From assembly GCA_016722945.1 (NCBI GenBank), contig JAEQMT010000038.1:372001-436000 (forward strand): 64,000 nt of DNA, read 5' to 3'. The position numbers and the translations under genes were made by a program. Below the pieces are notes generated by a model, which did no database searches, was not told where the DNA came from, and saw only the letters and a program-made list of their open reading frames with translations. This document shows, one piece after another, positions 1 through 64,000 of this stretch (positions within the stretch are counted from its first letter, which is position 1; every line of letters begins with the position of its first letter). The stretch is from Desulfofustis sp. PB-SRB1 (lineage in GTDB: Bacteria > Desulfobacterota > Desulfobulbia > Desulfobulbales > Desulfocapsaceae).

Positions 1-1
1 C

Positions 2-1222
2 TCCATAACAATCATTCCACTCTATTTCATCTTGAACTATGTGGCTAAAAATCTGATCAGTGGTTCGGTTGAATCCCTGGGCCTCGGGCGGATTTCCGAA
101 GATGAGTTTCCCGAAAATGCCGATAAAGAATTCAAGGCGGCTGAACGTGAACAAAAGAAACAACGACTTTCACATCGCATTCACCAAATTTTCAAGTTTA
201 TCCTGTTGGCGGTACTGCTGATCTGGTTTCTCTCGCTCTGGGGCATATCGATCCCCTTTGCCAGCGCCGCCCTCAATGCCGTGTTTGATTCCTTGGTAGC
301 CATCGCCCTGGCTCTGACCGCCTGGCGCTTCGCCAGCAGTTTCATCGCTAGAAAACTGGAAGAGGCAGAGCCCGAAGAAGAGCAGAAAGAAGAGGATTTC
401 GATGACGAATTCGGCGGTGCCGCCCAGCGGGGGCGGAGCCACACTCTGCTTCCCGTGCTCCGCAAATTAATAGGCACGGTGCTGGTGGTCATGGTACTGC
501 TGATCGTCATCTCCTCTCTGGGAGTAAACATCGCACCGCTACTGGCCGGTGCCGGCGTAGTTGGTCTGGCGATCGGCTTCGGAGCCCAGAAACTGGTGTC
601 CGATGTGCTCTCCGGGTTCTTCTTCCTGCTCGATGACGCCTTCAGGGTTGGCGAATACATGCAGGCGGGATCGATCAAGGGCACGGTCGAGGCAATCACC
701 CTGCGCAACGTGATGCTCAGGCATCATCGGGGCATGTTGCAGGTGGTGCCGCACAGCGATCTGGGTGCCATCACCAATTACATGCGTGGTGGCATCGTCA
801 TAAAGTTCCCGCTGGAGTTCCCGTATGACACGAATATCGACCAGGTCCGCAAAATCATCAAGAAGGTCGGCATCGCCATGCTCGAAGATGAGGAACTCGG
901 CGACGATTTTATTCTGCCGGTCAAATCCCAGGGCGTCAACGAAATTACCAATTCGGTAATGGTGATCAGGGTCAAGTTCACCGCCAAACCGGGCAAGCAA
1001 TTCGTCATCAGGCGTGAGGCCTTTCGCCGGATTACCGAAGCCCTGAATGCCAAGGGAATATACTATGCGCACCGAAAGGTGATCGTCGATTTTCCCGAAG
1101 ATGCCAAGATGGATACCCAGAGTGAACAGGGCCGGCAACAGGCTCTGGAAGCAGGAGCTGCCGCAGCCCTGGCCGTGCAGGCAGATGAGCAACAACAGCA
1201 GGAGAAGAAAACTTTGGAATAA
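2..1222 (+). CDS. MscS-family mechanosensitive ion channel, 5' partial
   Basis: The reading frame is open to the left window edge, so the gene starts outside; the TTG at 32 is not a convincing start because the hydrophobic sequence continues upstream of it. Visible are two membrane segments at about residues 55-105 of the visible part, a charged acidic linker rich in E and D, then the MscS pore helix (GAGVVGLAIGFGAQKLVSD) and the beta domain (VGEYMQAGSIKGTVEAI). The family forms homo-heptameric inner-membrane channels that release solutes on osmotic downshock. The C-terminal tail is Gln/Glu rich. No partner gene is seen. The family call is secure; the exact subfamily is not. Confidence 0.9.
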   Translation, partial: SITIIPLYFILNYVAKNLISGSVESLGLGRISEDEFPENADKEFKAAEREQKKQRLSHRIHQIFKFILLAVLLIWFLSLWGISIPFASAALNAVFDSLVAIALALTAWRFASSFIARKLEEAEPEEEQKEEDFDDEFGGAAQRGRSHTLLPVLRKLIGTVLVVMVLLIVISSLGVNIAPLLAGAGVVGLAIGFGAQKLVSDVLSGFFFLLDDAFRVGEYMQAGSIKGTVEAITLRNVMLRHHRGMLQVVPHSDLGAITNYMRGGIVIKFPLEFPYDTNIDQVRKIIKKVGIAMLEDEELGDDFILPVKSQGVNEITNSVMVIRVKFTAKPGKQFVIRREAFRRITEALNAKGIYYAHRKVIVDFPEDAKMDTQSEQGRQQALEAGAAAALAVQADEQQQQEKKTLE

Positions 1223-1521
1223 AGGGAGCAAGTGCCCATAGAAAGCTATTCATAGAAGTCACGGTGACAGTATCCAAAACAGTACCAGCACGTAACGGTC
1301 AAAACGAAAACCTTTACAATCAATGGCATCATTCCGGCGAAGATGACTACTCAGGGGGGTTGGGAGGATCGACTCAGGCGGGATTCTTCAACAAGCGGGT
1401 GGAGAACACAGCAGTCCAGCAAGGTGGACATAAGGTGGGCACAATCAAAAACATCCCAGAAACGACAGAGACACACTGCCGTGCAGTAATTACAACCAGC
1501 TATTACGCAATGGATGTGTTC
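1223..1521. other. intergenic region without recognised gene
   Basis: About 300 bases between the channel gene and tRNA-Pro. An open frame here has no recognisable domain and runs into the tRNA, so I treat it as chance. No clear terminator or repeat was seen. Confidence 0.5.
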
Positions 1522-1600
<79 letters not shown>

Positions 1601-1612
1601 TACCGAAAAAAA

Positions 1613-1643
1613 GAAAAAAACCCGATTAGAAAACCGGGCTTTA
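1613..1643 (-). terminator. Rho-independent terminator
   Basis: On the minus strand a short GC stem (AGCCCG with CGGGTT) is followed by a run of seven T. It lies just downstream of the tRNA-3'-end-like sequence at 1647-1660, as expected for the original terminator of a tRNA gene now displaced by island insertion. Confidence 0.6.
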
Positions 1644-1646
1644 CCA

Positions 1647-1660
1647 ATTCTGGCTCCCCG
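1647..1660 (-). repeat. putative att site (copy of tRNA-Asn 3' end)
   Basis: The 14 bases ATTCTGGCTCCCCG are identical to 17477-17490, which form the 3' end plus trailer of the intact tRNA-Asn. The following bases diverge, with only remnants of a T-arm-like TTCGAA. A tRNA 3' end left behind at the far side of an insertion is the usual trace of site-specific island integration. No integrase is present, so this is an inference. Confidence 0.55.
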
Positions 1661-1870
1661 TGGTGGAGTCACTTCGAAACCAGTTTATCGGCCCTTCGAA
1701 AAAAATGAATGATACCACTATTGTTGCCCAGAATCAAGTGAAGGATGGTTCCCTCCCCGCGAACCAAGAGCAATTCCGCTCACCAACACCGGGCACGCTC
1801 GATGCGGGGCAGCCCGGTAGTGATCCGGTTGGTGATGGTGAATTGCGGTTTGAAGGTTTTTCTCATTCGA

Positions 1871-2339
1871 TCACTCAACTTCTCGATCCTTCCAGGCTGT
1901 TTTTTTCTTCACCTCGTCGATGAGAAACCTTACGCCCTGGTTGTCGGACGGGTTCAGCCAGAGCATCTTCTCAAATATCTGCGCCGCCTCGTCAAAGCGT
2001 CCCAGACGCCAGAGGCACAATCCGTAGCCGTGCATGCAGCGCAGAAACGGACGGTTGTTGATAAAGCCCCACGCCAGCACGCCGGTGAAGTGGTCACCCA
2101 AAGACAACTCACCGATGCGCAGGCCGACTTCGTAATGCCGGATGGCATGGTGCGGCCAGTCATCAAAAACAAGAGTGCCCAGGTGCGAGTGGGCATCGAG
2201 GCAGCGTAACGTCATCCTCAAAGGCCTGCCGAAAGGCCCAGAGTTGCTCGTCATCGCCATATGCGTCGACGGTGATTTCGGCAACAAGGCTGTCCAATTC
2301 TTGAATTTTCTTGCCCTCTTTGGGGCTTCGCGTGCTCAT
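1871..2339 (-). pseudogene. TPR-type protein of unknown function, internally deleted and frameshifted
   Basis: Two frames make one degraded gene. The ATG at 2339 opens a frame reading KIQELDSLVAEITVDAYGDD and EQLWAFRQAFEDDVTLP. Around 2215 the similarity moves to another frame that continues with DAHSHLGTLVFDDWPHHAIR and ends in TPR-like helices (LWRLGRFDEAAQIFEKMLWL). From memory, full-length relatives have a folded N-terminal domain between these two parts, so an internal deletion with loss of frame is likely. It starts 4 bp after the next gene's stop and was probably translated with it. Function unknown. Confidence 0.65.
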
Positions 2340-2342
2340 CTT

Positions 2343-3497
2343 TTATCCATCCTTCCAGATACCGGCCTTCACCAGCCGTTGGATCAGCGCCTTGCGCCGC
2401 GGGTGGCCGGCCATGAACTTCTCTAGTTCTTGCTGAAAATCCTTCTTGGTCACATACAAGGCATAGGCATCGGCGATGTCGACAAGTATCCGGCAGGCCT
2501 CGTCGTATCCCCGCCCCGTTCCGCGCTCGACAAGTTCTCTAACCGACGCCCAGGCCTTGGGAAAATCGCTGGACAAGTTTTTCAGGTACTCCTTGCGTTT
2601 CTCGCACCGTTTGGTCTCCAGTTGATCGCGGTCCCGTTTTTGCTTCTCCAACCTAATGTAGCGGGCCCTTTGGGCGTTCTGCCGCAACGCTCCCACCGTT
2701 CGCCGGGGTGCGTCGGCATCACCCGTCTGCAAGCCGCGCCGCCATGATGCGAACCGGTTCCTGATGGAGAGTTCGGCCTGCCGCCCGTTGCCCTCCAGCA
2801 ATTGTTTCATGATCAAATGGGTTTCTTCTCGTGGCAAAGCATCAATCCATTTATCCATTTCCCGCTGTGAAACTTCCCGCTCTTGTGCAGCCGGGCTGCC
2901 CATGCCGGCACCCGCCAGCAAGTCCGGGTCCACCTCCAGAAATTCAGCAAGAGCCTGCTGAGCCGCCGTCAGATTTGCCAACTCAACAACAGACAGCGGC
3001 TCCAGTTCATCGTCATCCATCAGTTCCTCGGCTACGGCCGGCAGCCAGCCGATATACAGGCTGCGCAGGTCCCCACGCAGCAGTTCATCCCGCACCGGGG
3101 CCAGCCGCGCCATCCAGCCCCGACCGTCCTCCATGCCGAAGCGGTCGTAATTTTCTGACTCCTCCAGGCTCAAGGTGATAATCCAATGGGTCGAGGTAGA
3201 CTTGATATCCAACAGGTACGGCACGGCCGCGGCTTTGGCGACCTCCCGGGTCAATGCCTCGATGGGCAGCCGCACCATGAAAATGGCCGTCATCCAGTTG
3301 GCCACATAGACATGAGCATCGAAATGACGCTGCATCAGCTTGTATGGATCGCCCTTGAAGTTTCCCCAATTGTACTCGTTGGTAAAGCTCACCGGCGTGA
3401 TCGCGGCCCTGGTCGAAAGCGCCCGCAGTTCATCCATTTCCTCTTCCGTCAGAGACCGGTCAATGGCCAGAAATTCATAGTATTGGTATTCGCTCAT
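2343..3497 (-). CDS. conserved protein of unknown function (SEYQYYEF family)
   Basis: About 384 residues starting MSEYQYYEFLAIDRSLTEEE. The longer frame adds six residues, but the ATG at 3497 matches the start I remember for relatives. The N-terminal half (about 1-180) looks like a compact domain with a conserved NWGNFKGDP segment; the C-terminal half is basic, helical and coiled-coil-like with many Lys/Arg/Glu, and ends in short repeats of helix-turn-helix length. I recognise the family as widespread in genomic islands but know no function. It is followed closely by the broken TPR gene, its usual neighbour. No signal peptide or membrane segment is seen. Confidence 0.7.
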   Translation of the reverse strand: MSEYQYYEFLAIDRSLTEEEMDELRALSTRAAITPVSFTNEYNWGNFKGDPYKLMQRHFDAHVYVANWMTAIFMVRLPIEALTREVAKAAAVPYLLDIKSTSTHWIITLSLEESENYDRFGMEDGRGWMARLAPVRDELLRGDLRSLYIGWLPAVAEELMDDDELEPLSVVELANLTAAQQALAEFLEVDPDLLAGAGMGSPAAQEREVSQREMDKWIDALPREETHLIMKQLLEGNGRQAELSIRNRFASWRRGLQTGDADAPRRTVGALRQNAQRARYIRLEKQKRDRDQLETKRCEKRKEYLKNLSSDFPKAWASVRELVERGTGRGYDEACRILVDIADAYALYVTKKDFQQELEKFMAGHPRRKALIQRLVKAGIWKDG

Positions 3498-3670
3498 GGG
3501 TTCAGTGCCATACAAAAAGTACAGAAAGTAGGAACATTTCTTTGGTAAAGAGTTCGATCATTTGTTCCAGAGCCTTACCATGAACAGCTCTTCATCCTCA
3601 ATCAATTCCGGCGTTGTTCCGACTTATGGGTTTCCACCATGCCGAATGAGTTCCAACAGTTCAGTTTTCC

Positions 3671-3988
3671 TCATTTAATCACTTCCCAGTAACCACCTTT
3701 GGCCGGACCGATGCGGCGGAGCAGGCCCTGGTCCTGCAATTTACGGATATTTCTTTCGATGGAACGTTCGGTCACGCCAATTAAACGCGCCAGCTCCGGT
3801 ATGGTTAAATGTTTCTCCTGCTTTAGTATACTCAGAATTTTCCCCGACGTTTTCCCCGACGTTTTTGGTGTTTCCGCAACCAGTGTATGCTCTCCAACCG
3901 ATTTTCGATGAACCTTTGCAGTAATAACACAGCTCAGAGTATTGGTGGTCGATTTGACTCGCAGGCCCGTTTGAGGTCGACAAATCAA
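3671..3988 (-). pseudogene. C-terminal winged-helix fragment of an AlbA_2/RecG-like regulator
   Basis: The recognisable part is the last 60-70 residues: KTSGKILSILKQEKHLTIPE, then a helix-turn-helix LARLIGVTERSIERNIRKLQ and a wing ending GPAKGGYWEVIK. This is the typical C-terminus of large AlbA_2-domain ATPase/helicase-like regulators. The N-terminal AlbA_2 and ATPase regions are absent and the residues before VAETPKT have no similarity I recognise. It is therefore read as a remnant. The intact relative at 10681-12192 lies in the same island. Confidence 0.6.
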
Positions 3989-4061
3989 AACGATCCTGTG
4001 AGGCTCAGAGCGAAGTTTACGACGCCATCAGGATTGAAAGCACGCGATGTCTGTGGGAAGG

Positions 4062-4826
4062 TCATGTAACCCCTCCCTTTTCACGCAACATCACAAGATC
4101 GTCATCCAGACTGTGCCGCAGGATATTCAGACTAGACGAGAGCGATGCCACATGTTCGGCTGAGACATGGGCCAATCGGAAGGGGAAGATGCTCGGGCTG
4201 TCGAGCAGGTCTTTTATGGCGGCTGACCCGTTCACCCTGGCGCGGAGGGATGCCTCCACCATCCAGGCAATGAGCCTGTGGTCTTCAACCGAAAACTGAT
4301 CCCCTTGGCCGTAGACGCCTTTGTCGCCCGTCTCTTTCAAAACGCCCCAATCGATGAATGATCGAAGTACGCGCCGGGCGGCCCGTGATGCGGTTTCTCT
4401 TTCTCCGTAATCTTCTTTCACCCGTCGTTGAACATGTGCTGCAGCGGCTGTTCCCTGAAGCCGCAAGAGCCTGCCGGTGTGAGCGGCAACCGCACCCCAA
4501 AATGGGTAAGCAGCCAGTGTCATGCCCCAGTGAACGGCAATTCGGTCTTTGCGTGGAAGTCCCCTGAGTATCTCCAGACCCTCGTCCCGCAACTTCTCCA
4601 GTTCACGAGGCACGGTGAGCCAGGTCTTCAGGAGAATGGTGATGACCTTTTCACGATTGCCCCTGACGGACTTTCCACCGACCGACACCTTGTTCTGCAG
4701 CAGATCTTGGAGCGAGTCGTTGATTGTGGTATTGTTGTTCCCGGCCAGTATCAGATTGGCTGTCTGCTCGAACCATTCGAGCCTGATGCGTTGGCTGAAG
4801 CCGATCTGTGCTCTCCGTCCGTTCAT
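4062..4826 (-). CDS. brxA: BREX protein BrxA (DUF1819)
   Basis: 254 residues of the DUF1819 family, a small largely helical protein common to BREX loci. Typical segments are EWFEQTANLILAGNNN, KSVRGNREKVITILLKTWL and RIAVHWGMTLAAYPFWGAVA. Structures of BrxA show a DNA-binding fold; its exact task in phage restriction is not settled. The start ATG overlaps the pglZ stop by 4 bp (ATGA), so translation is coupled and this is the last gene of the BREX operon. Its position after pglZ is the type 3 BREX order. No damage is visible. Confidence 0.85.
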   Translation of the reverse strand: MNGRRAQIGFSQRIRLEWFEQTANLILAGNNNTTINDSLQDLLQNKVSVGGKSVRGNREKVITILLKTWLTVPRELEKLRDEGLEILRGLPRKDRIAVHWGMTLAAYPFWGAVAAHTGRLLRLQGTAAAAHVQRRVKEDYGERETASRAARRVLRSFIDWGVLKETGDKGVYGQGDQFSVEDHRLIAWMVEASLRARVNGSAAIKDLLDSPSIFPFRLAHVSAEHVASLSSSLNILRHSLDDDLVMLREKGGVT

Positions 4827-6862
4827 GTGTCCCTCCGCTCGATCTGAATCAGAGGGACGATGAGCTCTTCAAGAGAAGCGCCGCCATGTCCGACAAGGCT
4901 TTCGGTCTTGCCGACAAACGCGGCGCGATGCGGAGCAAGCAGGGGCAGATAGTCCTCCGGCAGCCCGATAGGCAACCATTCCAAAGCGTCTGGGAATCGC
5001 TCCCTAACCTGACCGCGCAGTGAGGAATCGGGATAGATTCGAGCGCGCTCCCCGCGCAGGTCCGCCACGGCACCTTCAGCGGGTCGACCACAACCTGACG
5101 CCTCGATATTACCGTGATCCGACGACAGGTAGACACGAAATCCATTTTCCAGAAGCAGATCGAACAATTGCGCCAAGAACGGTCCTGCCGCCCACTGGCG
5201 GATCTGGTTGTGCATGCCCGCTGCGCCAAGTTCCATGCCGTGCATGATCTTGTCCACTTTGTCGATAACCAGACCGACCACGCGCACCCTGGGCCGGGCA
5301 ACAATCTCCTCCACGCTTTCCAAGGCGCCGCTGCCCAGCCCCTTGGCATATGCGACCTCCTGCTGTGTGAGTCCCTGGTCCACCCAGAATTGCGACCACA
5401 GCGCCGGCTCTTTGTCGGTGGTGTAAATGCTGTTCGGAAAATAGATCGGCGGCTTTCCCGCAAATGCCGCCTGGCGTGAAACAGAGGTGATGGTCGGTAT
5501 CCAGGCGAACACCGCGTTCTCACGGAAGCGGTAATTGGCTCTTTGCTTAGCGATTTCCCCGCGGATGATGATCCACTGATCCAGCGCAAGACCGTCCACC
5601 AGGACGAACGCAGCCTTGTGGTGCTTGGCGTCGTTGACATGGCGGGAGAGGAAACGGGGAATATGGTGGAGCATGACCGGAGGAGCCGGGGGCAGATTGA
5701 CCAATCCTGCGTAGCGTTTGGTCAGCCACGACACGAGTGCGGCATCGATCTGAGCTTGCAGCGCCTCTATCTTCTGCCGCGCCGGTTCCGGTAGCACTGC
5801 ATCCGAATCCAGAGCCAGAGCCATCAGCTCCGCCCAGGTTTTGGCAAAGTGGAACCAGTCGTCGTGTCGTGTGTCCTCGTTGGGAATATCCGCCGCCAAG
5901 GTATCGAGGAGCCCCTCGACGCGCCTCGTCCGATCCGCCTGCTCGTCGGTGCGGATGCCGATGGCGAGCCAGGTCTTGGAGAGCGACTCGGCTTTTTCAT
6001 GAGGAACCGCTTCAAGCAGCCCTTCGACAAACAGGTTGTCGATGTAGACACGGATGTCGTCATGGTCGAAGGGCAAGTCCGAAGGACCGGAATACTCAAA
6101 CCCGTAGGGTTTCTCATTCTCGCGAACGCCGGTAGCGTCCTGGGTTGCCGAACGATTTAAGAAGATGGGCCAGCGTTCCTGGAGAAAGGCGAAAAAGGCT
6201 TCTCGATCCGGGATGATCGTTTCGAGGGGCCATTGGTCAAAACCGCTCTGTTGGCGCAGCACCTGAACAAATCGCTCATCAAGCAAACCGGGGATGCGTT
6301 GCTCCCGATAGTGACGGCGAAGCAGTGCCCGCAGTAGATCGGACGGTTTGCAGATGAGTTCAGGGGCGATCTCAAATACATGGCGCAGAACGAATTCCTT
6401 TGTAGGATTGTCGCCCAGCACACCGGGAGCGTGCCGCTTCTGGGCTTCGTAGAGCGCATCCAGATCGCCACGGTCCAGGGCGGTCACGATGGGATAACTC
6501 AGGTTGGGAAAAATCTCCCCGAGGTTGAATGACAAGCGGCGGCCGGCCTGGAGCAGATCGTATGGCAGGCAGTTAAGGTCGCTTGCCGCGGAGCGCAGTA
6601 CGACCACCAAATCCGTCTGCTCACCCTGGTCCCAGCGGGAGCGAAACTTGGATTCGTAGGCATAGCGAAAGGCGACATGATCCTCAAATGGAATCAATTC
6701 AAAACCACGCTCGCGTATGCCTGCCAGAACGCCTTCTTCCAGAAGCAGGCCGTCCGGATCGGCAGCCAGGGTGAGCCGGGCGACATTGGGAGTGAACTCC
6801 CGAAGGATTTGGCTTCGCCAGGATCCTTCGGAGTGCGGCGTGCGTGGTGCGTGGTGCGTCAT
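4823..6862 (-). CDS. pglZ: BREX protein PglZ, alkaline-phosphatase superfamily
   Basis: 679 residues with the PglZ domain. Metal-binding type motifs are visible: FVLVDGLALDQW near residue 420, HGMELGAAGMHNQ near 544 and YLSSDHGNIEASG near 582. PglZ is a core, essential BREX component with a phosphatase-like fold. The expected start is near SWRSQILREFTP; here the first 13 residues (MTHHAPRTPHSEG) are encoded by a heptamer-repeat array, which supplies a replacement ATG overlapping the stop of the upstream S23 gene (ATGA). The rest of the protein looks intact. It is translationally coupled to brxA downstream. Confidence 0.9.
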   Translation of the reverse strand: MTHHAPRTPHSEGSWRSQILREFTPNVARLTLAADPDGLLLEEGVLAGIRERGFELIPFEDHVAFRYAYESKFRSRWDQGEQTDLVVVLRSAASDLNCLPYDLLQAGRRLSFNLGEIFPNLSYPIVTALDRGDLDALYEAQKRHAPGVLGDNPTKEFVLRHVFEIAPELICKPSDLLRALLRRHYREQRIPGLLDERFVQVLRQQSGFDQWPLETIIPDREAFFAFLQERWPIFLNRSATQDATGVRENEKPYGFEYSGPSDLPFDHDDIRVYIDNLFVEGLLEAVPHEKAESLSKTWLAIGIRTDEQADRTRRVEGLLDTLAADIPNEDTRHDDWFHFAKTWAELMALALDSDAVLPEPARQKIEALQAQIDAALVSWLTKRYAGLVNLPPAPPVMLHHIPRFLSRHVNDAKHHKAAFVLVDGLALDQWIIIRGEIAKQRANYRFRENAVFAWIPTITSVSRQAAFAGKPPIYFPNSIYTTDKEPALWSQFWVDQGLTQQEVAYAKGLGSGALESVEEIVARPRVRVVGLVIDKVDKIMHGMELGAAGMHNQIRQWAAGPFLAQLFDLLLENGFRVYLSSDHGNIEASGCGRPAEGAVADLRGERARIYPDSSLRGQVRERFPDALEWLPIGLPEDYLPLLAPHRAAFVGKTESLVGHGGASLEELIVPLIQIERRDT
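6831..6858 (+). repeat. heptamer array, left arm (four NNGTGCG units)
   Basis: Four exact 7-bp units in phase: GAGTGCG, GCGTGCG, TGGTGCG, TGGTGCG. Together with the inverted array at 7228-7255 they flank the S23 gene. The array encodes the first residues of the present PglZ. Confidence 0.9.
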
Positions 6863-7239
6863 GAGGCATCTCCTTTTTCAAGAGACTTTCTCAAACCACC
6901 AATTAAGTTGCCTACATCACGACAGAGTGCATAAGTGCTTGTAAATTCTTGACCCGATATGTAACTGAGGCTTTTGGCAATATGCAATTGGCTTCGTACT
7001 TCTGCAACAGATCCCCGTGCAATTGATAAGAATTGGCGAAATTCTGGTCTGCTGTATCGTTCAAATCCTTCTGCGATATTTGACATTACTGAAACAGCAG
7101 CTCGCTGTATCTGGTCTTTGAGCCCAAAGTCCCGAGAAATTTTTTCTTTTGACGTAAGTTGATAGATTTTTATGGCAAGGGCATGCGCTTTCTGCCACGC
7201 AACCAAATCCTCGAATTTTTCAACTTTCGCACTACGCAC
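6859..7239 (-). CDS. four-helix-bundle (S23 / 23S rRNA intervening-sequence) protein
   Basis: About 126 residues of the S23 four-helix-bundle family: KFEDLVAWQKAHALAIKIYQ, then QIQRAAVSVMSNIAEGFERY and SRPEFRQFLSIARGSVAEVR. Relatives occur inside 23S rRNA intervening sequences and, as Avd, in diversity-generating retroelements, where they form basic pentameric barrels. I chose the GTG at 7239, which lies within the right heptamer array; the usual start would be next to KFEDL and no ATG is available. The stop overlaps the pglZ start. It is out of place in a BREX operon: it sits between inverted 7-bp repeat arrays in the ruins of the brxHII gene, so it probably arrived with them. Its role is unknown. 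Confidence 0.8.
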   Translation of the reverse strand: MRSAKVEKFEDLVAWQKAHALAIKIYQLTSKEKISRDFGLKDQIQRAAVSVMSNIAEGFERYSRPEFRQFLSIARGSVAEVRSQLHIAKSLSYISGQEFTSTYALCRDVGNLIGGLRKSLEKGDAS

Positions 7240-7255
7240 CTCGCACCTCGCACTT
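7228..7255 (-). repeat. heptamer array, right arm (four CGCACNN units)
   Basis: Four exact 7-bp units in phase: CGCACTA, CGCACCT, CGCACCT, CGCACTT. This is the reverse complement pattern of the array at 6831-6858, and has the same copy number. Confidence 0.9.
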
Positions 7256-7257
7256 TT

Positions 7258-7443
7258 CCGGTTCCACCCGGACGACAAAAGAGGCGCCATTTCCGGGTAA
7301 ACCTGGGCCTTACGTTCGAGTTCCTCGTGCCATGAGCGTTCTCCCTGCCGAAGCAGGTTCAGCACACGAAGAATGAGCCCGGCTTCGATGGTTTTTCCGA
7401 GTCCGACCTCGTCGGCCAGCAGGTAACGAACCCGGGCTTCCGC
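7258..7443 (-). pseudogene. brxHII: relic of BREX helicase BrxHII
   Basis: One frame reads EARVRYLLADEVGLGKTIEA and GLILRVLNLLRQGERSWHEE. It thus contains the SNF2-type Walker A motif (DEVGLGKT) followed almost at once by what looks like a different part of the protein (ELERKAQVYPEMAPLLSSGW). A type 3 BREX helicase is around 900-1000 residues, so well over 800 are missing. The relic occupies the expected brxHII position between pglX and pglZ. It is fused at one side to a GxxExxY gene and at the other to the heptamer/S23 insert. The Walker A match is firm; the assignment of the second part is inferred from position. Confidence 0.7.
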
Positions 7444-7732
7444 CCTATGATCTTCAGGTAATTGAGCACCTGGCCTATTTCATGGTCCGTAATCTTCTCA
7501 ATCACCTTAGTTTCTACGACGACCTTATCGAAGACGATCAAGTCCGGCACGTACTCGCCCACTTTGACGCCTTTATAGACCACATCGAATCGGGGCTGTT
7601 GCTGGTATGAAATTCCTTGACGCTGAAATTCGACAGCCCAAGCATTCTCATAGGGTTTTTCCAACAACCCGTGCCCGAGCGTATTCAGCACTTCCATCGC
7701 ACAGCCGATGATTCGTTACGTCTCATCTTCAT
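7444..7732 (-). pseudogene. GxxExxY protein, degraded at both ends
   Basis: The core reads GCAMEVLNTLGHGLLEKPYE and continues to HEIGQVLNYLKIIG, the hallmark of the small GxxExxY family (G-x-x-E-x-x-Y is GLLEKPY here). The start is damaged: an ATG at 7732 begins MKMRRNE and one base appears missing before the IIGCAMEV frame. At the 3' end the usual NF..W segment is lost and the frame runs into the helicase relic, stopping at 7359. The family's function is unknown; it is PD-(D/E)XK-like in some descriptions. Confidence 0.7.
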
Positions 7733-7739
7733 GAACCAA

Positions 7740-7772
7740 TCTGTGTGTATCCGTGTTCATCCGTGGTTCACT
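7740..7772 (-). repeat. ATCCGTG tandem repeat upstream of the GxxExxY gene
   Basis: Imperfect 10-11-bp units (ATCCGTGTTC, ATCCGTGGTTC, preceded by a diverged ATCTGTGTGT) lie immediately before the GxxExxY start and at the pglX stop. I remember similar ATCTGTG/ATCCGTG repeats next to GxxExxY genes elsewhere, but cannot verify that here. Confidence 0.5.
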
Positions 7773-10438
7773 CCTCCCCCGAGCGGGTGAGTGCCTGGTC
7801 GTACCACATGAGGAGCTTGGGGTCTTCCTGGAGAATTTTCTCGGGTATCTTGCGGGCCACGGTGATGATCGTGGCGTAGTCGCGTTCTTGCCATGCCTTC
7901 TTGAATCCGGCCCGGACAGCCTCCAGGCGGAACACCTTCAGGCGTTTCTGTTTGGATTCACGGTATTCCTCGAACTCACGCATCAGGGCCCGCTCGCGCA
8001 GCTTCTCCAGGTCGCCGGCCTTGTTCGGGTCGGGCACATACCAGCGGTCCTTGGCCTTGGCCTTGAGCGCCGGACCGTCCTTTTCCAGATTACGCAGTTC
8101 TTTAAAGTTCGAGGAGAGGTAGCTGTGAATCTGGCTGGGCACGTCGCCCTTGCTGTCGTAGCGCAGGAAATTCTGCTCAAGCAACACATCAAGCTCAAGC
8201 ATCTTTTCGTTCTTCTGCCAGCCACCGATCTCCTGCATGAATTGCGGTTTCAGGTCGCCTGCCGTTTGCGGCTTCTTTGTGATTTGTTGTTTGAGCCACT
8301 GGATGGCAGAAGCCTCATCGGAAACAAAGAGCTGAAGCTGGAAGACTTCCTTGACCGTCATCCGTTTTTTGTCATACTCGGCCGCCTGATCCGGCAGAAA
8401 ATACATACCGTCGCGCGTAGGGAACCGCTGTTCGAGGCCAGCATAAAACTCAGCGGCGGATAAGAGAACCGTCACCCCACGTTGGACGTGGAAGGCCACC
8501 ATACGGTCGAAGAGCAGGTAGTGTTGACGCTCGGCAATCATCTCTGCCTGACTGTTCTTGGAGACAAATACTGGGAGCTGTTTCAAGTGGGTGCGGACAA
8601 AATCCCAGACGCCTTCTTCAGTCCCGGCAGCGAGCTTGAAACGACCCTCAAGCCCCCCATTGGGCTTGTACGCGGAGATAATGAGGTCCTGTTTGACAGC
8701 ACCTGCAGATGTGACTTGCTTAAAACTACCTTTCCCTTTATCCAGCGTGCGGACATCTGCAATGACAAATCCCGCATTCTGCAAGGCTTCCTGAATGGCA
8801 TTCCAAACGCTGTTCTTTGAGTTGTGAAATTCTATTGTAATCCATCTTCCAGATTTTAATACACGGTATCCTTCTTGAAAAGACCGGGACATCAGCTCCT
8901 GATATGCAAATAGGTCTTTTTGCTGGGTCTTGTTTATGATGGCTTCGCTGGCTATTCCTGTATATACCTTTAGCCATGCTTCCCATATGCAGTTCAGTTC
9001 GGAGTACATAAGGTTGTCTCCAAATGGAGGATCAACAAATATGTAATCAACCGTGTTGTTTGGGAGATCCTTGAGGTTGGTGGCAGAGCCTGTGCTTACA
9101 AGGCACCCGTTTGCTCTTGAACCACACTCAACCAAAGCACTCTTTATTCTCAAATCAAATCGTTCGAATACATTGGTCTCAATTGAGAGCGATGGCACGT
9201 ACCATGTACCTCTAAGGCTGGTTATCTGCCCCCCTTTTTTGCCAAAGTAATTCGACATATGAAGACGATTCTCACGACCACACCATGGCAGAGTAGAGGT
9301 GAACCAGAACAGTAGAGCACGATGGCTCTCAGCAAGCCCCCTTAAAGCCGAAAGCGCCAGTAGATTGCGTTTTGTGTAGAAATGATGAACATGTGTTATG
9401 CCAGCAGTATCATTTCTACGGCTTTCATCGCCTTTGGGCATACGCGTTATTGGAAACCACTGGTCGAACGGAATCTTATCGACTTTCGATAGCGTTTCAG
9501 CGTCTGCTTCATCCGGTTCCTTTTCGAACCGTTTTCGGTTGAATGTATAGTTTATGAGGACAGGCTCTTGTTTCGCGACGCTCAGCGTTTGTTTTAACGC
9601 TGAGTCATAGACTGTAGTCATTGCCTTATTCATTCCGCGCTTCTTAAGCAACACATGACAGCTTGGACATTTAAAGTCATCAACCACGCGCTTTTTCTGG
9701 AAGTCGACGGCCGTTTTCCAGAAATTGATATCTGAGCCACATTCAGGACACAGAAACACATCTGACCAAACAACGAAGTTGATGGTTCCTTTTTGGTTGT
9801 TGCGTCCGTGAATCTGGTGAATTCGTTTCTTCGGATCGCGTTCACCAGCAGGCCAGCCACAATGCTGAGTCTCATACATCCAGTCGTATTGTGACCTAAT
9901 GGTGTTGAGAGCTTGTTTTGCCTCTGGGGCTATCCAGTTCAGAGAAAACGGAGAAGTGAAGGCACCAGCAACATGTGTTGCGATTGAGCTAAGGTCATTG
10001 AGAATGCATTTTCTCTCACCACCTTCACACCGTTGAGCAGCAACTCCGGTCATGCCAGTGCCGGAGAAAAAATCCAATACAAGGTCGCCTGGATTGGTGA
10101 AGTGAGATATATACCGTCTAATGGCTAAATACGATACTTTCGTGTGGTAAGCATGAGCGTTGTAAATTGGATCATTCTTGCCCTCACTCACATCCGCCGC
10201 GAATGGCTCCCGGCTATAAGGAATGGTCGAGTCATACGGTTTCCCATAGTGCGTAATGAAATCCTCAATGAACGGATTTGGGCAAGCCGTATAATACGGA
10301 GGATCAGACAAAGCCAGGATGTCCTCGTCCTCGCCAATGGGAAAACCCTCAATCTTGCGGAACTCCGGGTCCTTGAGCTTCTCGCGCAGCCTCTCCAGGA
10401 AATACTCGCGGCGCTTTTCGTCGTTTTCGAAGGTCATG
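7768..10438 (-). CDS. pglX: BREX adenine-specific DNA methyltransferase PglX (type 3)
   Basis: About 889 residues from the ATG at 10438. An in-frame ATG at 10530 would add 31 residues encoded by a heptamer array, so the inner start is preferred. Visible are SDPPYYTACPNPF near residue 46, the SAM-binding DFFSGTGMTGVAAQRC near 126, a Cys-pair zinc ribbon (CPECGSD, then CPSCH) in the middle, and VDYIFVDPPFGDNLMY near 469. These are the motifs of N6-adenine/N4-cytosine methylases of the split type. In BREX this enzyme marks host DNA and is needed for both protection and restriction. The gene order brxC - (regulator) - pglX is as expected for type 3. The C-terminal third is helical and charged. 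Confidence 0.88.
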
Positions 10439-10447
10439 CCTAAACAG

Positions 10448-10482
10448 GTCACGGGTCCCGAGTCATGGGTCACGAGTCGGTC
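10448..10482 (+). repeat. heptamer array, GTCNNGR type, left arm
   Basis: Five consecutive 7-bp units: GTCACGG, GTCCCGA, GTCATGG, GTCACGA and a diverged GTCGGTC. It begins 10 bp upstream of the pglX start and pairs with the inverted array at 10578-10614. Confidence 0.85.
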
Positions 10483-10577
10483 GGTTTCAAACATTTTCTG
10501 CTGGCGAGGTGGCCGAATGTTTTTATTCATATTCGCTCCGCTCAGGTCTCAAGTTCAGTATCACGGGTCTCAGGTTG

Positions 10578-10614
10578 GCTTGACTCGTGACCCGCGACCC
10601 GCTTGACTCGCGAC
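10578..10614 (-). repeat. heptamer array, GTCNNGR type, right arm (inverted)
   Basis: Units GCTTGAC, TCGTGAC, CCGCGAC, an expanded CCGCTTGAC and TCGCGAC, the reverse complement pattern of the array at 10448-10482. The 95-bp space between the arms holds no gene. Confidence 0.75.
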
Positions 10615-10680
10615 CAACTTAGTCACTTGTCCACTGACCAAGTTCGCACATGGGCATGGACGACTTGTGCAGTAACTTGG

Positions 10681-12192
10681 TCACTCGCTGCCGCTTGCGA
10701 TCCCCTTCAGCACCTTCCGCCCCTTCTCTGTCAGCCTGTATTTTTGCTTGCTGCTTCGAGGTTTATCCGGGATGGTCATTTCGATGAACCCTGCCTGGAG
10801 TGCAGGTAACAAATAAGACTTGCGGAAGTGTTCATCGTCCCTCAGCTTTAGAGCGGATTGCAGGCTTTGCCTTGTCATTTCCCCTGAAATAAACGTTAAA
10901 ATCCGAACTTCCGGGGTAACTTCCGGGGTGACTTCCGGGGTGACTTCACCCGTGACTTCCCCCGTGACTTGGGGTGTAATTTCGGGGGCGCCTGATTCTT
11001 CACCTGTTGTGCTGAACTCCGGCACCTTAACGATGATTCGGAAAATATCCCCTTCAATCAATTGGGGATCCGCACCGCCATACGCCTTTCCATACCGCAT
11101 CATCTTGCGCATACCTGAACCGAGCTCGTCGGCGCGGCCTATCTGACGGAAGAAAGCTGCGATGACCGGATTTTTGGGGAATGGCGTGAATGTTTCCAGG
11201 TTCAAAACGCCAAAGCCGTGAGGTTTGTTGCTGTTTTCAGCCCGAACCTGACCACGCTCAATGATCAACTTGGCGGGGAAGGCGTTGGTGTATTCCCGAT
11301 GGATCAGGATGTTTGAAGCGACTTCGCGGAAGATGGCATCGCGGATGCTGATACTGGTCGTACCTTCGAGATAGAAAGGGTCGGACAGATGCTTGGCAAC
11401 GAAAGCCATAATGCGGTCGTAGCTCTCGACCAGATTGACGTCCACGAAATCCCGGTCGTCATAACGGTCCAGGTTGACCTTGCGCAAAATCAGGTCGGTG
11501 CGGTGGTGCGGCACCGCTGACAACAACGGAGACCGTTTTCCGAGCAGCAACAAGCCGGCAAGAGTCACGCCGCTCTTGCCGGTTTCCGGGTCTGTCTGAT
11601 AGATCTGCGCGCTCTTGAGAAGCTCCATATCGTCCATGTTTCGCCATGGGTAATCCTCCCGACGCAAAACCGCGATCTTGCGGCACTGCCCAATCAACTT
11701 CCGCTCCAGTTCGTCAAGCCCGGCATACGGGTAAATCTTGTTCTCTGAATAAGTGGTATGTTTGCGCTGGTAAAGGTCGGCTACCTGCCGGGTGTGATCG
11801 GTTATGTCAAAGTCGCCGTCTTCATTGCGGTCAAATATGCGGCCGTTGCACCTGTGTACCTGCGAACTCTCCGGCACATAGATGCGAAGCATCAATCTTC
11901 CTTCGACCGCCACTTCGTTTACCGATAGATAAGCAGGCGGATGGATTTTTTTGGGATTGTTGATGGCGGTAACAAAATCTTTTTTTATTTGTGCAACGGC
12001 GCTCTGTTCAATTCCCTGAACAATCCCGGAGTCCGAAACCCCCAACAAAATAGTGCCGCCATACCGATTCAGGAAAGCGCACACCGTCTGGTAAACATCC
12101 CGATTGAGCTGGTTGCGGCAGGCCTTGAATTCGAGATCGATGCCTTCACCCTTGCGGATCAATTCGATCAACTGCTTTTCATTCGCGTTCAT
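10681..12192 (-). CDS. AlbA_2-domain ATP-binding winged-helix regulator
   Basis: 503 residues. The N-terminal AlbA_2 (Schlafen-like) domain at about 1-130 has EGIDLEFKACRNQL and FLNRYGGTILLGVSD. A central ATPase_4/GHKL-like part contains IFREVASNILIHREYTNAFP and GSGMRKMMRYG. The C-terminus has tandem Thr-Pro-Glu-Val repeats (about 395-420) and a winged helix. The family is usually annotated as a transcriptional regulator or RecG-like protein; its action in BREX is unknown. It lies 9 bp after brxC and is in the operon, an accessory position not part of the minimal type 3 set. It may control the locus or act as an added defence factor. Confidence 0.75.
   Translation of the reverse strand: MNANEKQLIELIRKGEGIDLEFKACRNQLNRDVYQTVCAFLNRYGGTILLGVSDSGIVQGIEQSAVAQIKKDFVTAINNPKKIHPPAYLSVNEVAVEGRLMLRIYVPESSQVHRCNGRIFDRNEDGDFDITDHTRQVADLYQRKHTTYSENKIYPYAGLDELERKLIGQCRKIAVLRREDYPWRNMDDMELLKSAQIYQTDPETGKSGVTLAGLLLLGKRSPLLSAVPHHRTDLILRKVNLDRYDDRDFVDVNLVESYDRIMAFVAKHLSDPFYLEGTTSISIRDAIFREVASNILIHREYTNAFPAKLIIERGQVRAENSNKPHGFGVLNLETFTPFPKNPVIAAFFRQIGRADELGSGMRKMMRYGKAYGGADPQLIEGDIFRIIVKVPEFSTTGEESGAPEITPQVTGEVTGEVTPEVTPEVTPEVRILTFISGEMTRQSLQSALKLRDDEHFRKSYLLPALQAGFIEMTIPDKPRSSKQKYRLTEKGRKVLKGIASGSE
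10907..10990 (-). repeat. 12-bp tandem repeat encoding TPEV/TGEV units
   Basis: About seven copies of a 12-bp unit (consensus on the plus strand ACTTCCGGGGTG, with variants ACTTCACCCGTG and ACTTCCCCCGTG) encode the linker before the winged helix of the AlbA_2 protein. Copy number could change by slippage without losing frame. Confidence 0.85.
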
Positions 12193-12201
12193 TGGTTGCG
12201 C

Positions 12202-15200
12202 CTATTCCAATACAATCCTTACCTTGCCGGGCTCCTTGCCTTTGGTGAGCTTGTCCAGGTACTCCTCGAATCGTTTCTTCATCTCAGCCGGTGTTGCCGG
12301 TGAACCACCCGACAGTAGCGCCGCACGCAGGTCCGCGGTCTTGACCGGTACCTTTTGAAGCCCGGAAAGCACCTCGCTCAGGGCATGGATAAAATCCTGG
12401 CCCAGGTCATCGGGTAACTCCCGCTTCTTGATAAAGCCGTTCACCAGCTTCTTGGGTTCGGGTTTGAGCAGGTCCAGGTTGCCCCTGGTGGTCGGGTCTT
12501 CCAGGTTGGTTAGCAGCGTCTGGGTCCAGTTGGCAACCAGCTTGTCCAACTCGTCGTCCAAACCATCCAGCACTGTTCCGGCGGGTGCGGTGGGCGGCTC
12601 TGCTCCCGGCTTGTAATTGCAGTGCGGGCATACCGGTGATGCGTCCAGCTCCTGCTCGGTGAGGGCAAAGCAACTCTTCAATCCGGCCAGGCGGTTTTGA
12701 AAGTCGCTCAGGTGCTGGCGCGGCATCAATTCGATGGTGGAGAGCTTCTGCAGCACCTTGAGGCGCTCATCACCCATGAGTCGGGTCTTACGCTTGTCCT
12801 CGTTTACACCCAATCGCGCCTTGGTGTGCATTCCCAGGTAGGTCTGCACATAGGCCCTCTTCAAATCAGTTAGTTCCCTTCGGATTTGAGTGCGTAGTGC
12901 GTGGTGCGTGGTGCGATCCGAACCGACTATCTTATTAACCACATCGCACTTCGCACTCCGCACTTTCGCACTCCACGGGTGTTCGGCGGACAGAACCGCC
13001 TCTGCGGTGGATAGGAATGAGGCAGTGGAACCGAGATCGGCTACCATCTCCTGAAGGGATTCGATCTCGGCCAGGGAGTTGAGCCCGTCCCGATGGGCGG
13101 TCACCTCCAGGGCGTCATGGCGGAAGTTCTTGAGCTTTCCAGGTGAGCTGTAGGCTTGAAGCGATTCCAGGAAGCACTTGGTCTCATTGAGCCGGGTACG
13201 GAGTTTCTGGGCTTCTTCCTCAGCCAGGAGATTCCGGCTCCAGAAAAGCAGGCCGCTTTGCAGGCTCTGCTGCAGGACGACCAGCTTTTCCACTGATTCG
13301 GAAATGGCTTTCTGGAGCTGCTGAACCGGTTCTTCCTTGCTCTGGGTAACCAGTTGGGCCATGCCGGGGGTGAGACCGAGCAGTTCAAACAGGGATTTGA
13401 GCGCCGGAAGGTTCCAGTCCTTGGGCCGCTCGATGTGCTTGAACTGTGTGAGTTCATCCACGCCGGTTCCCGCCAGCTGCGGCAAGCCCGTGGCATCGAA
13501 TTTTTTGCCGACAATGGCGAGTACCAGATCACCCGAGTAGACTAGGACGGCCAGGACGACCGCGACCCATTCGGGCTCCAGCCGCTGCCGGTCCTTGTCC
13601 ATGTACTCCACGCCCTTGTCGTCCTGGATCAGCTCGGAGCGGTTGACCACCTGGCCGTGGCCTTTCTTCTTGAGCAGGCTGAGGATGTGATTTGCGTGTT
13701 TTGATTTGTAGGGGTCGAGCCGCTCGCCGTCGAGCAGATCCAGGGCATCGAGCACCGCCGTGGCCTGCTTGGTGCGATTCTGGCCGGCGATGGCGCGCAG
13801 GGCATCCTGCGCGGCCTGGTTTCGGTTGGTCCCGGTGATGAGCACCGAGAAGAAGGGATATTCGGGCGCTTGATCCTGGAAGTGGGCGCCCAGACAGATG
13901 CCGGAGATCGTATTCACCAGGTCGCGGAAATTGATGCGCTCATGGGAGCCGATACCGGACAGCTCCCGGATCGATTTACCCTTGGCCCATTCAGTGAGCG
14001 ACTTGGCGCGCCCCTGATAGGTGACCTCAAAGGCGTCGGTCATGTGTTTTTGCAGCCACTGCACCAATTCTCGCAGAAAATGGGATGATTTGGACTCGTA
14101 AGTGGACTTGGCGAGCCCCGATGAGGTGGAAGCCAGGTCAAGGGCCGCAGCATAATTCCTGAGCGCGGTGCGAAACTCATCGTCCGTGTTGATTAACCGC
14201 AGGAACAGCTCGTCGGCGTTCTTCTCATCCTTGAAGTGCGGTGGATCGAAGGGCTGGATGAAGTAGAGGTAAAAGTCTCGCGGCGGCACGGCGGTGGATC
14301 GTTCGTTGGGCGCGCCGAAAAAAAGATATCCCTGACGCGCGGCCTTGCGCTCCAGCCATTCCAACTCGTGCTGCCAGATCTTATAGCCGGTCACATAGGT
14401 CTGGTCCGTGCACTCCATGACTCGCTTCAGGGCCTCGTAGTAGTAACGGTTCAGATGCGAGGAGCCGAGGCTCTCGGCCCGCTTTTCAATCAGGGCGTCG
14501 AAGTCGTCAGTCTTCTTCAGGTCCAGATAGAACTGGCGATTGTCCGGGTTCCATGAAATGAACTGCCCGCTGACCGTCTTGTGGATTTCCCGCAGGACCG
14601 TCTCCACCTGGGAAAGCAGGTCGTCGGCCGGATCGCCGCCGAGTTCCTCAATGCCCGGTTGATAGAGACAGAGCCCGTCACGCAGCTCCGCGGCAGTTGC
14701 ACCGAGGGTGGCGTAAATGTCGCCGGTGGTGAGCCGGTGAACCGACAAAGCATGGATGAGCCGCAATGCCATGGGCTTGTATGCCGGGCGCGTAAAGGCC
14801 TGCTGGATGCGGGATTCCAACACCTGGCTGCAGTCGATCACCGCCTTGATATCCGGAACGGCACGAAACGAGGGGTTCTCTCTGAGGTTAGCCCAATAAG
14901 TGTCATAGGCAATAAGCCCCGGCCGGTCGTCCGGCATGTCCTGGTCGAGAATCTTTTTCATGGCCCGCGAGAGCGTCTTCAGCACTTCGCGCTTCTCTAC
15001 GGCGGTCACCCGTTCAAAGGTGTCGATATAATCGGGATGCACCGGGAAGAGGCGGACGAACTCGTCCATCCTCTCGTTCATGTGGCCGTAGAATGTGCCG
15101 AAGGGCGTCAGGTACTCGCGAATCTTGGCCTGTTGCTCGCCGGTCTTTTTGAGCAGCCGCTCTGCCACCACGAATTTGATGTCCTTGCGGGCGATAAGTA

Positions 15201-15930
15201 CCTGCTCGAAGCGGTCCTTCACCCGGCGGATGCTGTCGGCCACAAAGGAAAAGCGCGGGCTGTCGAAGATCGCTTCCTGAACGCCGGCCATGAAACGGAA
15301 ACGCAAATCCTTGCACACCTCGCCGATTTCACGGAGGAAATTCAGATCCAGGATGAGTTCCTGGTCTTTACGGGTGCGCAGATAATCAAGCAGCTCGTCC
15401 ACCACGAGGAGCAGCCCGTGGTCTGGAAACTCCTGATGAAACGCGGTCATCATCTCTTCAAAGGAGCGCTTGTTATTGGAGACCTGATCCGCGGAGGGAA
15501 AGCTGTAACTCACGCCCATGTCCGCGAGATGCTCCTCCAGCTCGGCCAGAAGGATGTCCCGCAATGACATGGTGGTGGCTCCGATTTCGGTGCGCACCAC
15601 TTTGAACCGGCCGCCGATTTTCCCGGCGCCATCCGCTACGTCTGAATTGCTTAGACTGGAGGATAGATCTGGATTTTCCGCAAGCCCGGAGATCATCGAC
15701 ATCAGATGGGACTTACCGGTGCCGTAGTTGCCGACCACCAAGAGGCCTTTATTGTCGGTGGGCTGCTCGAACTGCAGCTGGGAAAATACCAGGCCCACCA
15801 GCTTTTCCGCCATCTCCTCTGAGATGACATAGGTCTCGACAAGCTGCCGGGCCGCGGTCGCTTCGTCGGCGTCCCTGAGCTGAACCACGGACTCGATGGA
15901 TTCAAACTGGATCAAGTCTCCGTATTTCAT
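12202..15930 (-). CDS. brxC: BREX AAA+ ATPase BrxC (DUF6079)
   Basis: 1242 residues. Walker A is [13 protein letters not shown] near residue 72 and Walker [13 protein letters not shown] near 177. [10 protein letters not shown] Cys pair lies near the C-terminus, with long helical regions between. BrxC is the large core ATPase found in all BREX types. Between about residues 990 and 1020 a segment ([20 protein letters not shown] and onward) is encoded by a paired heptamer-repeat insertion of about 85 bp that keeps the frame. Stop to next start is 9 bp; brxF is 34 bp upstream. Apart from the insert, the protein appears complete, and whether the insert harms it is unknown. Confidence 0.9.
12888..12973. 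repeat. heptamer-repeat insertion inside brxC
   Basis: Left arm 12888-12915: GAGTGCG, TAGTGCG, TGGTGCG, TGGTGCG. Spacer 12916-12944 without a gene. Right arm 12945-12973: CGCACTT, CGCACTC, CGCACTT, then one extra T and CGCACTC. Three of the four left units are the same, in the same order, as in the array at 6831-6858. The two arms could pair as a long imperfect hairpin. Confidence 0.88.
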
Positions 15931-15964
15931 AGCAAATGCTTCCCTACAATGGAATTAGTCGTTT

Positions 15965-16441
15965 TCATGTCGTCACCGCCGGGCTTGCCACCAGAAAATC
16001 GCGCATCGGATAGCGCCTGTACTCCGGGTGGTCCGGAGCGGCATAGGTCAAAGAATCTTCAACAATGGAGCCGTTCCATGCGGCCACCACGGTCTTGTTG
16101 CGAGAGAGTCCCTGGAGCAGGCGAAGCGGGTCTTGCTTCAGACCAACATCGAAGATGACTTCAATGTTGTCGAGCAGGATCATCTCACCACCGCCATTGC
16201 CGATGATCTCCCGGAGAAGACGAGGCAGCTGCAGGGCATGCTGGCGCTCCGTCAATTCCAGCATCTGACGGGAAAGCTCGAGGTTGATGTTGACCAGGGG
16301 CGCACCGGTACGATCCCGTACATCGCGAAGCGCAGTGGTCTTGCCTGCGCCCGCCGGTGCGACGACCAACAGCAGCCGGTGATAGAGTTCAGCGGCTTGC
16401 TTGACCTTCCGTATGATCTGGTCTGCAAGTGGTTCCGCCAT
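15965..16441 (-). CDS. brxF: BREX-3 P-loop protein BrxF
   Basis: 158 residues starting MAEPLADQIIRKVKQAAELY. The ATG at 16441 overlaps the upstream regulator stop by one base (TGATG), which decides against a longer frame. Walker A is VVAPAGAGKTTAL near residue 29 and Walker B EMILLDNIEVIFD near 88. The small ATPase BrxF is diagnostic for type 3 BREX, where it stands at the head of the operon before brxC, as here. Its biochemical role is not established. Confidence 0.88.
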   Translation of the reverse strand: MAEPLADQIIRKVKQAAELYHRLLLVVAPAGAGKTTALRDVRDRTGAPLVNINLELSRQMLELTERQHALQLPRLLREIIGNGGGEMILLDNIEVIFDVGLKQDPLRLLQGLSRNKTVVAAWNGSIVEDSLTYAAPDHPEYRRYPMRDFLVASPAVTT

Positions 16442-16647
16442 CACTTTTCTCCCTCGGGTTTCGGTTCTTCCGCCCGCGTCTCGTCCAACCACCGGTCAAT
16501 GGCTTCCTTTCGAAAACGCCAATGACGCCCGACCTTTTGGGAAGGAATCCTGCCTTCCCGCACAAGTTTGTAGAGCGTTGACCTTGGGATTTTCAGATAT
16601 GCGGACAGCTCTTCGATGGTCAGGACATCGCCCGGTTTTTCATCCAT
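16441..16647 (-). CDS. excisionase-type HTH DNA-binding protein
   Basis: About 68 residues, MDEKPGDVLTIEELSAYLKI followed by PRSTLYKLVREGRIPSQKVG and HWRFRKEAIDRWL, a classic MerR/Xis-like HTH_17 domain with its wing. It is the first gene of the BREX operon and its stop overlaps the brxF start. Such proteins are either recombination directionality factors or local regulators; with no integrase left, an operon regulator is the more likely job. I chose the inner ATG at 16647 because it starts the conserved domain; an outer one at 16668 is possible. Confidence 0.8.
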   Translation of the reverse strand: MDEKPGDVLTIEELSAYLKIPRSTLYKLVREGRIPSQKVGRHWRFRKEAIDRWLDETRAEEPKPEGEK

Positions 16648-16699
16648 CGGCCACACCTCTCTAGCCAAAAAATGGTTTAGGTATAGAACAAGTTATATT

Positions 16700-16745
16700 T
16701 GCGATGTATTATTCAGTTATTGTCAGTTATTATCAAACGTTTTTT
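16700..16745 (-). promoter_or_regulatory. candidate BREX operon promoter/operator with direct repeat
   Basis: AT-rich region about 55-100 bp upstream of the HTH start. The plus-strand 9-mer TCAGTTATT occurs at 16713-16721 and 16723-16731, spaced one helical turn apart. On the minus strand TTGATA and TAATAC could be -35 and -10 boxes, but their 19-bp spacing is long. A repeat spaced 10 bp would suit a dimeric HTH protein. Positional inference only. Confidence 0.4.
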
Positions 16746-16759
16746 GCGGGATCGGCAGA

Positions 16760-17410
16760 AACTCTATTGGGACCAACAACCGGACGCGAGCAGCCGATGT
16801 TCGATGCGAAGGGCCTGCAAATAATCCACGATCCCCAATCAGAAGTCAGTAATCCGCAATTATCGCTTTCCCCTCTTTTCCTGGACGATGGAATCAAGAG
16901 GCTATCTCGAGAACTCCTTGCCTGAGCACAATCATGCTCATACAGGGAACAGATATCTCCCGCCAACCGCTCTCTTCGGCTTTTCCGGCAGCGCATGCAG
17001 CCCTGGTCGAGGATTGAGACGACTTCGGCGGTCACCGTCACAATCGTGTCGGAGATGTTTGCTTCGACCTGCCTCCGTTCCTGCTTCGCGGAAGACCGCT
17101 GGAAAGACCCCCTCTCACGGCCCGCATCCACTTTCTGGTGATCAACTTGCCGCCGAACCTCCCGGTCCGGCTTCCGGCTGACACCTACAGGAGAATCGCG
17201 TTTGGTGTCGGCGCAGGGGCTGTGGGAAACCTGCCTGTTACATAGCCGAATTCAAAAAACGGAGAATGGGAGAATCAAGAAAGGACATTTGTGAAAATCG
17301 AGGCTGACATCCCACGGTTGCGTCGCAACACCAGACGGAGATCGTCAAAATGGCTAATCGGGGGAATGTTGCCGGCGGCATAAGTCGCCGAATACAGGGC
17401 AAAAACGACA
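16760..17410. other. gene-poor island end
   Basis: About 650 bases between the BREX promoter and the tRNA-Asn terminator. Open frames on both strands lack any recognisable motif and have unconvincing composition. I see no integrase remnant, RNA gene or clear repeat. Confidence 0.5.
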
Positions 17411-17441
17411 AAACCCCGTGGGGATCAACCCACAGGGTTTT
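17411..17441 (-). terminator. Rho-independent terminator after tRNA-Asn
   Basis: On the minus strand a 10-bp stem (ACCCTGTGGG with CCCCACGGGGT, one G-T pair) with a 4-5-nt loop is followed by TTTTGTCGTTTTT. A second perfect 7-bp hairpin, CCGCTGA/TCAGCGG, lies at 17456-17471 between it and the tRNA. Confidence 0.8.
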
Positions 17442-17476
17442 GTGCTACACAAGAACCGCTGAAATCAGCGGATTGG

Positions 17477-17490
17477 ATTCTGGCTCCCCG
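17477..17490 (-). repeat. putative att site at the 3' end of tRNA-Asn
   Basis: This 14-bp sequence is identical to 1647-1660 and overlaps the CCA end and acceptor stem of the intact tRNA-Asn. With the other copy it would bound a 15.8-kb island holding the BREX locus. Confidence 0.55.
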
Positions 17491-17556
17491 GGACGGACTC
17501 GAACCGCCGACAGGGTGGTTAACAGCCACCTGCTCTACCAACTGAGCTACCGAGGA
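17481..17556 (-). tRNA. tRNA-Asn (anticodon GTT), CCA encoded
   Basis: Reading the minus strand from 17556: acceptor TCCTCGG pairs with CCGGGGA. The D arm has AGCTCAGTTGGTAGAGC, the anticodon loop CTGTTAA gives anticodon GTT, and the T arm has GGTTCGAGTCC. Discriminator G and CCA are encoded. Total 76 nt. Confidence 0.95.
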
Positions 17557-17764
17557 ATCGTGGGTACATATGCGGCCCGTGACCAGCCATGGGATACGGT
17601 TGTACCTGCCGCATTTGTAACCGGGCACTATAAAGTTATCCTCTTGGCTCTGTCAATTATTTTCTTACCGTTGCCGGCCCCCTCACCAGCCGGCAGCAGG
17701 TCGTAGTGATCTGGTGTAGGCAGCCACGGAGCAAAAAGCACGATTATAAATCCTTTGCTGTCCA

Positions 17765-18334
17765 TTATTTCTCCGGCGGAAACCGGGCCAGGATGTCACC
17801 AACCGCGATGGTGAGATTTTTTCTCTGGGTCTGTTCATCGACATTTTCCCGCAGTTCACCTCTGCCGGCACCGCGCCATAGGATTGAGTTGTCGCGTGGA
17901 TCGAGAAAATCGAAGATGATGGTGCCCTGTTCATATTCCTGCTCGGCAATAACCCCTTGCTGCCGGTTCCAGTATGGATCACGATAGAGGGTGCCGTAGC
18001 CGTAGGTTGAGTAAAAATGGTTGATATTCTGGGTTCTTACTTTGCGATCAATGGCCCCGAACCATGCTACCAGAAAATCGGCCTGATCACGCCCTGTCTT
18101 GCTATAGCCTTTTGCCAGTAGATCCTGCTCCAGAGCGGCACGTACCGTGGTGCGAACAAATTCGTTGTTTACCCGCAGATCCTCGCTGGGATGGTCTTCG
18201 TCGCTGAACCAGGCGAAGGTCTTGAGACGGTCAAAATCCTCGTCCGGGTCGAACTGGCTTGCGGTCTGGATGGATGGTGTGGCGCAGCCGGCTAGTAGAA
18301 TCAACAGGCCGAGCAGTGCAATAATGGGTTTCAT
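17765..18334 (-). CDS. DUF4136-type lipoprotein
   Basis: 189 residues with a lipoprotein signal: MKPIIALLGLLILLAGC, with Cys as the lipidated residue. The mature part has DFDRLKTFAWFSDEDHP near the start and ends DILARFPPEK, the pattern of DUF4136 proteins, which are predicted envelope lipoproteins of unknown function. A good ribosome site (AGGAGGAAC) precedes the ATG. It stands alone downstream of tRNA-Asn. Confidence 0.85.
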   Translation of the reverse strand: MKPIIALLGLLILLAGCATPSIQTASQFDPDEDFDRLKTFAWFSDEDHPSEDLRVNNEFVRTTVRAALEQDLLAKGYSKTGRDQADFLVAWFGAIDRKVRTQNINHFYSTYGYGTLYRDPYWNRQQGVIAEQEYEQGTIIFDFLDPRDNSILWRGAGRGELRENVDEQTQRKNLTIAVGDILARFPPEK

Positions 18335-18411
18335 CTGTTCCTCCTTTGTGTGATTGCATCGTCAAGAGTCTGCCCTTCGGCTCACGGGATCTGTATTATC
18401 TTCCGGGTGCA

Positions 18412-19587
18412 CTACGTCTCTGCCTGCCCAGCCGCGATCCGGTTGCATATGGCGGCGGCCTCCACTATCTGTTCATCGCTCTGATAAAAATGAGGCGCCA
18501 GCCGCAGGTAGCCGCCACGCTCGCTGATAACGACCCCGGCGGCGCCAAGGTTTCTGACCATCTCTTTGCTCTCACCCGTGGTTGTCATGGAAACAATGCC
18601 GGAGCGGTGCGTATCATCAAACCGCTGCACCGCAAACAATGACGGATCAAGGTGGTTAAGAAACAGATCCTGTAGACGAAACACCTCGTCTCTTATATCT
18701 TCCATTGCGTAGCGGGTAAAGAGATCCTCGACAATGCTCACCAGGGCAGCGATATGGTCCCACGGCATGGTGGAATATTCAAACATCCGTCCATCGGTGA
18801 ACGGCTGCCAGTTCAGATCGAGATAGTCAGTCTGCTGCCGCATCATGGAGGGGCCGCCCAGCGGCGGGCTCAGCTTGTCCCGCAGGGCCTGACTGGTGTA
18901 CAGCACTCCTGAACCTTTCGGTCCCAGCAACCATTTCCAGCCGGAAGCGGCCACCGCACTGATCCCCATTTCTTCGGGATAGACGGGCAGACAGCCAAGG
19001 CTCTGGGCACAGTCGATGATCAGATCGATATCGCGCTCTTTGCAAAAGGCGCCCAGCGCAGCTAAATCGGCCGCAAACCCGCTGGCAAACTGGACATGGC
19101 TTAGCGCCACCACCCTGGTGCGCTCGGTGCACAACCGGGCAAGGTCATCCATATCCCAGCCGCTTGGTTTTTCGCCTGGAGCAAAACCGGGCGCCCGCGC
19201 TGTATCGGGCAGCAGATCGAGGATTACGCCGCGCTTGTGCTGCAGCAGCCAGGGATAGTGGTTGCTTGGATATTCATGCCGGTAGCTGATGATTCGATCA
19301 CCCGGGGCAAACGGATACCCCCAGGCGATCTGGTTCATGGCCTCGGCAGTGGTATGGGTGTAAGAGATATTGCCTGCCTCTGTTTTCAGAAGCGTACCGA
19401 ACCCCCGACGATACCGGGGCAACAGGGCGGCAAAAGAATCAAGAGCGGTCAATCCCAGATGAGCCATCTTCTCGTTGAATTCATGCATGGCATGGGCGGC
19501 ATCACGATAGAGCGGCGATACCGCACAGTGGCTGAGAAAGTATGAGGATCGCGTGGACGGGAACAGTTCGGTATCTTTATTGAACAT
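18412..19587 (-). CDS. aminotransferase class V (cysteine desulfurase-like) PLP enzyme
   Basis: 391 residues from the ATG at 19587; a longer frame adds 15 residues without similarity. Fold-type I PLP enzyme motifs are present: THTTAEAMNQIA, LIIDCAQSLGCLPV (the Asp that holds the pyridine nitrogen) and SGWKWLLGPKGSG near residue 217, where the Lys should bind PLP. Relatives are annotated as SufS-like, kynureninase-like or isopenicillin N epimerase-like. There is no Fe-S assembly gene nearby, so substrate cannot be assigned. It precedes nothing obvious on the minus strand; an acyltransferase fusion lies 63 bp upstream. Confidence 0.8.
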   Translation of the reverse strand: MFNKDTELFPSTRSSYFLSHCAVSPLYRDAAHAMHEFNEKMAHLGLTALDSFAALLPRYRRGFGTLLKTEAGNISYTHTTAEAMNQIAWGYPFAPGDRIISYRHEYPSNHYPWLLQHKRGVILDLLPDTARAPGFAPGEKPSGWDMDDLARLCTERTRVVALSHVQFASGFAADLAALGAFCKERDIDLIIDCAQSLGCLPVYPEEMGISAVAASGWKWLLGPKGSGVLYTSQALRDKLSPPLGGPSMMRQQTDYLDLNWQPFTDGRMFEYSTMPWDHIAALVSIVEDLFTRYAMEDIRDEVFRLQDLFLNHLDPSLFAVQRFDDTHRSGIVSMTTTGESKEMVRNLGAAGVVISERGGYLRLAPHFYQSDEQIVEAAAICNRIAAGQAET

Positions 19588-19650
19588 GGGTGCCTTGAGA
19601 GTTTTTTCACTTTGAGTTGGGTTGCTTGACAACCATAATAACGGTGAGGT

Positions 19651-21813
19651 TCAGGCGCGAGCCCGGTCAGTGATAAATGAGGCTATCACCTGGCACGGCC
19701 GGGCCGAGTCTGGGCCGTATATAATGGAGTGCCTTGTCCCGCCGGCCATGAAAAATTCCTTATCCGGTGAACCGATACGGGCAAAGACCTGACGTGCACC
19801 GTTCGGGTCGATAACCTGATCATTCTCTGTACCCATCACCAATACCGGGATGTCCACCTTTGGCTGAGAGCTTTTGCCGGCCGCCAGCAGTTGTTCTACC
19901 TGAGTGACGCCGGCCACCGGGTTTTGATAAAAATTGATGGTGGGGTTTTCCGGTTCAAACTCGACGAACTCGTAGTTCCGGGAGTTTTTCCGCCACCGAA
20001 CCAGGATCTGATGCCAACGCGGCTGAGGCGGCATGAACCGCGGCGAGTAGTGAGCAAGCTCGGCGGGCGGACAAATTGCCACCACCCCCGCCACCGGCCG
20101 GGATAAGGCGGCGGCAACCTCCAGCGCCAGCACCCCGGAGGCGGAAAAACCCACCAGGAAGAGCTGCCGACACACCATAGTGAGCAGCACAATGCCGCGT
20201 TCCACCGCTTCGCGCCACTGGCGCCAGGTGGTGGCCGCCAGCGCATGGGGCGAGACGCCATGGCCGGGCAGCCGGATGCAGTAGCTCCATATCCCGGCCT
20301 TGCTCAGGATGCGGGCACAATCAACCATCTCTTCCGGGGTGGCGAGATAGCTGTGGATAAGCAGGACCCCCACCCGGCGTGGTCCACCGAAACGTAGCCG
20401 CGGTCTTGCCGCCCGCGGAGAAATTGCCGGCTTCGTTTCATACGCCGCCCGCTCCTGGTGCAGCAGTTTCAGCTCGCAAAGGTAGAGATAGCGGGCAATC
20501 AGCAGGCGCAGCAACCACGACGGGGTGCGGGCGATACGACGCAGGCATCCGCGCAGGGAATGAAGCGGCTCGATCTCGTTGGCCATCACCAGGGCGGGAT
20601 TGCGACTCCGCATTTCATGATAGGATAAATCCGGCTGCCATAAGGATGGCTCCTTGTGAATAACCCCATCGGTTTCGGTGATGCAGCCGCTGTCCAGAAC
20701 CGTTTGAAAAAATCGACTTCCCTTGCCGTACCGGTCATCGGTGAGCAGGTGAATCTGACTTTTGTGCAGATTGTGATGCAGGTTTTTCACCACCCCGTCA
20801 TTGCCGCGCACCTGCTCCGCCGCCCAGAATACCCGTAACGCCAGATCGTAACGGGTGAGATGGTGGGAACGACTGTTTTTGAGAAAGGTGGCAAAGAGAT
20901 GATCGTGATTGAGTGTGGTCATGGCGTAGATTCTTGCCATGCAGGTGTGCATGATATCTTTTGCCTTGGCCTGCAGCACCTTCCGCACCGGCGGATCTTC
21001 GTCAAATGCGGGGGCAAATGGGGCGGCCAGCACGGACTGCAGGATGGGGTGATCCAACTGGTTGGCCATATCGATGGGCTTGCCTATATCGATATCGATA
21101 TCGACTCCGGAAAGCAGCATGGTGCCCTCGGTCATCAATTCCTCCCGCATCCGCTCTGACGGCTCCTTCACATATCGTGAGACAAGCGCGGAAAGCGCGT
21201 TGTCACGTGTGCGAATGGGATAGTAGGTGAGGTTGAGCGGCACGATTTTAACGCTTTCCGAACTCAGCGTTTCATCGCTTTGCAGGTGTTGAGCCACCGG
21301 TAGCGGCGCCTCCAGGTTACCTTCACGGCGCCCGGCAAAGCGACGCAATATCTCGGCGCGCAGGGCGAGTACGGCGGCGCCGGTATGGGGAGCACGGGCG
21401 TCGGCGCCGCTGCCGACAACAAATTGTTTGCCGTCGACCAGTTTTTTATCCTTGACCATGCGGCCTTCGGGAAAGATGATCCAGTGCGCCTGATCGCTGA
21501 GCAGGGTATTGATGATGAGCTGGTCGCGTTGCGGATCCCTGGTGGAGACTACTCCCATCATCTCGAAATAACTCTTCAAACCACCCACGAACAGGTCTGC
21601 CGCGGCCAGCGACCAGATCTGCTTTTTGGTCAATTGATAGAGGTAATAGGGCAGCAGCAGGGTCTCCAGCCGGGTGAAGTGATTGGCCGCAAAAATGATG
21701 GGCCCGGACGGAATCTCCTGGGTGTTATGAAATTGCGCCTTCGCCTTGATCAGGCGCGAAACGGCGGAGATGGCAAGCTCGGTGGTGAGATACGCGATGC
21801 GATTCATGGGCAC
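19651..21813 (-). CDS. PlsC-like acyltransferase fused to alpha/beta hydrolase
   Basis: 720 residues. The N-terminal domain has ANHFTRLETLLLP near residue 41 and IIFPEGRMVKD near 114, matching the NHx4(D/E) and FPEGxR motifs of glycerolipid acyltransferases, with E replacing the common D. The C-terminal domain starts RVGVLLIHSYLATPEEM. Its nucleophile elbow GFSASG is near 557, its acid in VMGTENDQVIDP near 661 and its His in GGTRHSIIYG near 689, so the catalytic triad is complete. This suggests a two-step lipid remodelling enzyme at the inner membrane. The middle region (about 250-440) is unassigned. Confidence 0.85.
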   Translation of the reverse strand: MPMNRIAYLTTELAISAVSRLIKAKAQFHNTQEIPSGPIIFAANHFTRLETLLLPYYLYQLTKKQIWSLAAADLFVGGLKSYFEMMGVVSTRDPQRDQLIINTLLSDQAHWIIFPEGRMVKDKKLVDGKQFVVGSGADARAPHTGAAVLALRAEILRRFAGRREGNLEAPLPVAQHLQSDETLSSESVKIVPLNLTYYPIRTRDNALSALVSRYVKEPSERMREELMTEGTMLLSGVDIDIDIGKPIDMANQLDHPILQSVLAAPFAPAFDEDPPVRKVLQAKAKDIMHTCMARIYAMTTLNHDHLFATFLKNSRSHHLTRYDLALRVFWAAEQVRGNDGVVKNLHHNLHKSQIHLLTDDRYGKGSRFFQTVLDSGCITETDGVIHKEPSLWQPDLSYHEMRSRNPALVMANEIEPLHSLRGCLRRIARTPSWLLRLLIARYLYLCELKLLHQERAAYETKPAISPRAARPRLRFGGPRRVGVLLIHSYLATPEEMVDCARILSKAGIWSYCIRLPGHGVSPHALAATTWRQWREAVERGIVLLTMVCRQLFLVGFSASGVLALEVAAALSRPVAGVVAICPPAELAHYSPRFMPPQPRWHQILVRWRKNSRNYEFVEFEPENPTINFYQNPVAGVTQVEQLLAAGKSSQPKVDIPVLVMGTENDQVIDPNGARQVFARIGSPDKEFFMAGGTRHSIIYGPDSARPCQVIASFITDRARA

Positions 21814-21952
21814 TATCTAACCGAAGATCAACCTCACTAAAGGGGTACGTTATGCATACCATACCGGCCGCCATCCCGCATCCGTTTGTCTGGTTGTGTG
21901 GGAAAGGCCCCTTTTGGATCATGGAGGAATTGATTCAGCACCCATAGGTTAA

Positions 21953-22190
21953 TACAATTACTGCATTCCCGCTGAAACCTGCCCTTAGATAGGGTAATCG
22001 AGGGCGGGCATGATATCAGCAGGCAATTTTGAGTTTTTTTATGCCTGCATCAATCGAAATGAACTCGTAAAAACCTTGAATTTGCTTGCTAACGTCATTC
22101 CCGTGAAAGCGGGAATCCAGTAATTTCAGATGATTATAGATTACGGTTCAACTCCACAATGACCGTAATTGGGGTTTTTACCAAGCCATC
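21953..22190. repeat. intergenic MITE-like repeats (copy A and partial copy)
   Basis: 22059-22190 is a copy of a roughly 130-bp repeat with ends resembling CTCGTAAAAACC and its complement, and a central hairpin TCATTCCCG..GCGGGAA. It is closely related to 47894-48026. 21953-22052 resembles the second half of 33655-33816 (GATTCCCGCTG-type sequence, GAGGGCGGG, CAATTTTGAG). No gene is seen in this 450-bp gap. Confidence 0.7.
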
Positions 22191-22274
22191 AGTCAAGGTT
22201 CTTGCAAATGTTCGTGACTGTAGAGACACTTATTGGCTACAATGAGCACTCCTTGAAACTAGTTGCCACCGATC

Positions 22275-23084
22275 ATGGTTTTTCCTCGCCGTCCCCGCAC
22301 CCCAGCCATGTATGGCTATCTGCTCAGCATCGTTCTGGTGCCGCTGTATGTGTCGATGTTTCCGGTCTGGAAGCTGCTCAGCGTTCATCTCAGCGACGCC
22401 ATGCTTACCCTGCTGCCCATCGGCGTCAGCGTAATCGGGCTGGCCGGCGCACTCTGCTGGTATCAGACCCGGCGTCTGAAGATAAAGGATATGGGCAATT
22501 CGACCGTCATTACCGGCCTTGTGCTCTGTGTCTGCGCCCTGCTCCTGCCCGATCCTCACTATCCGGCAAAGCGCATCCACGTGGCGGAGTATATGCTGCT
22601 TTCACTGGTGGTAAACTGGGCCATGTCGCACCACTTGCAGGGCCGCTCCCTGTTGTTCAGCGGCGCCTACTTTGCCTCCCTGCTGGGCGTCCACGACGAA
22701 ATGCTGCAGGGCATGGTCGATTCGCGAACATTTGGCCTGCGTGATATTGGCGTCAATGCGCTGGCGGCGGCAGGCGGTGCATTGATCTGGTATGGCCTGC
22801 GTCTGTTTCAGCGACCGGGCGTGCCGCATCTTCCACTATCGGGGATTACCCGATGGTATCTGCTCTGGCTGGGTATCGGTGTCGCCGCTCTGATATGGCC
22901 GCTCTTTTTTTACAAGTCATTGACCCTGCCCCTGTGGCCGGTCATGCCTCTGCTGGCCGCTCTGGTGCTGTACTTCCTGCTGCCCCGCCCGCACCATCAC
23001 GGCGTTGGCGCGATAAGTTGGGCGGCATTGACACTTGCCCTCTATCCGCTGTTCAGCACTATGGCGCGGATTGTTTTTTATTGA
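22275..23084 (+). CDS. VanZ-like integral membrane protein
   Basis: About 269 residues from the ATG at 22275 (a TTG at 22263 is less likely). Six or more hydrophobic helices. The segment KRIHVAEYMLLSLVV, followed by LGVHDEMLQGMVDSRTFGLR and DIGVNALAAAGGALI, matches the VanZ-like pattern (acidic pair before a QG, then D..N..G). Family members are membrane proteins of uncertain function. It precedes a short anchored protein and the Mla operon on the same strand. Confidence 0.7.
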   Translation: MVFPRRPRTPAMYGYLLSIVLVPLYVSMFPVWKLLSVHLSDAMLTLLPIGVSVIGLAGALCWYQTRRLKIKDMGNSTVITGLVLCVCALLLPDPHYPAKRIHVAEYMLLSLVVNWAMSHHLQGRSLLFSGAYFASLLGVHDEMLQGMVDSRTFGLRDIGVNALAAAGGALIWYGLRLFQRPGVPHLPLSGITRWYLLWLGIGVAALIWPLFFYKSLTLPLWPVMPLLAALVLYFLLPRPHHHGVGAISWAALTLALYPLFSTMARIVFY

Positions 23085-23132
23085 GTTATATATTTTCGGA
23101 TATAGGCATTAAAAAGTATAGGTACATCAAAT

Positions 23133-23477
23133 ATGACTATGAAACCTGCCATGAAGCTTGGTATTTCGGTGTTTGTCATCGTAGCCTCGTCGCTATTGTG
23201 GCTGCGCGGCTGGTCTGATTCGCTGGTGCGTTTTCCCGAGCGACGTGACGAGGCTATCTTTCGCCAGAATGTCGCCCACGAAAGCAGCCCTGACTACCAG
23301 GCCGAGCGTGTTTTGGCCGAGGCGTACTGGCGCCGCTACCCCGATGTGGCCGAGGATGGCTATTTTGGCAAAACCGGCCCCTACGGCAGCCTCGGCGCCC
23401 GCAAACATTTTACCCTGCACGGCAAGCGAGAGGGGAGAATCTGGGATGAGACCTCATCGCCAGAGCAGAATAAATGA
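23133..23477 (+). CDS. small membrane-anchored hypothetical protein
   Basis: About 114 residues with an N-terminal hydrophobic segment (LGISVFVIVASSLLWLRGW), probably an uncleaved anchor, and a polar C-terminal domain with YWRRYPDVAEDGYFGKTGPY and an ARKHFTLHGKREGRIW end. The latter resembles short repeats found in secreted calcium- or sugar-related proteins, but I cannot name the family. It ends 7 bp before the next gene. Confidence 0.6.
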   Translation: MTMKPAMKLGISVFVIVASSLLWLRGWSDSLVRFPERRDEAIFRQNVAHESSPDYQAERVLAEAYWRRYPDVAEDGYFGKTGPYGSLGARKHFTLHGKREGRIWDETSSPEQNK

Positions 23478-23484
23478 TTTCACC

Positions 23485-23940
23485 ATGACTCCGGAGCAGA
23501 TCATAGCAGCGTTGTGTAACGATTTTTCCGGGGTTGCAGCAAAACCAAGCTGGGGGGAAACGGCCCTGTTTTACAATCCTGGTGCGCTCCTTGCAAACGG
23601 CGTTTACTTCGTAACGCTCAAGGAAAAAGACGGCCCCTACGATAAGACATCGCACCTTGACCGTGCGCTGGTATTCCGACTTGCCATCGGCCTTACCCCA
23701 CCCACCTATACTGAGCTGTTCGGCCCAAGACCGGCCCGCCCGCCGAAAGGAGGCGTTGTCGCCACCGGCCATGACTTCTCTCAACTGAATACATTGATGC
23801 CGCACCCGGTCTACGGATGGATGGGGTGGGCGCAAATTCTCAATCCCAGCCGGGCTCAATTTACCCATATCCTCCCGCTGATCAAGGAAGCGTATAATCT
23901 GGCCGCCTCTAAATTTAACAAAAGGGTCGGACATAGATGA
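23485..23940 (+). CDS. DUF6194-like protein
   Basis: 151 residues from MTPEQIIAALCNDFSGV. Conserved blocks are TALFYNPGALLANGVYFVTL, KEKDGPYDKTSHLD and NTLMPHPVYGWMGWAQILNP. This matches the DUF6194 type, small soluble proteins of unknown function. Its stop overlaps the start of the Mla-type permease by 4 bp (ATGA), so it is coupled to that operon, which is not a usual partner that I know. Confidence 0.65.
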   Translation: MTPEQIIAALCNDFSGVAAKPSWGETALFYNPGALLANGVYFVTLKEKDGPYDKTSHLDRALVFRLAIGLTPPTYTELFGPRPARPPKGGVVATGHDFSQLNTLMPHPVYGWMGWAQILNPSRAQFTHILPLIKEAYNLAASKFNKRVGHR

Positions 23941-25064
23941 GCACAAATGCAGGCTTTCTCAGCGCCATGCAAAAAGGTGACACCGTGGTGGTAAACGCTA
24001 CAGGGCAGTGGACGCTTGCTAACGGAAGGACGCTTGCCAAGGCCATCGATACCTTTTCCTGTGAAAATGCGGCCCGCATTGAATTCAACTTTCAGGCAGT
24101 ACAGATAATGGATACCGCCGGGGCGTTGCTTGCCAGGCAACTGATTGGACGGCTGGCTCACTCCACCCCCCATACGGTCATCACCAATCCTGCCATTGAA
24201 CAGATTTTCAAAACCCTGGAACGGCATCAAAACCTGGATGTGGCACTTCCGCAAAAAAGTCCGTTCCTGATCGAAAAGCTCACCCATATCGGCAAGGCCA
24301 CCGTCGATGCCATTGTTCTGGTTGCCTGCTTTGTCGTCTTTATCGGAGAAATTACCAGCCGTTTACTGGTAGCCCTGATCAAGCCGGCCCGATTCAGGCT
24401 GGGCCAGACCGCCACCCAGATCGAGCTGAGCGGCTTCAATGCGATCCCCATCATTTCACTGATTTCGTTTCTGATCGGCATCGTCGTGGCTTACCAGGGA
24501 GCGTTGCAGTTGGGTAAGCTCGGCGCCGATATCTACACGGTTGACCTGCTGGCCGTCACCATCCTGCGGGAAATGGGGGTCTTGCTTGCCGCCGTGGTGA
24601 TTGCCGGACGTTCCGGCTCTACCTTCGCGGCTGAAATCGGCTCCATGAAGCTGCGTCAGGAGATTGATGCCATGCGCACCATCGGCATGGATCCCATTGA
24701 ACTTTTGGTGCTTCCCCGGGTGCTCGGCCTGGTTATCTCACTGCCTATTCTTACCCTGTTCGCCAATTTCTTCGGAGTGCTCGGCGGCGGTGTCATGCTC
24801 TGGCTCAGCATGGACATGTCCGCTGCGTTTTTCGTCAACCAGTTTATCAGCGGCCTGCCCCCCTGGGCATTCTGGGTCGGCATGATCAAGGCGCCGGTGT
24901 TTGCCGCCATCATCGCCGTGATCGGCTGCTACGAGGGCATGCAGGTGCGGGGCAATTCCGAGTCTCTGGGCAAACACACCACCCGAGCGGTTGTGGAGTC
25001 GATTTTCCTCATTATTGTCTTTGATGCACTGTTCTCGATATTTTTCGGCATTGTGGGCATCTGA
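23937..25064 (+). CDS. mlaE: MlaE-type ABC permease with N-terminal STAS domain
   Basis: 375 residues. The first 100 form a STAS-like domain (the MlaB role in E. coli) with IEFNFQAVQIMDTAGALLAR. From about residue 115 the MlaE permease follows, with typical DIYTVDLLAVTILREMGVLL, AGRSGSTFAAEIGSMKLRQE and IDAMRTIGMDPIELL. It acts in the inner membrane, moving phospholipids between membranes together with the next three genes. The gene overlaps both neighbours by 1-4 bp, so all are co-translated. Confidence 0.93.
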   Translation: MSTNAGFLSAMQKGDTVVVNATGQWTLANGRTLAKAIDTFSCENAARIEFNFQAVQIMDTAGALLARQLIGRLAHSTPHTVITNPAIEQIFKTLERHQNLDVALPQKSPFLIEKLTHIGKATVDAIVLVACFVVFIGEITSRLLVALIKPARFRLGQTATQIELSGFNAIPIISLISFLIGIVVAYQGALQLGKLGADIYTVDLLAVTILREMGVLLAAVVIAGRSGSTFAAEIGSMKLRQEIDAMRTIGMDPIELLVLPRVLGLVISLPILTLFANFFGVLGGGVMLWLSMDMSAAFFVNQFISGLPPWAFWVGMIKAPVFAAIIAVIGCYEGMQVRGNSESLGKHTTRAVVESIFLIIVFDALFSIFFGIVGI

Positions 25065-25879
25065 TGAGCACGGAAAACACTCAGGCAGTCACTATCACGG
25101 ATGTAGGGATCACCTTTGGCGAGACACCCGTACACGAGGGTTTGAGCCTTGGTGTCGCAAATGGTGAAATCTTGTCGGTGGTCGGCGCATCCGGCACCGG
25201 AAAATCGGTACTGCTTCAGGCAATCGTCGGCCTGATCAAACCGCAACGGGGCAGCATTTCGATTTTTGGACAAAATATCTGCGCCATGTCCCGCCGGGAA
25301 TCTGTGGGCATTCGCAGACGCTGTGGAGTTCTTTTCCAGGATGGGGCACTTTTTTCATCGTTGACCGTCTGTGAAAACATCCAGACGCCACTGCACGAAC
25401 ACTACCGTCTTCCGGCCCGTCTGTCCGAAGATATCGCCGCGTTGAAACTGGCCATGGTCGGCCTTGACGGCGCCGTTGGCGACAAGTATCCATCCGAGTT
25501 GTCCGGCGGGATGCGCAAACGGGCGGGATTGGCACGCGCCCTGGCGCTTGACCCGGAACTGCTGTTTCTCGACGAACCCACCGCCGGACTGGATCCCATC
25601 GGGGCGGCGGCCTTTGACGAGCTCATTCTGGAGATGCAGCGCAACCTGGGGCTCACCGTTTTTATGGTTACTCACGACCTCGACAGTATCTACTCGGTGA
25701 GCAATCGCGTCGCCGTATTGGGGGAACGACGGGTGCTGGTCGCCGGCACCCTGCCGGAGGTGAGCAGTTTCGCTCATCCATGGGTGCAGCAGTATTTCCA
25801 CGGATCACGGGCGTCAAGCAGAAGGGTGCGCACCAACCACCACAATTCATCAGACACAAACCCTGAAACCAGCTCATGA
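25064..25879 (+). CDS. mlaF: MlaF-type ABC transporter ATP-binding protein
   Basis: 271 residues. Walker A GASGTGKSVLL near residue 44, Q-loop VLFQDGALF, signature LSGGMRKRAGLARAL near 147, and Walker B LLFLDEPTAGLDP near 167, followed by the H-loop VTHDLDS. The LSGGM(R/K)KR form is typical of Mla/Tgd-type ATPases. It energises the MlaE permease. The start shares its first base with the mlaE stop and the stop overlaps mlaD by 4 bp. Confidence 0.95.
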   Translation: MSTENTQAVTITDVGITFGETPVHEGLSLGVANGEILSVVGASGTGKSVLLQAIVGLIKPQRGSISIFGQNICAMSRRESVGIRRRCGVLFQDGALFSSLTVCENIQTPLHEHYRLPARLSEDIAALKLAMVGLDGAVGDKYPSELSGGMRKRAGLARALALDPELLFLDEPTAGLDPIGAAAFDELILEMQRNLGLTVFMVTHDLDSIYSVSNRVAVLGERRVLVAGTLPEVSSFAHPWVQQYFHGSRASSRRVRTNHHNSSDTNPETSS

Positions 25880-26859
25880 ATGCGCGAGGCGCCCATTTTT
25901 TTATCGGACTGTTTGTGGTGGCCGGCGTCGTCTCAATCTTTGCCGCCGGCCTCTGGCTTGCCGGCGCGGATCGGTCTGAGGAAACGATTCTCTATGAAAT
26001 ACGTTTTGAAGGCTCAGTTTCCGGTTTGAGCGTCGGCAGCCGGGTCAGCTACCGGGGCATTCGTATCGGTTCAGTCACCGGGATCGGGATCAAGGCCGAC
26101 AACCCGCAAATCGTGCAGATATTTATCAGCGTTTTCCGGCAGTTCGCCCTGCGTACCGGTGATGTTGCCTCACTGGGGCTGGAAGGGATCACCGGCAACG
26201 CATATATCGCCATCGAAGGAGCGGTGCCGGGAAGCACGCCTGTCGAAACCACCGCCGACAGACCGGGCCTGATTCCATCCAGACCGTCTGAACTCGAGCA
26301 GCTTGCCCAGGGCGTTCCGGAACTGGTCACCCAGATCAACGCTCTGGTGAATCGGGCCGGAGCGCTGCTCACCCAGGAAAATCGGCGGCAGATAACTGAG
26401 ACCATCGCCAATATCAATACCATCACCACCACCCTTGCCGCCGACCGCGACAATCTCTCCGCGGCAATCATCGGCGTCAACGAGGCGGCGGCTGAAGTGG
26501 TGCACCTCTCCACCAGGTTTCAGGAACTTACCGACAGACTGGTACCGGTCATCGATGATGTAGGGGTGACGGCAGCCAGCGCCCGCGTCGTCTTTCGCGA
26601 CGATACACCAGCACTGCTGCGGGAGTGGCGGTTGGCGGCGGCATCGCTGACTAAGCTCACCGAAACCGCGCACACCATGGTGACGGCGAATAAGGAATCA
26701 CTGGGCTATTTTTCCAATGAGGGACTGTTTGAGTTTACCCTGTTTATCCAGGAGGCGCGGCTTCTTATTGCCAGTATCACTCGCGTCGTCGATCAGCTTG
26801 AAGCATCAGGTGCACGGTTTCTGCTGGATCGGCAGCATCCAGAAATAGATCCCAACTAA
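25876..26859 (+). CDS. mlaD: MlaD-type MCE lipid-binding protein
   Basis: 327 residues. N-terminal anchor FFIGLFVVAGVVSIFAAGLW, then an MCE domain at about 40-120 (YEIRFEGSVSGLSVGSRVSY, RGIRIGSVTGIGI, LGLEGITGNAYIAIEG), then a long helical C-terminal region. MCE proteins form periplasmic hexameric rings that carry lipids between permease and outer membrane. It is longer than E. coli MlaD (183 residues), as in many other bacteria, and may build a longer needle. Confidence 0.93.
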   Translation: MNARGAHFFIGLFVVAGVVSIFAAGLWLAGADRSEETILYEIRFEGSVSGLSVGSRVSYRGIRIGSVTGIGIKADNPQIVQIFISVFRQFALRTGDVASLGLEGITGNAYIAIEGAVPGSTPVETTADRPGLIPSRPSELEQLAQGVPELVTQINALVNRAGALLTQENRRQITETIANINTITTTLAADRDNLSAAIIGVNEAAAEVVHLSTRFQELTDRLVPVIDDVGVTAASARVVFRDDTPALLREWRLAAASLTKLTETAHTMVTANKESLGYFSNEGLFEFTLFIQEARLLIASITRVVDQLEASGARFLLDRQHPEIDPN

Positions 26860-26868
26860 GTGACACCT

Positions 26869-27504
26869 ATGCAACGAACACCGATCAACCGACCATCCGC
26901 CGGCCTCATGCTGTTGGGGCTGATGATGCTCGTGGCGGCAGCCGGCTGCAGTGTCGTGGATCTGCCGGGAGAGCCGCCCGAGTTATATAACCTCACTCCC
27001 AAAACCACCTTTTCCAAGACCCTACCGACCGTTGACACGCAGCTCATCATCGAAGAGCCGATTGCCGCGGGAGGTCTGGATACCAACCGTATTGCCCTGC
27101 GCCCGCATGCGACCCGGCTACAGTTCCTCGCCGATTCACGATGGACCGAGCGTGCCCCGAAGATGATGCAGACCCTGTTGGTGGAGAGCTTTGAGAACAC
27201 CGGCAAGATTGTGGCAGTGGGACGCCAGTCCATCGGCCTGCGCTCTGATTATATCTTGAAAACCGAGTTGCGTGAGTTTCAGGTTGAAACGGATAAGGCA
27301 ACCGGCGCCTTTGCGGTCCGGGTCAGAATCAACGGCAAGATCGTTGCCCAACCCAACCGGGCAATTATCGGCTCACAGAGCTTCGAACATGTTGCGGCGG
27401 TCGCCGAAAACGGCGGCATCCAGGCAATTATCATCGCCTATGATATCGCCGCCGGCAAGGTTCTCAAGAACATCGTCGAGTGGACCCTGCACACCATTGA
27501 ATAG
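26869..27504 (+). CDS. ABC-type transport auxiliary lipoprotein (PqiC/LetA-partner type)
   Basis: 211 residues from the ATG at 26869 (a GTG at 26860 is the alternative). A lipoprotein signal ends LVAAAGCSVVD. The mature part has YNLTPKTTF, IALRPHATRLQFLADSRWTE and LVESFENTGKIVAVGR, the conserved core of the auxiliary lipoprotein family that sits under the outer membrane with MCE systems. It is the last gene of the Mla-like operon and probably gives the ring an outer-membrane contact. Confidence 0.88.
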   Translation: MQRTPINRPSAGLMLLGLMMLVAAAGCSVVDLPGEPPELYNLTPKTTFSKTLPTVDTQLIIEEPIAAGGLDTNRIALRPHATRLQFLADSRWTERAPKMMQTLLVESFENTGKIVAVGRQSIGLRSDYILKTELREFQVETDKATGAFAVRVRINGKIVAQPNRAIIGSQSFEHVAAVAENGGIQAIIIAYDIAAGKVLKNIVEWTLHTIE

Positions 27505-27578
27505 TGTTACTGAGGCCTTTGTTCTCACGATGAAGCCGCGGCAGGCCGCGAAGAAGCATACCCCTTGAGCTAATGAGT

Positions 27579-28468
27579 CTAAGATTCCCCTGGAAACGGC
27601 AGATCAGTTAACGGAATATACTCCGTTTCATCGCCGGCAACGAGTGCAAATCTGCTATGTCGCCAGTCATCCGCCGCCTCTTTGATGCGCTCTACCGACG
27701 ATGCCACAAAGTTCCACCAGATGTAGCGCTGGCTATCCATGGCGGCGCCTCCGAAGAGAAGCAGATGGGCGGCGACGGTGGCAGTAACGGTGACCTCCAC
27801 CCCAGGGCGCAGGATCAGCAACCGCGGGCTCTCATAGGTGGCGCCGCTGACGGTAACCGTACCGCTGACCAGATACAGAGCCCGCTCCTCAATCATCTTT
27901 GGCGCCAAGGCGACCGCCCCCGCGGCAAGAGACAATTCAACGTAGAGGGTTTCCCACTGGGTGGGTACCGGTGACACACAGCCTTCAAATTCACCCAGAA
28001 TGACCCTGCCGGACACCTGAGTAGTAGCAAACGACGGCAGCTGTTCCCAGCCGACATGGAAAAAGGCGGGCTCGCTCAGTTCTTTATCTTTCGGCTGCGC
28101 CAGCCAGCTTTGTATGCCGAACAGCCGCGACGGCTGCCGGCGGATATCGGCGCCGGTGCGTTCCGAGTGGACAATTCCCTTGCCGGCGCTCATCAGATTT
28201 ACCTCACCGGGAACGATACGCACGCCATTTCCCAGTGAATCTTTGTGATCCAGCGTACCTTCGAAAAGATAGGTAACGGTGGACAGGCCGATGTGTGGGT
28301 GGGGCCGCACGTCAACGCCATGGCCGGCGGCAAATGCTCCCGCCCCCATCTGATCCCAAAAGATAAAAGGCCCGACCATGCGCTGCTGTTGAGACGGTAG
28401 GGCCCGGTGCAGGAAAAGCCGCCGATATCGACGGTCCGCGGTACAAGTGCTAATTCGATGTCGGTCAT
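27579..28468 (-). pseudogene. pirin-family protein with a single-base frameshift
   Basis: The natural N-terminus MTDIELALVPRTVDIGGF starts at 28468, 9 bp after the pyk stop. In a run of four T (minus strand, 28417-28414) the frame must shift by one to continue as FLHRALPSQQQRMVGPFIFW, followed by the bicupin pirin core with HPHIGLSTVTYLFEG (metal-binding His) and GKGIVHSER. One more T would restore the frame exactly. The remaining frame runs to 27579 with the usual length (about 290 residues). It is either a young pseudogene, a sequencing error or a slippage site. Some pirins act as quercetin dioxygenases. Confidence 0.75.
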
Positions 28469-28477
28469 ATTCGAAGT

Positions 28478-29914
28478 TCAGGTATGCAGAGCCGGGAAGC
28501 CGTGGCACTTTTGCCTGAAATTCGCGGCGGTACTGATCTCAATATAGCTTACCCCCTGCCTTGGGCCGAAACTTCCGGCAAGAATGACGATCAGATCATC
28601 GTCGTTAAACTTGTTTTCGTCAATGAGCCGGCAGACCGAATTCTGCAGCGGAGAGCCGGTTCCCAGGTCCATGGGGATATGCTCGGCATAGGCCCCGTAT
28701 GAGAGCGACAGCAGCCTCATGACCCGGGGGTCATATACCTGGGCATAGATAACATTGGGTCCGCGATACGCCGATAACGCCCGTATTGCCATACCGGTGA
28801 GCGAGTCGGCGACGATGGCCTTGGTGTTGAGGCGAAGAGCCGCCTTGACCGCGGCTTTAGCCAGATAGGCGGCAACCTTGTATTTGCCGTCGTAGCTCGC
28901 GTCGACAAACCCCTGCCGTTTACTCTCCACCTCAACTGCTATTTTGGCCATGGTTCGCACCGCCAGGTCGGGATAGTTGCCGCTGGCGGTCTCGCCGGAG
29001 AGCATGAGGGCATCGGTGTAATCGAGACAGGCATTGGCCACATCGGAGACCTCCGCCCTGGTGGGACGGGGTGATTCGATCATCGAATGCAGCATCTGGG
29101 TGGCGACAATCACCGGCTTGCGCCGCTCGATGCACTCTCTGACAATGCGTTTTTGAATGAGCGGAATCTGCTCTGTGGGGATCTCCACGGCAAGATCCCC
29201 GCGGGCAATCATGATGCCGTAGACCGCGTCCAGAATCTCGCTGAGATTTTGCACTCCTTCGGCGTTTTCGATTTTTGCGATAATCTTGATGGGGGAGTGC
29301 TTCTCATCTAAAATCTCCTGGACTACCCGGACGTCTTCTTTGTTCCGGACAAATGAGTGGGCGATGAAGTCGAGATCATGGTCGGCGGCGAATCGGATAA
29401 AGTCCTTGTCTTTTTCACTGAGGGCCGGAAGTTTGACGTGTACCGCCGGGATATTGATGCTTTTTCGCTGGTGGATCACCCCGTCGTTTTCCGCCGAGCA
29501 GTAGAGATAGTTCTCATCTTTCTCGAGCACGGCGAGGGCAATGTGGCCGTCATCGATGAGGATGGAGCTGCCCACCGGGACATCACGGACAAAAGCGTGG
29601 TACGACACACAGATGGTATCGCCACTGGATATCGCCCCCGGCCGGCTGATGATCCGCACCCCGTCCCCGTATCTGACACTCAGTGGTTCCGTTGCCTCAC
29701 CGGTTCGTATCTCCGGTCCCTTGGTGTCAAGGAGAATGCCGATCTTGTCGGACACCGCGCGAATATTGTCGATAACCGTCTTCGCGTCAGCATGAGTCAT
29801 ATGGGCGGTGTTGAGCCGAGCGACGTTCATACCGGCTTTAAACAGGTTTTCAATAAAGCCAACCGAGCATTTACGCGATGAGATAGTGGCAACTATTTTG
29901 GTGAGTCTGGGCAT
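28478..29914 (-). CDS. pyk: pyruvate kinase
   Basis: 478 residues, the usual length for short bacterial pyruvate kinases. N-terminal TKIVATISSRKCSV and AGMNVARLNTAHMTHADA, then LLDTKGPEIRTG, the metal and substrate site IIAKIENAEGVQN and IMIARGDLAVEIP, then VIVATQMLHSMIESPRPTRA and DALMLSGETASGNYP. It converts PEP and ADP to pyruvate and ATP. The C-terminal allosteric domain is complete. The pirin start is 9 bp after its stop, so they may form one transcript. Confidence 0.97.
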   Translation of the reverse strand: MPRLTKIVATISSRKCSVGFIENLFKAGMNVARLNTAHMTHADAKTVIDNIRAVSDKIGILLDTKGPEIRTGEATEPLSVRYGDGVRIISRPGAISSGDTICVSYHAFVRDVPVGSSILIDDGHIALAVLEKDENYLYCSAENDGVIHQRKSINIPAVHVKLPALSEKDKDFIRFAADHDLDFIAHSFVRNKEDVRVVQEILDEKHSPIKIIAKIENAEGVQNLSEILDAVYGIMIARGDLAVEIPTEQIPLIQKRIVRECIERRKPVIVATQMLHSMIESPRPTRAEVSDVANACLDYTDALMLSGETASGNYPDLAVRTMAKIAVEVESKRQGFVDASYDGKYKVAAYLAKAAVKAALRLNTKAIVADSLTGMAIRALSAYRGPNVIYAQVYDPRVMRLLSLSYGAYAEHIPMDLGTGSPLQNSVCRLIDENKFNDDDLIVILAGSFGPRQGVSYIEISTAANFRQKCHGFPALHT

Positions 29915-30215
29915 AACTGGAAATAGATGATCATATTTTTGATGTAAGGGCCATGCTGAGGACCATTGCCAAGACCGGGGATAGCCTGGTACGGATATGC
30001 AGCCCCACCTGCTTCAAGCTCGATACCGATACCGGGACGACTGGTCGATTGTGGATCATAGCACAAGAATGCAAAGATTGTCATCAATACCGACTCGAAA
30101 ATCGCTCAAACCTATCTTTCTAATGCATTAAAATGTATGCCGTAGCCGCTGCCTTGCAGGCAATTCGACCCGGCACAACCATCATAGAAAGGTGAGCAAC
30201 TCGGGTTCCCTGCCG
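29915..30215. other. intergenic region, nothing recognised
   Basis: About 300 bases between menA and pyk on the minus strand. It should hold the pyk promoter, but no strong -35/-10 pair or repeat stands out. Short open frames have no domain. Confidence 0.5.
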
Positions 30216-31097
30216 TCAGCCCCACGCCAGGCCGGCAGCAAAGAGCAGACTGAAAAAAAGTGAAAGCTGGGCGGTTTTTGCCAGCAGCTCGTTGAGGTCA
30301 CGGCCACTGACCACGCCCACCCGCTGCGACACACTCCAGGCCATGGGTGCGGTGACAAGCGGTGCCAGCACCGGCCAGCCGACCCCTTCAAAAAAGAGCA
30401 TCACGCCCGCCACCAGGTAACTTCCCCACACCAGGGCCCGATACTGGAGAATTGTCCGGCGCCTGCCGATCAGTACCGCCAGGGTACGCTTGCCGGCGGT
30501 GGCATCGGTATCGATATCGCGCAGATTGTTTACCACCAGAATGGCGGTAATCAACAGCCCCGGGGGAATTGAGGCGATCAGGGCCACGGAGCTGAGATAG
30601 CCGGTCTGGATATAGAAGGTGGCCCCCACCGCTACCAGACCAAAAAAAATAAAGACGAACAAATCGCCCAGCCCGTGCGAGGCCAGCGGGTACGGGCCGC
30701 CGCTGTAACCAAGGGCGGCAAGCACTGAAGCCGCGCCCACCAGGACAATGGGCCAGCCGCCCAGAAGTCCCAGATAGATGAAAATCAGCCCGGCGCCGCC
30801 AAGCGTCACGATTATTCCGCTGCGCACCTGAGTGCCGCTCATCAGGCCGCTCTGGGTAACCCGGGTGGGCCCGAGTCGCTCGTCTGAATCGATACCCCGC
30901 TGGGCGTCAAAATAATCATTGGCCAGATTGACCCCGATCTGCAACAGTACCGCACCCACCAGACAAGCCACCGCCGGCACGATGGAAAAGCCGCCCGCCG
31001 CGGAGGCGCACGCACTGCCCACCGCGATGGGCCCAACCGCCGCCGGCAGGGTTTTGGGGCGAATGGCCAGCATCCACAGCGAAATTTCCTGACGCAT
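30216..31097 (-). CDS. menA: 1,4-dihydroxy-2-naphthoate polyprenyltransferase MenA
   Basis: 293 residues, eight or nine membrane helices. The UbiA-family prenyl-diphosphate motifs are present: NLANDYFDAQRGIDSDE near residue 60 and VNNLRDIDTDATAGKRTLAV near 195. The start IRPKTLPAAVGPIAVG is typical of MenA. The enzyme attaches the isoprenoid tail to DHNA to make demethylmenaquinone. It lies 18 bp after an ABC permease gene, probably co-transcribed. No other men gene is in view, so a related UbiA enzyme cannot be fully excluded. Confidence 0.88.
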   Translation of the reverse strand: MRQEISLWMLAIRPKTLPAAVGPIAVGSACASAAGGFSIVPAVACLVGAVLLQIGVNLANDYFDAQRGIDSDERLGPTRVTQSGLMSGTQVRSGIIVTLGGAGLIFIYLGLLGGWPIVLVGAASVLAALGYSGGPYPLASHGLGDLFVFIFFGLVAVGATFYIQTGYLSSVALIASIPPGLLITAILVVNNLRDIDTDATAGKRTLAVLIGRRRTILQYRALVWGSYLVAGVMLFFEGVGWPVLAPLVTAPMAWSVSQRVGVVSGRDLNELLAKTAQLSLFFSLLFAAGLAWG

Positions 31098-31115
31098 AAA
31101 AACCCTGTTCTTTTC

Positions 31116-31868
31116 TTACGATACAAACCGGTGCTTGCAGAAGCGCCGTTCAATGGTCTGGATAACCAGATAAAGCGCCAGCCCGAGCAGCCCCATGGCC
31201 ATGATGCCGGTATACATCTGCGGGTAGCGCAATACCTGATAGGTCTCGATGACGATATAGTACCCCAGCCCGTAATTGGTCAGCGATTGCTCGGCGATAA
31301 ACAGCACCGCGATGGCGGTGCCCACCGACACCCGCAGCGCGGTGAGCACCGCCGGCAGGGAGGCAGGCAGATAGACGTAGCGAAACAGCGCCCGCCGCCC
31401 CGCCCCCAAAGATTTGACTGATAAGATAAGCTCGGGACGCAGACCCGCCGCCTCGTCACGCACCACTACCAGAATCTGAAAGAAGATAATGATGGCAATC
31501 AGCAGAATCTTGGAAAAATCGCTGATCCCGATCAGCACGTAGATCACCGGCAGAAAGATGATCTTGGGAATGGGGTAGATGATGGCGATCAACGGCCCGC
31601 ACAACCTGTCCAGCATCTTTGATTGACCAAGAATCAACCCAAGCGGGGTGGCAAACATGGTGGCCAGGGCAATCGCCGCCAATACACGGGCGGTGGAGGC
31701 AAGAAAGTGAAGGCCCAGTTCACCACCGATATCTCTTACAAACAGCGGTACAACGGTCAGCGGTGAGGGAAGAATGGGACGGTTCACCAGCAATGCCGCC
31801 ACCTGCCAGAGTACCAGCAGCATCGCCGTGCCGATGAGAAAACCCGCGGCCGGGCGTTGTCCGTTCAT
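31116..31868 (-). CDS. ABC transporter permease, nitrate/sulfonate/taurine type
   Basis: 250 residues with about six membrane helices and a binding-protein-dependent permease core: SVKSLGAGRRALFRYVYLPA (EAA-type loop), SVGTAIAVLFIAEQSLTNYG and LGYYIVIETYQVLRYPQMYT. This is the SsuC/TauC/ThiX group. It overlaps the ATPase gene by 4 bp. Substrate is not evident from the sequence. Confidence 0.9.
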   Translation of the reverse strand: MNGQRPAAGFLIGTAMLLVLWQVAALLVNRPILPSPLTVVPLFVRDIGGELGLHFLASTARVLAAIALATMFATPLGLILGQSKMLDRLCGPLIAIIYPIPKIIFLPVIYVLIGISDFSKILLIAIIIFFQILVVVRDEAAGLRPELILSVKSLGAGRRALFRYVYLPASLPAVLTALRVSVGTAIAVLFIAEQSLTNYGLGYYIVIETYQVLRYPQMYTGIMAMGLLGLALYLVIQTIERRFCKHRFVS

Positions 31869-32659
31869 GTTCCCATGGAGCGCGCCGGCTGCCCGAGAAG
31901 CTCTTGCAGCCTCTTCCGGGCTGTGCCGAATTCCGGGTGTAGCCGCCGCTCTTCGGCGTTACCCAACTCGTTATTCACCACCCGTGGTACGCTGTTTGTG
32001 TTTGTATCGAGCACCAGGATCTTTTCGCCAAGGATCAGCGCTTCTTCAATGTCATGGGTGACCGTTACCGAGGTAAGCCCTGATTCGAGGTGAAATCCAT
32101 GCATCACGTTCTGCAGCTCGGCACGGATGGGCGCATCGAGGGCCGAAAACGGCTCATCCATCAGCAGAAAATCAGGCTCCAGCGCCAGGGTTCGGGCAAT
32201 GGCGGCACGCTGTCGCTGACCGCGCGAAAGCTGGCCCGGGTACATGGCGGCGCACCCGTCAATCCCCAGCCAGCGCAGCCAATGGCGCACCCGCTGGTCA
32301 TCACCTTCCGGGTCGCGGATCATGTCAGCCGGGCTGTGGGTGCCGTCCGGGCCGTAAAAGGCGCGAATTTTCAGGCCGAGCCGGGCATTGTCCCACACCG
32401 TCTCCCAAGGCAGCAGGCCATGATCCTGCAGAACCAGACCGGTGGCCGGGCGCGGCCGGGTAACGACTTCACCATCTATATAAATACCGCCCTGGGCCGG
32501 AGCACGCAGTCCGGCCAGCATGTAGAGCAGGGTAGTTTTACCGCAGCCGGACGGCCCGATAATGGTCCATGCCTCGCCGCGATTGATGGTAAGAGAAAAA
32601 TCGGCAAAAAGCGGTTGCGTACCGGGATAGTGAAAGGTGAGCAGGCGAATCTCAATCAT
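31865..32659 (-). CDS. ABC transporter ATP-binding protein, nitrate/sulfonate/taurine type
   Basis: 264 residues. Walker A GPSGCGKTTLLYML near residue 38, Q-loop VLQDHGLLPW, signature LSRGQRQRAAIARTL near 146 (an R replaces the first G of LSGGQ) and Walker B FLLMDEPFSALDAP, then VTHDIEEALILG. It powers the adjacent permease. Overlaps with both neighbouring genes (4 bp each) show a tight three-gene unit. Confidence 0.92.
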   Translation of the reverse strand: MIEIRLLTFHYPGTQPLFADFSLTINRGEAWTIIGPSGCGKTTLLYMLAGLRAPAQGGIYIDGEVVTRPRPATGLVLQDHGLLPWETVWDNARLGLKIRAFYGPDGTHSPADMIRDPEGDDQRVRHWLRWLGIDGCAAMYPGQLSRGQRQRAAIARTLALEPDFLLMDEPFSALDAPIRAELQNVMHGFHLESGLTSVTVTHDIEEALILGEKILVLDTNTNSVPRVVNNELGNAEERRLHPEFGTARKRLQELLGQPARSMGT

Positions 32660-33606
32660 TGCGACGGTGGTAGAAATGCTCCGGTTACCGAATCTTCATA
32701 GGCCAACGGCTCATCTAGCAGCCCCTTTTCCACCAGCCATGCCATCACATTATCCCATTGCTCGCTATTAGGCAGCGATTTGCTCGGGAATTCCGGGATC
32801 AGCAAACTATCGCGAACATTGGGTGGCACCCGAATAGTGGAGAGCATCAGTTCCCGGTAACTATCCGGACTTTCATTAAGTACACCTATCGCCTGATCCC
32901 AGGCCGCAAGAAAACCGCGCACCGCCTCAGGGTGAGCGGTGATTGTCTGGGTAGAAAAGGTGATTACGCTGGCGCTTGCCTCGGGCAACTCAAGATCGTT
33001 TACCACATCTATGGCGCCTGCCGCCATGGCACTGGCGGCCAACGGGTCGGGCAGGGTTACCGCCTCGATTTTGCCGGCGAGCAGAAGCTGCAACCGCTCC
33101 GGCAAGACCGGAACGGAGCGATAGCGGATGTCTTCGGAAGCCACCCCCGCCTCCACCAGCAGCCGCTGGGTGACATATTCAATGATGGTGTTTTTGGAGA
33201 CGCCGATCTCACGACCGGCCAGATCGACAGGCCCCCTGATCTCGTTGCCAGGCAAGGCCAGCACTCGGAAAAGCGGCGATTCACCGCGCGGCGAGCGGGC
33301 AATGGCAACGATTTTCACCCTGTTTTGATCACGGTTAAAAAGCGCCGCACCGGAGATTTCGTTGATCATCCCATCGGCCCGGCCGGCCTGCATCAACTGG
33401 TTGCGCTCGACCGCGGAGCCCACCGGCAGGATGTTTACCTCGATACCATGCTCATCGAAATAGCCCTTTGACTGGGCGATATAGACCGGCAGGGTATCGA
33501 TAATGGGCAGCAGGGCTAGCCGCAGGGTGACCCGATCAGCCGCCAGAGAAGCGTGAGCTGTCAGTATACTCAGGACTACACCAAGGGTAATTGTCAATAC
33601 GCGCAT
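32656..33606 (-). CDS. ABC transporter substrate-binding protein (NMT1/TauA-like)
   Basis: 316 residues with a cleavable signal (VLTITLGVVLSILTAHASLA) and periplasmic type II binding fold of the NMT1/THI5/SsuA kind: LRLALLPIIDTLPVYIAQSK, GRADGMINEISGAALF and LAGREIGVSKNTIIEYV. A strong ribosome site (AAGGAG) is 7 bp before the ATG. First gene of the transporter-menA group. The ligand could be an aromatic or thiamine precursor, sulfonate or nitrate-like compound; the sequence does not decide. Confidence 0.88.
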   Translation of the reverse strand: MRVLTITLGVVLSILTAHASLAADRVTLRLALLPIIDTLPVYIAQSKGYFDEHGIEVNILPVGSAVERNQLMQAGRADGMINEISGAALFNRDQNRVKIVAIARSPRGESPLFRVLALPGNEIRGPVDLAGREIGVSKNTIIEYVTQRLLVEAGVASEDIRYRSVPVLPERLQLLLAGKIEAVTLPDPLAASAMAAGAIDVVNDLELPEASASVITFSTQTITAHPEAVRGFLAAWDQAIGVLNESPDSYRELMLSTIRVPPNVRDSLLIPEFPSKSLPNSEQWDNVMAWLVEKGLLDEPLAYEDSVTGAFLPPSQ

Positions 33607-33654
33607 GTTTTCTCCTTGTGCAGGCCGTTGGTCAGCTTTGCTTTTGGGTTATAA

Positions 33655-33816
33655 TTGATGCTTTCGTAAAAACCCATATGCCTCTCATGCCGGAAGTGAC
33701 CCGACATCCATAATTAATTAAAAGCACTGGATTCCCGCTGCAGCCTGCCCTTTAGTGCTGTTATCGAGGGCGGGAATGACGGTAGCAAACAATTTTGAGG
33801 TTTTTACGAAATCATC
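33655..33816. repeat. MITE-like intergenic repeat (copy C)
   Basis: About 160 bp with inverted ends: ATGCTTTCGTAAAAACC at the left and its near-complement GGTTTTTACGAAATCAT at the right. Inside are GATTCCCGCTG and GAGGGCGGGAATGA, which can pair. Ends match copies A and B. The rest of this 420-bp gap before 34031 holds no gene that I can see. Confidence 0.75.
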
Positions 33817-34030
33817 ATAATTTACCATTTAGTTCTTTCACGAAACGGCTTCGCTTCCGCTTTCACCATTGTCCATCAGCTTACAAAAATATTCATCATG
33901 GCAGCTTAATCCATAACGATTTTTAGGCCGGGGTATGGTAGAAAACAGCACTATACGGCAAGCTGATACACTCACCACTATAACGCCATCATAAAATCAC
34001 TTTTTTGCAATTTCAACCACCAGACCCGCC

Positions 34031-35122
34031 ATGAACCCACTACTGCCCTATAGCCCGCCCGCTTTCACCGCGCCGCCTCTTGCCACCGCGCCCACCGCCG
34101 CAACCCGCCCCGCCCCGGCCGACGGGATAGCCCCGCCGGGATTTCACGCCACTTCCAATTTTCCCGAATATGTCAAACTGGCCGATCATGGCTGGGTGTT
34201 GGCGCCTGAAAGCAGAATGGACGCGATAATGGTGGTTGATAGCGGCACAATCAGGGTGGTGGAGCCGCGCACCGTAAAGCAGGGGGAGCAGGTGGTAATC
34301 GGCCGTACCGAAAACGGCGAAGACGGCATCTTCGTGCATGCCGACGGCTTTACCCGCGCCGCAACCGGCTCCGACAAGTTCACCTTCCGCTCACGCGGTA
34401 CCCGGGAAACCCCGTTTTCCCGCTCCTACGACGAACTCTACAAGGTCTTGCGCCATGATCGCGACCATGGTTTCATCGTCTGGGTGCTGGGTCCCGCCGT
34501 GGCCTTTGATAAAGACAGCCGTACCGCCATGCAGGGTCTTATCGAACATGGCTACTGCCACGCATTACTGGCCGGCAACGCCCTGGCCACCCACGACCTG
34601 GAAGCGGCCCGGTACGGCACCGGGCTGGGCCAGGATATCTACTCCCAGCATCTGGTGCCGCTGGGCCACTACAACCACCTCGATGTCATCGGCGCGGTGC
34701 GGGCTGCCGGCTCCATCCCCAACTATATCAGAGACGCGGGAGTGACCGACGGCATTATCTTTGCCTGCGAAACTCACGCCATCCCCTACGTGCTGGCCGG
34801 CTCCATCCGCGACGACGGCCCCCTGCCCGGCGTTATCGGTGATGCGTACCAGGCCCAGGATGCCATGCGCGTTCAGGCCCGCCGTGCCACCACGGTAGTC
34901 GCCATGGCCACCCAGCTCCACTCCATTGCCTTCGGCAATATGACACCCAGCTACCGCATCGAAGCCGACGGCTCGGTGCGCCCGGTCTACTTTTACATCA
35001 TCGACATGGCCGAGTTCAGCGCCGACAAACTGGCCAACCGGGGTTCAGCCCAGGCCCAGGCGATTCTTACCAACGCCCAGGACTTTATCGTGATGTTATG
35101 GAACAACCTGAGGCAGATGTAA
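34031..35122 (+). CDS. ornithine cyclodeaminase, nickel-pincer-nucleotide type (TIGR00300)
   Basis: 363 residues. After a Pro/Ala-rich N-terminal tail (about 35 residues) comes the TIGR00300/LOR-SDH-like domain: GTRETPFSRSYDELYKVLR, VWVLGPAVAFDKDS and ALLAGNALATHDLEAARYGT with LGQDIYSQ. This family, once called bifunctional LOR/SDH, includes enzymes that convert ornithine to proline and ammonia using NAD and a nickel-pincer cofactor. The next gene is arginase, overlapping by one base, which fits an arginine to ornithine to proline route. The family assignment is from remembered motifs. Confidence 0.8.
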   Translation: MNPLLPYSPPAFTAPPLATAPTAATRPAPADGIAPPGFHATSNFPEYVKLADHGWVLAPESRMDAIMVVDSGTIRVVEPRTVKQGEQVVIGRTENGEDGIFVHADGFTRAATGSDKFTFRSRGTRETPFSRSYDELYKVLRHDRDHGFIVWVLGPAVAFDKDSRTAMQGLIEHGYCHALLAGNALATHDLEAARYGTGLGQDIYSQHLVPLGHYNHLDVIGAVRAAGSIPNYIRDAGVTDGIIFACETHAIPYVLAGSIRDDGPLPGVIGDAYQAQDAMRVQARRATTVVAMATQLHSIAFGNMTPSYRIEADGSVRPVYFYIIDMAEFSADKLANRGSAQAQAILTNAQDFIVMLWNNLRQM

Positions 35123-36015
35123 TGAAAAGCAAGACCGTTCGCATCATCGGCATTCCCATCGACCTGGGGCAGAACCATCGCGGCGTCGACATGGGCCCCA
35201 GTGCCGTCCGCTACGCCGGACTGCACACCACCCTGCGTAAACTGGGCTACCAGACCGAAGATCGCGGTGATATCAACGTACCCGGCCATTACACCTTAAA
35301 TGCGGGCACCTTTTCCGAGCGGTTGCCGCTGATCCGGGCAGCCTGTGAACAGGCCTATCAGGAGGCGTACCGGGCCATTGTCGAACATACCACTCCCATC
35401 TTTTTGGGGGGTGATCATTCCGCCGCCATCGGCTCCATCGGCGGGGTGAGTGCGGCCCACTCCACCGGGCTTATCTGGGTGGATGCCCATGGCGATTTCA
35501 ATACCCCGGAGATTTCCGAAAGCTGTAACGTGCACGGCATGGCCCTTGCCATCGTGCTGGGCATGGGGCCGCCGGAGCTGGTCAATGTGGGCCGGACCGG
35601 CGCCAAATTGCCCCCTGAAAACGTGGTGCTGATGGGCGTGCGTGATCTTGACCGGCTGGAAAAAGAGCGAATCAGGGATTCCGGCATCACCGTGTATACC
35701 ATGCGCGACATCGACGAGGTGGGTATGCACACCGTACTCACCCAGGCCGTAGCGGCCCTTTCCCACTGTGCGCGACTGCACCTGAGCCTGGATATGGATT
35801 GCCTTGATCCGCATGAGGCGCCCGGCGTCGGCACCCCGGTGCCGGGCGGACTCACCTACCGTGAGGCACAGCTCATCATGGAGACCATCTGCGATACCGG
35901 CCGCCTGGGCTCCATGGACATCATGGAGACCAACCCCATTCTCGACGTGGCCAACCGCACCGCCCAGACGGCGGTGAGCCTCACCGGCTCGCTGTTCGGC
36001 AAATCGATCTTGTAG
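35122..36015 (+). CDS. rocF: arginase
   Basis: 297 residues from the ATG at 35122, whose A is the last base of the previous stop (TAATG); the longer frame from 35098 lies inside the upstream gene. Ureohydrolase motifs: FLGGDHSAAIGSIGG, IWVDAHGDFNTPE and LHLSLDMDCLDPHEAPGVGT, giving the His and Asp ligands of the two Mn ions. SCNVHGMALAIVLG is typical of arginase rather than agmatinase. It hydrolyses arginine to ornithine and urea, and feeds the upstream cyclodeaminase. Confidence 0.93.
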   Translation: MKSKTVRIIGIPIDLGQNHRGVDMGPSAVRYAGLHTTLRKLGYQTEDRGDINVPGHYTLNAGTFSERLPLIRAACEQAYQEAYRAIVEHTTPIFLGGDHSAAIGSIGGVSAAHSTGLIWVDAHGDFNTPEISESCNVHGMALAIVLGMGPPELVNVGRTGAKLPPENVVLMGVRDLDRLEKERIRDSGITVYTMRDIDEVGMHTVLTQAVAALSHCARLHLSLDMDCLDPHEAPGVGTPVPGGLTYREAQLIMETICDTGRLGSMDIMETNPILDVANRTAQTAVSLTGSLFGKSIL

Positions 36016-36024
36016 GAAGCAGCC

Positions 36025-36210
36025 ATGAGCCGCCTTCCAATTTTTAGAGTGCTTGGCGGATTGATTGGCACTTTCATCCTTATTGGTACATGCATTATGA
36101 TCATTCATCCAGTGGATGACCTGATGTTTGAAAGGATATTGTCAGCAGTTACGGCAATAGCCGGCGGAGCATATCTTATCGCCTTCGCAATACGCGGAAA
36201 AACAATGTAG
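36025..36210 (+). CDS. small two-helix membrane protein
   Basis: 61 residues with two hydrophobic helices, about 8-28 and 38-56. AGGAAG lies 6 bp before the ATG, and it follows the arginase stop by 9 bp. No family recognised. Coding status is plausible because of the ribosome site and the operon-like spacing. Confidence 0.5.
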   Translation: MSRLPIFRVLGGLIGTFILIGTCIMIIHPVDDLMFERILSAVTAIAGGAYLIAFAIRGKTM

Positions 36211-36250
36211 GATTGAGAAGTATTTCAACATCCAAATTTTCAGCAACCAG

Positions 36251-36583
36251 TCAAAGGTTTTCATTCATACGCAGTATGTGCCGTTTAAATTCAGGCAGAT
36301 CGCGGGTTATAACCACCCATATCAGTTGCATGTCAATCCCCAGGTAATCGTGGACAAGCACGTTACGAAATGCCGATAGCGTGTCCCACATCACATCGGG
36401 GTTCTGATTTTTGAGGTCCGCTGAAAGACGCTGAGTCGTCTCGGTCATTGTGTGCAGATTTCTCAAAACAGCATCCTGGTGAAGCTGTGATTTGAGAAAC
36501 GCTTCCTTGCCGATTGCCACGGCGTTCTCAATACGCCCTATCACGTCAATGATATATCGAACATACGCTGCGTCTTTATTCAC
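36251..36583 (-). CDS. hepT: HepT-like (DUF86) toxin of a HepT/MntA system
   Basis: 110 residues, all helical, with the HEPN R-x4-6-H active site in LSAFRNVLVHDYLGID. HepT is an RNase-type toxin held in check by polyadenylylation by its partner MntA at the Tyr of the same motif (HDY, present here). It overlaps mntA by 4 bp and is translated after it. Full length for the family. Confidence 0.88.
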   Translation of the reverse strand: MNKDAAYVRYIIDVIGRIENAVAIGKEAFLKSQLHQDAVLRNLHTMTETTQRLSADLKNQNPDVMWDTLSAFRNVLVHDYLGIDMQLIWVVITRDLPEFKRHILRMNENL

Positions 36584-36876
36584 AGAGCGATTGATTCACT
36601 GATTATTTGATCGCGAAAATGTGGGTTCAAACCCGCTTCCGTAACTACATCGACCGGTCTTCCGAGAATCTGCTCAAGATCATGAATCAGTTGTGCCGGA
36701 AACCACGCGCTCACTTCCGGGCCGGTGGTTACCAGAAAATCGATGTCGCTCGCCGCCTGATCATCACCTCTGGCAACAGAACCGAATAGTCGAATTGAAG
36801 CCACCCCGTGTTTTTCAGAAACCATGAGCAGCTCCTCACGCCTGCTCAATAATACATCCAACATCGATTGCCCCAT
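36580..36876 (-). CDS. mntA: MntA-like nucleotidyltransferase antitoxin
   Basis: 98 residues of the minimal nucleotidyltransferase fold, with SIRLFGSVARGDDQAASDID giving the G-S-x9-D-x-D signature. It should AMPylate and silence the HepT toxin downstream. A start at 36864 (MLDVLL) is also possible. Upstream 36877-37160 has no gene. Confidence 0.88.
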   Translation of the reverse strand: MGQSMLDVLLSRREELLMVSEKHGVASIRLFGSVARGDDQAASDIDFLVTTGPEVSAWFPAQLIHDLEQILGRPVDVVTEAGLNPHFRDQIISESIAL

Positions 36877-37164
36877 ATCATCTTGCTCAGAAAAGTAGTG
36901 CCCGACACTCCTGAACCGCTTAACCAGTCAGTTTGATACCGGTTTGCCCAACAAGCAAGGCTTTATTGCATATCGCGGTCATTCAAAATGGCACCGGGTC
37001 TTTTGGTGTAGCGCTTTTCCCCAATTATACCATGCCGAGGTCGCTCACCCCAGACGATATTTAGAAGCCACCCGGTTGAGTCGGTCACACACTATGTCGA
37101 TATTTCCTAACATGCCCTAAAAGCTCCCGGGGTCATGCGATTACGATTAGGGATTGTAAAAATT
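36877..37164. other. intergenic region, nothing recognised
   Basis: About 290 bases between mntA and the terminator of the TRAP binding protein gene. No coding potential, repeat or RNA was recognised. It should contain the hepT/mntA promoter. Confidence 0.5.
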
Positions 37165-37199
37165 GCGTCCGGCCGCCGCCTCAGCCGGACGCGTGAATA
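37165..37199 (-). terminator. Rho-independent terminator of the TRAP binding-protein gene
   Basis: On the minus strand a 9-bp stem GCGTCCGGC/GCCGGACGC with a 10-nt loop is followed by AATTTTT. It starts about 20 bp after the stop of the TRAP protein gene. Confidence 0.85.
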
Positions 37200-37214
37200 G
37201 AAAAAAGACGGCGC

Positions 37215-38288
37215 CTACTGGTCGCCGCTGACCTCGGAGGCCTCGATATAATGAAATTCGGAGATTTTCGTCCACTCGCGGGCCATCGCCATATAACCCT
37301 TCTGCGATTCGTAGATTTTCTTAAACAGCTCATTAGTGGCGCCATATTCGGCCATCACCTCATCGGTAGCCTGCCGCATGGCTAGTAACACCGGCTCGGG
37401 AAAGCTCATTACCTTGATATCCGGATACTCAGTTTTTATCTGCGCCCATGCCCGGGCATTGGCGTCAAAGTTCTGCATGGTCATCTCCGCCGTCACCGCC
37501 TGTATGGCCGTCTTCAAGGCCGCCTGATATTCCGGGGACAGCTTATTGAACTCCTCCTTGTTTACCAGGTACTGCAGCTCCGAAGCGGGCTCGTGCCAGC
37601 CGGTATAATAATAAGGGGCAATTTTATGAAACCCCATCTTGATGTCCATCCCCGGCCCCACCCATTCCAGGGCATCGATAGCGCCGCGATCCAGCGCCGT
37701 ATACAGCTCGCCCGGGGCGATATTGGTGACATTGACGCCGAGCTTGGCAAAGACCTCACCGGCCAGACCGGGAATCCGCATTTTCAGCCCTTTGAGATCA
37801 TCGAGTGAGTTGATTTCCTTGCGAAACCAGCCCCCCATCTGCACCCCGGTGTTGCCGCCGGGAAACGAATAGACGTCGAATGTATCATAGAGTTCCTGCA
37901 TCAGCTCCAGGCCGCCGCCATAATAATACCAGGCGTACTGCTCGGTGGCGTTCATGCCAAAGGGTACGGTGGTGAAAAACACCGAGGAAACATCCTTGCC
38001 CTTCCAGTAGTAGCTGGCGGTATGGCCCAGTTCGTACTGGCCGCCCTTTACCATATCCAAAATCCCAAGCGCAGCCTTGTGCTTCTCGGCGCCATCGACC
38101 CGGATGATGAAATTGCCGTCGGTCAGCTCAGCCATCTTTTCGGCCAGCATGGGGCCGGCATTGGCCAGCGGCGTCAGGGTGGAGGTCCAGGTCATGGCCA
38201 TTTTCCAGCGTACTTTTTCCTGACTCATAGCACTGGTACCACCGCAGACAACAACAACGGAAAACATCAGGACAAGCAATCGTTTCAT
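37215..38288 (-). CDS. TRAP transporter solute-binding protein (DctP family)
   Basis: 357 residues with a signal peptide (MKRLLVLMFSVVVVCGGTSAMSQ). DctP-fold motifs: KVRWKMAMTWTSTLTPLANA, a GLKMRIPGLAGEVFAKLGVN segment with the conserved Arg that binds carboxylate, and ALEWVGPGMDIKMGFHKIA. Ligands of this subgroup are often 2-oxo acids. AGGGAG precedes the ATG. No DctQ or DctM gene is next to it and a terminator follows, so this is an orphan receptor working with permeases elsewhere. Confidence 0.9.
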   Translation of the reverse strand: MKRLLVLMFSVVVVCGGTSAMSQEKVRWKMAMTWTSTLTPLANAGPMLAEKMAELTDGNFIIRVDGAEKHKAALGILDMVKGGQYELGHTASYYWKGKDVSSVFFTTVPFGMNATEQYAWYYYGGGLELMQELYDTFDVYSFPGGNTGVQMGGWFRKEINSLDDLKGLKMRIPGLAGEVFAKLGVNVTNIAPGELYTALDRGAIDALEWVGPGMDIKMGFHKIAPYYYTGWHEPASELQYLVNKEEFNKLSPEYQAALKTAIQAVTAEMTMQNFDANARAWAQIKTEYPDIKVMSFPEPVLLAMRQATDEVMAEYGATNELFKKIYESQKGYMAMAREWTKISEFHYIEASEVSGDQ

Positions 38289-38661
38289 AATTTTCTCCCT
38301 GTCTGAGCATGTTATTCTAAATTAAAACAACGATCTAACTTGAAAACAAAGCGCACCACACCACCACAAGGGAACCCGGAAAATGAAACTTTTCGGCCAC
38401 AATCGAGGCACAAGTTACGTTTTACCGCAGGCTGACAGTCGATATTCACAGCATAAAAGTTTTTGAGCAACAATGAGGTTGAACGAAAAGACCATTTCCC
38501 AAGGTTCCCATGTATGTAATCGCTGCTGGATACCTTGGCAAGGTACGATTAAAAGACCGTGATACCAGTGATTTTCGGCAAAGTCATTGCATTTTCACAA
38601 AGATTTCGTAGTATTGCCGTTTTCACTACCGGCTCGGCACATACACTTACGGACATTTGCC
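38289..38661. other. divergent intergenic region
   Basis: About 370 bases between the divergent TRAP binding protein and citramalate synthase genes. It must contain both promoters. I cannot point to a convincing -35/-10 pair or a leader-peptide attenuator. Confidence 0.45.
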
Positions 38662-40263
38662 ATGACACCTTCCGTTGAAATCTACGATACTACCCTGCGT
38701 GACGGCACTCAGGCGGAGAATTTCAATCTCTCCGCCGAGGATAAGATCCGTATCACATTCGCACTGGACGAGCTGGGCATCGACTGCATCGAAGGCGGCT
38801 GGCCGGGGGCCAACCCAAAATCGGCGGATTACTTCAACCTTATCAAAGGAAAAACACTCCGGCACGCCCGCATCGCCGCCTTTGGCGCCACCCGCCATAT
38901 CCGTCACAAACCCCACAAAGACCCAAACCTGCAGGCGCTGATCGCCGCCGAGACACCGATCATCACCATTTTTGGCAAAAGCTGGCCGATCCATGTCACC
39001 GACGCCCTGCAGATCACCCTTGCTGAAAATCTGGGAATCATCGAGGACACCCTCAGCTACCTCAAAGAGTACGCGGATCGGTTGATTTATGACGCCGAAC
39101 ACTTCTTCGACGGCTTCAAGCACGACCAGGAATATGCCCTCACCACCCTGGAGCATGCCGTGCGCGGCGGCGCTACAACCATTGTGCTGTGCGATACCAA
39201 TGGTGGTACCCTGCCCCATGAACTGGCGCCGATTATCGAAACGGTCAAGAAGCGGCTGGCAGCAAACAACGACGCGCTAAAGCTGGGCATCCATACCCAT
39301 AACGATGCCGAATCCGCCGTCGCCAACAGCCTGATTGCGGTGGAACACGGTATTAAGCACATCCAGGGCACCATTAACGGATTCGGCGAGCGGTGCGGCA
39401 ACGCCAACCTTACCTCCATCATCCCCGCCCTGATCTTCAAGATGAAGCGGGCCTGCACCGCGGCTGATCATATCGAGCAGCTCTACAAAACCTCCCGGCT
39501 GGTCAACGAGATGGCCAACCTGCCGCACAATCGTTACCAGCCCTACGTCGGTGAATCCGCCTTTGCCCACAAGGGCGGCATTCATGTGAGCGCCGTGCAG
39601 CGCAATCCCCTGACCTATGAGCACATCGCCCCCGAACAGGTGGGCAACAACCGTCGCATCCTGGTTTCCGAGCAGTCGGGCCGCGCCAATATCCTGCACA
39701 AGGCACAAAAATGGGGTCTTACTCTCAAGCAGGACGACCCGCTGCTGGCCTCCATCATCAGTGAACTCAAGGACAAGGAAAACCAGGGGTACACTTACGA
39801 GGCGGCCGAGGCCAGCTTCGAGCTGCTCATGCGCGGCGCCCTGGGGTTGCAGCGTAAATTCTTTCGGGTTGACGGTTTTCGGGTGATGAATAACAAATAC
39901 CGGATGGATCAGCCGCCCCTCACCGAGGCTACCATCCGTCTTTACGTGGGCGGCAACGAGGTGCACACCGCGTCCATGGGCGATGGCCCGGTAAACGCCC
40001 TGGATCGCGCCATGCGCAAGGCGCTGACCAGGTTTTACCCCTGCCTTGAAGAGATGGAATTGATGGACTACAAGGTGCGGGTGCTCTCCGGCGAACACGG
40101 CACCGAGGCCAAGGTGCGGGTGCTGGTGGAGTCCGCCGACAAAGACTGCCACTGGCGCACGGTGGGGGTTTCGGTGAATATCATCGAGGCCAGCTGGCAG
40201 GCCCTGGTGGACAGCGTCAACTTCAAACTGATGAAAGAAGAACATCACGACGCCACCCGCTAG
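38662..40263 (+). CDS. cimA: (R)-citramalate synthase
   Basis: 533 residues from the ATG at 38662; the track-length frame to 38587 starts with TTG and has no similarity. DRE-TIM metallolyase signature VEIYDTTLRDGTQAENFNLS, then LGIHTHNDAESAVANSLIAV and GTINGFGERCGNANL, then the LeuA allosteric dimer domain in the last 130 residues. The length and EGGWPGANPKSADYF point to the TIGR00977 citramalate synthase rather than isopropylmalate or homocitrate synthase. It makes citramalate from pyruvate and acetyl-CoA for isoleucine. Confidence 0.92.
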   Translation: MTPSVEIYDTTLRDGTQAENFNLSAEDKIRITFALDELGIDCIEGGWPGANPKSADYFNLIKGKTLRHARIAAFGATRHIRHKPHKDPNLQALIAAETPIITIFGKSWPIHVTDALQITLAENLGIIEDTLSYLKEYADRLIYDAEHFFDGFKHDQEYALTTLEHAVRGGATTIVLCDTNGGTLPHELAPIIETVKKRLAANNDALKLGIHTHNDAESAVANSLIAVEHGIKHIQGTINGFGERCGNANLTSIIPALIFKMKRACTAADHIEQLYKTSRLVNEMANLPHNRYQPYVGESAFAHKGGIHVSAVQRNPLTYEHIAPEQVGNNRRILVSEQSGRANILHKAQKWGLTLKQDDPLLASIISELKDKENQGYTYEAAEASFELLMRGALGLQRKFFRVDGFRVMNNKYRMDQPPLTEATIRLYVGGNEVHTASMGDGPVNALDRAMRKALTRFYPCLEEMELMDYKVRVLSGEHGTEAKVRVLVESADKDCHWRTVGVSVNIIEASWQALVDSVNFKLMKEEHHDATR

Positions 40264-40279
40264 CGGCTGACATTGCCAC

Positions 40280-40417
40280 CGCTATTTTTTTCCACTACTC
40301 TTCAGCGCACTGGGCGCCGTCGTTCAATTCGCCTCAATTACCTGGCTGCTCGGCCTGCTGCTTATCCTTGGCCTGACAGGTGCACTGCTGAGCCTTTCCC
40401 TGCCCGAGATTGAATGA
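40280..40417 (+). pseudogene. C-terminal remnant of an MFS-type transporter
   Basis: One frame reads FFPLLFSALGAVVQFASITW, then LLGLLLILGLTGALLSLSLP and EIE with a stop at 40417. This is like the last two membrane helices of a major facilitator protein. No start and no preceding helices are present (an in-frame stop occurs at about 40270), so it is a leftover. Confidence 0.45.
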
Positions 40418-40615
40418 AATTACCCGGACACCTTACCCGCTGCTCCACATATAATTTTGCCGCACAGCTATCACGAAAATTCACATTTTCAAGGCTCCCG
40501 TACATGGTTGTGCCCCCGTAATAATCCGGGATTACCTGTATGCCGCATATTATTGACTTTTTAATTGATCGATGAGGTGATGAAAGTTAGGAGAAGGAGT
40601 GCTATCTTAGCTGCC

Positions 40616-41155
40616 ATGGAGACAATGCACGACAGTACCTTACAAAGACATATACATAGCTTTTTCTCGACTAGATCGCTGATCCGCCTGGCAATGCTTG
40701 CCGGGGTCTGGCTGGTGATGACCGAGGGGATTGGGGGGAGTTGGCTGGTCGGCCTGCCCGTCATCATCCTGGTGGTGATGTTTCTCTCCGATGAGCAAAC
40801 AGATGATAATCGACCATCGATTTCGATGGCTGGGGCAGCGGCCTACCTGCCATTTTTTCTCCGGCAATCGGTGCGCAGCGGTTTTGATGTCGCCCTGCGG
40901 GCCTTTCGGCCGGACATGGGACTGCAGCCGGGGTTGCTGAGCTATCCGCTGGGTCTCCCGGAAGGGCCGGCCCGCCACCTCTTCGTCAACAGCATCACCC
41001 TTATGCCGGGCACCTTGAGCGTCCTCGTGCAGGGCGATACCGTACTTGTCCATGCCCTTGACGAGCGCATGCCGGTAAGGCTCGAACTTGCCCGTCTGGA
41101 GACCCGAGTCGGCGCGGTGTTCGGAATTAAACCGGCCGTTACGGAGAGAGATTGA
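40616..41155 (+). CDS. mnhE: Mrp-type antiporter subunit E
   Basis: About 179 residues. MnhE/MrpE family: two N-terminal helices (LAMLAGVWLVMTEGIG, LVGLPVIILVVMFLS), then AAYLPFFLRQSVRSGFDVAL and SITLMPGTLSVLVQGDTVLV HAL, the conserved core. The start is uncertain: ATG 40616 or 40625, while a strong purine stretch (AGGAGAAGGAG) lies near 40590. First gene of an eight-gene antiporter operon. Confidence 0.88.
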   Translation: METMHDSTLQRHIHSFFSTRSLIRLAMLAGVWLVMTEGIGGSWLVGLPVIILVVMFLSDEQTDDNRPSISMAGAAAYLPFFLRQSVRSGFDVALRAFRPDMGLQPGLLSYPLGLPEGPARHLFVNSITLMPGTLSVLVQGDTVLVHALDERMPVRLELARLETRVGAVFGIKPAVTERD

Positions 41156-41439
41156 TGGTTGTCGGGTTCACGATAGCTGCCGGCATCCTGCTCCTTATCC
41201 TGGCAATCGGTCTTATCATCGTCTTTCGCATGGAAGATCGGGCCGACCGGATCATGGCAACCCAGTTCCTGGCCACCGTCTCGGTGGGTTGGCTTCTTCT
41301 GGCGGGACAGGTTTCGGGAAAAACCTACCTGTTTGATGCTGCCCTGCTCTTCGCCCTGCTCGCAACCCTGACCACCGTTGCGTTCGTACACTATAAAAGC
41401 GATAAAACCGAGGGAGGCGACGATGCAAACCGCACTTGA
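41155..41439 (+). CDS. mnhF: Mrp-type antiporter subunit F
   Basis: 94 residues with three hydrophobic helices; FRMEDRADRIMATQFLATVS matches the MnhF/PhaF pattern (usually RADRV.A.D). The start overlaps the mnhE stop and the end overlaps mnhG by 17 bp. Small membrane subunit needed for complex assembly. Confidence 0.85.
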   Translation: MVVGFTIAAGILLLILAIGLIIVFRMEDRADRIMATQFLATVSVGWLLLAGQVSGKTYLFDAALLFALLATLTTVAFVHYKSDKTEGGDDANRT

Positions 41440-41728
41440 CATCGCCTCCGGAACCATGCTGTGTTTCGGGATCTTCTTTTTCCTCTCAGGCATCATTGCA
41501 CTCTGGAGGTTTCCCGATACCCTGTCTCGTCTGCACGCCATTACCAAAGCCGATAATCTTGGTCTGGGCCTCATCGTGCTGGCGGTAGCCCTGCAAACGG
41601 GCTGGTCAATCATCCTGCTGAAACTGGCCGCCATATACCTGCTTGCCCTCTACGGCGCCGCCATCAACGGCTACCTGATCGCCCGGTACGCCCATCGTCA
41701 CCGGGATGTACAAGAGGAGCAGGGATGA
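41423..41728 (+). CDS. mnhG: Mrp-type antiporter subunit G
   Basis: 101 residues from the ATG at 41423 within the mnhF end. Three helices; GIIALWRFPDTLSRLHAITK ADNLG is the MnhG/PhaG signature (G.lrfPD...RlHA..k). It overlaps the next gene by 4 bp. Confidence 0.9.
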   Translation: MQTALDIASGTMLCFGIFFFLSGIIALWRFPDTLSRLHAITKADNLGLGLIVLAVALQTGWSIILLKLAAIYLLALYGAAINGYLIARYAHRHRDVQEEQG

Positions 41729-42699
41729 ACGGCGCGACGCCCAGCGATATACTGCTGTGTGGGCTCATCATGATCCTGGCGTTCGGGGCGCTCGGGGTCG
41801 CAAACCCCTTTCGCGGCGTTGTCATGTTCATCGTCTTCGGTCTGGTCATGGCACTGGCCTGGACCCGTCTGCATGCCCCCGACCTCGCCCTCGCCGAAGC
41901 AGCGCTTGGCGCCGGAGTTCTGGGCGTACTGTTTCTCGCAACCTTGCGGGGCAGGGAAACAAAACCGGAGCACATGTCCAAAGGATTGATGGTGAACGGG
42001 GTGACGGTAAGCAGCTTGCTCATGCTTGCGGTACTCGCCGCTTTCGCGGGATACGCCGGCGTCTTCAGCTCCTGGATGGTGGCGGAAGAGGGACTGCTGC
42101 TTCCCGCCTACGATTCCCTTGCCAAGAGCGGGGTGGCCAACCCCGTTACCGCCGTTATTCTCAATTACCGAGTGTATGACACCTTCCTGGAAATCGGCGT
42201 GCTCTTTCTGGTGATGCTCAGTGTGTTCGCGCTTCAAGATAAGGATACAGGGCCTGTTACTCCGCCGGGCGACACCGATTCCATACTCCGCTCCTACGCC
42301 CGGGCAATTGTCCCCCTCATGGTGCTCGCCGCGGGCTACCTGCTCTGGGCCGGCGCTTTTCGACCCGGCGGGGCCTTCCAGGCGGGAGCAATGCTCGGCG
42401 GGGCCGGCATCATGCTATACCTGTCGCGCCCCGCGATGCTGCTTGATATGCGCGGTACCATCGCCCGCTTTACGCTGGCTGCCGGCTTTTTGAGCTTCTG
42501 CGTCCTCGGAGTGGTGGTGATGCTCACCGGCCTCGACTTTCTGCAATGGCCGCCGCACCGTGCCAAATATTTCATTCTCGCTGCTGAAACAGCCTCGACC
42601 CTGTCGATCGGCTTGACGTTCACCGGCCTTTATGCCGCCATTGACCAAAGATTGATCTCGCCGTCTGTGTCGAATACGAGAGGCAAGGTTTCGTCATGA
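41725..42699 (+). CDS. mnhB: Mrp-type subunit B fused to DUF4040 (MbhD-like) domain
   Basis: 324 residues. The first 85 form a DUF4040/MbhD-like unit of three helices with LHAPDLALAEAALGAGVLGV, in MrpA part of the C-terminus. The second half is the MnhB domain with LLWAGAFRPGGAFQAGAMLG, the usual (H/R)xPGGGFQGG-like motif. This domain order is what remains of MrpA's tail joined to MrpB, as in many non-canonical Mrp and Mbh/Mbx operons. Confidence 0.85.
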   Translation: MNGATPSDILLCGLIMILAFGALGVANPFRGVVMFIVFGLVMALAWTRLHAPDLALAEAALGAGVLGVLFLATLRGRETKPEHMSKGLMVNGVTVSSLLMLAVLAAFAGYAGVFSSWMVAEEGLLLPAYDSLAKSGVANPVTAVILNYRVYDTFLEIGVLFLVMLSVFALQDKDTGPVTPPGDTDSILRSYARAIVPLMVLAAGYLLWAGAFRPGGAFQAGAMLGGAGIMLYLSRPAMLLDMRGTIARFTLAAGFLSFCVLGVVVMLTGLDFLQWPPHRAKYFILAAETASTLSIGLTFTGLYAAIDQRLISPSVSNTRGKVSS

Positions 42700-43004
42700 C
42701 CGTTAACCTGCTCTATTCGATAACCGGTTTGCTCATCTTTTTTATGGGGATTTGCGGCCTGATGTTTCATCGATCCCTGGTGCGGCAAACCCTCGCCCTC
42801 AATATCGCCGGGGCCGGAATTTTTCTTTTTCTCGTGGCCCAGGCATACAAATCAGACACCGTACCGCCGGATCCGGTTCCCCATGGCTTGGTGCTCACCG
42901 GTATCGTCATCGGCGCCAGTGCAACGGCGCTGATGCTCTTTCTCATCGGCGTACACCAATCAGTATCGAAAAGCAGCAACGATGAGGGAGAAAGAGGATC
43001 GTGA
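42696..43004 (+). CDS. mnhC: Mrp-type antiporter subunit C (NuoK-like)
   Basis: 102 residues, three helices: GLLIFFMGICGLMFHRSLVR, LALNIAGAGIFLFLVAQAYK and HGLVLTGIVIGASATALMLF. The (A/P)L.LT.IVI..A.TA motif is diagnostic for MnhC, homologous to NuoK. Overlaps both neighbours by 4 bp. Confidence 0.92.
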   Translation: MTVNLLYSITGLLIFFMGICGLMFHRSLVRQTLALNIAGAGIFLFLVAQAYKSDTVPPDPVPHGLVLTGIVIGASATALMLFLIGVHQSVSKSSNDEGERGS

Positions 43005-44467
43005 CACCGTATCTGGTGATTGCGCTCCTGGTGATACCCATCGCCGCATCATTTAGCGCTCTCTTGACAAACCACATAGTGCGGCTGGCAAGCCGCCGGC
43101 TTGCCGCGCTGACGATTTTTTGTTGCGCAAGCCTGGTTGCCTACGAGATTACTCTCTCCGGGGAAGTGGTGGATATCGTCCTGAGCGGCTGGCAAGTGCC
43201 CCTTGGCATACGGCTCCATGTGGACGGGTTAAGCGCCCTGCTCCTGGTGATGACGGGCTTCATTGCGGCGTGCATCACCTTTTTTGCAGAAGCCTATTTC
43301 GGAAAACAGGCTCAGCGAGGCCGACTGGCATTTTTCTGGCCGCTCTGGTTCCTCGCCTGGACCGCCTTGAACGGGCTGTTCGTCTCCGGCGATGCCTTCA
43401 ATCTCTACGTTACCCTGGAGATCATCAATCTCGCCGCGGTTGCCATGGTCGCCCTGCCGAGGACGGAAGAGGCCGTAAAAGCCGCTCTCGGCTACCTGGT
43501 CATTGCCTTTCTCGGTTCACTCTCCTATCTGTTTGGCGTGGCTATCCTTTACACCTCGCTGGGAACACTTGACATTCAGCTTCTCGCCCACCGGGCGGTG
43601 GCAGACGGACCCTTTATCCTGGCCGCCGTGCTCATGCTCATCGGTTTGATGATCAAGACCGCCCTGTTTCCCCTGCACTTCTGGCTCCCTCCGGCCCATG
43701 CGAGCGCACCGACGCCGGTCAGCGCACTGCTGTCCGGGCTGGTGGTGACCGCGTCGGCCTACATGATCGTTCGCTTCGGCTTCACCGTTTTCGCGCCGCT
43801 GCTGACCACCCCGGTGACCATGCTGCTTGGCCTGCTCGGGGCACTAGCCGTGGTCTGGGGGTCACTGCATGCCTTTATGCAGGAGCGGGTCAAGATGGTC
43901 ATCGCCTATTCGACCATCGCCCAGCTCGGCTATGTGTTTGTGGTGTTTCCCATCGTCACCATAAACCCTGATTCGGTCTCTCTGGTCTGGTATGGCGTAC
44001 TCTATTTCATGGTCAGCCATGCCTGTGCCAAGGCGGCGGCGTTTCTTGCCGCCGGAACGCTGAAAAAAGCTCTCGGTCACGACTCCATCGCGCACATCGG
44101 CGGCGCCGCGATCCACTGGCCGATGGTGCTCATGGCGTTCGGCCTGGCGGGGGTGAATCTTATCGGCCTGCCTCCAAGCGGCGGGTTTATCGGCAAATGG
44201 CTTATGCTGCAGGGGGCTATCAAGGCCGGGCAATGGCTCATAGTGGCGACCCTGATCGTCGGCAGTCTGCTCGCCGCCGCCTATATATTCCGGGTTCTCA
44301 GAGTCGCTCTGCGGACGCCTGAAGGACCGCCCCCCCAGGCTCAGAACATAGCGCCGCTGGCCGCGCTGGCGCTGATTCTTGCCATGGCGCCGCTGCTGCT
44401 CGGGGTGTTCTCCCAATTTCCGTTTGCTTTGCTGGCTGTCGGCAGCCCTTTTGGTGGCGCGCCATGA
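43001..44467 (+). CDS. mnhD: Mrp-type antiporter subunit D (NuoN/M-like), copy 1
   Basis: 488 residues, about 14 helices. Proton-conducting core: NGLFVSGDAFNLYVTLEIIN with the key Glu in TM5, KTALFPLHFWLPPAHASAPT PVSALLSG (the TM7 Lys and the lipid-facing HxWLPxAH motif) and VKMVIAYSTIAQLGYVF. It is one of three such subunits here. Gene overlaps are 4 bp on both sides. Confidence 0.92.
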   Translation: MTPYLVIALLVIPIAASFSALLTNHIVRLASRRLAALTIFCCASLVAYEITLSGEVVDIVLSGWQVPLGIRLHVDGLSALLLVMTGFIAACITFFAEAYFGKQAQRGRLAFFWPLWFLAWTALNGLFVSGDAFNLYVTLEIINLAAVAMVALPRTEEAVKAALGYLVIAFLGSLSYLFGVAILYTSLGTLDIQLLAHRAVADGPFILAAVLMLIGLMIKTALFPLHFWLPPAHASAPTPVSALLSGLVVTASAYMIVRFGFTVFAPLLTTPVTMLLGLLGALAVVWGSLHAFMQERVKMVIAYSTIAQLGYVFVVFPIVTINPDSVSLVWYGVLYFMVSHACAKAAAFLAAGTLKKALGHDSIAHIGGAAIHWPMVLMAFGLAGVNLIGLPPSGGFIGKWLMLQGAIKAGQWLIVATLIVGSLLAAAYIFRVLRVALRTPEGPPPQAQNIAPLAALALILAMAPLLLGVFSQFPFALLAVGSPFGGAP

Positions 44468-45963
44468 ACGGATTCGACTACTGGTTCCCGTTTATCGTTC
44501 CGCTCACCTCGATGGTTGCGGGCATCGTCATCTTCTTCCTCAAGGAAGAACAGCACCAAATGCGAACCTTTATCAATCTGGCGGTGGCGGGTATCAAGGT
44601 CATCCTGGTGCATATCATGGTGCTCGGCGTTTACCAGAACCGCTTTTACGAGTTTCGTATGACGATGTTCGGCGATGTCGATTTCGTCCTCCATGCGGAC
44701 TCGCTCTCGCTGCTCTTCGTTTCACTGTCGGCGGTACTCTGGCTGGTCACCACGGTATACGCCATCGGCTATCTGGAGGGGAGTCCGAACCGGAGCAGGT
44801 TCTTCGGTTTCTTCAGTTTCTGCGTGAGTGCTACCACCGGTATCGCTCTGGCCGGCAATCTGATTACCTTCATCATCTGGTACGAATTGCTGACCCTGTC
44901 CACCTATCCGCTTGTCATCCACCGGGGAACCGTCGATTCCCTGAAGGCAGGTCGGCTCTATCTGGCCTATACCCTGCCGGGAGGTTCGCTTATCCTCATT
45001 GGCTTTGTCTGGCTTGTCAGTCTGGCCGGCCCCGTCGAATTTGCCGAACGGGGGAGCCTCGCTCACGTCGCGGCCCAGCACGGCCCGGAGTTGACGGCAA
45101 TATTCGCACTGCTGGTGGCGGGGCTTGGCGTAAAGGCGGCAATGGTACCGCTGCACGGCTGGCTGCCAAGCGCCATGGTCGCCCCGGCCCCGGTCAGTGC
45201 CCTGCTGCATGCGGTTGCCGTGGTCAAGGCCGGGGCGTTCGGCCTGGTCAGGGTTGTGTACGATCTTTTTGGTATCGAATTGTGCGCTCGATTATCGGTG
45301 ATGCCGTTTCTGGCGGCGGCATCTACCCTGACCATCATCTACGGATCGGTACGGGCGCTGTTTCAGGACGACCTCAAGCGCCGGTTGGCATTTTCCACCG
45401 TGAGCCAGGTTTCCTATATCGCCCTCGGCATCTCCATCCTCGGCCCCATCGCAACCACCGGCGGGATCGTCCACCTGGTTCATCAGGGACTCATGAAAAT
45501 TACCCTGTTTTTCTGTGCCGGAAATTTTGCCGAAAAACTCCATATTCACCGGATCAGCGAGATGGACGGGATCGGCCGGCGCATGCCCTGGACGACAGTA
45601 GCATTCAGCCTTGCCGCCCTCGGCATGATCGGGGTCCCGCCAATGGCCGGATTCATCAGCAAATGGTACATCGGCAGCGGCGCCGTCGAGGCTCAGCAGC
45701 AGTGGGTAATCTTGGTCCTCATCACCAGCAGCGTGCTCAATGCCGGTTACTTCCTGCCGATCATCTATCGGGCCTGGTTTGCCCCGGTCGAGGGGCGAGA
45801 TGACCATCCTATTGACTGGCGACTTGGCGAGATTCACCCATTTCTGCTCTGGCCGCCCCTGATCACCTGTTTACTGGCACTGCTGGCCGGGCTCTTTGCC
45901 GGGGCGCCGGCAAGTCCGCTCTTCTGGGCCGAGGTGATCACCACAAGGGAGTACGGCTTATGA
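44464..45963 (+). CDS. proton-conducting antiporter subunit (MnhD/NuoM-like), copy 2
   Basis: 499 residues, about 14 helices. GNLITFIIWYELLTLSTYPL VIH holds the TM5 Glu, GVKAAMVPLHGWLPSAMVAP the TM7 Lys, and LKRRLAFSTVSQVSYIALGI follows. Paralogous to the genes on either side. Gene order D-D-D suggests gene duplication or a complex with three ion paths. Confidence 0.9.
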   Translation: MNGFDYWFPFIVPLTSMVAGIVIFFLKEEQHQMRTFINLAVAGIKVILVHIMVLGVYQNRFYEFRMTMFGDVDFVLHADSLSLLFVSLSAVLWLVTTVYAIGYLEGSPNRSRFFGFFSFCVSATTGIALAGNLITFIIWYELLTLSTYPLVIHRGTVDSLKAGRLYLAYTLPGGSLILIGFVWLVSLAGPVEFAERGSLAHVAAQHGPELTAIFALLVAGLGVKAAMVPLHGWLPSAMVAPAPVSALLHAVAVVKAGAFGLVRVVYDLFGIELCARLSVMPFLAAASTLTIIYGSVRALFQDDLKRRLAFSTVSQVSYIALGISILGPIATTGGIVHLVHQGLMKITLFFCAGNFAEKLHIHRISEMDGIGRRMPWTTVAFSLAALGMIGVPPMAGFISKWYIGSGAVEAQQQWVILVLITSSVLNAGYFLPIIYRAWFAPVEGRDDHPIDWRLGEIHPFLLWPPLITCLLALLAGLFAGAPASPLFWAEVITTREYGL

Positions 45964-47702
45964 TCCACCCTGCCCTGCTTATCCTGGCCTGGCTCACGCC
46001 GCTTATGCTGGTCCCATTGTTCCTTCTCGCCCCGCACCGTGCCTGGAAGGCAATGCCCATGGCGGCTCTACCGGGGCTTGCCGCGTCGCTGCTGGTTCCC
46101 GCCGGAAGTATGGTCGAGATACATAGTCTGCTGCTCGGGTCCCGCTTCGGCCTCGATCAGATCAGCGCGGGATTTCTCTTCTTCACCAGCCTGATCTGGG
46201 CTCTCGCCGCTCTTCACGCCATCGGATATATCAGGATGCGGCACCGCTCCTTTGGGGTTTACTACCTGCTTGCCATGACGGGCAATTTCGGCCTCGTGCT
46301 CGCCCAGGATATGATCAGTTTCTACCTTTTCTTCGCCCTCATGAGTTTTGCCTCATATGGTCTCGTCATTCATGACCGCACCACTGAGGTGCGACGCGCC
46401 GGCACCGTGTACATTATTCTTGTGGTGCTCGGCGAGGTGCTCATCTTTTCCGGTATGGCGGGAATTGCCACCATCGCCGGGACGACCATCTTTGGTGAAA
46501 TCGGCGGGGAATGGGTTACACCGGGGATGGGGAACGTGCTGTTCGGGGCCCTCTTGCTGGGTTTCGGCATCAAGGCGGGGGCGCTTCCCCTGCATGTCTG
46601 GTTGCCGCTTGCCCATCCCGCCGCGCCGACTCCGGCAAGTGCCGTCTTGTCAGGGGCAATGATCAAGGCCGGCCTGCTCGGCTGGCTGCGCTTTCTGCCC
46701 ATGGGCGAAATGGCGCTGCCGGGCTGGGGTGCACTATGCACCGGGTTCGGCGCCGCCGCCTTGATAGCAGCGGCGGTCTATGGCTGTTTTCAATCTCAGC
46801 CAAAAGCGCTGCTCGCTTATTCAAGCATCAGTAAAATGGGGCTGATGACCATGGCGGTGGGGACGGTTTTCCTATATCCCGACTTCAAAGAGGCGATCCT
46901 GATCACCATTGCCGTCTACGCAACCCACCACGCGCTCTGCAAAGGTGCGCTTTTCCTCAGTGTCGGCATCAGGCCGGGAGATAGTACGCCTGGTCCGCGC
47001 AGATGGCTCGTCATTCTGCTCCTGCTCATCCCGCCCCTGAGTCTGGCCGATTTCGCACTCACCGGCGGGGCACTGGCAAAATATGCGATTAAAACGGAGC
47101 TGGCCGCCGTCATCAGTCCGGCGGCCTACACCAATCTGTCGCTGCTGTTCACGGCAAGCGGCCTAATCACAGCTGCGCTGATGGTTCGTTTCACCTGGCA
47201 ACAACTCAATACAGCCCACCGGCCGCACCATACCCCCGGCCGCGCCTCATATCTTGCCTGGGGGACGCTTACCGGGGTGGTGGCCTTGACACCGCTGCTG
47301 CTGCCGGCTCTGTATCCCGATTCGGGACTCAGCTTTGCAATGAGCGGTGCTTCCCGATGGAGTTCGGTCTGGCCGGTGGCACTGGCCGTTGGCATCGGTG
47401 CCGTATATGCCCGGAGGGTTCGCGCTGTTATCTCCCTGCCGCCGGGTGACATATTGTCCGTCTTTCTCCTGCTGACAAGACCGCTTCGGGTGCTACCGAA
47501 ACTCATCGTCCGGCTTGCAACAGCCATCCGAAACCAATGTGAACGGTATATGGATCTTGTGTTCAATTCCATGCACAATCTGCCCATCCTGCTGCGACAC
47601 AGTGAAGCAAATCTCGGCCGTGCCGCCGTCTTCGGCCTTGTCTTCCTCGGCCTGCTGACGCTTACCACCATATTGCTGTTCCTAAGCATGGGCGTTCGTT
47701 AA
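45960..47702 (+). CDS. proton-conducting antiporter subunit (MnhA N-terminal/NuoL-like), copy 3
   Basis: 580 residues, 14 or more helices and a longer C-terminal extension. AQDMISFYLFFALMSFASYG, GIKAGALPLHVWLPLAHPAA PTPASAVLSGAMIKAGLLGW and KALLAYSSISKMGLMTMAVG are the conserved channel motifs; the usual TM5 Glu region is altered (YLFFALMSF, with A in place of E), which might impair this path. Last gene of the operon. Confidence 0.88.
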   Translation: MIHPALLILAWLTPLMLVPLFLLAPHRAWKAMPMAALPGLAASLLVPAGSMVEIHSLLLGSRFGLDQISAGFLFFTSLIWALAALHAIGYIRMRHRSFGVYYLLAMTGNFGLVLAQDMISFYLFFALMSFASYGLVIHDRTTEVRRAGTVYIILVVLGEVLIFSGMAGIATIAGTTIFGEIGGEWVTPGMGNVLFGALLLGFGIKAGALPLHVWLPLAHPAAPTPASAVLSGAMIKAGLLGWLRFLPMGEMALPGWGALCTGFGAAALIAAAVYGCFQSQPKALLAYSSISKMGLMTMAVGTVFLYPDFKEAILITIAVYATHHALCKGALFLSVGIRPGDSTPGPRRWLVILLLLIPPLSLADFALTGGALAKYAIKTELAAVISPAAYTNLSLLFTASGLITAALMVRFTWQQLNTAHRPHHTPGRASYLAWGTLTGVVALTPLLLPALYPDSGLSFAMSGASRWSSVWPVALAVGIGAVYARRVRAVISLPPGDILSVFLLLTRPLRVLPKLIVRLATAIRNQCERYMDLVFNSMHNLPILLRHSEANLGRAAVFGLVFLGLLTLTTILLFLSMGVR

Positions 47703-47893
47703 CCAGGTTCAGGCCGGCAAGCTATATGCGATAGATTCGTACCGCACTCTGTAACGCACCCTCCCCCTGATTTTCCAGCCGTTATCACCGGCGCCTGGCT
47801 GGCTGATAAACCCTGCTCGGCGCAGAGGTGGTTGCTTCGGGCATGCTGGAAGTTGCGTACTGCATTCCCAGAATATTTCGAGGGCTTATTCAA

Positions 47894-48026
47894 GATGTAC
47901 TCGTAAAAACCCTGATATTGCTTGCTTTCGTCATTCCCGCGAAAGCGGGAATCCAGTAATTTCAAATGATTATGGATTTCAGGTCAGCTCCACCATGACA
48001 GTAATAGAGGTTTTTACGAGCTCATC
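47894..48026. repeat. MITE-like intergenic repeat (copy B)
   Basis: 133 bp with inverted ends GATGTACTCGTAAAAACC and GGTTTTTACGAGCTCATC. It contains the hairpin TCATTCCCGCGAAAGCGGGA. Closely related to 22059-22190. A minus-strand frame through it is an artefact. The remaining gap 47703-48200 shows nothing else. Confidence 0.8.
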
Positions 48027-48200
48027 ATTCAAATTAGCATGATATATATCCGCGGAGAGCAAGCACGCTGTAAGCTTGAAAATGTTGCGCTAGATCAATG
48101 AAATGCTTAGTTTTCAGGCATATAACATCAGCCGTAAATACTTACATTGTTAGTTCTTGCGGTCTTTTTTTCCTTCTAAATTGCTAAATGAAATAGCCCG

Positions 48201-49013
48201 ATGAACGATCTAACCAGAAGAAAAGTACAGCAAAGCTATGGCAAGGCTATCATTAATAAGAAAGATAACACCAATATAGCCGTTATGTCGGAGTACAGTT
48301 CCGAGGATGCTGATGACGAATTGCTTTCGCAGTCTTTCGGGTGTGGTAACCCGCTGGCGTTTTCAAAGCTCAAAGAGGGTGATGTTGTTTTAGACTTGGG
48401 AAGCGGCGCCGGACTGGATGTAATATTGGCAGCCAAACGGGTTGGTGAAAAGGGCCTGGTTATAGGTGTTGACATGACCGATGAGATGTTGGCGCGGGCA
48501 CGGGAAAACGTAGAGAGTGAAAAGCTCACAAATGTGGAATTGCGAAAAGGCTATATCGAACATCTTCCCATCGAAGACTCATCAGTTGATTGGGTTTTTT
48601 CAAATTGCGTCATCAATTTATCACCTCAAAAGCAATTGGTATTTAAAGAAATTTACCGAGTACTGAAGCCTGAAGGACAATTTGTCATATCAGATATCGT
48701 GGTAGAAAAGTTTCCGCCGTTTCTCCGTCTGTTCAGGCCACTCTTAACGGCATGCGTAGCGGGAGCGATATCCGAGGAAAAATATATTAAAACCGCCCAA
48801 GAGCAAGGGTTACAAGGCCTTAAGGTCATCAATCGGATGATTTATGAAAAATCTCAAATCAAGCAGATAATCGAGGATGATGAAATACCCGGTTTGAAGT
48901 CATTTTTCAGTGCCCTTCCCCGCTTCATTCAGAATTGGCTTTTACGACAAACCGCGGGTGCTATTGTCAGCGTTAAAATATCAGGTAGCAGGCAAGCAAC
49001 GCCGGTGGGCTAG
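48201..49013 (+). CDS. SAM-dependent methyltransferase, arsenite methyltransferase-like
   Basis: 270 residues. Class I methyltransferase motif I VVLDLGSGAGLDVILAAKRV, motif II VIGVDMTDEMLARARENV, then SNCVINLSPQKQLVFKEIYR VLKPEG. The SQSFGCGNPL start and SNCVINLSP are the ArsM hallmarks; Cys residues at these sites and in TACVAGAI could bind As(III). No ars gene is nearby, so a relative acting on another substrate is possible. The AT content appears higher than the neighbouring Mrp genes, which may point to transfer. Confidence 0.75.
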   Translation: MNDLTRRKVQQSYGKAIINKKDNTNIAVMSEYSSEDADDELLSQSFGCGNPLAFSKLKEGDVVLDLGSGAGLDVILAAKRVGEKGLVIGVDMTDEMLARARENVESEKLTNVELRKGYIEHLPIEDSSVDWVFSNCVINLSPQKQLVFKEIYRVLKPEGQFVISDIVVEKFPPFLRLFRPLLTACVAGAISEEKYIKTAQEQGLQGLKVINRMIYEKSQIKQIIEDDEIPGLKSFFSALPRFIQNWLLRQTAGAIVSVKISGSRQATPVG

Positions 49014-49204
49014 ATGTTCAACGGCTGACACAGCGATAACGAATGAGTCTATTTTTTTGTTAGAATAAGCAATTATTGTACTCGCCTAAGCTGAGCGATT
49101 CATTGAAAAAAAGAGTCCCCAACCGCGATGTAATTTTCTATAATCATTGCTAAAATCTGACTAATGATAGCAATTGAAGCGCAACCCATCAGGTGAAGGA
49201 CTCA

Positions 49205-49420
49205 ATGAAAAAGCACACCGACAAAAATCAGCAAAATAAACACAAAATAGATGCCATTGAGGTGTCCTCCGACAACCTGAGCAGCCGAGCCGGTCTGACC
49301 CTGTGCGTCACCTACACAAACCAGATCGACATACTCACCAATCTTGAACGCTGTTCCATATTCTCAGAACAGGTTGCAGGTCTTGACGATTTTGCACTTG
49401 CAATTCTAACTATTAAATGA
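49205..49420 (+). pseudogene. N-terminal fragment of an IS1380-type transposase
   Basis: 72 residues: NKHKIDAIEVSSDNLSSRAG LTLCVTYTNQIDILTNLERC resembles the N-terminus of IS1380-family transposases; after that the sequence departs and stops. The catalytic domain is absent and no inverted repeats were found. AGGTGAAGGA precedes the ATG at 49205. Confidence 0.5.
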
Positions 49421-49527
49421 GTGGCTCTATATTTGGCGACGGCTATGGTGCCTCACCCAATCGTCGAATGTCCGGGTGACAACGAGTTAATCATGTGAGC
49501 CGTGAGTCGATTTGTTACAATACGCTG

Positions 49528-51768
49528 ATGGGATCATCCGCTCTCAAACACGACACCTCCAGAAACAAGGAGTCGCCCCTGGCGCATCGCATGCGGCCGC
49601 GCCACCTGGAAGAATTTATCGGTCAGGAGCACATTCTGGCACCCGGCCGGCTGCTGCGTCGCGCCATCGAGGCAGATCAGCTCTCCTCGCTGATTTTTCA
49701 TGGCCCGCCCGGCACCGGTAAGACCACCCTGGCCATGGTCATCGCCAACACTACCCACAGCCATTTCATCACCATCAATGCGGTGCTGGCCGGAGTCAAG
49801 CAGATCCGCGAGGCCATCGACACCGCCCTTGAGCTGCGCACCAAACAGGGCCGGCGGACAACCCTGTTCGTGGACGAGGTGCATCGGTGGAACAAGGCCC
49901 AGCAGGATGCGCTGCTGCCCCACGTGGAAAACGGCACCATCATTCTGATTGGCGCCACCACCGAAAACCCCTACTTCGAGGTAAACAAGGCGCTGGTCTC
50001 CAGGAGCCGGATTTTTCAGCTCAAGCCGCTCAGCGGTGACGATCTGAGCCGGATCGCCCGCCATGCCCTGGCAACGCCGGAGCGCGGATACGGCCATCTG
50101 GCGGTGGACATTGACACAGACGCCCTTGCTCACCTGGTGGATACCGCCAACGGCGATGCCCGCGGGGTGCTCAATGCGCTGGAGCTGGCGGTGGAGACCA
50201 CTGCTCCTGGCGAGTCCGGCATTATCCACATTACCCTTACGGTAGCGGAGGAGTCGATTCAGCAGAAGGCGGTGTTGTACGATAAAGATGGGGATGCCCA
50301 TTATGACACGATCTCCGCCTTTATTAAAAGTATCCGCGGCTCCGATCCCGACGCCGCCCTCTACTGGCTGGCAAAAATGGATTACGCCGGCGAGGATCCC
50401 CGTTTTCTGATGCGCCGCATGGCGATTCTGGCCAGTGAGGATATCGGCCTGGCCGATCCGCATGCCGTATCCGTGGTGATCAACTGCTGGCAAAGCTTTG
50501 AACGGCTGGGACTGCCGGAGGGACGCTTTCCGCTGGCGCAGGCGGCGCTTTACCTGGCCACCGCCCCCAAATCCAACAGCACCATGGCGTTTTTCGATGC
50601 CAAAAAGGCGGTGCAAACAGAGATAGCCGATGAGGTCCCCACCCATCTCAAAGATGGCAACCGCGACGCGGAAGGCTTCGGCCACGGCAAGGGGTATCTC
50701 TATCCACACGCCTATCGTGACCATTGGGTGGCCCAGCAGTATCTGCCGGATGCCCTGCAAGGAAAGCTGTTTTATCAGCCCAGTGATCAGGGCTATGAAA
50801 AACAATTGCAAGACGAGGTTGCCAGGCGCCGCGAGGCACAGCTTGCCGCCATGCTGGAGGGGACCGGGGCGGCAAGCGGTCTTGGTGAAATCTATTCCAC
50901 CAGTCCACCGGACCGGGATCGTGAGCAATGGTTAGAGCGCACCATCGGCACCTCCGGCCAGACCTTGAGCATGCAACGGGATACGTTGTTCAAGATGGCT
51001 GCCATCCGGCGTCATCATGTGGTGCTGGTTATTGGTGATGATGGTGGGCTGTTGACCTGGGAGGCGGTGCGCCATACCCCGGAAGGAGGCGTCTGGGTGG
51101 TGACGGCGGATGCTCAGGCCGCGGAAAACCTGGGCCGGCAGAGTACGCATCTGGCCGAGCTCGATCGTCCGAGGGTTCTGGTAGGGGCTCTGTCAAAGCT
51201 GGATGGACTGCTGGCCGAGCAGCTCCCTGACAAACTGCTTTTTGATCATATCATCAGCCGTAACCCCTACCCTGCCGGTCTCTGTGAGGAACCGATATTA
51301 CGGCTGCTGCATGCCCGGTTGCAGGTGGGCGGACAGGTTACCTTCGCCCAGCCCGTTAGTCGCCACGGGCAGCGATTGTACCGGCTGGTTGACTGGGCCG
51401 GTGCCGAAGCATTGGGCACGCTGGTAGCCGCGGCTGAAGAGCAGATCTACAACGCGACTGACGACCCACTGGTCAACTGGGATGAAGATGAGATTATCCA
51501 TCGACTGAATACCGTTTTTACCGTGCAGAGCCGGCAACTGCTGGCAATACCACAAAAACAGCGGATCACCAGCCAATTGGTAGCGCGTTGGTTCTCTCCT
51601 GCCACCGGCGAGCGGCCCAGCTATCAGGACCGTTTGCGACAATTTGGCCTCTCTGATGAACAGTGCGCCGAGACGGCGGCTCGGTACCGCCGCCAGCTGC
51701 AGGATAGGGTGGTTGACTGGCAGACATCGGTGTTCTTCGCACGCGCCACCCCCCGCATCGACCACTGA
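49528..51768 (+). CDS. rarA: RarA/MgsA-type replication-associated AAA+ ATPase with long C-terminal domain
   Basis: 746 residues from the ATG at 49528. N-terminal RarA core: RMRPRHLEEFIGQEHILAPG, Walker A FHGPPGTGKTTLAM near 60, Walker B TTLFVDEVHRWNKAQQD, sensor GATTENPYFEVN and the tetramerisation region RFPLAQAALYLATAPKSNST. E. coli RarA ends at 447 residues. Here about 300 more residues follow (from about 450), starting REQWLERTIGTSGQTLSMQR, with HHVVLVIGDDGGLLTWEAVR and VLVGALSKLDGLL, like a Rossmann methyltransferase fold without a clear SAM motif. RarA acts at stalled forks; the extra domain is unassigned. Confidence 0.88.
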   Translation: MGSSALKHDTSRNKESPLAHRMRPRHLEEFIGQEHILAPGRLLRRAIEADQLSSLIFHGPPGTGKTTLAMVIANTTHSHFITINAVLAGVKQIREAIDTALELRTKQGRRTTLFVDEVHRWNKAQQDALLPHVENGTIILIGATTENPYFEVNKALVSRSRIFQLKPLSGDDLSRIARHALATPERGYGHLAVDIDTDALAHLVDTANGDARGVLNALELAVETTAPGESGIIHITLTVAEESIQQKAVLYDKDGDAHYDTISAFIKSIRGSDPDAALYWLAKMDYAGEDPRFLMRRMAILASEDIGLADPHAVSVVINCWQSFERLGLPEGRFPLAQAALYLATAPKSNSTMAFFDAKKAVQTEIADEVPTHLKDGNRDAEGFGHGKGYLYPHAYRDHWVAQQYLPDALQGKLFYQPSDQGYEKQLQDEVARRREAQLAAMLEGTGAASGLGEIYSTSPPDRDREQWLERTIGTSGQTLSMQRDTLFKMAAIRRHHVVLVIGDDGGLLTWEAVRHTPEGGVWVVTADAQAAENLGRQSTHLAELDRPRVLVGALSKLDGLLAEQLPDKLLFDHIISRNPYPAGLCEEPILRLLHARLQVGGQVTFAQPVSRHGQRLYRLVDWAGAEALGTLVAAAEEQIYNATDDPLVNWDEDEIIHRLNTVFTVQSRQLLAIPQKQRITSQLVARWFSPATGERPSYQDRLRQFGLSDEQCAETAARYRRQLQDRVVDWQTSVFFARATPRIDH

Positions 51769-51798
51769 ACCGCTACGCACCGCACGGTTTCGCGCCCC

Positions 51799-52716
51799 AT
51801 GCCCTCTTTGTCTCGATTCAGGTCTATCCCCATCACCGTGTCCGCGCGCCGTAAAGGGTTGGTCATCATGCTGGCTTCGGCGGGTATTTTTGCCGTTATG
51901 GGGCTTCTCATGAAACTATTGGGGCCGGAGTATCGTGTGTGGGATATCGCCATCTACCGCTTTGTGGGCGGAGCGGTGATCCTGGGCGCTCTGTTTCGAT
52001 TCAATCGCCATCTTTTGCGGCCCGCTCGGCCGAGGCTGATGCTGGTGCGTGGCGTGGTTGGCTCAATTGCGTTTCTCTCTATTACCTATGCCATTCGCAG
52101 CATCCCGTTTTCTACCGCCATGGTGCTCTTTTACAGCTTCCCGGCCTTTGCCGCGCTGTTTTCAACATGTATCTCACCAGAGCGGCTCAGTCTGTATGAA
52201 ATCATCTGTATTTTGGCAGCCCTGGTGGGGGTGGGGGTAATTTTCGATTTTCGCCCGGAAGGAGATGTGATCGGCCAGGCGATGGCGGTTCTGGGCGCCG
52301 TGTTTGCGGGATTGACCGTGGCCATAATCAGGGATTTGCGACGAGATCACGGTCCGGTAATGATCTATTTTTATTTCTGTGTGATTGGCAGTTGCATCTG
52401 TATCGTACCGTTCATGCAAAACCCGCAAATTCCGTTTCATGGCACGGATCTAATGATCGTCGGCGGCATCCTGGCGTCATCAATTGTGGCCCAGATCCTG
52501 ATGAATCAGGGATTCAGCTATTGCAAAAGCTGGGAGGGCGGCCTCTTTATGACATCCGAGGTCGTCTTTGCCGCACTGCTGGGCGTATTGTTCCTTGGTG
52601 AAAGTGTCACCTGGCGCCTGCTGGCCGGGGGACTATTGATTTTTGCCGGCGGCGCCGCGATCAGATATCAATTTCCTCGGGGTGATCATCCACCGCGAAC
52701 CACTGCTCATCGGTGA
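51799..52716 (+). CDS. DMT-superfamily (EamA) transporter
   Basis: 305 residues with ten hydrophobic helices in two EamA repeats. RKGLVIMLASAGIFAVMGLL MKLLG and IAIYRFVGGAVILGALFRFN form the first repeat; SEVVFAALLGVLFLGESVTW RLLAGGLLIFAGG is the typical end of the second. Exporter of amino acids or other metabolites; substrate unknown. Its end overlaps the convergent thioesterase relic by about 56 bp. Confidence 0.9.
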   Translation: MPSLSRFRSIPITVSARRKGLVIMLASAGIFAVMGLLMKLLGPEYRVWDIAIYRFVGGAVILGALFRFNRHLLRPARPRLMLVRGVVGSIAFLSITYAIRSIPFSTAMVLFYSFPAFAALFSTCISPERLSLYEIICILAALVGVGVIFDFRPEGDVIGQAMAVLGAVFAGLTVAIIRDLRRDHGPVMIYFYFCVIGSCICIVPFMQNPQIPFHGTDLMIVGGILASSIVAQILMNQGFSYCKSWEGGLFMTSEVVFAALLGVLFLGESVTWRLLAGGLLIFAGGAAIRYQFPRGDHPPRTTAHR

Positions 52717-53112
52717 AGCTCTCGTCGGTTATCTGGCCGAGGGTGCGTTTGAGGTAGCGACCACGGGCGGTTGCCGCGATTGTGCCGTCCGGCAGATACA
52801 ACTCTCCCGTCCCCTCAAAGATGCGCCCTCGATTGCTGGTGATACGGCACAGTGCTTTGAGCCGGCAGTCGTACGGCACCGGTTTTTTGTAGGTGATAGT
52901 GAGTTCAATGGTCACCCCAAAGGTGGCGGAGTCACTGTGTATCATGATGGCGCGTCCGATGGCTTCATCAAGAATCGCCGCCGTTATACCACCGTGGGTG
53001 ATGCGCGGATAACTCTGGTGGCACGCCCGTGGAGTAAACAGGGCGATCAGCTCTTTGTTGTCGGTTTCATAAAAGGTGGTTTTAAGGCCATAGTCGTTGG
53101 CAATGGTTGTGC
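52661..53112 (-). pseudogene. hotdog-fold (PaaI-type) thioesterase, 5' end lost to IS21
   Basis: The frame reads NDYGLKTTFYETDNKELIAL FTPRACHQSYPRITHGGITA AILDEAIGRAIMIHSDS and on to the stop. HGG followed by ILDEAIG is the hotdog thioesterase active-site helix. The start is missing: upstream of ANDYG an in-frame stop arises at the IS21 left end, and a usual N-terminus (about 30 residues, with CFVCG) is absent. It is cut by the IS21 element at about 53113. An internal ATG gives only 94 residues. Confidence 0.7.
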
Positions 53113-53234
53113 TAACCTAAAATTGACCAGCAAAACAGGGTAGTGATTACCGAAAACTGACCACCCTGAGCAATCAATTTTCTGCTAGAATGGCATTTTT
53201 AGTCATTCAAGCAGGAGGTGAGGAGTTGCTCAAA

Positions 53235-54728
53235 ATGGATCAATACGAATACATCAGGACGGCCCAAAGGGTCTACGGCAAGAACATCAGTGAGCTGGCA
53301 AGACAGACAGGCCATTCTCGAAACACCATCAGAAAGGCCCTTCGCGGTGAATCGTGGGGATACCGTGCGCGTGAACAGCAATCGTTTCCTGTCCTGGGGC
53401 CATATCGTTCACTGATCGAAGCATGGTTGAGAGCGGACAAAGAAGTGCCGAAGAAACAGCGCCATACTGCCCGACGTGTCTACAACCGTCTCCGCACAGA
53501 GCATGGATATCAGGGCAGTGAATCGAATGTTCGCCGCTATGTGCGGCTGGTACGAATGGAATTGGGCAGTGACCCTGGCCGGGAGGTTTTCATAGCATGT
53601 GAAGCTGATGCGGGAGAGGAAGCGGAGATCGACTGGGGCACTGCAACGGCAGTTGTGGGCGGAGAGAAAGTCCGGTTGAAGTTTTTTTGCATGCGAAGCA
53701 AATATTCCGGCAAACACTTTGTCCGTTGTTATCCCTGTGAACGGCAGCAGGCTTTCTTTGACGCCCATATCAAGGCCTTCGATTTTTTTGGGGGGATTTT
53801 TCCGGTTCTGATCTACGACAACCTGACTACCGCGGTACGCAAAGTTCTCCAGGGTAAAAAGCGTATTGAACAGGAGAGTTTCAGTCGATTCAAAGGGTAT
53901 TACAGTTTTACCGCACGATTTTGCAACCGGGATAGCGGCAATGAGAAAGGAGGGGTTGAAGGCTTGGTGGGATTTGCTCGCCGGAATTATATGGTTCCCG
54001 TGCCGGTGGCGGAAAGCTTTGAGGATCTCAATGAGAAGATTCTGGCAGACTGTCTGGCGTATGGTTCACACAAGATGGCTGGTCGCTCAGAGAGCGTAAA
54101 TGAGCGCTTTGAGGCAGAGAAGCAACATCTTCTTGCTCACCCGGAAACAGCGTTTAGCACTACCCTTCCCGGTGATGCCCGGGTCGACAAATACGCCACG
54201 GTGATGATTGACAAGAACCGTTACTCAGTGCCCTGGCAGTACGCGGGGCGGCGGTTGAAAACACTGGTGTATGTGGATCGGGTGGAGATTTTTGCGGACG
54301 GCGCCAAACTGGCTGTCCATGAACGATTGTTCGCCAACAACAAGTGGAGTCTTAATCCCGCACATTATCTGGAACTGATCCAACAACGCCCGATGTCGTT
54401 TTCCAGTGCTCGAGTAATTCGGCAATGGCGGGAACAGTGGCCCCAATCGCTACATCAATTGCTTGCAAATTTCTGCCGTATCCAGGGAGAAACCAAAGGG
54501 ATCAAGGATTTTATTTCAGTATTGATGCTGTACAGCCACTATGGAGTCGACGAGGTTGAGACTGCGGTGAAGCGTGCCCTGGAGAGCAATCTTAACGGCA
54601 GTGAAGGGGTACGGCATGTGCTGATATCTTCAAGAGAGAAGGATACCAGTCGTGCCCCACTGACAGATTGGCCGAGTCTGCCATCTCCTGATGTAAGCGT
54701 CTATGGAGTATTGGGAGGTGTGCAATGA
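53235..54728 (+). CDS. istA: IS21 transposase IstA
   Basis: 497 residues from MDQYEYIRTAQRVYGKNISE, chosen over a longer frame because the HTH starts here (LARQTGHSRNTIRKALRG). DDE integrase core: AEIDWGTATAVVGGEKVRLK with the first Asp, VLIYDNLTTAVRKVL with the second, and NEKGGVEGLVGFARRNYMVP with the Glu. Full length. It overlaps istB by 4 bp. Catalyses IS21 transposition with IstB. Confidence 0.95.
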   Translation: MDQYEYIRTAQRVYGKNISELARQTGHSRNTIRKALRGESWGYRAREQQSFPVLGPYRSLIEAWLRADKEVPKKQRHTARRVYNRLRTEHGYQGSESNVRRYVRLVRMELGSDPGREVFIACEADAGEEAEIDWGTATAVVGGEKVRLKFFCMRSKYSGKHFVRCYPCERQQAFFDAHIKAFDFFGGIFPVLIYDNLTTAVRKVLQGKKRIEQESFSRFKGYYSFTARFCNRDSGNEKGGVEGLVGFARRNYMVPVPVAESFEDLNEKILADCLAYGSHKMAGRSESVNERFEAEKQHLLAHPETAFSTTLPGDARVDKYATVMIDKNRYSVPWQYAGRRLKTLVYVDRVEIFADGAKLAVHERLFANNKWSLNPAHYLELIQQRPMSFSSARVIRQWREQWPQSLHQLLANFCRIQGETKGIKDFISVLMLYSHYGVDEVETAVKRALESNLNGSEGVRHVLISSREKDTSRAPLTDWPSLPSPDVSVYGVLGGVQ

Positions 54729-55513
54729 GCAGCGCACTCATGGTCGAATTGCGTGAAAATCTGAAGGCGCTGAATCTTGCGGCCACGGCCCGGGGTCTGG
54801 AAACCAGCATTCGTCAGGCAAAAGAGAGCGGTCCGGGCTACGATGAGTTTTTACTGGATCTGACCACAACCGAGCTTGCAACCAAAGCGGAACATAGACT
54901 CACCCGCCGAGTGCGCGAGGCGAAGTTTCCTTTGCTCAAGACCCTTGAAGGGTTTGATTGTGCCGCGGCACCCGAGCTCGACATCAGGGTTATACGAGAG
55001 TTGGCGGGATGCGACTATATTACAGAGCATGGCAATGTTATTTTTCTTGGCCGTAGTGGTACCGGCAAGACTCATCTTGCAACGGCACTGGGCATTGAGG
55101 CCTGCAGGAACAATTACCGGACCAGGTTCGTCAGTTGTTATGGGTTGGTAAACGAACTTATAGAGGCCCGGCAGGAAAGAGAGCTTCGCCGTCTTATTGG
55201 ACGTTACGCTCGCTACGATCTGTTGATTCTCGATGAGCTGGGCTATATCCCGTTTTCTAAGGAAGGCGGGGAATTGCTCTTTCAGGTTCTTGCCGAACGT
55301 CAGGAAAAAGGGTCGGTCATCATTACCACGAACCTTGGATTTGCCGACTGGACACAGGTGTTTGGTGATCCGGTGATGACCGCGGCCCTTCTTGATCGAC
55401 TGACGCATCGAGCCCATATCATCACCTGTCAGTGGGATAGCTTTCGTCTGAAACAAAGTCTCAGAGGGAAACCATCAAAGACAGGGAAACGAAGGACGAT
55501 ATCAACAACATAG
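54725..55513 (+). CDS. istB: IS21 helper ATPase IstB
   Basis: 262 residues. DnaC-like AAA+ ATPase: Walker A FLGRSGTGKTHLATALG, Walker B YDLLILDELGYIPFSKEGGE, sensor SVIITTNLGFADWTQVFGD and the arginine-containing LLDRLTHRAHII. It directs target choice of IstA. Intact. Confidence 0.95.
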   Translation: MSSALMVELRENLKALNLAATARGLETSIRQAKESGPGYDEFLLDLTTTELATKAEHRLTRRVREAKFPLLKTLEGFDCAAAPELDIRVIRELAGCDYITEHGNVIFLGRSGTGKTHLATALGIEACRNNYRTRFVSCYGLVNELIEARQERELRRLIGRYARYDLLILDELGYIPFSKEGGELLFQVLAERQEKGSVIITTNLGFADWTQVFGDPVMTAALLDRLTHRAHIITCQWDSFRLKQSLRGKPSKTGKRRTISTT

Positions 55514-55679
55514 TGAGACACCCCGGGATCTCTGCAAATGTCCGTATGGCCACTAATCTTGACGCTTGCCGGCAGATCTTGCTCGACGTAAGGGGGGCCG
55601 TATTTGTTTATGATGTCTCAAGAAAGGACATAGTGCAGCCGTAAAAAGCGGGAGAATTATGTAAGCAGGCTCTGTTGCG

Positions 55680-56300
55680 ACATTGAATACCTAACGTGAC
55701 CCACCAGTTTTACTGGTGGGTCCCAGCTGTGCTCAGCAGGCAGGATAGTGGTGAAAGATATTGAATACCTCCTTACCCTCCGAGAGGGTGACCCGAAGGA
55801 TACTACGAGGAGGTATTCAATGAGCGACTTGAGAAAACTAGCGCATGCGGTCTGGCAATGCAAATACCATATCATCTGGTGTCCGAAATATCGGTTCAAG
55901 ATCATGAAGGGAGCGTTGCGTGAATCAGTTGCTGAGATAGTGCGGCAGCTCTGCGAGTGGAAGAAGCTTGAGGTGTTGGAGATGAACGTCCAGGAAGACC
56001 ATGTCCATTTGGTTGTGTCGATTCCGCCAAAGTTTGCGGTATCTGAAGTAGTTGGATTTTTGAAGGGAAAATGCGCCATCAAGATATTCGACAAGCACTT
56101 GGAATTGAAGAAGCGATAGTGGGGTCGTCATTTTTGGGCGAAAGGATATTGTGTGAGCACCGTTGGTCTGGACGAGAGCAAGGTCCGTCGCTCTGTAAAA
56201 TGGCAGCAAAAAAAAGATGAGCGTGCAGAACAACTGAAGCTCTAGGGTTAACTTACCCTTGAAGGGTCACCTTTATTCCACCCCTTCTAGGGGTGATTGT
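55680..56300 (+). mobile_element. IS200/IS605-like element, tnpA only, inside IS21
   Basis: A tnpA-type gene (55820-56245) lies between candidate end hairpins: a perfect 10-bp stem ACCCACCAGT/ACTGGTGGGT at 55699-55721, and TACCCTT..AAGGGT plus CACCCC..GGGGTG stems at 56254-56295. IS200-type elements end in such subterminal hairpins and lack inverted repeats. Exact boundaries are not resolved. Confidence 0.55.
55820..56245 (+). pseudogene. tnpA: IS200/IS605-family transposase TnpA with in-frame amber stop
   Basis: MSDLRKLAHAVWQCKYHIIW CPKYRF begins the Y1 transposase; HVHLVVSIPPKF holds the HUH motif. The frame stops with TAG at 56117-56119 after DKHLELKKR, then continues in the same frame as WGRHFWAKGYCVSTVGLDES and on to a TAG at 56243. 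In relatives the position of the first TAG is usually Tyr (RYWGRH), so a TAC/TAT to TAG change is likely. The catalytic Tyr (KGY) lies after the stop, so the short product would be inactive. Confidence 0.75.
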
Positions 56301-56323
56301 TACATCGGTACCAGAGGACACCT

Positions 56324-56382
56324 CCGGGGGGCAGGAGAAACTCCGGTCGCCTACGGCTCCCTCCGTTTCTCCTGCCCCCCGG
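56324..56382. repeat. perfect 18-bp inverted repeat
   Basis: Left arm 56324-56341, CCGGGGGGCAGGAGAAAC; right arm 56365-56382, its exact complement; 23-nt loop. It lies between the IS200-like element and the IS21 right end. It is too strong to be chance and could be another small insertion or a structured RNA. Confidence 0.85.
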
Positions 56383-56476
56383 AAACAACCACACTGGGGT
56401 GGTACCCAACACCCTTCTTTTTGTTTAATTCAGGGTGGTCAGTTTTAGGTAATCACAAGTGGTCAATTTTCGGTTG

Positions 56477-56562
56477 TCATTCGCATGCAGGATATTGTCC
56501 TGCACCAAGTTTTCAAGGTACGCTTCAACAATTTGAATATCGGCAAGGCGTAGACAAACTAG
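56477..56562 (-). pseudogene. RelA/SpoT-like gene, middle fragment
   Basis: Minus-strand frame LVCLRLADIQIVEAYLENLV QDNILHAN. Together with 58413-58673 it forms a continuous reading GIRLVCLRLAD across a CTAG duplicated at the insertion. The fragment ends where the IS21 right end begins; the rest of the gene is missing. Confidence 0.7.
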
Positions 56563-56609
56563 ATATAATGGTCGATAGTGTTGATTGGAACGCGGTGGTA
56601 GTAACCCGC

Positions 56610-56672
56610 GAACCATCATCAGGGGCTCCGACGAGCTGTTGTGAGGCCCATTCTCGCCCCTGATGATGGTTC
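56610..56672. repeat. perfect 17-bp inverted repeat at the IS110 left end
   Basis: Arms GAACCATCATCAGGGGC (56610-56626) and its exact complement (56656-56672) around a 29-nt loop. It overlaps the left core copy of the IS110 element and lies in its 5' non-coding region, where some IS110 elements encode bridge RNA. Confidence 0.8.
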
Positions 56673-56782
56673 ACTTGCCGCGGTGATTATCCAACACAAT
56701 AGGCCTGCCATCCTTGGGTACGTGGATTATGGTAAGAGCTGAAAAGCACCCCATCACAGAGCCATAAACAAGGAGGCAGACC

Positions 56783-57898
56783 ATGCAAAACTATAGCACA
56801 TTTGTCGGTATGGATGTTCATAAAAATTCCATAGAGATCGCCATTGCTGAGAGCGGCCGCACTGGTGAGGTGCGCCGTTACGGCGCCATTGACAACACCC
56901 TCACTGCTTTGGACAAGGTTGTCAGAAAACTGGTTTCCACGGGCGGACGGCTCCATTTCGTTTACGAAGCCGGGCCGTGTGGGTATGGACTCTACCGTCA
57001 CCTCACCGCTCAGGGCTTCGACTGTGACGTGGTTGCTCCTTCCATGGTTCCTCGAAAAAGCGGCGACCGGATAAAAAACGATCGCCGGGATGCGTGTAAC
57101 CTTGCCCGACTTGATCGTGCCGGTGAACTGACTCCGGTTTACGTTCCTCGTGCTGAAGACGAGGCCATCAGAGATTTGACTCGGGCACGGGAGGATGCCA
57201 AAACCGACGAGAAAAGAGCCAAACAACGCTTGAAGTCTTTTTTGCTGCGATACGACGTTCGCTATGCGGGCGCCGCGAGTTGGAGTGCCGCCCACTGGCG
57301 CTGGCTGTCGGATATCACGATGGATCATCCAGGCCAACAAATTGTCTTGCAGGAATACATCGATGCCATCGGCGAATGTAGCCGGCGCGTCCACAGACTG
57401 ACCGATCAAATCCAGCAGATGGTGGCTCACTGGCGCATGTCCGAGGTCGTTACCGCGCTTCAGGCTCTTCGCGGTGTTTCGCTGATTGTGGCGGCCACCA
57501 CCGTTGCCGAGATCGGTGATCTGAATCGTTTTACAAGCCCTGTCGAACTGATGTGCTATCTAGGGTTGGTTCCATCGGAGCACTCCAGCGGCGAAAAGAC
57601 CCGACGCGGTTCGATCACAAAATCCGGCAATACCCATGTGCGTCGCGTTCTGACGGAAGCCGCGTGGTCGTATCGATTGCCTGCTAAAGTCGGTCGCGGG
57701 CTCCTCAAGCGCCAGGAAGAACTCCCTGAAAAGGTCTGTGCCATCTCATGGAAAGCCCAGGTTCGGCTGTGTTCACGCTTCAGACAGCTGTGGGCCAAAG
57801 GAAAACCAAAACAGGTTGTGGTAACGGCTATCGCCAGAGAGCTGTGCGCGTTTATGTGGGCTATTGCCAGGGAAATCGAGATCCCGTCTTCCACCTGA
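56783..57898 (+). CDS. IS110-family DEDD transposase
   Basis: 371 residues. N-terminal RuvC-like DEDD domain: FVGMDVHKNSIEIAIAESGR, FVYEAGPCGYGLYRHLTAQG, KNDRRDACNLARL. C-terminal transposase_20 domain: LQALRGVSLIVAATTVAEIG, LMCYLGLVPSEHSSGEKTRR GSITKSGNTHVRRVL with the catalytic Ser in the SGEKTRRGSITK region. AGGAGG is 7 bp before the ATG. Intact. Members use an RNA guide from the element's non-coding end. Confidence 0.95.
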   Translation: MQNYSTFVGMDVHKNSIEIAIAESGRTGEVRRYGAIDNTLTALDKVVRKLVSTGGRLHFVYEAGPCGYGLYRHLTAQGFDCDVVAPSMVPRKSGDRIKNDRRDACNLARLDRAGELTPVYVPRAEDEAIRDLTRAREDAKTDEKRAKQRLKSFLLRYDVRYAGAASWSAAHWRWLSDITMDHPGQQIVLQEYIDAIGECSRRVHRLTDQIQQMVAHWRMSEVVTALQALRGVSLIVAATTVAEIGDLNRFTSPVELMCYLGLVPSEHSSGEKTRRGSITKSGNTHVRRVLTEAAWSYRLPAKVGRGLLKRQEELPEKVCAISWKAQVRLCSRFRQLWAKGKPKQVVVTAIARELCAFMWAIAREIEIPSST

Positions 57899-58106
57899 AC
57901 AGGTACCTGTTATCACCACCTAATATAAAATAGCACGGCACAACAGGAGGCAATCACAGAGCATAGTGACATCATTTTCACGGTATCCAAAGAGGCGCAA
58001 CCACGGTTAGGAGAACCCTCGATGACACTATTGGATAAGGCTTTGAGCCGAACTTGCGAACCTAGATAGAGGCAGCTCCGCGACGCAGCATAGTCATGCG
58101 GTACCC
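57899..58106 (+). other. IS110 3' non-coding region
   Basis: About 208 bases between the transposase stop and the right core repeat, without open frames of note, with several possible short stems (for example GTGAC..GTCAC-like around 57965). In some IS110 subgroups the bridge RNA is encoded here, in others upstream; the sequence alone does not decide. Confidence 0.4.
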
Positions 58107-58230
58107 AACCCGCGAATATCAGAGTGATCAATCGTCGCTCCATCGGTTCCGCCTCTTTGAATGCCGTGAAATTTACCCGCGAAAAGGACCGCTTGGTAAA
58201 AAGTTGGATGAAACAGGTATTTGCTCTTGC

Positions 58231-58412
58231 CTAGTGTCGACCATATCAGTGTCATGTCAAGCTTCAAATGTTGTAAAATTGCGCCGTAGTTTTGGTTTCC
58301 TGCAAGGCGCGAAAGAGGGAGCATAGCAGCGTTATGTGACCGATTGAGCAACGAAGCCAGGAAGCCAAAATGACAAGCAAGATACAACAGATGAGGCTTG
58401 ACAGGACACTAG
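58231..58412. mobile_element. MITE-like element flanked by CTAG
   Basis: Inverted ends: AGTGTCATGTCAAGCTTC at 58248 and, on the other strand from 58410, AGTGTCCTGTCAAGCCTC, both followed by a similar TGTTGT. CTAG stands at 58231-58234 and 58409-58412. A 4-bp CTAG target duplication fits IS5-type elements. No coding capacity. Confidence 0.6.
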
Positions 58413-58673
58413 CCTGATGCCGAGGAGATCGCCGATACGTTCCTGGAAATTTTTCGTGGTAACAGATGATGCTTTTCCAGGAAGATTTTTATTCTCTTTA
58501 TCAATCTTCTCAATAAGCCTTGTTTCGTCCTTAAGACGATAGAAAATTGTGTGGAAATGGTTTTTGGGCGCCGAAGGGTCATCTCTGATCAGATGGACGA
58601 TGAACTTTCCCAGCCGCTCGTATGTATTTTTTTCCCTTAAAAAGGCGAGTTTCTTGCCGTTAATTGTGGTCAA
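58413..58673 (-). pseudogene. RelA/SpoT-like protein, N-terminal fragment
   Basis: 87 residues from a TTG at 58673 (GAGG before it): YERLGKFIVHLIRDDPSAPK NHFHTIFYRLKDETRLIEKI and NFQERIGDLLGIRL. This looks like the start of a RelA/SpoT nucleotidyltransferase-type domain, where a (p)ppGpp synthetase would have its active site further on. The gene is cut at a CTAG by the MITE/IS110 insertion; the next part is at 56477-56562. It starts 33 bp upstream of the hflC stop. Confidence 0.65.
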
Positions 58674-58706
58674 ACCTCATTAATTCTCTTTTTCTCGACC
58701 CCTATC

Positions 58707-59804
58707 CTACTCCTTTGCCTCGCTCGCCTCCCCTGCAGAGGAGATATCCTGGACATGACTTCCATCGTCTCTCACCATGGTTTGCGGTGCTGCTGGAATC
58801 ATCTTGGCGGCAGATGACTTGAGCACGCCAATTGACGGAATTTCAACCACCAGACCGGCATTCGCCTCTTTTACGTATTTATAGAAATCACTGTCTGTAG
58901 TGAGAATGAGTACAGAGTTTTTGTTGGTGCCCTCCTCGTAACTTTCAAGGGTTCGCTGGAAGGCATAAAATTCCGGATTTTTATTGTATGCGGACCCATA
59001 GATGCGCGCAGCACTCGCATCACCCACACCCTGGATCTCCTGGACCTGCTGATAGGCGGTTGAGCGGATCTGGCGCAACTCCTTTTCCATCTCCCCAAGG
59101 ATTTCGGCACTGCGCCCTTCACCTTCCGAGCGAAACTGTGCGGCGATGCGTTTACGCTCGGAAATCATCCGCTCGTATACTTTTTCGCGAACGCTTTCTA
59201 CATAATCAAGGCGTTTTATACGAACATCCACCAGCTCGATTCCGTACTGGGGGATGATCCTCCGGGCTTCGGTCAATATGGTCCTGGTAATTTCCTCCCT
59301 CCCCCGGGCGATCGCTCTCTTCAACTCCGCTTCTCTTTCTTTTGGTATGTCTTTCAGCGCCTCTTTCTCGGGAACCTCCCATGACGCGCTGCGCACGAGT
59401 TCCACGAGTTCGCTGCTTGACACCTGATCCCGCACTACGGAGTCAAGGATATCATTCAACCGTGATTGAGCACCCTCCTCACTGGCCACATTCTCGAGGA
59501 ATTTTTTGGCGTCTTCAATACGCCAGCGAGCCGTGGTGTCAACCCAAATGAATTCCCGTCCTTTGGTGGGAATCTGGTTTGGATCACCGTCCCAGACCAG
59601 CAGACGCTTTTCAAATCGTCTGACCTCCTGTACAAAAGGCAGTTTGAAGTGCAGACCTGCCTCGGTTATCGAATCGCCAACCGGCCGGCCGAACTGCACG
59701 ATAACGGCCTGAGACCCTTCTTCCAGGGTGTAGAGTGCACTGGTGAGGGTTATGAGCAGCAGTACCAGAACAACGGCACCGGTCGCGTTGAGTATACCTT
59801 TCAT
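58707..59804 (-). CDS. hflC: FtsH protease modulator HflC
   Basis: 365 residues. N-terminal membrane anchor AVVLVLLLITLTSALYTLEE, SPFH domain with QAVIVQFGRPVGDSITEAGL HFKLPFVQEVRRFEKRLLVW, then coiled coil EREAELKRAIARGREEITRT and C-terminal FQRTLESYEEGTNKNSVLIL TTDSDFYKYV, typical of HflC. With HflK it forms a large periplasmic-facing vault around FtsH. The tail is somewhat longer than in E. coli (334). Overlaps hflK by 4 bp. Confidence 0.93.
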   Translation of the reverse strand: MKGILNATGAVVLVLLLITLTSALYTLEEGSQAVIVQFGRPVGDSITEAGLHFKLPFVQEVRRFEKRLLVWDGDPNQIPTKGREFIWVDTTARWRIEDAKKFLENVASEEGAQSRLNDILDSVVRDQVSSSELVELVRSASWEVPEKEALKDIPKEREAELKRAIARGREEITRTILTEARRIIPQYGIELVDVRIKRLDYVESVREKVYERMISERKRIAAQFRSEGEGRSAEILGEMEKELRQIRSTAYQQVQEIQGVGDASAARIYGSAYNKNPEFYAFQRTLESYEEGTNKNSVLILTTDSDFYKYVKEANAGLVVEIPSIGVLKSSAAKMIPAAPQTMVRDDGSHVQDISSAGEASEAKE

Positions 59805-60850
59805 GGCTGTACCCCCTTGGGAACTGTCGCCCCTCCGGCTGACTCAAGGGGCAGCCAGGGGACCATGGCTTTCTGATCCCGGTCTACAATATAGAGGCCT
59901 CGCATGTCCGCCAGGAAACCGCTCATCGCCTCCAGGTAGAGACGTCTGCGCGTTACCTGAGGCGCCTCCTGATATTCAGCCAGTATTGCTGCGAAACGAC
60001 TGGCCTCACCTTCCGCCCGATTGACGCGTTCAAGCGCGTATCCTTCAGCCTCGCTGATACGTTGGCTCGCAACTCCCCGAGCCTTGGGTATCTCCCGGTT
60101 GGCCCGTTCTTGAGCGACATTGATTGTCCGTTCCTTGTCCTGGCGCGATTCGTTCACCTCATTGAAGGCCGGTTTTACCGTGTCCGGCGGGGTTACGTCC
60201 TGAAGCTCCACGGTAACCAGACGAACTCCAGTCTGATAAGCCGACAGCACTTTCTGGATCTCGACCTTCGCTTCGCTCGCTACTTCTACCCGGCGGGTCG
60301 TCAGCACATCGCTGCCCAATCGATTACCGACGGCGCGACGCATGATCGCCTCGCTGGTGTCGCGAATAGATTTCTGCGTATTGCGCACCTGAAACAGATA
60401 GCTGATCGGATCCTCGATGCGGTACTGGATAATCCACTGAACATCGATCACGTTCAAATCCCCGGTAAGCATCAAGGACTCTTCCTCATGCGAACCGCTC
60501 GGCGCATAGCGCGTCTTCTCGCCAGGTACGGTGGACATGGTCCTGAAACCGAACTCCTCTTTAAGTACACGTGCGGTCGGCAGCCGCCGCACCGTTTCAA
60601 TGCCAAGCGGCAGTTTAAAATGCAAGCCCGGGCCGGCCGTGCGCATGACCTTGCCAAATCGCTGCACGACCCCCGTCTCTTCCGGCTGTACGGTGAACCA
60701 GGCAGTGGTGAGAACAATTCCAAGTGCGATGATCGCTATGATTATCAAGCCTTTGCCTGACTTGAAGCCACCCAGCTTCAAGCGCTGTTTTTCCAGTTCT
60801 TCAAGAAACGGTTTCAATGATTTCTCGAATGATTCATTCCATACAGCCAC
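59801..60850 (-). CDS. hflK: FtsH protease modulator HflK
   Basis: 349 residues. One membrane helix (LIIIAIIALGIVLTTAWFTV), SPFH domain QPEETGVVQRFGKVMRTAGP GLHFKLPLGIETV, DVQWIIQYRIEDPISYLFQV and a helical end with ERANREIPKARGVASQRISE AEGYALERVNRAEGEASRF. The short N-terminus lacks the Gly-rich region of enterobacterial HflK. Upstream partner of hflC. Confidence 0.93.
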   Translation of the reverse strand: MAVWNESFEKSLKPFLEELEKQRLKLGGFKSGKGLIIIAIIALGIVLTTAWFTVQPEETGVVQRFGKVMRTAGPGLHFKLPLGIETVRRLPTARVLKEEFGFRTMSTVPGEKTRYAPSGSHEEESLMLTGDLNVIDVQWIIQYRIEDPISYLFQVRNTQKSIRDTSEAIMRRAVGNRLGSDVLTTRRVEVASEAKVEIQKVLSAYQTGVRLVTVELQDVTPPDTVKPAFNEVNESRQDKERTINVAQERANREIPKARGVASQRISEAEGYALERVNRAEGEASRFAAILAEYQEAPQVTRRRLYLEAMSGFLADMRGLYIVDRDQKAMVPWLPLESAGGATVPKGVQP

Positions 60851-60973
60851 AGTTCACCTCCCATGTATAAGCACAACTCATGGTGCACGTTATTCAAGTC
60901 CGAATGTCCATCAGCCTGCTTCGAATCCTTGCAGAAATCGCCGTGTCTCAACGTGCCCGTTCTCACCACCGGC

Positions 60974-62485
60974 TCAGGCGAGCCGTTTCACGCGCTCGTT
61001 TCCATCTTCAAAAATGTAGAGTTCGCATATCTTTCGATAGTGGTGGCCATAGATCGACAAAGTAACTGCCAACGCCAGTTGTCTCGGACGGTGGACCAGT
61101 GTCCAGAGCATCAGGTACCAATAGTGAAAGCGCTCTCTGCCCAGTACACCAAGCCGAAAGGCGGCTCGGAAAAACGACAGAACGCGTTGCAGGTCAAGCG
61201 GCATAGTGCTTCCAGGGGCCTTAAGCTCACGGAGCAGCGTTCTGACCCGCCGGTAATAGTTTGCCGGGGAATAGATATGCTCCATGATCGATCGGTAACC
61301 ATCGCGGAGGTTGTCCATGCCCATCCGTGGAATGATGTTCGTCGTACCGTCGACATTGTCTCCGGAAAAAAATTTGACCACTCGGCTTTCCCGCCGGAGC
61401 CGCTCGAACAAGCTGGTTCCAGGCGGAGCCTGGAGCATACCGACCATGGCAATGACGATACCGCTGTTCTGAATGAAATCGATCTGCCTCTGAAAAATCG
61501 ACGGCAGGTCGCTGTCAAAACCGACAATGAAACCGCCCATCACCTGCAGGCCGGAGCGGTGTATGCACTTGACACTGTGCAGGAGATCGCGATTCTTATT
61601 CTGGTGCTTGTGACATTCAGTAAGACTTTCTTCATCAGGCGATTCGATCCCTATAAAAACCGAGTCGAAGCCAGCCTCGACCATCAAGGCGAGAAGCTCA
61701 GGATCATCGGCGAGATTGATCGATGATTCGGTAAAGAATACGCAGCCTTTTTTGCCCTTGCGCCATTCGATCAACTCGGGCAGTAAACGGGTTTTCAAAT
61801 AGCCTTTGTTGCCGATGAAATTATCATCCACGAAAAAGATGCTGCCGCGCCAGCCAGTGGCATAGATTCGATCGAGTTCGGTGATGACCTGGAGTGGTGT
61901 TTTTGTCCGGGTCTGCCGGCCAAACAACGTCGTGACATTGCAGAATTCACAATTGAACGGACAACCTCGGGAGAACTGAATGCTCATTGATGCGTAGTGC
62001 TTCACCTGTATCAGGTTCCACCTAGGTGGCGGGATAGCGCTCATGGCGCTGAATCCATTGGCTCGATAAATTTTTTTCGGCTGGCCGCGGCCCAGGTCCG
62101 CTAGAAAGATCGGCAGAGTGACTTCAGCTTCGTCTAGAACAAGATGGTCAACCTCACCAAACTCCTCTGGTTCGGCCGAGAAAAGAGGCCCGCCGGCAAC
62201 AACTGTTCGCTCCAGCACCCTGCAGCGGGCTATGGTTTGTTCGGCGGATGTTCGCTGGACAGCCATGCCGCTGATAAAGACCATGTCAGCCCACTGCACC
62301 TCGCCATCCAGCAGATCCTGAACATTGAGATCCACCAGGCGCTTATTCCAGCCATCCGGCAACAGAGCGGCAACGGTGAGCAGGCCCAGGGGCGGAAAGG
62401 CTGTTTTCTTGCCGATAAAACTAAGGGCATAGGTAAACGACCAGAAGGTCTCCGGAAATTTGGGATAGACAAGCAGAACGTTCAT
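60974..62485 (-). CDS. B12-binding-domain radical SAM protein (DUF4070, HpnP-like)
   Basis: 503 residues from the ATG at 62485 (MNVLLVYPKFPETFWSFTYA). N-terminal cobalamin-binding-type domain at about 1-150, radical SAM CxxxCxxC in SRGCPFNCEFCNVTTLFGR near 185, GGFIVGFDSD further on, and a DUF4070 C-terminus. The start closely recalls HpnP, the hopanoid C2 methylase, but many relatives are uncharacterised methylases and no hopanoid gene is near, so the substrate is open. A longer frame (to 62524) overlaps the next gene and is less likely. Confidence 0.82.
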   Translation of the reverse strand: MNVLLVYPKFPETFWSFTYALSFIGKKTAFPPLGLLTVAALLPDGWNKRLVDLNVQDLLDGEVQWADMVFISGMAVQRTSAEQTIARCRVLERTVVAGGPLFSAEPEEFGEVDHLVLDEAEVTLPIFLADLGRGQPKKIYRANGFSAMSAIPPPRWNLIQVKHYASMSIQFSRGCPFNCEFCNVTTLFGRQTRTKTPLQVITELDRIYATGWRGSIFFVDDNFIGNKGYLKTRLLPELIEWRKGKKGCVFFTESSINLADDPELLALMVEAGFDSVFIGIESPDEESLTECHKHQNKNRDLLHSVKCIHRSGLQVMGGFIVGFDSDLPSIFQRQIDFIQNSGIVIAMVGMLQAPPGTSLFERLRRESRVVKFFSGDNVDGTTNIIPRMGMDNLRDGYRSIMEHIYSPANYYRRVRTLLRELKAPGSTMPLDLQRVLSFFRAAFRLGVLGRERFHYWYLMLWTLVHRPRQLALAVTLSIYGHHYRKICELYIFEDGNERVKRLA

Positions 62486-62523
62486 TTTATCAGGTTCCAT
62501 TGAAGCAGCGTTGTCCAAATGCA

Positions 62524-62853
62524 TCAGGTTTTCTTCTTCCTGGCCACTTTGACGGCCTCCAGTCCCTCCACTGCCAGAATGGTGAGTATTTCAATTTCAA
62601 TCGGGAGACGCAGCAGACTTTTGATACCGAGCAGCACGCCGAACTGTTCAGAATTCAGATGGTGGTTCAAATGATCACGGGTTTCCCATGACGAGATCAA
62701 GTTGAATACGTTTTTATCCTCGATATCACGGTAGATGGCGTAGCTGATCAGCCCGCTGCCGCCTGGGGGCGGCTCCACCATCGAAAGAAGGGTTTGCAGG
62801 ACTTCTTTCTGTTTCTCATGCAGGGAATTAAGATACGTTCGGGCGATGATCAT
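62524..62853 (-). CDS. ABM-domain (antibiotic biosynthesis monooxygenase-like) protein
   Basis: 109 residues of the dimeric ferredoxin-like ABM fold: MIIARTYLNSLHEKQKEVLQ, then SGLISYAIYRDIEDKNVFNL ISSWETRDHLNHHLNSEQF. Such proteins are small monooxygenases or stress proteins of unknown substrate. The end KVARKKKT is basic. It lies 38 bp upstream of the radical SAM start and on the same strand. Confidence 0.75.
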   Translation of the reverse strand: MIIARTYLNSLHEKQKEVLQTLLSMVEPPPGGSGLISYAIYRDIEDKNVFNLISSWETRDHLNHHLNSEQFGVLLGIKSLLRLPIEIEILTILAVEGLEAVKVARKKKT

Positions 62854-62872
62854 GTTCTATTCTCCCGCCATG

Positions 62873-63166
62873 CTATTGAGATTTAAAACCCATGACTGCA
62901 TCGTTTAGTGAAATCTGCAAGGCCGCCCAGGTTTCCTCTATCCCACCTCTGAGTCGCAGCCAAGCGCTCTCATGGATTCGATCGACCTCCCTCAACTGTG
63001 CTCTCATTTCATGAACCTTACACGCCAGTGCATCGATTTTTCTGGTGTTTTCATTTCGAAATTCTATCATCAGGCTCATGGTCAGAGCTTTGAGCATTGT
63101 TAATTTGACCTGCACAAGTTCAATCTCGATTTCCATTTCCTTCCTGTAGTCTTCCTTAGCGCTCAA
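62873..63166 (-). CDS. small coiled-coil protein of unknown function
   Basis: 97 residues from a TTG at 63166 with GAAGGAGA 6 bp before it, which supports the start. Nearly all helical and highly charged (KEDYRKEMEIEIELVQVKLT at the start, REVDRIHESAWLRLRGGIEE later). No family recognised. It precedes the ABM gene by 19 bp and may share its transcript. Confidence 0.6.
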   Translation of the reverse strand: MSAKEDYRKEMEIEIELVQVKLTMLKALTMSLMIEFRNENTRKIDALACKVHEMRAQLREVDRIHESAWLRLRGGIEETWAALQISLNDAVMGFKSQ

Positions 63167-63592
63167 GGGAATCTCCTTCGCCTATGATTTGAAGACTTAG
63201 CGTTTGATCTCAGTGAAAAATCAGATCAACCCGAAAACATCCTCTAACAGCCTCTTCAAAGTGCTTGGCCATCCGACCTTGTCGCGTGCAGCAAGGCTAT
63301 CGCCATCTAATTAGATAGTGAGCAATTCCTGGGCCTGATTGTCAGTCTCAGAGAAAACTTCCTAACATGCTGTATTGAAATAACAATTTATCGTAAGCGG
63401 CCATTTTAGAGTAAACGTTTCCGGCTATATGAAGGGGTCATATTTGCCCATAAGGCTATATATGACCAACAGCTGCAGATGGCCGCTTTAGACTCCGGAC
63501 ATGAGAAAAAATTGGGGCAAAAGCCGGCGGGGCAGGAAAAACTCAACTAAGGAATAACTACATTATGCTGAGCACGGTGATATCATGAGAAG
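63167..63592. other. intergenic region with a weak inverted repeat
   Basis: About 425 bases without a gene. AAGCGGCCAT near 63396 and its exact complement ATGGCCGCTT near 63479, each followed by TTAGA-like sequence, look like the worn ends of a small insertion of about 100 bp. Confidence 0.4.
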
Positions 63593-64000
63593 CTACAGAC
63601 TTTCAGGTCTCTTAGTTGGATTTTGCGGGGCGTACCCCGCAATACCGATCATGAATCGGACCATCCCGTAACTGAGCCAGTTCATCAGACGAATGCTAAA
63701 GGGCTGAGCCCTCAAGTCACTCTCAAATATCCTCCTTGCCTTCATGATGATCGCTTGGTTAAGATTACGCTTTAATTCTGCGGCAAATTTCCGATCATCG
63801 ACGACCACATTGGCCTCAAGCGCAAGCAGCAGGCTGAAAGGATCGAGATTTGAAGAACCTACCGTTGCCCAGTGTTCATCAATCACCGCAACTTTTGCGT
63901 GGAGAAGGCCGTGGTGATATTCATAGATCTCGATTCCGGCATCGAGAAAACTGCCATACAGGGCTCGGGAGGCCCTCTGGAACAAGCGCTTATCCATTTT
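63593..64000 (-). CDS. phospholipase D-type (cardiolipin synthase ClsB-like) protein, 5' partial
   Basis: The frame is open to the right edge. The last PLD motif is complete: HAKVAVIDEHWATVGSSNLD PFSL (HxKx4D..GSxN), preceded by GIEIYEYHHGLLHAKV. The tail after it, about 75 residues, resembles ClsB-type cardiolipin synthases. The first HKD motif should lie outside the window. Acts in the membrane to make cardiolipin. Confidence 0.85.
   Translation of the reverse strand, partial: KMDKRLFQRASRALYGSFLDAGIEIYEYHHGLLHAKVAVIDEHWATVGSSNLDPFSLLLALEANVVVDDRKFAAELKRNLNQAIIMKARRIFESDLRAQPFSIRLMNWLSYGMVRFMIGIAGYAPQNPTKRPESL

Follow-up and report, generated by a model that had tools for sequence, protein, structure and literature searches.

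The S23 gene and its arrays in the BREX-3 operon

The DNA analyzed here is a stretch of 64,000 nucleotides from Desulfofustis sp. PB-SRB1 (the window), which carries a BREX-3 operon with the gene order brxF, brxC, an SLFN/AlbA gene, pglXI, a GxxExxY (PDDEXK_3) gene, S23, pglZ, and brxA (Table 1). The S23 gene belongs to the S23/23S_rRNA_IVP family (PF05635, E = 2.5e-37; TIGR02436, E = 2.3e-35), and solved structures are available for relatives of its product (2GSC and 2RLD). A preliminary description of this DNA had placed four phased heptamers on each side of the gene, and direct reading reproduced them exactly. The units are GAGTGCG, GCGTGCG, TGGTGCG, and TGGTGCG at 6831 to 6858 and CGCACTA, CGCACCT, CGCACCT, and CGCACTT at 7228 to 7255, and the two arrays are inverted repeats of each other (27 nt at 85% complementarity). 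The same reading confirmed that the GTG start codon of S23 (7237 to 7239) lies inside the upstream array and that its stop codon (6859 to 6861) adjoins the downstream one. The stop codon also overlaps the start codon of pglZ (ATGA), and the downstream array, read on the minus strand, codes the first pglZ codons (MTHHAPRTPHSE). The operon contains an extra gene, SLFN/AlbA-Fic-like, between brxC and pglXI (10681 to 12192), and the genome encodes a second PglZ, 54% identical, at G000:C15:136002-137990.

Table 1. Features of the S23 locus and the surrounding BREX-3 operon, in window positions
Feature	Position	Strand	Remarks
pglZ (BREX-3)	4823..6862	-	start codon and first residues element-derived
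Downstream heptamer array of S23 gene	6831..6858		4 x NNGTGCG on +; direct read
S23 / four-helix-bundle gene	6859..7239	-	PF05635, TIGR02436
Upstream heptamer array of S23 gene	7228..7255		4 x CGCACNN on +; inverted versus 6831-6858
brxHII remnant	7256..7442	-	motif I (DEVGLGKTIEAG) joined to C-terminal end; intact homologue in L196
GxxExxY (PDDEXK_3) gene, truncated C-terminally	7359..7697	-	second inverted-flank small-gene class
S23-less inverted 7-bp array pair, pglXI start	10447..10608		GGTCACG / CGTGACC; direct read
S23-less hairpin in brxC	12889..12974		GTGCGNN x4, 25-nt loop, CGCACNN x4

The element occupies the junction between brxHII and pglZ. The S23 gene had been described as sitting in the place of brxHII, which holds for its position at this junction, although it is not a simple replacement, as a brxHII remnant of about 60 residues persists. 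What is left is motif I, joined to the C-terminal end; the remainder of brxHII is deleted, which indicates that the gene was lost through a separate internal deletion. In the closest related BREX-3 locus (L196, with PglZ 88% identical), brxHII runs directly into pglZ and the junction carries neither arrays nor S23, so that an ancestral state with arrays but no S23 gene, which the preliminary description had considered, is not seen there. Three other BREX-3 loci also have additional sequence at this junction: L197 has an S23 gene, L202 has what remains of an array (MHHTPRTLHSAK), and L203 has a GxxExxY gene accompanied by repeats of the ATCCGTG type. At the window site itself there is no visible target duplication and no close empty-site pair, L196 being the nearest element-free relative.

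A search of the whole 4.69-Mb genome with GTGCGNNGTGCGNNGTGCGNNGTGCG, allowing at most one mismatch, returned three matches, namely the two S23-flanking arrays and one in brxC, and the reversed-pattern control returned none. The four-unit GTGCG pattern is confined to the BREX-3 locus of the window in this search, which, together with the lag spectrum reported below, argues against a chance origin of the arrays. The hairpin in brxC is the only S23-less copy of the GTGCG unit in the genome. Compared with all eight aligned relatives, it takes the place of homologous coding sequence length for length and in frame; a simple insertion is ruled out at this site, as the homologues align without gaps.

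Heptamer arrays as a general feature of S23 genes

S23 genes are present in 207 of 395 sampled genomes of the phylum to which the window organism belongs. The flanks of 30 top-scoring loci from these genomes, 40 more, and 80 loci from many other phyla were surveyed; the loci were picked because they scored best or contained a conserved peptide and therefore do not form a random sample. Flanking 7-bp arrays of the kind noticed at the window locus are strongly enriched in them, at 42 to 54% against 3 to 4% of control flanks. At the strict threshold, lag-7 self-similarity was found upstream of 44% and downstream of 54% of S23 genes in the phylum set and in 42% and 44%, respectively, of the set from all phyla, versus 3.2% and 3.8% for the flanks of 1,210 ORFs on the same contigs. 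Lags 3 to 6 and 10 to 13 are near zero around S23 genes, and lag 8 is found in a minority. Inverted complementarity between the left and right flanks reaches at least 15 in 81% of 152 S23 elements, compared with 3.3% of swapped-flank pairs. Where both ends exceed the threshold, they usually have an identical period, including elements with 8/8, 9/9, and 6/6, and the heptamer unit, which differs among elements, is identical at the two ends of any one of them. About 15% of S23 genes have an array on neither side at the threshold used. Array density is about ten times higher near S23 genes than elsewhere on the same contigs. The other S23 copies of the window genome lie inside 23S rRNA genes and have their own 7-bp arrays, CAGGNNN/NNNCCTG and CTTCTGN.

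Such arrays are not a general trait of small accessory genes, since 30 GxxExxY genes from the same phylum had lag-7 flanks in 0% of cases. The GxxExxY genes (7359 to 7770 in the window; L297 to L326) have flanks of a different make. These are mutually inverted in 73% of the 30, versus 4% of swapped pairs, and are built of irregular 8- to 10-bp motifs, e.g., CACAGAG, GCAGAG, and CACGGAATA. These genes apparently represent a second, sister class of small-gene element with a nuclease-fold protein.

Filled and empty sites

Filled and empty versions of individual sites were found by searching plasmid records with S23 loci. The cleanest case is shared by Trichormus variabilis plasmid C and Scytonema, which carry arrays plus S23; at this site Nostoc linckia and Aulosira, with about 98% identity, have AAAAAGTAATTAAC, and the 5-bp sequence GTAAT is duplicated around the insert. 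In the comparison of Nostoc MS1 with Trichormus plasmid A, the insert lies at a stop codon and has TACTAAG at either end; Nostoc ATCC 53789 pNsp_a has a TTCTA duplication relative to C052, and for pNsp_c of the same strain, also relative to C052, the duplication is only ATG, at a TAATG junction. The lengths of the target duplications are thus inconsistent (3, about 5, 5, and 7 bp), and the flanks are more than 95% identical in only one filled/empty case. Calothrix, the N. edaphicum nrdB-nrdA junction, Aulosira, and C052 plasmid D also show arrays plus S23 versus element-free sites, with edges blurred by divergence.

What is gained at the filled sites is the arrays plus S23 and nothing more, and the empty counterparts have no heptamers. 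At three unrelated plasmid sites, three elements of a single family have about 418 bp in common, consisting of the arrays and S23 alone. S23 family members on cyanobacterial plasmids therefore show both insertion into sites that are empty in relatives and target duplication. The proposal that the arrays are the ends of a mobile unit gains support from these plasmid comparisons, in which arrays and S23 were gained together, and a landing of S23 in pre-existing arrays is ruled out by the absence of heptamers from the empty sites. One Nostoc plasmid site exists in three states, S23 with arrays, arrays only, and no arrays (L215 versus L212 and L214). A different S23 element, with GGGAAAA arrays, is found in L218 versus L217 at the next gene junction of the plasmid operon of L209 and has about 40 nt of non-array sequence remaining at its right end.

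Arrays without an S23 gene

Inverted pairs of heptamer arrays that lack S23 are common on S23-bearing contigs, the two arrays usually lying 0 to 180 bp apart. Pattern searches of 16 genomes were run with the units of three elements; matches overlap within an array, so the number of sites is smaller than the number of matches. TCGTAAA gave 39 and 60 matches in its two carrier genomes, TTAGCAG gave 33 in its carrier, and AATAGTG gave 74 and 62. Outside the carriers, most genomes had no matches to the three units, while counts were low in congeners and in a small number of others, and the reversed-pattern controls for the three units gave a single match in all across the 16 genomes. Twenty S23-less sites coincide almost exactly with the gaps between ORFs, which the arrays fill, and they often extend into the stop codon of the upstream ORF.

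Four species of one genus (G039, G108, G137, and G164) carry a mini-element of about 110 bp at a site where a fifth species (G075), with flanks 90 to 94% identical, lacks it, so that arrays without S23 move as well. The number of unit copies differs among the four carrier species, and the upstream gene is shortened where the site is filled. The loop is inverted between two of the species (L222 in G039 versus L243 in G164), suggesting recombination between the mini-element arms.

To compare genomes with and without the protein family, we sampled random 20-kb stretches that contained no S23 gene. Lag-7 arrays numbered 0 per 400 kb in four complete S23-negative genomes versus 23 in six complete S23-positive genomes, most of the 23 coming from three of the six. 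Lags 5, 6, 9, 10, and 11 showed no appreciable difference between the two groups. In this sample, then, arrays accompany S23 at the level of whole genomes.

Covariation of unit and protein and placement of the elements

Among 108 period-7 elements, similarity of the heptamer unit climbs with S23 identity (Mantel r = 0.24; 0 of 1,000 permutations), from a mean of 0.51 at 30 to 40% S23 identity to 0.70 to 0.77 at 60 to 80%. From this covariation we infer that S23 physically binds the arrays, although the correlation could also reflect coinheritance without binding. The unit is strand oriented, the strand leading into the S23 gene being G rich and C poor. In four informative pairs the dN/dS ratio of S23 is 0.10 to 0.14, which points to purifying selection on the protein; one near-identical pair with very few changes has a ratio of 0.86, and dS is saturated in three pairs.

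The upstream gene is codirectional for 85 of 91 S23 genes versus 212 of 281 control pairs (P = 8e-5), and co-orientation with the downstream gene does not reach significance (P = 0.11). Either the element chooses such targets or insertions behind a codirectional gene may be selectively tolerated. G.U pairs are not in excess among the mismatches between left and right arrays (169 versus 173; P = 0.87), which gives no sign of selection acting on an RNA hairpin, though the element can fold as RNA; the result is as expected if the arrays are read as DNA. S23 is the sole gene between the arrays, and no transposase domain was detected in it by Pfam.

Relation to known systems

The 23S rRNA intervening sequence (IVS) of Coxiella burnetii is about 430 nt long, with an S23p ORF and complementary termini, and its RNA is excised by RNase III (PMC4990558). 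Three tandem GACAGAT heptamers beside this ORF were described in 2016 (PMC4990558). The window element resembles a 23S rRNA IVS in having an S23 protein (PF05635/TIGR02436) and complementary termini capable of forming a stem, but it is located between brxHII and pglZ, outside rRNA, and is not classified as an rRNA IVS for this reason. IVS descriptions are confined to rRNA and treat the heptamers as a strain-variable detail at one end, whereas S23 elements have arrays at both ends, sites in protein operons, empty sites, and dispersed S23-less copies. The 23S rRNA intervening sequences are resident members of this element class.

Similarity to REP/BIME-RAYT systems and to MITEs lies in the combination of a protein-bearing copy with dispersed, short, intergenic inverted-repeat copies that share its ends. 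S23 elements differ from these systems in that their protein-bearing copy has no Y1/HUH or DDE transposase and in that they have target duplications. Each of their ends consists of tandem copies of a heptamer whose sequence varies freely, in contrast to the single fixed palindrome or terminal repeat of REPs and MITEs. Avd of diversity-generating retroelements is a related four-helix-bundle family, but heptamer arrays are absent from avd genes, which adjoin a reverse transcriptase. Beside the window S23 gene, where the flanks consist of the arrays and operon genes, we found no reverse transcriptase and no template or variable repeat.

Several dispersed repeats have the same period. Like S23 arrays, the GGGNATC and TAACTGA repeats and the STRR of cyanobacteria, another heptanucleotide group, are made of 7-bp tandem units close to stop codons. 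GGGNATC repeats of Xanthomonas and Nostoc lie near stop codons, often as convergent pairs in Xanthomonas (PMC4692102), and TAACTGA repeats are found in Beggiatoaceae and cyanobacteria (PMC4679880), but neither report mentions S23. According to work cited in PMC4679880, heptanucleotide repeats outnumber every other class of long repeats in most prokaryote genomes. In the open-access literature searched, PMC4990558 alone links S23 to heptamers, and no description of a general class of S23 arrays or of mobility outside rRNA was found. The preliminary description had called the element undescribed; this stands for the general class and its non-rRNA mobility but not for the S23-bearing rRNA IVS or the Coxiella heptamers. 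Since none of these reports ties the dispersed repeats to S23, we regard the system as new with respect to the open-access literature, its rRNA-resident members being already known.

Proposed mechanism and alternatives

The best joint explanation of these observations, to which we give a probability of roughly 0.7 with its mechanism included, is that the S23 gene and its two arrays constitute a single mobile DNA element of about 0.4 to 0.5 kb. The heptamer-array ends are most likely recognized as DNA by S23. A multimer of the four-helix-bundle protein would recognize its own array unit at both ends and bring the ends together, and it would then insert the element by recruiting a host nuclease/polymerase activity or through a putative activity of its own. 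Against this reading, S23 has no known recombinase domain and the family is not known to bind DNA. Insertions would be tolerated preferentially where a codirectional gene lies upstream, at stop codons and gene junctions, S23-less arrays would be mobilized in trans in the way that RAYT mobilizes REP sequences, and arrays would gain and lose units through slippage. The window element would have entered the brxHII-pglZ junction of the BREX-3 operon in this way, and it now supplies the start codon of pglZ.

Mobility could instead operate at the RNA level, with S23 binding an array-hairpin transcript, as Avd does, and a reverse transcriptase acting in trans to copy it into a nicked target. The relatedness of S23 and Avd, the ability of the element to fold as RNA, the co-orientation with the upstream gene, and the window-genome copies inside 23S rRNA genes, from which RNase III cuts out IVS RNA, are all consistent with this, and duplications of variable length would be expected from copying into a nicked target also. 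We nevertheless consider it unlikely, as the array mismatches lack a G.U excess, avd genes have no arrays, and 9 of the 28 genomes rich in S23, among them complete genomes with 4 to 6 S23 copies, have no RVT_1 reverse transcriptase. A resident reverse transcriptase is therefore unnecessary for many S23 copies, and an obligatory one is not supported.

Somewhat less probable still is that the hairpins serve chiefly as host stabilizers of mRNA 3' ends, as terminators, or as S23-bound regulatory sites, with mobility explaining only their origin. Arrays do begin at stop codons and occupy intergenic gaps, and the similarly placed GGGNATC repeats of Xanthomonas and Nostoc are transcribed (PMC4692102); however, unit, copy number, and presence differ between close relatives, and the elements alter genes, as seen in the replaced start of pglZ and the shortened gene upstream of the mini-element. 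Very improbable, in our estimate, is an origin of the arrays as ordinary simple-sequence repeats or quasipalindromes, formed by slippage and template switching, between which S23 lands secondarily. The variation in unit number between species, the inverted loop, and the length-neutral exchange of coding sequence by the brxC hairpin would fit such processes, but the heptamer-free empty sites already contradict them, as do the enrichment at lag 7 only (with some at lag 8), the tracking of the S23 protein by the unit, and the lack of arrays in the sampled S23-negative genomes.

Beyond the mobile DNA element itself, a broader proposal is offered tentatively, as we hold it to be somewhat less than an even chance: S23 proteins would mobilize a new class of transposable elements that have lineage-specific heptamers and no known recombinase fold, these elements and their derivatives would cause most of the heptanucleotide excess of prokaryotes, and rRNA IVSs would be one niche of the class.

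Significance

The mobile-element reading places rRNA intervening sequences in one class with mobile elements found genome-wide and provides a testable role for S23, a very common protein family. The end of the element would be unusual for a transposon in that its period is fixed while its sequence is free and matched to the protein. At the level of annotation, N termini of the "MTHHAPRT" type, as in the window pglZ, are explained as element derived. S23 elements also offer a source for the heptanucleotide repeats that are overrepresented in prokaryotes, and the class may account for the high frequency of tandem 7-base repeats in bacteria.
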